The notes beneath the pieces were generated by a model. That model ran no database searches, had not been told where the DNA came from, and was given only the letters and a program-made list of their open reading frames with translations. Made by a program: the position numbers and the translations under genes. Below are positions 1-23,817 of a stretch of 23,817 nucleotides of DNA, one piece after another. Position 1 is the stretch's first letter. The number at the start of each line of letters is the position of its first letter. This stretch comes from a virus: the IMG/VR virus record IMGVR_UViG_3300013286_000056, positions 1 to 23,817 of that record. One strand, written 5' to 3'.

Positions 1-1288
1 AATTTGGTCTAATGTAAATAATGTACCTCGTGGAACTATTTATAATAGCGACATGAAAAAAATTGGTAATACTTTGCCAGATACTAACTCAGAAATTTAT
101 GCAGACTGGACTGGCACTAACTATACAAACACATATAGAACTTCAGAATCTTGGACATCTTATTGGTGGGCCATGACAAATATGAGTGATGCAAATGGCC
201 ATTCAGGAACAAGACTTCACCAAGGCCAATACACACACGTAGGAGTAAATCCAGATGGTCTTGCTCCAAACACTATGCCGTTCTTTGGAACAGTTATTTC
301 ACAAACTGGTATTCGTCAAAAGTTTTCTTTATGGCAACAAAACGCCAATATAGGAATTTATATGCGCGGTGGAAATTTTTATTTTGAGCAATTTTCATTA
401 AACAACACAGCATATGCTACATGGTATGGCGGAACTTCTTATGGAATGTCTGGCTATAATGATCGCACAAAAACTCTTGTTGTTCTTGAAGCAAAAGATG
501 GATCTAATAACTATCGCATGCACGTATGGAAGAATACTGGAACAAATAGATCATTAAATGATTCAAATTATCGCACAGGAACTCTTAAATTATTCCTTCA
601 AGAAGCTAAAGCGGGATTAACAACAGGCGGAGCAGCATCATATGCATATTATGATTTCCAATGGCTAGCAAATGGCTCTAACTCATATGCTGAATCACAA
701 TATAGAATGACTGTAGTTCCAGGAGACAATAATATTATTGGTTTGCGTCGTAGCGTTCCATCAAATGGCTCATATTACGCAACATATGTTTTGTCTTCAC
801 AAACACTCAATACAACTTTTAACTCAATGGGTAATACAACTTCATATGGATATGAACAAGGTTCAAGATACCATATGCAAAAATATCAAATTACATGGGA
901 CAACTACTGGGTAGCAGCATACAACCATTATTACTATTATGGTTCTGGAATTAATATTCACTTTATTGATACCCGCGATCCAAGAAATTATTACCTTGGA
1001 AATTATCAAACAAGCCAAGGTGGAGTACAAATTGTTCCTTTTAAGTCTAATAAATTTTTAATTAGTTTAGCACAGTCCAATTCTAATGATAACATAGGTA
1101 CAACAATATATGGTCCAATTGATTGCGAAGGTGCTAGATTAAATGGTAGAGTTACTTCTGGAACTATATCAAACGGTGGTACAATTAACATAACAGAAAA
1201 GGCGCATCAAGGCATGTTTGATAATTATTACACAAGTACTAATTATCCATTCTTAATGCCGATGCCACATTGGAGGGTAAACGTATAA
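1..1288 (+). CDS. Large fibre/appendage protein, copy 1 (5' end outside window)
   Basis: The reading frame is already open at position 2 and runs through the ATG at 53, so the gene starts upstream of the window; the ATG at 53 is probably internal. The product is rich in Tyr, Asn, Ser, Thr and Gly with no membrane segment, typical of beta-structured virion fibres. It is clearly paralogous to the protein at 2025-3563: both share YRTSE..TSYW, GYNDRT.TLVVLE.KDGSNNYR.HVW, a VPSN..YYAT-like block, ITWDN.W.A.YN.YYYY and DPRNYY in the same order, at roughly 40-50% identity by eye. The alignment continues upstream of position 53, which supports the truncated-start view. The stop overlaps the ATG of the next gene (TAATG). 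Inferred role: tail fibre or capsid appendage contacting the host. No catalytic motif or named family recognised. Confidence 0.75.
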   Translation, partial: IWSNVNNVPRGTIYNSDMKKIGNTLPDTNSEIYADWTGTNYTNTYRTSESWTSYWWAMTNMSDANGHSGTRLHQGQYTHVGVNPDGLAPNTMPFFGTVISQTGIRQKFSLWQQNANIGIYMRGGNFYFEQFSLNNTAYATWYGGTSYGMSGYNDRTKTLVVLEAKDGSNNYRMHVWKNTGTNRSLNDSNYRTGTLKLFLQEAKAGLTTGGAASYAYYDFQWLANGSNSYAESQYRMTVVPGDNNIIGLRRSVPSNGSYYATYVLSSQTLNTTFNSMGNTTSYGYEQGSRYHMQKYQITWDNYWVAAYNHYYYYGSGINIHFIDTRDPRNYYLGNYQTSQGGVQIVPFKSNKFLISLAQSNSNDNIGTTIYGPIDCEGARLNGRVTSGTISNGGTINITEKAHQGMFDNYYTSTNYPFLMPMPHWRVNV

Positions 1289-1575
1289 TGAAACTTAGTT
1301 TCGCATTTGAAGGGGCAGCACCCCAAATTGATCCACATGGTCAATATGAGTCTCCTATTGAGACAACACTTTTACACAGACTTACATTAAAAGATGGCAA
1401 GGTCGTAGATCTTTATAATGGAGTATCGGACGATGAAGTTCGTAAGATTGATCATGAGACAGCAACCAAAATTGCTAAAGAGCACGTTGATCATGAAGGA
1501 AACCCAGCATCAGTTGATTTAGCAGCTTTGTCAGTTTTAAACGAAGATGGGCATTATGTTCCAGGTGATAACTAA
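1288..1575 (+). CDS. Small acidic protein downstream of fibre 1, function unknown
   Basis: Encodes 95 residues from ATG 1288. I prefer this start to the in-frame TTG at 1270 because a GGAGGG Shine-Dalgarno at 1272-1277 lies 10 nt upstream of 1288 and the ATG overlaps the previous stop (TAATG). The protein is acidic and soluble, with several His and Asp residues and an ending HYVPGDN. It has no signal peptide, membrane segment or motif I recognise. It sits immediately after one fibre paralogue. Another small acidic protein of similar size follows the second paralogue (3568-3876), although the two sequences are not obviously related. A role as a fibre-associated protein or assembly chaperone is possible from position only. 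Confidence 0.75.
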   Translation: MKLSFAFEGAAPQIDPHGQYESPIETTLLHRLTLKDGKVVDLYNGVSDDEVRKIDHETATKIAKEHVDHEGNPASVDLAALSVLNEDGHYVPGDN

Positions 1576-2012
1576 TGCCAATTACACAAACCCCAGCAAA
1601 CGTAGTACCAGCACTCTGGACTTACACATATCTTCAAGCACCAATTAATGGTCAAGGATATGCTTATTTTAATATTCCTTCAGTTTACACAGCGCTAGGT
1701 ACAAAATCTTCAGGTACAGCAGTTTGTGACCTTTCAACATCAAATGTTTTTTCAGTAACAGCAGCAGGCAATATTGCTCTATCTTTTACTAATATTGCTG
1801 CCACAGCAAACACAGCACAATTTTGGCAAGTAGAAATTAAGGGTGGTGGTAGTTACACAATTACTTATCCAGCAGCAGTTGTTTTTGACGGCGGAGGAGC
1901 TTCAAATACTCCACCAGTTCTTTCACTTAACACAACAGTATTAAATTTTTACACAAGAAATAATGGAACAACAATCTACGGATCATACGCTTTTTCAGAT
2001 CTAAATATTTAG
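1575..2012 (+). CDS. Small beta-rich virion protein, fibre-domain-like
   Basis: 145 residues, TAATG overlap with the upstream stop, and an AGGTGAT ribosome site about 7 nt before the ATG. The sequence reads as a run of beta strands with the layout of a widespread phage fibre domain: DLSTSNVFSVTAAGNIALSF, then a strand pair with ITYPAAVVFDGG, then NTPPVLSL..TTVLNFYTRNNGTTIYGSYAF. That pattern (F.V...GN..LSF, .TYPA.V...G, .VL.FYT.....TIYG) is what I recall from C-terminal domains of many phage tail fibres; here it is free-standing. Likely a small structural or decoration component of the appendage; attribution rests on pattern memory rather than a search. Confidence 0.65.
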   Translation: MPITQTPANVVPALWTYTYLQAPINGQGYAYFNIPSVYTALGTKSSGTAVCDLSTSNVFSVTAAGNIALSFTNIAATANTAQFWQVEIKGGGSYTITYPAAVVFDGGGASNTPPVLSLNTTVLNFYTRNNGTTIYGSYAFSDLNI

Positions 2013-2024
2013 GAGATTAAATAA

Positions 2025-3563
2025 ATGGCAATTAGTACAAGTGTTACACAATTAGTTTTACCTGGTTTTGATACAACAGTTCAAAATAACATGAATGCAG
2101 CAATAAATACTAATACTGCAATACTTGCCATACTAGGCGCTTCAGCCATATCAACTGGTTTAAATACTTCTATTACATCAATAAATACATTAAATACATC
2201 AATCAACAATTTACCAAATTCTGAGCCTCTTCCAACTTGGTCTGTTTATTCAAATCAAGGAAACAACCCAGGATATACAACATATGACTCTGATTTTCAA
2301 CCAATTGGTGGAGGTATGTTTAATACAAGCACCGAGCTTGGACAATACTGGGCAGGCGAATTGTATACAAACTCATATAGAACTTCAGAAACTTTGACAT
2401 CATATTGGGTTGGTTCTACATCTCTTTCTCAACAACAAGACGGTCACTACTACTTAGAAATTCCAGGCGGGGAAAATGGTTCTTACGATAACGGATTTGC
2501 TAAAGCTCGTAACTATGTAATTAATACTTATCCATATTATGGAACAGTTGTTAACGCAATTGGCGTAAGAATGAAAAACTCAATTTATTTTAATAATCAA
2601 ACAGTTGGCTGGGCTTCAAGAGGAGCACAACAATTAACTGAGTACCTTGGAATTAATAGCTCAACTTATTCAACATGGACTGGCGGACAAGGATATGGCC
2701 AAATTGGTTATAATGACAGAACTCGTACACTTGTAGTCCTTGAATCAAAGGATGGATCAAATAACTATAGAATTCACGTATGGCGCAATACAAATGCAGG
2801 ACGCTCTCTTCAAGATAAAGATATGGAAACAGGCAGACTTCATTTATTTATGTCTGAAGCAAAAACTGCTGGAACTCCAGCATCATATGCAATTGGTCTT
2901 GGATATTTTTATAATGATTTTACATGGACATCATCAGGTTCAACATCATGGAATGAATCAAGATATCGTATGCGTTTGACAGTGGGAGATAATAACTACA
3001 TTGGTCTTTCAAGATATGTACCTTCAAATCAAACAAATTATGCTACATTTTTACCAACACCTACTACAACATCAGGAACCATAAGCGCAACACTTGCTTC
3101 AGTTGCTTGTACAACATCTTACGGTATGGATCAAGATGCAAATTACTACAGTATGCGTTCAAATATAACCTGGGATAATCAATGGATAGCATCTTATAAT
3201 CAATACTACTATTATTGTGCAGGAATGAATGTAATCTTTAGCAATACAGCAGATCCTCGTAACTATTACACAGGACAATATGCCACCTCATCAGGGCCAC
3301 TTCAGCTTGTTCCAGTAAGACAAGACAAGTTCCTTTGCAGACTTCAAAATCAAAATTCTGACGGTGCTACAGGTTGTGCAGTTTATATGGTTGATTTAGG
3401 TGGAGCTTTTTATAATGGTTTAAGACCAGATGGAAATACTATCTCAAATGGTCAAGATATTGGTATAGTTAACTACTCACAATCAGCATGGATGTTTGAT
3501 ACTGCATCAACTTCTACAAATTATCCAATTATTGTATCCCCAGACGCATGGTCGAACGGATAA
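2025..3563 (+). CDS. Large fibre/appendage protein, copy 2
   Basis: 512 residues with a strong ribosome site (AGGAGAT at about 2011-2017) and ATG at 2025. Residues 1-75 are low-complexity, with regularly spaced Ile/Leu and Asn/Thr-Ser, resembling a trimeric stalk or anchor. Residues 80-512 form the domain shared with the first gene of the window, including GYNDRTRTLVVLESKDGSNN, the HVWRN segment, VGDNNYIGL and TWDNQWIASYNQYYYY. The abundance of Tyr, Trp, Gly and Asn is typical of carbohydrate- or surface-binding fibres. No hydrolase signature seen. Two diverged copies in tandem suggest duplication followed by specialisation, perhaps for different receptors or different positions in a baseplate. 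Host-recognition function is inferred. Confidence 0.75.
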   Translation: MAISTSVTQLVLPGFDTTVQNNMNAAINTNTAILAILGASAISTGLNTSITSINTLNTSINNLPNSEPLPTWSVYSNQGNNPGYTTYDSDFQPIGGGMFNTSTELGQYWAGELYTNSYRTSETLTSYWVGSTSLSQQQDGHYYLEIPGGENGSYDNGFAKARNYVINTYPYYGTVVNAIGVRMKNSIYFNNQTVGWASRGAQQLTEYLGINSSTYSTWTGGQGYGQIGYNDRTRTLVVLESKDGSNNYRIHVWRNTNAGRSLQDKDMETGRLHLFMSEAKTAGTPASYAIGLGYFYNDFTWTSSGSTSWNESRYRMRLTVGDNNYIGLSRYVPSNQTNYATFLPTPTTTSGTISATLASVACTTSYGMDQDANYYSMRSNITWDNQWIASYNQYYYYCAGMNVIFSNTADPRNYYTGQYATSSGPLQLVPVRQDKFLCRLQNQNSDGATGCAVYMVDLGGAFYNGLRPDGNTISNGQDIGIVNYSQSAWMFDTASTSTNYPIIVSPDAWSNG

Positions 3564-3567
3564 TTAC

Positions 3568-3876
3568 ATGTACTACGCAACTATTAAAGATGCCAAAGTA
3601 GATAAATTCGGAAAACTTGAGGAAATCTTTCCCAATGTAGCATTTCCGCTTGCTGGGCCAAATGAAGATTGGGCAAAAGAGCAGGGGCTTGAAACGGTAA
3701 TTCAAGAACTTGAGCATGATGAAACAAAACAACATATTGTATATTGCGACCCTTATATTAAAGATGCAAAAGTATATTGTGTAGAAGTTGTTGATATGAC
3801 AAAAGAAGAAATTGCTTCATATAAATCTGCAATTAAAGAATTTAATAAATTAAAGGCGGAAAAAGATGCTGAGTAA
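3568..3876 (+). CDS. Small acidic protein downstream of fibre 2, function unknown
   Basis: I place the start at ATG 3568 (MYYATIKDAK), 5 nt after the fibre stop, giving 102 residues; the frame is open back to 3496, but that extension lies inside the fibre gene and reads as out-of-frame low-complexity sequence. The Shine-Dalgarno is weak (ACGGAT region). The protein is acidic and ends in a probable helix (MTKEEIASYKSAIKEFNKLK) with a charged Lys/Glu tail. Its size, acidity and position right after a fibre gene recall fibre-assembly chaperones, but no family motif is recognised. The last 11 bases overlap the next gene, implying translational coupling. Confidence 0.7.
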   Translation: MYYATIKDAKVDKFGKLEEIFPNVAFPLAGPNEDWAKEQGLETVIQELEHDETKQHIVYCDPYIKDAKVYCVEVVDMTKEEIASYKSAIKEFNKLKAEKDAE

Positions 3877-4585
3877 TCAAAGATCAATTTTTAAAAGAAA
3901 TCGTTATACTCAAATAGGTTTACAAACTTGGGTTGCTGCAGATGCAATTTCTACAATTGTTGTAAATGGATCTAACTTAGTTTCACAATGGAAAGATAGA
4001 ACTATTAATTTAAGACACTTTACTCAAGCAACAGATGCTAATAAGCCATTGTTTGTTTCAAATGCAATCAACTCTTTGCCAGCAATTAGATTTAACGGAA
4101 CAACATCATTTTTAAACTTTTCCGATCCAACTCTTTCATGGCTTAATTCATCTTCATTTACAATTTTTTATGTAGCAACTAAAACTGCAGGAGCTACAAA
4201 TCAATTTGTAATTGGTGGACAAGGTGCGGGAACAAGAAATAATTTAGGATTAGGATATCTTGCAACAAATACATATAAAGAAGTATTTGGATCAGATGAT
4301 ATTAATGCTGTAGTTCCAGTAAAACCAGCGGGACAACCAGAGCTATACGGCTTTACATATAGCAATGTGGATAACTCTCGTGTTATTAGAAGAAATGGCT
4401 CAATAGTGGGCTTAGGAGCCTCAAATGGATCACTTACAGGCATGTCTGGAGAAACACTTGGTCGCTATTTGACCACATACGGACAGTTTGACCTAGGAGA
4501 ACTTTTAATCTATAATCGTGTTCTAACAGCATATGAAATTTTACAAATTGAACGTGACTTATTATCAAAATGGTCAATTACTTAA
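3866..4585 (+). CDS. LamG/concanavalin-like jelly-roll virion protein
   Basis: 239 residues; ATG 3866 overlaps the previous stop and is preceded by GGCGGA. The sequence has the layout of a LamG-like (concanavalin A-type) jelly roll: LQTWVAADAIS near the N-terminus, VSQWKDRT, LPAIRFNGTTSFLNF, SFTIFYVATK, RRNGSIVG, and the characteristic end GELLIYNRVLTAYEILQIER, where the E.L.YNR.L...E...I motif closes the fold. Such domains bind glycans or proteins and are frequent in phage appendages. It follows the fibre genes and probably forms part of the same host-contact apparatus. No enzymatic residues seen. Confidence is good for the fold, lower for binding function. Confidence 0.75.
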   Translation: MLSNQRSIFKRNRYTQIGLQTWVAADAISTIVVNGSNLVSQWKDRTINLRHFTQATDANKPLFVSNAINSLPAIRFNGTTSFLNFSDPTLSWLNSSSFTIFYVATKTAGATNQFVIGGQGAGTRNNLGLGYLATNTYKEVFGSDDINAVVPVKPAGQPELYGFTYSNVDNSRVIRRNGSIVGLGASNGSLTGMSGETLGRYLTTYGQFDLGELLIYNRVLTAYEILQIERDLLSKWSIT

Positions 4586-4597
4586 TAGGGAGAAAAA

Positions 4598-4927
4598 ATG
4601 GCATATTCACCATACAGATTTGCTGGGCCAGTTTCAATTCCCTCTGTTCCAACTAATTTATTTACATTTACACAACCCTCTATTATAAAACAAATTATTT
4701 TAACAAATTTTACTGGTGGTTTACTTTCTTTTTCTATGTATTTAGTTCCAGCGGGAAGCCAAGTAGGAGATAATTCTAATAAACTTTATGGAGATTATTC
4801 CTTACCAGCAAACTCAACAGTTTCTTTTACACATTCACTAGTTGTCGGCACTGGAGAAAAAATATATGCTGTTGCAAATGTACCAAATTCTATAAATGTG
4901 ATTATTAATGGCGTAACGGCGGGATAA
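4598..4927 (+). CDS. Small beta-sandwich virion protein, function unknown
   Basis: 109 residues, preceded by AGGGAG about 7 nt before ATG 4598. The predicted strand-rich pattern (SIIKQIILTNFTGGLLSFS, then a strand ending YLVPAGS, then SLPANSTVSFTHSLVV and KIYAVANVPNSINVIINGV) resembles small immunoglobulin-like or galactose-binding-like adaptors made by many phages to decorate fibres or baseplates. No membrane segment, no cysteine. It is one base upstream of the mosaic PASTA/polyproline gene and is probably co-translated with it, so it may be a structural partner. The family is not recognised. Confidence 0.7.
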   Translation: MAYSPYRFAGPVSIPSVPTNLFTFTQPSIIKQIILTNFTGGLLSFSMYLVPAGSQVGDNSNKLYGDYSLPANSTVSFTHSLVVGTGEKIYAVANVPNSINVIINGVTAG

Positions 4928-4928
4928 A

Positions 4929-6629
4929 ATGGCAGAAGAGTCAAACTTATTGCCACCATCTCAAGGTAATTCAGGCGATTCACAAATAGTAATTACATCA
5001 CCAAATTATAGTAATACATTAAAAAACGCAGTACAAAATTTTAATCAATATCAATATGTTTTAGGCAATGGCACATCAACAAGAATTAAGTTTTCTTCTA
5101 TTTTAGATGAAGCAATAGTTTATTTAAAAATAGCAGCTTCATTAAATGAATCAATTCCATTTTTTAATACTACAAATATTGCAAATTCAAATGTTGGTAA
5201 AGTATTATCTTATTTAAATTTTACAGAATTTTCTATTATAAATAGCTTTAATGTTAGCTTAAATAAGCCAGCAAATATTGTAACAAATAAAGTTAATGCC
5301 GTTTCTGATGTTTATTTTCCAACAAATACTTATTTGCCAATATCACCAACTGGAACTTTTCAACAATCTTTAACACCAAATGCCGTTCAAACATCTACAT
5401 TATCATTAAAGGTATCATGGTCATCAATAGATAATGTAACTTCATATACTGTAAAAACCATAGATTCGGCGGGTATTGTACAAACTTTTGTTAATGCAAA
5501 TAATCCAACAGCAATAACTGTATCAACAACAGGACTTGTTACCGTAAATATTTATGGATATAATTTACAAAATCAAATAATTGCCTCATCACAAACGGTT
5601 TTAACGCTTTCTTCTGGAATAACATATACTGTTCCAGATTTAACAGGACTAAGTTATTCTGATGCAAGAACAATTTTAATAAATAGTGGAATATCTTTTA
5701 CTCAAAGTTCCACAAGTTCTTCAAGTCAATCATATTCAACTTATTCTGGTGGTTATGTAAATTCTCAAACACCCCTGCCTGGATCATATAATGTTGCTCA
5801 AATAGTAAATTTAAATTTAATAGTTTATACACCAGCAACAGCAACTGTTCCAAGTATTTTAGGACTTACTGTTTCTCAAGCACAAATAAATTTAACAACT
5901 GTTGGTTTATTTTTGGGAACTGGAACAGCAACAAATACAGCAACATCTTCTCAAGATCAAGTTGTTATATCTCAATCTATTACAGCTGGAGCATCGGTAA
6001 GCGGTGGAACATCAATTAACTATGGTTATTATCAATATGTTGCCACCCCACCTCCCCCTCCTCCACCACCCCCTGGCGGTGGCGGAACTCCTCCACCTCC
6101 ACCACCCCCTGGCGGTGGCGGAACTCCTCCACCTCCCCCACCACCACCCCCACCACCTGCTCCTGTACAACAATCATCTATTGGAAACTTAATAGCAAAC
6201 AGCACAACTTCTGCTACAGTAAGCGGAACATTCATTGAAACAATCACAAATGTTATAGTTAATGATTCAACTTCTATTAGTTATAGCCAAAGTAGTAATT
6301 CTGTTACATTTAATCTTTCAGGATTCACTGGTCAATGCGTTAATATACAGATTTATAACGGATCATCACCATTATTACCAGTTTGGGGTACTTGTGTTCC
6401 TGGAACACCCCCTCCACCCCCTCCTGGAACACCCCCACCCCCTCCTCCTCCTCCCCCTCCACCCCCTCCACCCCCACCTAGCAGTGGCGGTGGGTGCACA
6501 TTCAATGGCAATACTCATTTTGCTTCATGTTGCGCATGTTGCCCATGCGGATCACCAGGTTGCGGTGCTTCAGGTTGTTGCTGTGTTTATGATAATTGTA
6601 ATAAGTTTATTGGCTGCACAGGGACTTGA
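4929..6629 (+). CDS. Mosaic appendage protein: FN3-like, two PASTA repeats, polyproline, Cys-rich tail
   Basis: 566 residues from ATG 4929, directly after the previous stop. Modules in order: N-terminal Asn/Ser-rich region (1-150); FN3/Ig-like region around 156-230 (LSLKVSWSSIDNVTSYTVK); PASTA-like repeat 1 at about 231-300 (VPDLTGLSYSDARTILINSG... then SQTPLPGSYV-type ending); PASTA-like repeat 2 at about 303-370 (VPSILGLTVSQAQINLTTVG... SQSITAGASVSGG); polyproline/Gly tract (about 373-412); a small beta domain; a second polyproline tract (about 493-517); and a tail with 12 cysteines in the last 45 or so residues. PASTA domains are known peptidoglycan or muropeptide-binding modules of Gram-positive kinases and penicillin-binding proteins, so cell-wall binding is a plausible role. 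Long proline runs should need EF-P and could be hydroxylated by the nearby oxygenase (inference). Confidence 0.8.
   Translation: MAEESNLLPPSQGNSGDSQIVITSPNYSNTLKNAVQNFNQYQYVLGNGTSTRIKFSSILDEAIVYLKIAASLNESIPFFNTTNIANSNVGKVLSYLNFTEFSIINSFNVSLNKPANIVTNKVNAVSDVYFPTNTYLPISPTGTFQQSLTPNAVQTSTLSLKVSWSSIDNVTSYTVKTIDSAGIVQTFVNANNPTAITVSTTGLVTVNIYGYNLQNQIIASSQTVLTLSSGITYTVPDLTGLSYSDARTILINSGISFTQSSTSSSSQSYSTYSGGYVNSQTPLPGSYNVAQIVNLNLIVYTPATATVPSILGLTVSQAQINLTTVGLFLGTGTATNTATSSQDQVVISQSITAGASVSGGTSINYGYYQYVATPPPPPPPPPGGGGTPPPPPPPGGGGTPPPPPPPPPPPAPVQQSSIGNLIANSTTSATVSGTFIETITNVIVNDSTSISYSQSSNSVTFNLSGFTGQCVNIQIYNGSSPLLPVWGTCVPGTPPPPPPGTPPPPPPPPPPPPPPPPSSGGGCTFNGNTHFASCCACCPCGSPGCGASGCCCVYDNCNKFIGCTGT
6065..6136 (+). 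repeat. Perfect 36-bp tandem repeat, two copies, coding for Pro/Gly tract
   Basis: Copies at 6065-6100 and 6101-6136 are identical by direct reading and keep the frame (12 codons each, encoding a Pro-run, GGGG and Thr-Pro unit). The block is strikingly C/G-rich within an AT-rich gene. Such repeats can expand or contract by slippage and change the length of the proline linker. Confidence 0.9.
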
Positions 6630-6655
6630 TTTAAACTCACTAAGAATGCTATAAT
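6626..6655 (+). promoter_or_regulatory. Promoter for the oxygenase cassette
   Basis: TTGATT at 6626-6631, an 18-bp spacer and TATAAT at 6650-6655, preceded by TG at the extended -10 position (TGCTATAAT, 6647-6655). Predicted start is about 6662, just ahead of the GGAAGG ribosome site (6664-6669) of the gene at 6675. This is the best-formed promoter of the window because it has both boxes. Confidence 0.65.
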
Positions 6656-6674
6656 AAATGAAAGGAAGGTTTAA

Positions 6675-7073
6675 ATGTTATCTAAAGTAATTACTCTTAA
6701 GTTAGGCGACGACGAAGTTCATTGGATGGATATCAAAATAGATAGTGAAACAAAATTGCCATTAAGTGATTCTATAAAAAATTTTTATAACATGATAATT
6801 CCTGCTGTAAAAGTTATAGATATAACAGATTATTCAGAAATTCCTCAAATTGGAAGTTTTTGGAATGGAACTTTTTTTTCTGTAATTAATGAAAAAATAC
6901 CATTATTTAAAATAGAAAAAAATTGGTTAAATTTTCCAAAATTTGCTTTTATTGATAAAGATAATAAATTTACTGGTATGGCAAGTTATGAGCCCGCCGA
7001 AGGAAAACATGCAGAAAGAATAGCTATGTTAAGCTCGGATCCAGAAATAATTATAACTGAAAGGCTAGTTTAA
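6675..7073 (+). CDS. Unknown protein, first gene of the oxygenase cassette
   Basis: 132 residues, GGAAGG ribosome site 5 nt before ATG 6675, and a well-formed promoter just upstream. The protein is soluble and mixed alpha/beta with aromatic-rich stretches; its clearest feature is IPQIGSFWNGTFFSV around residues 55-70, followed by FPKFAFIDKDNKFTGMASY. I recall short FWNG-type segments in hypothetical proteins of aquatic phages but cannot name a family. The stop shares a base with the next start (TAATG), so it is translationally coupled to the zinc-ribbon-like gene. Its place as the leader of a cassette ending in a hydroxylase and DUF6065-like protein suggests a shared process, not a defined one. 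Confidence 0.7.
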   Translation: MLSKVITLKLGDDEVHWMDIKIDSETKLPLSDSIKNFYNMIIPAVKVIDITDYSEIPQIGSFWNGTFFSVINEKIPLFKIEKNWLNFPKFAFIDKDNKFTGMASYEPAEGKHAERIAMLSSDPEIIITERLV

Positions 7074-7318
7074 TGGAAGAAAAAAAAACACCGTGGCAAC
7101 TTTATAAAGAAAGTAAAGCTAAAGGGGAGTCTCAATTTTATGATATATTAAAGCCAAGTACCGAGTGGGCTTCAGAAGAAGAAACTTTAAAAAGATATAC
7201 TATTTGTAAAACATGTCCAGATTTTGTTAAAATTACAAAACAATGCAAAAATTGTGGATGTTTTATGCCAACAAAAACAAAATTGCAAAATACTAGTTGC
7301 CCTATAGGAAAATGGTAA
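7073..7318 (+). CDS. Small six-cysteine zinc-ribbon-like protein
   Basis: 81 residues. The N-terminal half is charged and helical (TPWQLYKESKAKGES); the C-terminal half carries C45-x2-C48-P, then C58-x2-C61-G-C63 and C76, with a conserved-looking ending CPIGKW. Four or more of these cysteines would form a zinc ribbon or knuckle. Small proteins with this CxxCP...CxxCGC...CP.GKW layout are familiar from phages of aquatic bacteria, but their function is not established to my knowledge. It overlaps the preceding gene by a base and is 1 nt from the oxygenase start, so it is probably made together with the hydroxylase. It could be a substrate-recruiting or nucleic-acid-binding accessory (inference). 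Confidence 0.8.
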   Translation: MEEKKTPWQLYKESKAKGESQFYDILKPSTEWASEEETLKRYTICKTCPDFVKITKQCKNCGCFMPTKTKLQNTSCPIGKW

Positions 7319-7319
7319 A

Positions 7320-7916
7320 ATGATTTCAAAAGTAGAAAACTTTATATCTGAAGAAGATCATAAATTTTTAATAGAATACATAAAATACCTAGAAGAAAAT
7401 GATAAATGGGACAAATCAGACCCACACCCATCTTGGCACGGAAGATATGTTCATGCAAACCTTCTTGCATTTAAAGGAATGTTTGGTACAGACAAAGATA
7501 TAGAGTGCCTGGAAATACTTATTGGAATAAGAAATAAAATTAGAGATCATATTATAAATATAAGAAATTTAAATGTATCTTTATATTCAGACACATTACA
7601 AATTGTAAGGTGGTTACCAGGAAACGAACAGCACCCACATGCTGATTCTGAAAACCCAGATGGCTCACCACACCCATATCCTTGGAGAGAACATGCTTCT
7701 ATTGTTTATTTAAACGATGAGTTTGATGGCGGAGTTACATATTTCCCTGAATTAAATGTAGATTCAAAACCAACTCCAAGGACACTAGTGACATTCCCTG
7801 GGACCAAAGAGTACATGCATGGTGTAACAAAAGTAGATAACGGAAGAAGATACACAATTGCATCATTTTGGACAACAGATCCTTTAAGAGGAATTTTAGT
7901 GGAAAATGAAGATTAA
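7320..7916 (+). CDS. 2-oxoglutarate/Fe(II) oxygenase, prolyl 4-hydroxylase-like
   Basis: 198 residues. The double-stranded beta-helix core is evident: metal ligands H107-x-D109 in EQHPHADSE, third ligand H167 in KEYMHGVTKV, and R177 in GRRYTIASFW as the probable 2-oxoglutarate-binding arginine. The segment ASIVYLNDEFDGGVTYFPEL is the typical strand pair of the P4H family, and LQIVRWLPG precedes the HxD as usual. Family members hydroxylate prolyl (or lysyl) residues using O2, Fe2+ and 2-oxoglutarate. All catalytic residues are present and the length is normal for a stand-alone catalytic domain. It sits between the zinc-ribbon-like and DUF6065-like genes; its last codons overlap the next start. 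A polyproline virion protein ends about 700 bp upstream and is the obvious candidate substrate, though this is untested. Confidence 0.88.
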   Translation: MISKVENFISEEDHKFLIEYIKYLEENDKWDKSDPHPSWHGRYVHANLLAFKGMFGTDKDIECLEILIGIRNKIRDHIINIRNLNVSLYSDTLQIVRWLPGNEQHPHADSENPDGSPHPYPWREHASIVYLNDEFDGGVTYFPELNVDSKPTPRTLVTFPGTKEYMHGVTKVDNGRRYTIASFWTTDPLRGILVENED

Positions 7917-8646
7917 TGATAAAAATAATTTAATACCAGATAAAACACTTTTAGTAATACCAAACAAATTTGCAAAAAAAGAAAAAATTTCTGATTTACT
8001 TGAGTCTTTATCAAAACATAAAAAAAGGGATTGGTTTACTGATCATTTTTATTATTGTTTGCCTTTGTTAATAGGAAACACATATGGGTTTATAATTAAA
8101 GCACAATTTAATTTTTCTGTATATTGGAACGGCGGTAATTCTGTCAACGACCTAGAAGTAAAAGTAGAAGATATACAAAAAGATAATTTGCAAACATATG
8201 TAACAAATTTTGGAAGCGGAATATTGACTGTTCAAAACTTTTTTCATTTTAGAACCCCTTTAGGAATAAATTTAATGACAATACAGCCACCAAATTTTTT
8301 AAAAGATGGGGTTACGCATATGATTGGTGTTGTAGAAACGGATAATTTAAGAAGAGATTTTACATTTAACCTTAAAATTACAAAGCCAAACGAATGGATT
8401 AGTTTTAAGGCGGGAGAGCCAATAGGTGCTTTTATGCCAATAGAAAGGTATTTTGCAGATCAATTTCATATTAAATATGCAGATGAGCTTTTTCCAGAAA
8501 GTTTGATAGACATAGAGCACGAGACGGGTAATGAATTTGGAAGACAAAGATCTGGAGAAGATCTTACCAAAAATCATCAAGCAGGAAGAAGATATTTTAA
8601 AGGTGAAGATGCTTGGGGAAACAAGTTTAAAGATCATCAAAAATAG
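7906..8646 (+). CDS. DUF6065-like protein
   Basis: 246 residues; ATG 7906 overlaps the oxygenase stop by 11 bases. The central part reads GFIIKAQFNFSVYWNGGNSV (Y73-W-N-G-G77), then FGSGILTVQNFFHFRTPLG, INLMTIQPPNF, GVVETDNLRRDFTFNLKI and FKAGEPIGAFMPIERYF. I recognise this as the pattern of the DUF6065 family, beta-rich proteins of unknown activity seen in cyanobacteria and phages, often near oxygenase genes. The C-terminal 50 residues are charged, with many His, Lys and Arg, and probably disordered. Function unknown; conserved pairing with the hydroxylase suggests it acts in the same modification or binds the modified product (inference). Confidence 0.65.
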   Translation: MKINDKNNLIPDKTLLVIPNKFAKKEKISDLLESLSKHKKRDWFTDHFYYCLPLLIGNTYGFIIKAQFNFSVYWNGGNSVNDLEVKVEDIQKDNLQTYVTNFGSGILTVQNFFHFRTPLGINLMTIQPPNFLKDGVTHMIGVVETDNLRRDFTFNLKITKPNEWISFKAGEPIGAFMPIERYFADQFHIKYADELFPESLIDIEHETGNEFGRQRSGEDLTKNHQAGRRYFKGEDAWGNKFKDHQK

Positions 8647-8683
8647 CTTAAAAACAATAAATTGGTTATTATTTTTAAAAATA

Positions 8684-8703
8684 TGGTGCAATTTGGCACG
8701 CCA
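8684..8703 (+). terminator. Weak hairpin after the oxygenase cassette
   Basis: TGGTGC (8684-8689) can pair with GCAC-G-CCA (8696-8703) with one bulged G and a six-base loop; T-rich DNA follows at 8711-8716. Stem short, so only a possible terminator. Confidence 0.3.
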
Positions 8704-8735
8704 GTGTTCAATTTTTACGCTTTAACCTGACAGAA

Positions 8736-8744
8736 TGGTATTAT
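8736..8744 (+). promoter_or_regulatory. Extended -10 promoter at the head operon, leaderless placement
   Basis: TGGTATTAT with -10 TATTAT at 8739-8744. The ATG of the next gene is at 8751, exactly where transcription would be expected to begin, and there is no Shine-Dalgarno in between. No convincing -35 box (TTTACG with a 19-bp spacer at best). Confidence 0.55.
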
Positions 8745-8750
8745 ATTAAT

Positions 8751-9089
8751 ATGAGCAATATGAGAGTTACTCCAGTAGACGAAGTTAATTGGGGAATGTA
8801 TATGTGGCAAATGCCAGACGAGACCTTAGTCATGGATGATGAGGGTGGATATTTAAGTATTGCATCTTTAAAAGGTGATGTTCGTCAGATTAAAAAACTT
8901 AAAGATGCAGCCAAAGGCTACGGATTAGATGAAGGAAAACCAATATTTTTTTCAGGTCACCGTCCAGTAACTGATGACGAATTAGTAGAACAAAGATCAA
9001 GAATGGAGCTGGGTTTAGTTCCAGACCCACAGGATCTTCCAGCAATGATGGAGTATGTAAAAGAAATGCGTGAAATGGAGCTAGGTTAA
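8751..9089 (+). CDS. Unknown protein upstream of portal
   Basis: 112 residues, acidic. Distinctive parts: WGMYMWQMPDETLVMDDEGGYLSI near the N-terminus, RQIKKLKDAAKGYGLDEGKP (helix) and an ending with DPQDLPAMMEYVKEMREMELG. No domain recognised. It is the first gene after a candidate promoter whose predicted start coincides with ATG 8751, and no ribosome site precedes it, so it may be translated from a leaderless mRNA; an alternative in-frame ATG at 8760 also lacks one. It ends one base before the portal start. Terminase subunits often sit here, but nothing in this sequence indicates a small terminase (no helix-turn-helix evident). Possibly a virion or portal-associated protein. Confidence 0.75.
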   Translation: MSNMRVTPVDEVNWGMYMWQMPDETLVMDDEGGYLSIASLKGDVRQIKKLKDAAKGYGLDEGKPIFFSGHRPVTDDELVEQRSRMELGLVPDPQDLPAMMEYVKEMREMELG

Positions 9090-9090
9090 T

Positions 9091-10677
9091 ATGGATCACA
9101 ATGTAACAGTAATAAATGATGATGATGAAAGCAACGAAATCCTTGTAAAATCCAATGTGGATTTTGGTATGGGTAATTCTTCAACAGAAGCATTTGAAGA
9201 TCCATTTTCTCAAAAATGGGGGGATATCCGAAAATCAGAAGGATTAAGCCCTAACTTACGTAGACATGCAGCAAGACTTGAAAAATCATTTACTGGTCAA
9301 CAAGATGCCAAATCTAAAAAGCTTGACCCACTTGATTTAACTGGATACTCATTATTTCAAATTGTTCAGCCTCCATATAACATGCTTTATTTATCACAAC
9401 TTTATGATGTGTCTCCATATCACCACTCAGCAGTTAATGCTAAAGTTGCAAACGTAATTGGTTTGGGATACAAATTTGAAGAAACATTTGCGGTGACACA
9501 AAAAGTTCAAGATGTTATTGATGACCCTAAAAAGCTAGACAAGCTAAGAACAAAAATTGAAAAAGCCAAGGTAGAGCTTAGAGCCTACTTAGAAGCATTA
9601 AATTCAGATGATTCATTTACTGAAAATATGAAAAAAGTTTACACAGATTTAGAGTCTACTGGAAACGCGTATTTAGAAGTTGGTCGTACCGCAACAGGCA
9701 AGATTGGTTATTTAGGTCATATTCCAGCAACAACAATGCGTATACGTCGTCACCGCGACGGCTTTGTGCAAGTTGTTTATAACCGCTACACATTCTTTAG
9801 AAACTTTGGGGATATAGAAACCCCAGATCAAATTGGAACAGATCCACAACCAAATGAAGTAATTCACTTTAAAAAGTTTACACCTTCAAACACATACTAT
9901 GGTGTTCCAGATATTCTTTCAGCAAAAAATGCAGTTGCTGGAGACGAATTTGCTCAAAGATTTAACTTGGATTACTTTGAAAACAAAGCTGTTCCACGTT
10001 ATATCATTACGGTAAAAGGAGCAAAGCTTACTGCTGACTCTGAGCGCAAGCTCCTTGAATTTTTTCAAACAGGATTACGTGGTCGTAATCATAGAACGCT
10101 TTATATTCCACTTCCCTCAGACGGAGAAAATAGCCGTGTAGAGTTTAAAATGGAACCAATTGAAGCGGGAATTCAAGATTCATCTTTTAAGAATTATGCA
10201 GTAGAAAATAGAGATCGTATCCTTATTGCACATAGAGTACCTATCTCTAAGATAGGCATGCCAGCAGATGTTTCTTTAGCAAATGCCAAAGATGCTGATA
10301 AAACCTTTAAAGAACAAGTATGTCGCCCTATGCAAGAAGAGCTTGAGTATAAACTTAATAAGATTATGGCTGAGTTTACAGATGCATTTGAGATCAGATT
10401 TGAAGAATTAGCCCTTACAGATGAAGAAACTCAATCAAGAATTGATTCATCGTACCTAGTAAATAAGGTAGTTCTTCCTAATGAAGTTCGTCAAAGAAAG
10501 GGTCTTGCACCAATTCAAGGCGGAGATATTCCCCTAGACCTTAATGCTCAAGATGTCGCTGAAATCAAAACAGATGCAAAAGGCACAAGAGCAAGAGATA
10601 AAGAGAGAACCTTAAATGCTCCAGATAAAATGGGGGATGCAAGAAATGCTCAAGGAGAAGGAAGAAAACAACAATAA
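9091..10677 (+). CDS. Portal protein (PBSX/HK97-type family)
   Basis: 528 residues; ribosome site GGAGCTAGG just upstream of ATG 9091. Family features in order: YNMLYLSQLYDVSPYHHSAV with VIGLGYKFEE (N-terminal wing), a charged helical insert around 150-185, GNAYLEVGRT and IPATTMRIRR (stem-side beta), YYGVPDILSA, then DYFENKAVPRYIITVKGAKL and TGLRGRNHRTLYIPLP, followed by DRILIAHRVPISKIGM and a C-terminal helix-rich tail. These are the hallmarks of PBSX-type portal proteins, the dodecameric ring through which DNA enters and leaves the capsid. It is followed by protease, scaffold and capsid genes as usual. The C-terminal 40 residues are charged and probably disordered. No terminase is seen upstream. 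Confidence 0.9.
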   Translation: MDHNVTVINDDDESNEILVKSNVDFGMGNSSTEAFEDPFSQKWGDIRKSEGLSPNLRRHAARLEKSFTGQQDAKSKKLDPLDLTGYSLFQIVQPPYNMLYLSQLYDVSPYHHSAVNAKVANVIGLGYKFEETFAVTQKVQDVIDDPKKLDKLRTKIEKAKVELRAYLEALNSDDSFTENMKKVYTDLESTGNAYLEVGRTATGKIGYLGHIPATTMRIRRHRDGFVQVVYNRYTFFRNFGDIETPDQIGTDPQPNEVIHFKKFTPSNTYYGVPDILSAKNAVAGDEFAQRFNLDYFENKAVPRYIITVKGAKLTADSERKLLEFFQTGLRGRNHRTLYIPLPSDGENSRVEFKMEPIEAGIQDSSFKNYAVENRDRILIAHRVPISKIGMPADVSLANAKDADKTFKEQVCRPMQEELEYKLNKIMAEFTDAFEIRFEELALTDEETQSRIDSSYLVNKVVLPNEVRQRKGLAPIQGGDIPLDLNAQDVAEIKTDAKGTRARDKERTLNAPDKMGDARNAQGEGRKQQ

Positions 10678-10678
10678 T

Positions 10679-10702
10679 ATTAACTGTAAATTATGAGTTA
10701 AT
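10679..10702. repeat. Inverted repeat between portal and protease
   Basis: ATTAACT at 10679-10685 and AGTTAAT at 10696-10702 form a 7-bp inverted repeat with a 10-base centre, just upstream of the next candidate promoter. Could be a weak hairpin or an operator; AT-rich, so chance is possible. Confidence 0.3.
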
Positions 10703-10711
10703 CATAAATAC

Positions 10712-10720
10712 TGATATTAT
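10712..10720 (+). promoter_or_regulatory. Extended -10 promoter for protease-scaffold-capsid
   Basis: TGATATTAT, -10 TATTAT at 10715-10720. Predicted start about 10727, leaving roughly 5 nt before ATG 10732 and no Shine-Dalgarno. No clear -35 box (TTATGA with an 18-bp spacer). Confidence 0.5.
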
Positions 10721-10731
10721 TTAGAATACAT

Positions 10732-12066
10732 ATGGAACTACAAAAAACGTATTGGCAAAATAGCGAATCTTCAATGACACTCGCTTTTCCTATTTCTAAA
10801 GTAAATAAGGAAAAAAGAACAGTGTCAGGTTTCGCATCTCTAGACAATGTTGATCATCATGGAGACATTGTAACATCAGAAGCAAGCAAAAATGCTTTTG
10901 AAAGATTTAGAGGAAATATTCGTGAAATGCACGGACCTTCAGCAGTTGGCAAGATGCTTAGCTTTAAAGAAGATTCTTTCTTTGATCCAGCATCGGGCAA
11001 TAAATATAATGGAGTTTTTGTAGAAGCATACATTTCAAAAGGCGCACCAGATGCTTGGGAAAAATGTTTAGATGGAACATATACAGGATTTTCAATTGGT
11101 GGAAACATCAATGATGCAAAAATGGAAAAATCAGAAGATGGCAAAGAAGAACGTAGAGTTATTCACAATTATGATTTGCATGAATTGTCATTAGTAGATT
11201 CACCAGCTAACCCGCTAGCAAATATTTTTTCCATTCAAAAAATGGCAGAAGGTATTGTTACAGAAAATGTTTTTTGGTGCAAAACTGATGAGGTTGCATC
11301 AACATCTACTGCTACAACAAAAAATTGTGTTGTGTGTGGAGATACAATGACTAACACTGGTTGGGTTGAACAATCAGACATAGAGAAATTTGAATCAATT
11401 GAAAAAGTTATTGATTCTTATTTTAAGAAAGATGATGCTCCTGCAGCAAGTAATGTAGTTGACAGCTCATCTTCAATTAATCTTTATCCAGATCAAAACA
11501 AAAAAGACAAAAAAGTTTCGCCTATTGATGTAAGTAGTGCGATTAAAAAGAACGAAGGAGGTAATGAAATGACAGAAAAAACAACAACAGAGGTAGCAGA
11601 AGTTACCGAAGTACAAGCTCCAGCAGAAGAAGTGGCAGCGGTTGATGAAACAGCAGCAGTTGTGTCAGAAGAAGCAATTGAAAAGGCTGTAACAATTTCA
11701 GAGGTTGAGGATTCACTTGACTTTACAAAGATGATCAGCGACCTAAAGACCTTCTTTGGTGAGTCAATCAAAAAGAATTTAGACAATAGCACAGCTTCAG
11801 TTGGTGAAATTGCAAAGATGGTAGAGGAAACCACAGCATCAGTCACCAAGGCAATCTCAGATCTTTCTGAGAAGTATGAGGCACTAAATAAGACAGTTAC
11901 AGACATGTACGGCAAGATTGAGTATGTTGATAACAAGCTCAACGGGTTCGAATCTGCAACTGCAGTAAAGAAGTCTAGCGACCTTAACGGGTCATTAGAA
12001 GAAACACAAATACAAAAAAGTATATGGCAAGGACACTTCCTCGGTGTACAAAGCTTAACTAAATAA
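10732..12066 (+). CDS. Prohead maturation protease (XkdF/U35-like) with C-terminal scaffold domain
   Basis: 444 residues. The N-terminal 1-175 is a prohead protease: SKVNKEKRTVSGFASLDNVD, DIVTSEA, catalytic H67 in REMHGPS, catalytic S121 in TYTGFSIGG, and the family's closing motif LHELSLVDSPANPLA. This corresponds to the XkdF-like branch of the HK97/U35 serine proteases that cleave scaffold and capsid precursors. A cysteine pair CVVCGDTM occurs near residue 200. Residues 280-444 are acidic with coiled-coil-like helices, as expected for an internal scaffold, and have their own ribosome site (separate entry). Start choice is uncertain: ATG 10732 follows a promoter with almost no leader; ATG 10774 would lose 14 residues and keep the domain. 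It lies directly upstream of the major capsid gene. Confidence 0.85.
   Translation: MELQKTYWQNSESSMTLAFPISKVNKEKRTVSGFASLDNVDHHGDIVTSEASKNAFERFRGNIREMHGPSAVGKMLSFKEDSFFDPASGNKYNGVFVEAYISKGAPDAWEKCLDGTYTGFSIGGNINDAKMEKSEDGKEERRVIHNYDLHELSLVDSPANPLANIFSIQKMAEGIVTENVFWCKTDEVASTSTATTKNCVVCGDTMTNTGWVEQSDIEKFESIEKVIDSYFKKDDAPAASNVVDSSSSINLYPDQNKKDKKVSPIDVSSAIKKNEGGNEMTEKTTTEVAEVTEVQAPAEEVAAVDETAAVVSEEAIEKAVTISEVEDSLDFTKMISDLKTFFGESIKKNLDNSTASVGEIAKMVEETTASVTKAISDLSEKYEALNKTVTDMYGKIEYVDNKLNGFESATAVKKSSDLNGSLEETQIQKSIWQGHFLGVQSLTK
11555..11571 (+). promoter_or_regulatory. Strong internal ribosome site and ATG for nested scaffold
   Basis: AAGGAGGT at 11555-11562 lies 6 nt before ATG 11569-11571, in frame with the protease gene (279 codons downstream of its start). 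It is among the best Shine-Dalgarno sequences of the window although it lies deep inside a coding region. Confidence 0.75.
11569..12066 (+). CDS. Nested in-frame scaffolding protein
   Basis: 165 residues produced from an internal start at codon 280 of the protease gene and sharing its stop. The product begins MTEKTTTEVAEVTEV, is acidic and Ala/Glu/Val-rich at first, then has heptad-like helices (SDLSEKYEALNKTVTDMYGK) and a C-terminal segment that could bind capsid subunits. Small acidic helical proteins of this kind guide capsid assembly and are then removed by the protease. The arrangement (full-length protease-scaffold fusion plus free scaffold from one gene) is the one known from lambda C/Nu3. 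The near-consensus ribosome site is direct evidence; translation of the short form is inferred. Confidence 0.7.
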   Translation: MTEKTTTEVAEVTEVQAPAEEVAAVDETAAVVSEEAIEKAVTISEVEDSLDFTKMISDLKTFFGESIKKNLDNSTASVGEIAKMVEETTASVTKAISDLSEKYEALNKTVTDMYGKIEYVDNKLNGFESATAVKKSSDLNGSLEETQIQKSIWQGHFLGVQSLTK

Positions 12067-12077
12067 TCTATAAAAAA

Positions 12078-12096
12078 ATAAGGTGGTGAAATAAAA
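12078..12096 (+). promoter_or_regulatory. Extended Shine-Dalgarno leader of the major capsid gene
   Basis: AAGGTGGTGA at 12080-12089 differs by one base from the ten-base complement AAGGAGGTGA of the 16S rRNA 3' end and is 7 nt before the ATG. The 16-base context AAATAAGGTGGTGAAA recurs upstream of the tail-tube gene. Confidence 0.8.
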
Positions 12097-13227
12097 ATGA
12101 GTAATGAACTTCTACAAAAAGTAATTGATACAACTAATCTTGGTTCTGATGCAGTTAGCGCTTCAACAGATTCAGCGACCCTCTCTGGTAATGGTTTACT
12201 ATATCCAGATCAGGCAAATCGTTTCCTAGATTACATGTGGGATGCTACAATCCTAGCAAAGTCTGCACGTACTATCCGTATGCGTTCAAACACAACCGAA
12301 ATTGATCGTGTTGCTGTTGGACAACGCATTATGACAGTCGCAGCTGAAGATAATCCTCGTGATTATGTAAATGCTGGAGGAGCACAGTTTGCTAACGCAG
12401 CTGTTGCATTCAACAAAGTCTCTTTAACAACCCGTAAACTACGTCTTGATTGGGAACTCTCATCTGAGTCTCTCGAAGACAACGTTGAAGGCCCAGATCT
12501 AGAAGATCACATTGCACGTCTTATGGCTACCCAGGCTGGTAACGATATCGAGGATGTTCTCATCAACGGTACAGGATCTAGCACAGGTTTGCTTTCAGCG
12601 TTCAAGGGATTCCGTCAACTTGCATTGGATAATGCACACGTAGTTGACGCACAAGGAGCAGGACTTGACAAGGCAGTATTTAACCTTGCAATCAAGACTC
12701 TCCCACGTAAGTATAAGCAACGTCGCAATCAACTTCGCTTCTTCACAGGATCGAACTTGGTTCAAGACTACTTATACAACCTAACTGCTATGTCTAGCAC
12801 AGGATTTAACCCATTCGATATCGCTTCAGGTATTGTTCGTGGTGATGTTGCTGCTAACGATGGCGGTCCAGGATCTGTAACACCATACGCATTTGGTATT
12901 CCAGTAATTAACGTTCCATTGATGGACGAGACAGTGGCAGGAACATACGCAAGCCCTTCAGGTTTGCACGGTGACCTACACTTAACTTTCCCTCAGAACT
13001 TTATTGTTGGTATCAAGCGTGATGTAACAGTTTATCGTCTATTCCAACCAAAGAAGGATACAATTGAATACACTCTATTCATTCGTGTCGGCTGCGTAAT
13101 GGAAAACTACGATGCACATGTTATCGTCAAGAACGTAAAGGTTTCAGGTTCAGTCGCAACTGGTGCATTTGGTTCCGTAACACACGGAGCTAAGATCTCA
13201 GGTGGCGCTTCAGGAAATACATACTAA
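12097..13227 (+). CDS. Major capsid protein (HK97 fold)
   Basis: 376 residues starting MSNELLQKVIDTTNLGSD. Layout typical of HK97-fold capsid proteins: N-terminal arm with LLYPDQANRFLDYMWD, a strand and loop region with RTIRMRSNTTEIDRVAVG, the conserved LTTRKLRLDWELSSESLEDN (spine helix start and E-loop end), IARLMATQAGNDIEDVLING, the P-domain strands around FRQLALDN, and the A-domain end FGIPVINVPLMDE ... FIVGIKRDVTVYRL ... YTLFIRVGCVMENYDAHVI. Codon choice is unlike most neighbours: arginine is almost always CGT/CGC and many codons end in C, consistent with selection for high expression. It has an extended ribosome site upstream and a strong hairpin terminator downstream. No long N-terminal delta domain, agreeing with a separate scaffold. 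Confidence 0.9.
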   Translation: MSNELLQKVIDTTNLGSDAVSASTDSATLSGNGLLYPDQANRFLDYMWDATILAKSARTIRMRSNTTEIDRVAVGQRIMTVAAEDNPRDYVNAGGAQFANAAVAFNKVSLTTRKLRLDWELSSESLEDNVEGPDLEDHIARLMATQAGNDIEDVLINGTGSSTGLLSAFKGFRQLALDNAHVVDAQGAGLDKAVFNLAIKTLPRKYKQRRNQLRFFTGSNLVQDYLYNLTAMSSTGFNPFDIASGIVRGDVAANDGGPGSVTPYAFGIPVINVPLMDETVAGTYASPSGLHGDLHLTFPQNFIVGIKRDVTVYRLFQPKKDTIEYTLFIRVGCVMENYDAHVIVKNVKVSGSVATGAFGSVTHGAKISGGASGNTY

Positions 13228-13237
13228 TATTTATTAG
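13222..13237. repeat. Small palindromic hairpin at the capsid gene stop
   Basis: ACTAATA-TT-TATTAGT spans the TAA stop of the capsid gene. Together with the larger hairpin that follows it may protect the 3' end of the mRNA; AT-rich, so weak on its own. Confidence 0.35.
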
Positions 13238-13248
13238 TTGCAAGATTG

Positions 13249-13277
13249 AGGGGGATAGTAGAGATACTATCTCCCTT
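13249..13277 (+). terminator. Hairpin terminator after the major capsid gene
   Basis: GGGGGATAGTA (13250-13260), loop GAGA, TACTATCTCCC (13265-13275): an 11-bp stem with one G-T pair, extendable by A-T. The following DNA is only moderately T-rich (TTAGTCATT), so termination strength is uncertain, but stem stability is high for this AT-rich genome. Confidence 0.65.
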
Positions 13278-13287
13278 AGTCATTATC

Positions 13288-13296
13288 TGATATAAT
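13288..13296 (+). promoter_or_regulatory. Extended -10 promoter for the connector operon
   Basis: TGATATAAT with a perfect TATAAT at 13291-13296, directly after the capsid terminator. Predicted start about 13302-13303. No -35 box recognisable. Confidence 0.6.
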
Positions 13297-13319
13297 TAAC
13301 AATGACGAAAGGTATCAAA

Positions 13320-13718
13320 ATGTCATTTACAGACTTAAAAATCACAGAGTTAAGAAAAGTAGCAGATTCATTTGGCGTAGAAGCCAGTTCTGCTAAAAGC
13401 AAGCAAGAAGTAATTGCGCTTCTTGAAGAAGAGGGAATTACCTTCCAGATGTATGATAAGTTTAATACATCAGAAAAAGAAGAAATTGAGATCCCAGAGT
13501 TTGAAAAGAAGAACAGAGAGAAGAAGATTATGAAGACAACAGATGCAGTATTGGTTAAGATGGAAAGATCAAATCATTCCTATAATACAATGAACTACAC
13601 GTTTACTACAGAGCATCCATATGTGGCAATGTCTCAGTCGGAAGCACAAAATATCTTTGATGTAGAAGAGGGATTTAGACTAGCTACTCCAAGGGAAGTT
13701 CAAGACTTTTACGCTTAA
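13320..13718 (+). CDS. SAP/Rho-N-like domain connector-region protein
   Basis: 132 residues from ATG 13320. I choose this start because GAAAGG lies 7 nt upstream; the in-frame ATG at 13302 coincides with the predicted transcription start and has no ribosome site. Residues 5-40 (LKITELRKVADSFGVEASSA, then KSKQEVIALLEEEGI) match the two-helix SAP or Rho N-terminal fold, often found in small head-region proteins of actinophages. After a charged linker, residues 78-132 form a separate domain (DAVLVKMERSNHSYN, TFTTEHPYVAMS, ATPREVQDFY). Position between capsid and adaptor genes suggests a head-associated or DNA-binding role during packaging. Family assignment of the C-terminal part not known. Confidence 0.75.
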   Translation: MSFTDLKITELRKVADSFGVEASSAKSKQEVIALLEEEGITFQMYDKFNTSEKEEIEIPEFEKKNREKKIMKTTDAVLVKMERSNHSYNTMNYTFTTEHPYVAMSQSEAQNIFDVEEGFRLATPREVQDFYA

Positions 13719-13730
13719 AAGGAGATTAAC

Positions 13731-14678
13731 ATGCAAGATATCGTCAAGGGTACTGAAGAAAGAATTCATATCAACATCTATAACGATGAAGTACTAACTC
13801 AAGCAGATAACTTGCCAAGAATATCTTTTTATGATGCAGATAATGATACAACCCCATTAACGGGATTTAACAATCAAGTTGTTGATGAAGACCCAACGGG
13901 GGTTTATTCATATCTTTTAACACCCTTGCTTACAGGTACGGAAAAAGTACTAAAAGTAATCTGGACATATTTAATTAATGGAGTAGTTTTTAATCAAGAA
14001 GATTTTTACAGAATCAGCTCTGTATACGCTTCAGTTAGCGATATACAAGATTTTTTAAATTTAGGAAATGATGGATCTCAACTAAATTATCAATCTCCAG
14101 AAAAAATAACAAGTGCTGAAAAAATAGCAAGAACGATTATTGATGGCTATACAGGACAATCATTTACAAAGTACTCGGGCTCACAAGAAGTATTTGGCAA
14201 AGGCGCTGATGCTGTACATGTAACTGAAAAAATGCTTGCAATTGAAAAAGTTTGGGAAAATGATTCTCTTGTTATTGACAATACAATAACACCAATTTTT
14301 AATACGTTTGGGTTTGCTTTAGAGCCAAGCCCAACAGGGTTTTCAATTAGAATTATAAATCAAAATTCAAATGTAAGATATGATAATCAAATGGATCCAA
14401 CATCTACTCGTTTTGGTCGTTTTAGAGACAATGCAAGATATAAGTTTCAAGGACAAATTGGATATAAATATGTTCCAGAAGATATAAAAATTGCAGCAAT
14501 GTTACTTGTTGGAGATATTCTTTCTAACGATTATAATTGGAGAAATAAATATCTTGCCAAAGTAAACTTAAGTGAAGTTTCATTTGAAATGGCAAAAGGA
14601 GCATTTAATGGTACAGGTAATGTTACCGTAGATAATATCTTGGATCAATACCGCAATACCAACATTGTGATAATCTAA
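13731..14678 (+). CDS. Head-tail adaptor (gp6-like) with N-terminal beta domain
   Basis: 315 residues; ribosome site AAAGGAG before ATG 13731. Residues 1-100 form a beta-sandwich-like domain (ERIHINIYNDEVLTQ, PRISFYDADND, GVYSYLLTPLLTG, VIWTYLINGVVFNQEDFYRI) of the type seen in phage head appendages. Residues 103-315 look like the helical gp6-type adaptor: VSDIQDFLNLG, EKITSAEKIARTIIDGYTGQ, and late YVPEDIKIAAMLLVGDILSN with YRNTNIVII at the end. Such adaptors bind the portal ring and form the first connector layer. The fused N-terminal domain is extra compared with the usual 100-200-residue adaptor. The stop overlaps the next gene's start (TAATG). Confidence 0.75.
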   Translation: MQDIVKGTEERIHINIYNDEVLTQADNLPRISFYDADNDTTPLTGFNNQVVDEDPTGVYSYLLTPLLTGTEKVLKVIWTYLINGVVFNQEDFYRISSVYASVSDIQDFLNLGNDGSQLNYQSPEKITSAEKIARTIIDGYTGQSFTKYSGSQEVFGKGADAVHVTEKMLAIEKVWENDSLVIDNTITPIFNTFGFALEPSPTGFSIRIINQNSNVRYDNQMDPTSTRFGRFRDNARYKFQGQIGYKYVPEDIKIAAMLLVGDILSNDYNWRNKYLAKVNLSEVSFEMAKGAFNGTGNVTVDNILDQYRNTNIVII

Positions 14679-15136
14679 TGTTTAATTCATTTGTAGGTTC
14701 AATTATGAACATGTCTGCTGAAATTTATGTTCAGCAAAACTTTCAAGATAAAGATACTGGCGCAATCAGCAGAGAATGGGTTTATTCAAAAACAATTCAG
14801 TGCAAAGCCGAACCTATTAAATCAGGCGGAGCCTCTACAAGAGGAGATAGTAAAGCTTTTGATAGAACGCAAGCAGGCGGGTATGCAGAAAAATTACAAC
14901 TAAAAATAAAAACCTTAGAACTTTTAAGTAAGCGTTCAAGATTAAGCCAAATTAGATCAAGTGATGGTCATCAAATTTTTGTTGAGGTTGATAGATATAG
15001 TCAACCAGACTCTATATTTGAAGTATTTTCATCGCATGCTGTGCTAGATCCATTTGGTAGAGTTTCTTACTATGAGGCCACATTGCAAAGGGTGCCAGTA
15101 CAAGACAATGATAAAACTATCAATCCAAAGCAATGA
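14678..15136 (+). CDS. Head-closure/stopper-type protein
   Basis: 152 residues, start overlapping the adaptor stop. Strand-rich pattern typical of head-closure proteins: SAEIYVQQNFQDKDTGAISR, VYSKTIQCKAEPI, then LQLKIKTLELLSKRSRLSQI, and VEVDRYSQPDSIFEVFSSHAVLDPFGRVSYYEATLQRV. The order DP.GR..YYE..LQRV resembles neck proteins of siphoviruses that follow the gp6-like adaptor. In-frame ATGs at 14705 and 14711 are alternatives, but the overlap start is favoured by the dense operon. The last 29 bases overlap the next gene. Confidence 0.65.
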   Translation: MFNSFVGSIMNMSAEIYVQQNFQDKDTGAISREWVYSKTIQCKAEPIKSGGASTRGDSKAFDRTQAGGYAEKLQLKIKTLELLSKRSRLSQIRSSDGHQIFVEVDRYSQPDSIFEVFSSHAVLDPFGRVSYYEATLQRVPVQDNDKTINPKQ

Positions 15137-15836
15137 CATACAAAATTTAAATAAACAACTATTAATGAAGGTTGAAGCAATTGGGCAAATGAAAAAGCCC
15201 ATCTTTTTAGAAGAAGTTGCTAAAGCTGCATTTGTTATTGTTGGTGAAAAATTTATGCTTGCAACAGATCGTCAAGCAGTAAGAAATCCTAAATCTTTTC
15301 ATCACGTATATGAATGGAAAAATTTAGGAAATCCAAGAGCTAGGCTTTTTGTTTTAAATAAAACCGAAATGATGAATGGCAGTATTGCTGTAAGTTCTAA
15401 GTTTTTAACATCTAAAGTGCCAGTTCCAATAGATCCAGAATTATTGATGCCAGGAAATAGTGGCAAGTTTGTTAACAAAAGAAATATATTTAGAAATAAA
15501 GCTCAGGTTATGGAAAATGGACAACCAATAACATACGAGGCTCAAAGAATGCTTGCTTTTATGGGAAGAAATGGATTAACTTTTGTTAGGCCTGGAACAG
15601 TTGTTCATATTCAAAATCCTGGCGGGGTTTCAACAAAAAATGCATTCAGCAGTTTTATGTTAGATTGGTATAATAGTAATGCACAATCTATTATGGATTC
15701 ATCAGGATTATATGAAAAAATAGTTAATGATACATCTGTAGTATTAAGTAAAAATAACACAAACGCTAAAGATGTACAAAAAGTTGTACAAGATATTGTA
15801 AATACGATATCAGGCGGGAAGGTAGAAATTCAATGA
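15108..15836 (+). CDS. Neck/minor tail protein
   Basis: 242 residues from ATG 15108 (MIKLSIQSNDIQNLNKQ). The frame is open back to 15054, but the extension lies within the previous gene and reads as a Cys/Lys-rich stretch that does not look authentic; ATG 15165 (MKVEAIGQ) is another possible start. Content: helical N-terminus, RQAVRNPKSFHHVYEWKNLG (a motif I associate with gp10-like neck proteins that ends HVYEW), a beta region with VHIQNPGG, and a helical C-terminus (KDVQKVVQDIVNTISGGKVE). Position between head-closure and tail-terminator genes supports a tail-completion or neck role. It overlaps the next gene with ATGA. Confidence 0.65.
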   Translation: MIKLSIQSNDIQNLNKQLLMKVEAIGQMKKPIFLEEVAKAAFVIVGEKFMLATDRQAVRNPKSFHHVYEWKNLGNPRARLFVLNKTEMMNGSIAVSSKFLTSKVPVPIDPELLMPGNSGKFVNKRNIFRNKAQVMENGQPITYEAQRMLAFMGRNGLTFVRPGTVVHIQNPGGVSTKNAFSSFMLDWYNSNAQSIMDSSGLYEKIVNDTSVVLSKNNTNAKDVQKVVQDIVNTISGGKVEIQ

Positions 15837-16345
15837 CAGACTATGCACACGTTGCCTCTTATGATGTACGTAAGGTGCTTTTAAAAGAGTTACAGGATAA
15901 TAACCTATATGACCCTAATAACTACCGCGCCGATGGATTCTACGAGTCCCTAGAGCCGATTATACCTGCTCAACAGGTGCCAGAATTTAACAACCTTCTT
16001 CCAGGAAAAACATACATAATCTATGACATCATGCAAAAACATACAGGCGTTCAATGGTGGATGTCTGAAGAGGCTATTACTTTTGACATAGTTTCAAGAG
16101 ATCAAACAGAAATTCAAACATTAATGAATTTTATTACAGACCTATTTAGAAGATATGATTTAGCTGCAAAAGACGTAAATATCAGCCTAGCATCTGGCAG
16201 CCCTTATACCTACCATTACTTCAGGTTAGAATCAGCAGATACAATTCAATCATTTCAAAATGAAGGCGGATTTATGAGCGCCATAATTACTATTCATTAT
16301 GCATATACCCGTGAAGTAAATTCAACCACAGGCAGATACCTGTAA
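15833..16345 (+). CDS. Tail terminator/completion protein
   Basis: 170 residues; ATGA overlap with the upstream gene and GGGAAGG ahead of the start. Pattern fits tail-terminator proteins: an N-terminal helix (VRKVLLKELQDN), then strands TYIIYDIMQKHTGVQWWMSE and AITFDIVSRDQTEIQTLMNF leading into helix ITDLFRRYDLAA, then TYHYFRLESADTIQSF and a closing strand MSAIITIHYAYTRE. These proteins form the hexameric ring that ends tail polymerisation and joins the head. It is the last gene before the tail tube and before a new promoter, as in many siphoviruses. Confidence 0.7.
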   Translation: MTDYAHVASYDVRKVLLKELQDNNLYDPNNYRADGFYESLEPIIPAQQVPEFNNLLPGKTYIIYDIMQKHTGVQWWMSEEAITFDIVSRDQTEIQTLMNFITDLFRRYDLAAKDVNISLASGSPYTYHYFRLESADTIQSFQNEGGFMSAIITIHYAYTREVNSTTGRYL

Positions 16346-16366
16346 ATTTGTTTTATTCTAGATCAG

Positions 16367-16375
16367 TGCTATTAT
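16367..16375 (+). promoter_or_regulatory. Extended -10 promoter for the tail-tube gene
   Basis: TGCTATTAT, -10 TATTAT at 16370-16375; TTGTTT at 16348-16353 is a poor -35 with a 16-bp spacer. Predicted start near 16382 gives a leader of about 60 nt. Confidence 0.55.
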
Positions 16376-16404
16376 ATCTATGAGGAAGTAAAATTGTCAT
16401 CTTT

Positions 16405-16431
16405 TTTAATTTAAATTAAATAAGGTGGTGA
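16405..16431 (+). promoter_or_regulatory. Tail-tube leader: perfect palindrome plus extended Shine-Dalgarno
   Basis: TTTAATTTAAATTAAA (16405-16420) is a perfect 16-bp palindrome and abuts AAGGTGGTGA (16422-16431), which is 10 nt before the ATG. The 16-base stretch AAATAAGGTGGTGAAA is identical to the capsid leader. Confidence 0.7.
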
Positions 16432-16441
16432 AACAAAAAAA

Positions 16442-17197
16442 ATGGCTACAAGTACTAGAAACGTAATCGTCGGTGCAGCAAACCTATTCATTTCGAATAA
16501 GAATGGTGCAAACCGCCCTACAACAAAAGCAACAGATATCACAGGTCTTTTCTCTGCAGGAGCTTCTGCAAGAACAGCAATTAATGCTGGAACTGACTAC
16601 CGTGAAGTAGGATTTACAACAACAGGTATTGAGATCTCATACGAACCAAATTATGGTGAAGTTATGGTGGATCAGCTTCTTGATGCTGCTCGTCTATTCA
16701 AGCAAACACTTAAGGTTATTCTTAAGACAGAGCTTGTAGAAGCGACATTAGAAAATCTTACCCTTTCAATGGGTCAATCAGATTTTTACATAGATGCAAA
16801 CGGATCTCCTGTTTATACATTAACAAATACAGGAACAACTTCAACATACAAGTCTACACTCAACTTAGCAGCAGGTGCTGTTGGTGATACACCAGTTGAG
16901 CGCACACTTCTTGCAGTTGGATCAGCTACACGTCAAATTGGATCGTCTTACGATCCTTCAGCTTCATCTGGAGCTGGCGCAGCAGTAAATCCTGTTCACA
17001 ATTCAGATCTTAAGCAAAAAGAGCGTGTATATGTTGCACGTCGTGTTGTTTCAATTGATACAACAATGCACGGTCTAAAGCGTGATGCAGCAACAGTATT
17101 CCCAGTGAATTTCCGTTGCTTACCAGATGACTCACAAACTGAGTATGCTGGAACTGAATACGGAGTCGTAATTGACCGTGTTTGGGGAACAATCTAA
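16442..17197 (+). CDS. Major tail tube protein
   Basis: 251 residues starting MATSTRNVIVGAANLFISN. Layout of siphovirus tail-tube proteins: early VGAANLFISNKNG strand, YREVGFTTTGIEISYEPNYG (VG.T..GI.I.YEP.YGEV, a typical core), MVDQLLDAARLFKQTLKV, then LVEATLENLTLSMGQ and a long loop, then RVYVARRVVSIDTTMHGLKR with AATVFPVNFRCLPDD and a last strand YGVVIDRVWGTI. Codon choice is enriched for CGT and C-ending codons, like the capsid gene. It is transcribed from its own promoter and followed by a strong terminator, which fits its role as the most abundant tail protein. It precedes the chaperone pair and tape measure as expected. Confidence 0.85.
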   Translation: MATSTRNVIVGAANLFISNKNGANRPTTKATDITGLFSAGASARTAINAGTDYREVGFTTTGIEISYEPNYGEVMVDQLLDAARLFKQTLKVILKTELVEATLENLTLSMGQSDFYIDANGSPVYTLTNTGTTSTYKSTLNLAAGAVGDTPVERTLLAVGSATRQIGSSYDPSASSGAGAAVNPVHNSDLKQKERVYVARRVVSIDTTMHGLKRDAATVFPVNFRCLPDDSQTEYAGTEYGVVIDRVWGTI

Positions 17198-17240
17198 TCT
17201 AACGATTAGTATACAACTTAATATAGACAACTTAATATTG

Positions 17241-17271
17241 TTAAGCCCCTCAAGAAATTGAGGGGTCTTAA
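17241..17271 (+). terminator. Strong intrinsic terminator after the tail-tube gene
   Basis: CCCCTCAA (17246-17253), loop GAAA, TTGAGGGG (17258-17265), a perfect 8-bp stem. Flanking TTAAG and CTTAA extend it with a single bulged T. The downstream sequence TCTTAACATTTT is T-rich. Confidence 0.85.
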
Positions 17272-17296
17272 CATTTTATGTATAAGCGCGATTTAT

Positions 17297-17323
17297 TGGT
17301 ATAATTTAGTAGACACAAAGGAG
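17297..17323 (+). promoter_or_regulatory. Extended -10 promoter and ribosome site of the chaperone operon
   Basis: TGGTATAAT with perfect TATAAT at 17300-17305, directly after the tail-tube terminator; predicted start about 17312. AAAGGAG at 17317-17323 is 7 nt before the TTG start at 17331. Confidence 0.65.
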
Positions 17324-17330
17324 TCTTATC

Positions 17331-17666
17331 TTGCCAACAACAGTATATGATGTAGTAGAAATAGAACTAAGTGATGGAAGTTCCATCACACTTAAGCCAC
17401 TGCCAATTAAGCAGCTAAAGCAATTTATGGATGTAATCCGCGAAATGGATTTGCCTGAAAATGAATCCGAAGATGCAGCAATGGATATCTTCGTTAAGGC
17501 AGCAATGCTTTGCCTAAAAAACATTAAGCCAGAATTATCACAAGATAAAGATAAATTTGAAGAGGTCATCGAAATCCCCACAATGATGAAAATTCTTGAA
17601 ATTGTAGGCGGGCTAAAACTAACAGACCCAAACCTTCTGGGAGCAGCTCTAGTTGGGACGAACTAG
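17331..17666 (+). CDS. Tail assembly chaperone, short form (gpG-like)
   Basis: 111 residues from a TTG start at 17331, chosen because AAAGGAG lies 7 nt upstream and the protein then begins (M)PTTVYDVVEIELSDGSSITL. The conserved part is a small beta region (PTTVYDVVEI..DGSSITLKPLPIKQLKQFMDVI) followed by helices, as in gpG-type chaperones that coat the tape-measure protein during tail assembly. It ends at TAG 17664-17666. Within the last 12 codons it contains a slippery heptamer that allows a minority of ribosomes to move to the -1 frame and make the long form. Location immediately before the tape measure is typical. Confidence 0.85.
   Translation: MPTTVYDVVEIELSDGSSITLKPLPIKQLKQFMDVIREMDLPENESEDAAMDIFVKAAMLCLKNIKPELSQDKDKFEEVIEIPTMMKILEIVGGLKLTDPNLLGAALVGTN
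17627..17633 (+). promoter_or_regulatory. -1 ribosomal frameshift slippery heptamer
   Basis: In the zero frame the codons are GAC CCA AAC, so the heptamer is C_CCA_AAC, a canonical X_XXY_YYZ site. The -1 frame is open from 17600 to 17956 while the zero frame stops at 17664-17666, so the site lies in the only window where a shift works. Confidence 0.85.
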
Positions 17667-17956
17667 ATCTCCGCTCCCTAGAGTCCGAAGCTTTTTTAAT
17701 TGGTCAATGGAAAAACTTTGACGAGTTAGAATCAGAACTTTGTCTTGATGAGCTAATACTAATAGTAGAAGCATTAAGAGAAAGAGAAAGCCGTGATAAA
17801 AAATTCATTGCTGCTGTCAATGGTATAGACCTAGACGAAGCGGGTGAAGAGGAAAAGGTAATACAAGATATCACAAAGCTACAAGGTTTCCAAGCTAACA
17901 ATGAAGGGTTTGGAGTAGGTGCAGGAATCGGTGTTATTGAAATGGGGGAGAGTTAA
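17633..17956 (+). CDS. Tail assembly chaperone, frameshifted extension (gpT-like)
   Basis: This is the -1 frame after the slip, giving a fused product of about 208 residues (101 from the first frame and 107 from here). After the junction the sequence reads PSGSSSSWDELDLRSLESEA, then FLIGQWKNFDELESELCLDE and a helix ILIVEALREREESR-type stretch, RDKKFIAAVNGIDLDE and a Gly-rich ending VGAGIGVIEMGES. It has no start codon or ribosome site of its own suited to independent translation, and its stop overlaps the tape-measure start (TAATG). In known phages the long form binds both the tape measure and the tube protein. A standard ORF caller would miss it. Confidence 0.85.
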   Translation, partial: PSGSSSSWDELDLRSLESEAFLIGQWKNFDELESELCLDELILIVEALRERESRDKKFIAAVNGIDLDEAGEEEKVIQDITKLQGFQANNEGFGVGAGIGVIEMGES

Positions 17957-20900
17957 TGGCTAAAGTAGAATTAAATATTGTCGCCATCGGTGACTTTACT
18001 TCTATCAATACCGAGATAAATAGACTTAGGGCTCAAGTTGATCTTTTAAATAAAAGTCTAGTTGGTGTTGGCTTAAACTCAAATCTTACAAAACAACTTC
18101 AAGAAGCCAATAATGCATTTAAATCAACCATGCTTTCAAGTGGTCAATTTTCTGCAGCCACGGTTAAACTTCAATCAGAAACAGAAAAATTTGGTCAGTC
18201 TCTAGTAACTGGAAAATTAAAACTTTCAGAATACTTTAATATAATTAAAACTGGCTCTGCAAATGCTACTGGTCAAATGAAAGCATTAGCAATTGAACAA
18301 ACAAAATTACAAAACTCTATTGTAATGTCAGATCCAACAAAGCAGGGTATGTTATCAGTATATACACCAACTAAAATTAATGAAGTAGCAAATGCAACAA
18401 AAATTGCTACAAACATGCAGAACTTGTATAATATTGCAGTAAATAAAGGAACACAATCTTTAATCAATTGGGGTAAAAATACTCAATGGGCTGGTCGTCA
18501 ACTTACCGTAGGAATGACAGTTCCTTTAACAATATTTGGCGCTACAGCAATGAAAACTTTTCAACAAGTTAATGATGAGCTTGTAAGACTACAAAAAGTT
18601 TATGGAACAGGGCTAATTCAACCAACACAAGAAGCACTTGCAGCAATTAAAACACAAGTTTTAGATCTTTCAAAAGAGCTTGCTTCAACCCTAGGTATTG
18701 CAGCAAAAGATACAGCTGCAATGGCAGCAGATATTGCAGCAACTGGTGTGCAAGGCGCAGACCTTATTAATTCAACAAGAGAAGCTTTAAGGTTACAAAA
18801 ACTTGGCGAAATGGATCAACAGTCTGCAATGCAGACAACAATTTCTTTAAGAAATGTTTACAAATTAAGTACAGATCAGCTATCAGGAGCAATTAACTTT
18901 CTTAACGCAGTTGAAAACCAAACTTCAACAAGTCTTCAAGATTTAGCAGCGGGTATTCCAAAAGTTGGTCCAATTGTTCAACAACTTGGCGGATCATTTA
19001 AAGATACCGCAGTCATGATGGTAGCAATGAAAGAAGCTGGTGTGCCAGCAGCACAGTCTGCTAACGCAATTAAATCAGCTCTTGCATCTTTAATAAATCC
19101 AACAAAAAATGCTTCAGAAGCATTTGCAAAATATAATATTGATGTAGGCTCAATTGCTAAAAAAACTGGCGGTAATCCTATTGAAATGATTATGATGTTA
19201 CAAAATTCTTTAAAGGGATTAGATAAACTTGCACAAGCACAACTAATAGAAAAGCTTTTTGGAAAATTTCAAGAAGCTAGAATTCAAGCTTTGATAACAA
19301 ATTTAGGTGCAGTAAATAGTCAAACTAAAGCAGCGTTTGATCTTGCAAAGGCAGGAGATGCAGCATTAAGCGGTATTGCACAAAACGAATTAAAAACTGC
19401 CACAGAATCAGTTACTGGTAAATATCAAAGAGCTGTACAAACATTAAAAGTTGATCTAATTCCAGTTGGCGAAAAAATTATGCAAATTGCAACTAAACTT
19501 CTTGATTTTGGAGATAAAGTTTCTAAGGTATTTGCAGGGTTGCCAGGACCAGTTAAAACTGTAATGGGTATTCTGGCATTGGGCGTAGCTTTATCAGGAC
19601 CTATTATTATGCTTACGGGTGTTGTTGCAAACTTTGTTGGCTATTTAATGAAAGGCTTGTTTGCAATTAAGTCTTTAAGAGATGGAACAAAAACATTTGG
19701 TGAGTTATTTACGCCAGAAATCATTGCTTCACAAAACGCAGCAGCTCTTTTTAGCGATAAAATTTTACAAGATGAATCAGCAGTAATGCTACTTGACAAA
19801 GCTGTTAAAGAATTAACAATTAGTCTTGAGGGTATGGCTGCAGCAATGAATGCTTCATCAACAACTTCTTTTGCAAGTTCAGTTATGGGTGTAGAAGCAG
19901 GTCTTGCTGGTGGAAGAATACCATTCCGAGCACCTGGAAAGTTTGCACAGGGTATAGAAAAAGTTCCAGGATCTGGTTCGGAAGATACATATCCCGCAAT
20001 GCTCACACCAGGAGAATCTATTATTCCAGCGGATAAAGCAAAGAGGTATGCACCATTTATTAGTGCAATGATTAACGGAACTTTGCCAGGTTTTGCTGGT
20101 GGGGTTGAAGGTTATTCCCCAGGTGGAACTCCTCAGTACCGCTCATCTGGTGGTAGTAGATCTATTAATCAAATGGTTATTGCACAAAATAAACAATTAG
20201 CAGAAGCACGAGCTGTTCTTAAATCAGAAATACATAGAGCACACGCTGCTGGAGAATTTGCTCCAGGATCTGATCAATATAATGAACTTGCAGCAAAGTA
20301 CCCACAAATACATGATATTGAAAAAAAATATCCAGGTTCAGTAAAAGTTGAATCAGATTTAACTGCAGATTTAGGTGGCTCTTTAAATGTTAAAATGCGT
20401 AAAGGTAATAAAGGTGCAACTCAAGAGGAGTTTGCACAAGGTTACGATGCAGTTCCTGGCGGTGGTCATTTTGTAAAAGCAGCTTCAAGACATGGAATTT
20501 CAAAATCTGACCTTGCCGACGAAGAAGTTAGAAAAACACTTAAAGATTTTTCTGCAGCAGTAAAACAAAGAATTGTTGATACAAAAAAAACTCTTATAAC
20601 TGATGCAGATTTTGAAAAAGCAACAAGAGATACAATTGATGATTTTCAAAAAATGGGTGGCAAATCAGCAAAACTTGCAACTGCCTTAGACAAAGCATCA
20701 AAATCTATTGGAGAAGCAAGAGTAAATGTTGGAAAGTCTGCAATGGTTGCAGGTATTGCATCAGGAGAATTTACAAAAGATAAAACAATTGTAAAGTACA
20801 ATGGCATGGGCGTTGGCAATGCTAGAAACGATGGAACTTTTAGAGATAGACAATTAAGCGTTCCAGGCGGTTACAAAGCTAGAGCAGGTTCAAGTAATGC

Positions 20901-22956
20901 TGCTTATAAAGAATTTGCTGCGCAAGAACAAAAAAATATTGCAACCGCTTTAAATCAAGCTTCAGATTCACACTCAGCATCAAGAGAAACAAAGAAAGCA
21001 ACAAAAAATATTGTTGACGGAGTTACAGAAACTATTAAGGCTGCAAAGCCAGCAGTAGCAGCAGCAGTTGAACAAGGCGTTGTTGCACCAACAATTGCTG
21101 GTGAAGAGATGGCTGCAGGTGGTGCAAGTGGAGGATTTAGAAGCAGATTAAAGGGCAAGTTTATTAATTCAGAAGGAAAAATGAATTTGCAAACAAAGAT
21201 GGGCGGAGCTTCTGCTCTTATGATGGCTGGTCCAATGTTAGCAGGAATGCTCCCACAAGGAAGCAATGCTTCTAAAATGACAAATAGTGTAACCTCAATG
21301 GCTGGCATGGGTATGATGTTTGGACCGTGGGGTGCAGCAGCAGGTGCAGCAATAGGATTAGTAACCAGTGGCATTGGTGCATTAATGCGGGCAGAAAAAG
21401 AACATCAAGCAGTTGCTAAAGCATCATTTACTGCAAGTGCTGAATCTATTAAATTATTTGGTGGTAGCACCCTAGAATCAACAACAAGAATAATACACTT
21501 TAGCGATAAAATTAAAGAAGCTGGTATTACATCTCAAAAAACTTTAACAGAAATTGATAATTTAGCAAATGCAATTGCAAAGCTAGGTAAAGACGATCCA
21601 ATGAAGATGACGGCAGATTCAATTAAAAAGATGGATGGCGTTGGTCCAATTGTTGGAACTTTAAAACAATTTGCAGCAGCACAAGTTGCAGCGGGTATGG
21701 ATCCAAAAGGTGTTCAAAAGCTAGTAGCTGCAACATTACAATATGCAGGTAAAACACAATATCTTAAAACTGCTTTAAAAGAAATTGTACCAGCAACAAT
21801 TAGCGTTGGTAAAGCACAAGAAACATTGTTGCAAAAACTAAATAGCGCAACAAAGGGAATGCTTACCGAATATTATATAAATCAAAAAAGTATTAAAAAT
21901 TACAAAGATTTAAATTCCGCACAAAAAAATCTTGCTGACGGACTTGGAACGGTTGCATTAAGTATGACTAGTGGGATTGCCACGGTATCCTCATTAACAT
22001 CAGCCATGGATGCTTTTGAAAAGAGTGGCATGGATTCTTACACATCTACAAGGTTATTGCAGATGGAATTAAGAAATGTTGGTCAAGTAGATCTTGCAAA
22101 AAGACTTGGAGAAATCCAAGCCGTAGTTAAAAATACAGGAACAGCAATGCTTATTGCTTCTGCTCAAGCAGCAGGACTTGCTCAAAATCTTGATAAAGCA
22201 GCACTTTCAGCCTTAGCCAATGATCCAGTAGCACTTGAAAAATTAAAGAAAGATCTTGCTAAAAGAAATGCAGATTTAGCAGCAGCAAATAAAAAGCTAG
22301 GACTTGATGCAATGGGAAATCCACTTGTTCCAGATCCAGCGTCTACTACTTATAAAACATTTACAGGAACAGCAGAACAAAAAGCTGCAAAGAAAATTAT
22401 TGAAGCAAAAGTACATTCAGAAAATTCAATATTAAAAACATTAAAAGATCAACTTTCAGTACAACAAAAACAATCAGCTGAAGCAAAACGTCAGTTAGAC
22501 TATGATATGCAAAGACAAGATTTAAGTAATCAAATGAAAACATCTTTAATTTCAGGAGATTATTTAGGTGCAGCACAACTAAAGCAAGCTTCATCTGCAT
22601 TAACTATTGATTTTAATCAAGGAACAAAAGAGCAAAAAGCTCAAGATCAAATTGATAAGATACAAGCAAGAACAGATATTTTTTCTAACGCTCTTGCAGA
22701 TTTAAATGATGCAATTGCAAATGGTGTTAAAACTTTAAATAAAAGCGTGATTAGTGCCAAGGGTCTTGAAACTCTTACTACTAAAAATACCGCAGGTCCA
22801 ACAACTATAAGTGTTGTAAACAATATTACTTTGCCTGCAGGAAGCACACAAGCAACTGCATCTGCAGCTGCTGCGGGAGCACATCAAGGAACTACAAAAG
22901 CTATACTTGATCAAAAAAATAATAAAACTAATTTAGTTAAAGTAGGAGGCAAATAA
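17956..22956 (+). CDS. Tape measure protein
   Basis: 1666 residues, by far the largest gene here; start overlaps the chaperone stop. N-terminal 1-170 is helical and coiled-coil-like. About 180-520 resembles the TP901/PhageMin_Tail core (TVGMTVPLTIFGATAMKTFQ, LAATLGIAAKDTAAMAADIA-like helices, GVPAAQSANAIKSALASLIN, KLFGKFQEARIQAL). Hydrophobic helices at about 532-570 (TVMGILALGVALSGPIIML) and at 1077-1143 (GAAAGAAIGLVTSGIGALM) could insert in the host membrane. The segment YPAMLTPGESIIPADKA near 675-695 is a common tape-measure motif. The C-terminal 1420-1600 is coiled-coil. By the usual 0.15 nm per residue the tail would be about 250 nm. Residues 730-1075 are polar and unlike the rest; no lysozyme or peptidase motif recognised. 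Confidence 0.92.
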   Translation: MAKVELNIVAIGDFTSINTEINRLRAQVDLLNKSLVGVGLNSNLTKQLQEANNAFKSTMLSSGQFSAATVKLQSETEKFGQSLVTGKLKLSEYFNIIKTGSANATGQMKALAIEQTKLQNSIVMSDPTKQGMLSVYTPTKINEVANATKIATNMQNLYNIAVNKGTQSLINWGKNTQWAGRQLTVGMTVPLTIFGATAMKTFQQVNDELVRLQKVYGTGLIQPTQEALAAIKTQVLDLSKELASTLGIAAKDTAAMAADIAATGVQGADLINSTREALRLQKLGEMDQQSAMQTTISLRNVYKLSTDQLSGAINFLNAVENQTSTSLQDLAAGIPKVGPIVQQLGGSFKDTAVMMVAMKEAGVPAAQSANAIKSALASLINPTKNASEAFAKYNIDVGSIAKKTGGNPIEMIMMLQNSLKGLDKLAQAQLIEKLFGKFQEARIQALITNLGAVNSQTKAAFDLAKAGDAALSGIAQNELKTATESVTGKYQRAVQTLKVDLIPVGEKIMQIATKLLDFGDKVSKVFAGLPGPVKTVMGILALGVALSGPIIMLTGVVANFVGYLMKGLFAIKSLRDGTKTFGELFTPEIIASQNAAALFSDKILQDESAVMLLDKAVKELTISLEGMAAAMNASSTTSFASSVMGVEAGLAGGRIPFRAPGKFAQGIEKVPGSGSEDTYPAMLTPGESIIPADKAKRYAPFISAMINGTLPGFAGGVEGYSPGGTPQYRSSGGSRSINQMVIAQNKQLAEARAVLKSEIHRAHAAGEFAPGSDQYNELAAKYPQIHDIEKKYPGSVKVESDLTADLGGSLNVKMRKGNKGATQEEFAQGYDAVPGGGHFVKAASRHGISKSDLADEEVRKTLKDFSAAVKQRIVDTKKTLITDADFEKATRDTIDDFQKMGGKSAKLATALDKASKSIGEARVNVGKSAMVAGIASGEFTKDKTIVKYNGMGVGNARNDGTFRDRQLSVPGGYKARAGSSNAAYKEFAAQEQKNIATALNQASDSHSASRETKKATKNIVDGVTETIKAAKPAVAAAVEQGVVAPTIAGEEMAAGGASGGFRSRLKGKFINSEGKMNLQTKMGGASALMMAGPMLAGMLPQGSNASKMTNSVTSMAGMGMMFGPWGAAAGAAIGLVTSGIGALMRAEKEHQAVAKASFTASAESIKLFGGSTLESTTRIIHFSDKIKEAGITSQKTLTEIDNLANAIAKLGKDDPMKMTADSIKKMDGVGPIVGTLKQFAAAQVAAGMDPKGVQKLVAATLQYAGKTQYLKTALKEIVPATISVGKAQETLLQKLNSATKGMLTEYYINQKSIKNYKDLNSAQKNLADGLGTVALSMTSGIATVSSLTSAMDAFEKSGMDSYTSTRLLQMELRNVGQVDLAKRLGEIQAVVKNTGTAMLIASAQAAGLAQNLDKAALSALANDPVALEKLKKDLAKRNADLAAANKKLGLDAMGNPLVPDPASTTYKTFTGTAEQKAAKKIIEAKVHSENSILKTLKDQLSVQQKQSAEAKRQLDYDMQRQDLSNQMKTSLISGDYLGAAQLKQASSALTIDFNQGTKEQKAQDQIDKIQARTDIFSNALADLNDAIANGVKTLNKSVISAKGLETLTTKNTAGPTTISVVNNITLPAGSTQATASAAAAGAHQGTTKAILDQKNNKTNLVKVGGK

Positions 22957-22957
22957 A

Positions 22958-23458
22958 ATGACATATCAAATAGCACAAGGTGTACAAGTATCACTTGATT
23001 ATAACCCATCAACTGGGACAGGTACTTGGTATAAACTTTCTGATCATAATCGTCAACCTCTTAATATAACATATAGTCTTATTGAATCAACAGATAGAAT
23101 GGCTAATGGAACACTTCGTAAATATATTGTTGCAAAGAAATTTATTATTTCTGCCGACTGGAAAGATTTACCAACTATAGATTCAAACGTTGTAGATTAT
23201 TCATCAGACGCACATGGAGCTTCTTGGATTAAAGCATTCTATGAAGGAAATTCATTTAACCCAATTTATGTAAAATTAATGTTTGCTCTAGAGACACCAG
23301 TCCAAAATGGCATACCTTTATCAAGTACCTACCTAGATTCTAAATCTACAACAGGCCAAATATATAATGCTTACATGACTACATTTACATATAACGTTAC
23401 AAAAAGAAGACAAGGTTTTGATTACGTAGATCTTAAAATAGAATTTACGGAGATTTAA
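22958..23458 (+). CDS. Distal/minor tail protein
   Basis: 166 residues; very good ribosome site (GTAGGAGGC) about 8 nt before ATG 22958, immediately after the tape measure. Beta-rich: GVQVSLDYNPSTGTGTWYKL, LNITYSLIESTDRMANGTLR, KYIVAKKFIISADWKDLP, then WIKAFYEGNSFNPIYVKLMF and FTYNVTKRRQGFDYVDLKIE. The combination of a strand-rich body, a mention of mixed substrate loops and a last strand ending DLKIEFTEI resembles tail-tip proteins that follow the tape measure (tube-like or distal-tail-type fold). I cannot distinguish a Dit-type hub from a minor tail protein. The next gene starts directly after its stop. Confidence 0.75.
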   Translation: MTYQIAQGVQVSLDYNPSTGTGTWYKLSDHNRQPLNITYSLIESTDRMANGTLRKYIVAKKFIISADWKDLPTIDSNVVDYSSDAHGASWIKAFYEGNSFNPIYVKLMFALETPVQNGIPLSSTYLDSKSTTGQIYNAYMTTFTYNVTKRRQGFDYVDLKIEFTEI

Positions 23459-23817
23459 ATGTTAACTAACGTAGACAAGAATATATTCTTGAACTCCAGC
23501 TCTATTGAACTAACTCCAGTAGTTTCAGCTGAATGGAATCAAAATCTTTTTAATAAACCATACACTACAATAGCAGGTACAGGAATAAAAGAAACAATTG
23601 CTATTGCTTCTGGATATACAGTTGCATCAGTTACTGGCACTAATGCTAAATATAATTTTACTACTAAAAGCTTTGTCATGTCAGGTGGTAAAGGAGATGT
23701 AGCATATAATGTTACAACTGGTGGTGGCGGGAATGCTTATAAAATTGTAACATATGTAATGACAGACAATGCTTCTCCAGTAATGTTAAATGCTTATGCT
23801 AAAGGAACTTCTACGCA
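23459..23817 (+). CDS. Minor tail protein, partial (3' end outside window)
   Basis: ATG 23459 immediately follows the previous stop and is preceded by CGGAGA. The 119 complete codons visible have no stop and begin MLTNVDKNIFLNSSSIELTP, continuing VVSAEWNQNLFNKPYTTIAG and later YKIVTYVMTDNASPVMLNAY. The sequence is Asn/Thr/Ala-rich and strand-rich, as expected for a tail-tip or baseplate protein. In this position the gene commonly encodes a tail-hub or receptor-related protein; the N-terminal fragment is too short to decide. Confidence 0.75.
   Translation, partial: MLTNVDKNIFLNSSSIELTPVVSAEWNQNLFNKPYTTIAGTGIKETIAIASGYTVASVTGTNAKYNFTTKSFVMSGGKGDVAYNVTTGGGGNAYKIVTYVMTDNASPVMLNAYAKGTST

Follow-up and report, generated by a model that had tools for sequence, protein, structure and literature searches.

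The virus record IMGVR_UViG_3300013286_000056 (IMG/VR; 23,817 nt), which in its full length is the window analyzed here, stems from a freshwater phage and encodes a 2OG-Fe(II) oxygenase not far downstream of a protein with long proline runs. This arrangement raises the question of whether the phage hydroxylates one of its own structural proteins, as had been proposed in a sequence-only reading of the locus. All ORFs of the window point in one direction, and the features relevant to the question are collected in Table 1. The gap between the two genes amounts to 691 bp, in accordance with the distance of about 700 bp given in that reading, and holds two small genes. From position 6675 to 8646 the genes lie end to end or share a few bases, an arrangement that resembles an operon. 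A single small gene separates the DUF6065 gene from the portal gene, and protease, capsid, and tail genes as well as a gene for a 1666-aa tape measure protein follow downstream of the portal. The promoter-like site listed in Table 1 is considered weak because the number of such sites in the region did not exceed that in shuffled sequences.

Table 1. Features of the window around the oxygenase gene
Feature	Position	Strand	Remarks
Tail-type genes	53-4927	+	Upstream of the PASTA/polyproline gene
Pro-repeat protein, 566 aa	4929-6629	+	PASTA, 6.8e-15; Pro runs; proposed substrate
Pro tract 1, P9-GGGGT-P7-GGGGT-P11	6048-6158	+	Residues 374-410
Pro tract 2, P6-GT-P16	6408-6479	+	Residues 494-517
Promoter-like TTGATT-18-TATAAT	6626-6655	+	Between the polyproline gene stop and the enzyme genes
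132-aa protein	6675-7073	+	Relatives often have ORFs of 120-148 aa in this slot
81-aa Zn-ribbon-like protein	7073-7318	+	DUF6171-like, phrog_13558
2OG-Fe(II) oxygenase, 198 aa	7320-7916	+	Arg-type, P3H1-like; proposed prolyl hydroxylase
DUF6065 protein	7906-8646	+	11-nt overlap with the oxygenase gene
Portal protein	9091-10677	+	PF04860, 5.1e-33; conserved, bounds the variable cassette on its right side

The Pro-repeat protein consists of an N-terminal domain, a beta domain, two PASTA domains, the polyproline tracts, and a Cys-rich C terminus. Its location between tail-type genes and the portal gene, together with the PASTA domains, suggests that it is a virion (tail) protein. The sequence-only reading had described two long proline runs broken by Gly and Thr; there are indeed two tracts, split by GGGGT and GT, but they comprise five runs of 9, 7, 11, 6, and 16 residues. 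When the proteins of the window were shuffled 500 times, the longest proline run was 4. The tract codons are a mixture of CCA, CCT, and CCC rather than one DNA repeat, and Phe is absent from the tracts. No match to the protein was obtained by tblastn in cultured phages. Homologues of this PASTA protein keep the body and exchange the linker (polyP, TP, SPVGV, VG, or GPPS), and the C terminus, which is either Cys-rich or Hint/intein-like, is exchanged as well.

The oxygenase matched the Pfam family 2OG-FeII_Oxy_3 above cut-off (E=1.5e-8), and His107, Asp109, His167, and Arg177, the catalytic residues named previously, were invariant in an alignment of 50 members. The AlphaFold2 model (pLDDT 94) contained the HxD...H triad and the basic 2OG-binding residue (Arg177) of the superfamily in a double-stranded beta-helix. 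A PDB search with the single sequence retrieved human prolyl 3-hydroxylase 1 (P3H1; 6e-8), PBCV-1 P4H (1.7e-3), and Bacillus anthracis P4H (0.012), whereas a profile of 50 sequences yielded P3H1 at 1.9e-17, B. anthracis P4H at 2e-12, PiuC at 8e-7, and PBCV-1 P4H at 2e-6. The fold of the model was matched by P3H1 (Z 19.8), PHD2 (17.4), Pseudomonas putida P4H (16.9), and the PBCV-1 enzyme vCPH (16.7), and nearly all of the top 50 hits were prolyl hydroxylases. By sequence and by predicted fold the closest relatives are thus protein prolyl hydroxylases. In the collagen-type P4Hs (C-P4H, vCPH, and BaP4H), a Lys binds the C5-carboxylate of 2OG; the window enzyme has Arg177 at this position. The grouping with prolyl hydroxylases that had been put forward was therefore retained, but the designation P4H is not established, because among solved structures a prolyl 3-hydroxylase comes closest and Arg serves as the 2OG-binding residue. 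We refer to the protein as P3H1-like and predict that it is a prolyl hydroxylase. In PHROG these oxygenases are annotated as "DNA endonuclease (V)" and "ferrochelatase"; the labels were set aside since Pfam, profile, and fold all indicate a 2OG oxygenase.

Comparison with characterized enzymes revealed likenesses and differences. The collagen enzyme P3H1 (leprecan) is not only the closest solved structure but also shares the Arg and the same H...R spacing; the phage enzyme differs from it as a stand-alone protein of 198 aa without the partners CRTAP and PPIB, and its neighbor is not a collagen. PBCV-1 vCPH and B. anthracis P4H are likewise small, share the fold, and act on Pro-containing peptides, but they carry Lys as the 2OG-binding residue, and no pairing with a Pro-repeat gene is known for them. 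The P4H of the chlorovirus PBCV-1 is active in vitro, yet purified virions revealed no hydroxyproline (PMC7019647).

Relatives were examined to see how far the pairing extends. IMG/VR contains 423 relatives of the portal protein. The window portal shares 54% identity with its counterparts in Streptomyces phages, among them Blueeyedbeauty and Annadreamy, and the host is therefore probably actinobacterial. The slot upstream of the portal is highly variable among relatives. The cultured relative Annadreamy has no PF13640 oxygenase in its record and no Pro-rich ORF in the stretch examined. An ORF was counted as Pro-rich at 30% Pro or more in 30 residues, and the four genes preceding the first oxygenase were inspected; the 30%, four-gene, and 2.5-kb limits used here and below were our own choices. 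Loci collected by oxygenase sequence alone were testable in 43 cases, and a Pro-rich ORF lay at most four genes upstream in 31 of them, compared with a mean of 13.6 and a maximum of 22 in 2000 shuffled gene orders. Of the Pro-rich ORFs in this set, 32/36 fell into those four-gene upstream slots. The count was unchanged at a limit of 25% Pro and dropped to 23/43 at 40%. Several of the misses resemble other viruses by their neighboring ORFs, and some loci of this phage group (L020, L023, L036, and L075) have an oxygenase and no ORF reaching 30% Pro.

IMG/VR loci collected only by their portal carried both genes in 11 cases, an oxygenase only in 6, a Pro-rich ORF only in 2, and neither in 18; in other words, a Pro-rich ORF accompanied 11/17 loci with oxygenase versus 2/20 without (Fisher p=0.0013, odds ratio 16.5). 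One exception, locus L005, counted as Pro-rich without oxygenase, possesses a weak PF13532-type 2OG gene and was scored as oxygenase-bearing on the portal tree. On this tree both features changed jointly in a mean of 4.2 out of 7 independent pairs, and opposite changes averaged 0.0; with so few independent pairs, sign tests gave p values of 0.03-0.5 (median 0.125). The paired signal disappeared when the Pro threshold was lowered to 20%, indicating that truly Pro-rich segments are required for the link.

A further, oxygenase-blind collection was assembled by Pro-repeat DNA alone and scored for an oxygenase on the same strand within 2.5 kb downstream. Such an oxygenase followed 35/45 genes with FFPP repeats and 17/38 with VTPP repeats, but 0/8 plain polyP10 genes. 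The co-occurrence in relatives that the original proposal called for was thus observed, with the pairing recurring in dozens of related phages, and the link is strong for proteins with PP or TP repeats in this phage group. It does not extend to polyproline as such, and we have therefore replaced "polyproline" by "Pro-repeat protein" as the linked feature. The linkage was retained across highly diverse repeats (FFPP, FFAPPG, VTPP, IIATPPP, PPPV, GPPS, and polyP). The 80 FFPP loci formed 74 clusters at 90% nucleotide identity. A search of 11.3 million contigs from bacteria and archaea located the FFPP DNA pattern in 17; three of these were MAG contigs whose locus included an oxygenase. The cultured cyanophages S-SM1 and ACG-2014b encode related oxygenases (PHROG 61/2297, same superfamily) and, in these two cases, no Pro-rich neighbor, from which we deduced that the link is specific to this phage group and not a property of all phage 2OG oxygenases.

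A new finding is that oxygenases occur in arrays, the largest with about ten members, which fall into an Arg-type (P3H1-like) and a Lys-type (P4H-like) class. The catalytic triad was intact in 404/410 array oxygenases, and the 2OG-binding position of these 404 was occupied by Arg in 232 and by Lys in 172. A profile of the main Lys clade matched B. anthracis P4H best (4.5e-7; P3H1, 0.0044), the reverse of the Arg-type profile, which ranked P3H1 first. Among the systems listed, those with polyP (including the window), VTPP, IIATPPP, and TP repeats were Arg-only, FFPP-type systems mixed both classes, and one GPPS locus, L174, was Lys-only. Array size follows repeat chemistry: the median number of oxygenases within 6.5 kb was 6 for aromatic repeats versus 1-5 for the remaining repeat types (p of about 6e-6, without correction for relatedness). 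Most polyP, VTPP, and TP repeats were accompanied by one to three oxygenases and FFPP repeats by about six.

In our view, the cassette probably represents a protein-hydroxylation module encoded by the phage, with the neighboring Pro-repeat protein as its substrate. With the aid of Fe(II), 2-oxoglutarate, and O2, the window oxygenase would act on the translated tail-type protein, prior to or in the course of assembly, and hydroxylate prolines in its Pro-repeat segments. Hydroxylation may stiffen the polyproline-II segments or mark the Pro-repeat segments for glycosylation, and in FFPP-type relatives the task would fall to the mixed arrays of P3H1-like and P4H-like enzymes.

An attachment of glycans had been suggested for the window, whose record contains no member of PF11397 (GT60); the idea draws plausibility from relatives, where the family is present in 18/48 records. 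These include L002, which carries the nearest relative of the window oxygenase (59% identity) and has the GT60 gene immediately after it. GT60 comprises the Skp1 hydroxyproline GlcNAc transferase (PMC6939170) and a mucin-type enzyme of Trypanosoma cruzi (PMC8724618), and the transferase in some relatives could glycosylate hydroxyproline or Thr. The succession of a prolyl-hydroxylase-like and a GT60-family gene in L002 resembles the Skp1 PhyA-Gnt1 pathway. That pathway, however, has a eukaryotic cytosolic target, and GT60 also includes Thr-specific enzymes. Plant extensins, whose Pro-rich tandem repeats are hydroxylated and then glycosylated, offer an analogy only, since their enzymes and sugars are unlike those considered here. 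A PDB search with the GT60 profile gave no sequence match. The portal tree showed no co-variation between GT60 and the oxygenase, and GT60 also follows SPVGV- or VG-linker proteins that have no oxygenase, so it is an optional rather than an obligate partner.

Other explanations of the pairing were weighed against hydroxylation of the proline repeats. The oxygenases might modify the neighboring virion protein at other residues, for instance Phe, Tyr, Asn, or Thr of the repeats or the Cys-rich end, with the Pro tracts as bystanders. Proline alone does not explain why aromatic repeats are served by larger arrays than most non-aromatic ones, and similarly folded 2OG enzymes hydroxylate more than one kind of residue. 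On the other hand, Phe is missing from the window tracts and from VTPP and TP repeats that still have an oxygenase, and prolyl hydroxylases rank first for both enzyme classes; we regard this possibility as unlikely. We are equally skeptical of the view that the enzymes serve auxiliary metabolism, acting on a small molecule or the host, and merely share a hypervariable cargo slot with the Pro-repeat gene. The variability of the slot would fit, as would the lack of Pro-rich neighbors in the cyanophage members. For cyanophage 2OG oxygenases, an action on host nitrogen metabolism has been suggested (PMC4164917). Slot sharing alone, however, predicts neither that, among phages sharing the slot, oxygenase presence goes with Pro content nor that oxygenases are recovered by a search for Pro repeats alone.

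Least credible, and in our estimation very improbable, is that the tracts serve as flexible or rigid linkers that stay unmodified, can be replaced by (SPVGV)n or (VG)n, and have nothing to do with the oxygenase. Linker exchange among the PASTA-protein homologues is in line with this idea, but the SPVGV and VG homologues (L019, L029, and L051) have no adjoining oxygenase, whereas a 2OG gene is present with the PP and TP linkers (window, L174, L008, L060, and L005). Modification of the proline repeats by the adjacent enzymes thus remains our preferred explanation, broadened from one P4H acting on polyproline to a repeat-matched oxygenase module. In its most extended form, these freshwater phages of probably actinobacterial hosts would run a hydroxyproline-rich fiber system with repeat-matched sets of P3H- and P4H-like enzymes, in some cases plus GT60, which matures in a collagen- or extensin-like manner and in which repeats and enzymes are swapped together; this we put forward tentatively, as a possibility somewhat short of even.

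Aquatic phages commonly encode 2OG-Fe(II) oxygenases for which an explanation is lacking, and one group of these enzymes now receives a concrete candidate substrate next door. Phage members with fold similarity to human EGLN3 have been reported with no substrate given (PMC12774648, the Phold paper). The openly accessible literature yielded no account of prolyl hydroxylation in phage or of hydroxyproline in phage virions, consistent with the earlier statement that no such system was known. If the proposal is correct, hydroxyproline chemistry, as in collagen and plant cell walls, would extend to bacteriophage structural proteins, and the arrays would represent a natural library of prolyl, perhaps also aromatic, hydroxylases already paired with repeat peptides.

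Two further genes accompany the oxygenases. The DUF6065 gene is a recurrent partner across relatives; a role as a second oxygenase was considered but is not supported by its model, which shows a predicted dUTPase-like beta fold (Z about 10). In many relatives, the Zn-ribbon-like (DUF6171-like) gene lies directly 5' of an oxygenase or GT60 gene, and in L002 both flank the enzymes in the order P20 protein with Hint domain, Zn-ribbon gene, oxygenase, GT60, and DUF6065.

Among the partner genes of the 2OG-Fe(II) oxygenases, DUF6065 recurs; the fold predicted for its product is dUTPase-like beta (Z about 10). In many relatives, a Zn-ribbon DUF6171-like gene lies immediately 5' of the oxygenase gene or of a GT60 glycosyltransferase gene, and its product is perhaps a chaperone or targeting factor.

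Window genes discussed here
Gene or protein	Position	Remark
411-aa protein	53-1288	upstream of cassette
512-aa protein	2025-3563	upstream of cassette
Zn-ribbon DUF6171-like	7073-7318	
2OG-Fe(II) oxygenase	7320-7916	
DUF6065	7906-8646	recurs beside oxygenases

The 411- and 512-aa proteins had no family match; by eye, their sequences look like those of paralogues.

Pro-repeat or PASTA tail-type proteins of five related loci carry C-terminal Hint/intein-like domains (L019:4065-6776, L029:1-2421, L051:5639-7846, L002:3-638, L135:2643-3977), several of which end in HN. These domains may serve in self-cleavage or cross-linking. Collagen-like GXY-repeat ORFs were observed near some oxygenase arrays (L017:3-1293, L107:619, L120:13633, L134:6564, L135:9874).

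One phage record of 99.8 kb (L118) combines oxygenases with an HFPP-repeat ORF and gives a single, very weak hit to the portal (E=1e-7), which suggests that the module is not confined to this lineage. FFPP repeats and oxygenases were seen on GTDB MAG contigs L545, L549, and L557 (Verrucomicrobiales, Gammaproteobacteria, Chitinophagaceae), possibly phage contigs binned into MAGs. In PHROG and GenBank, 2OG-oxygenase-like proteins (the window copy, L305, and L306) are labelled 'DNA endonuclease (V)' and 'ferrochelatase', probably by misannotation.
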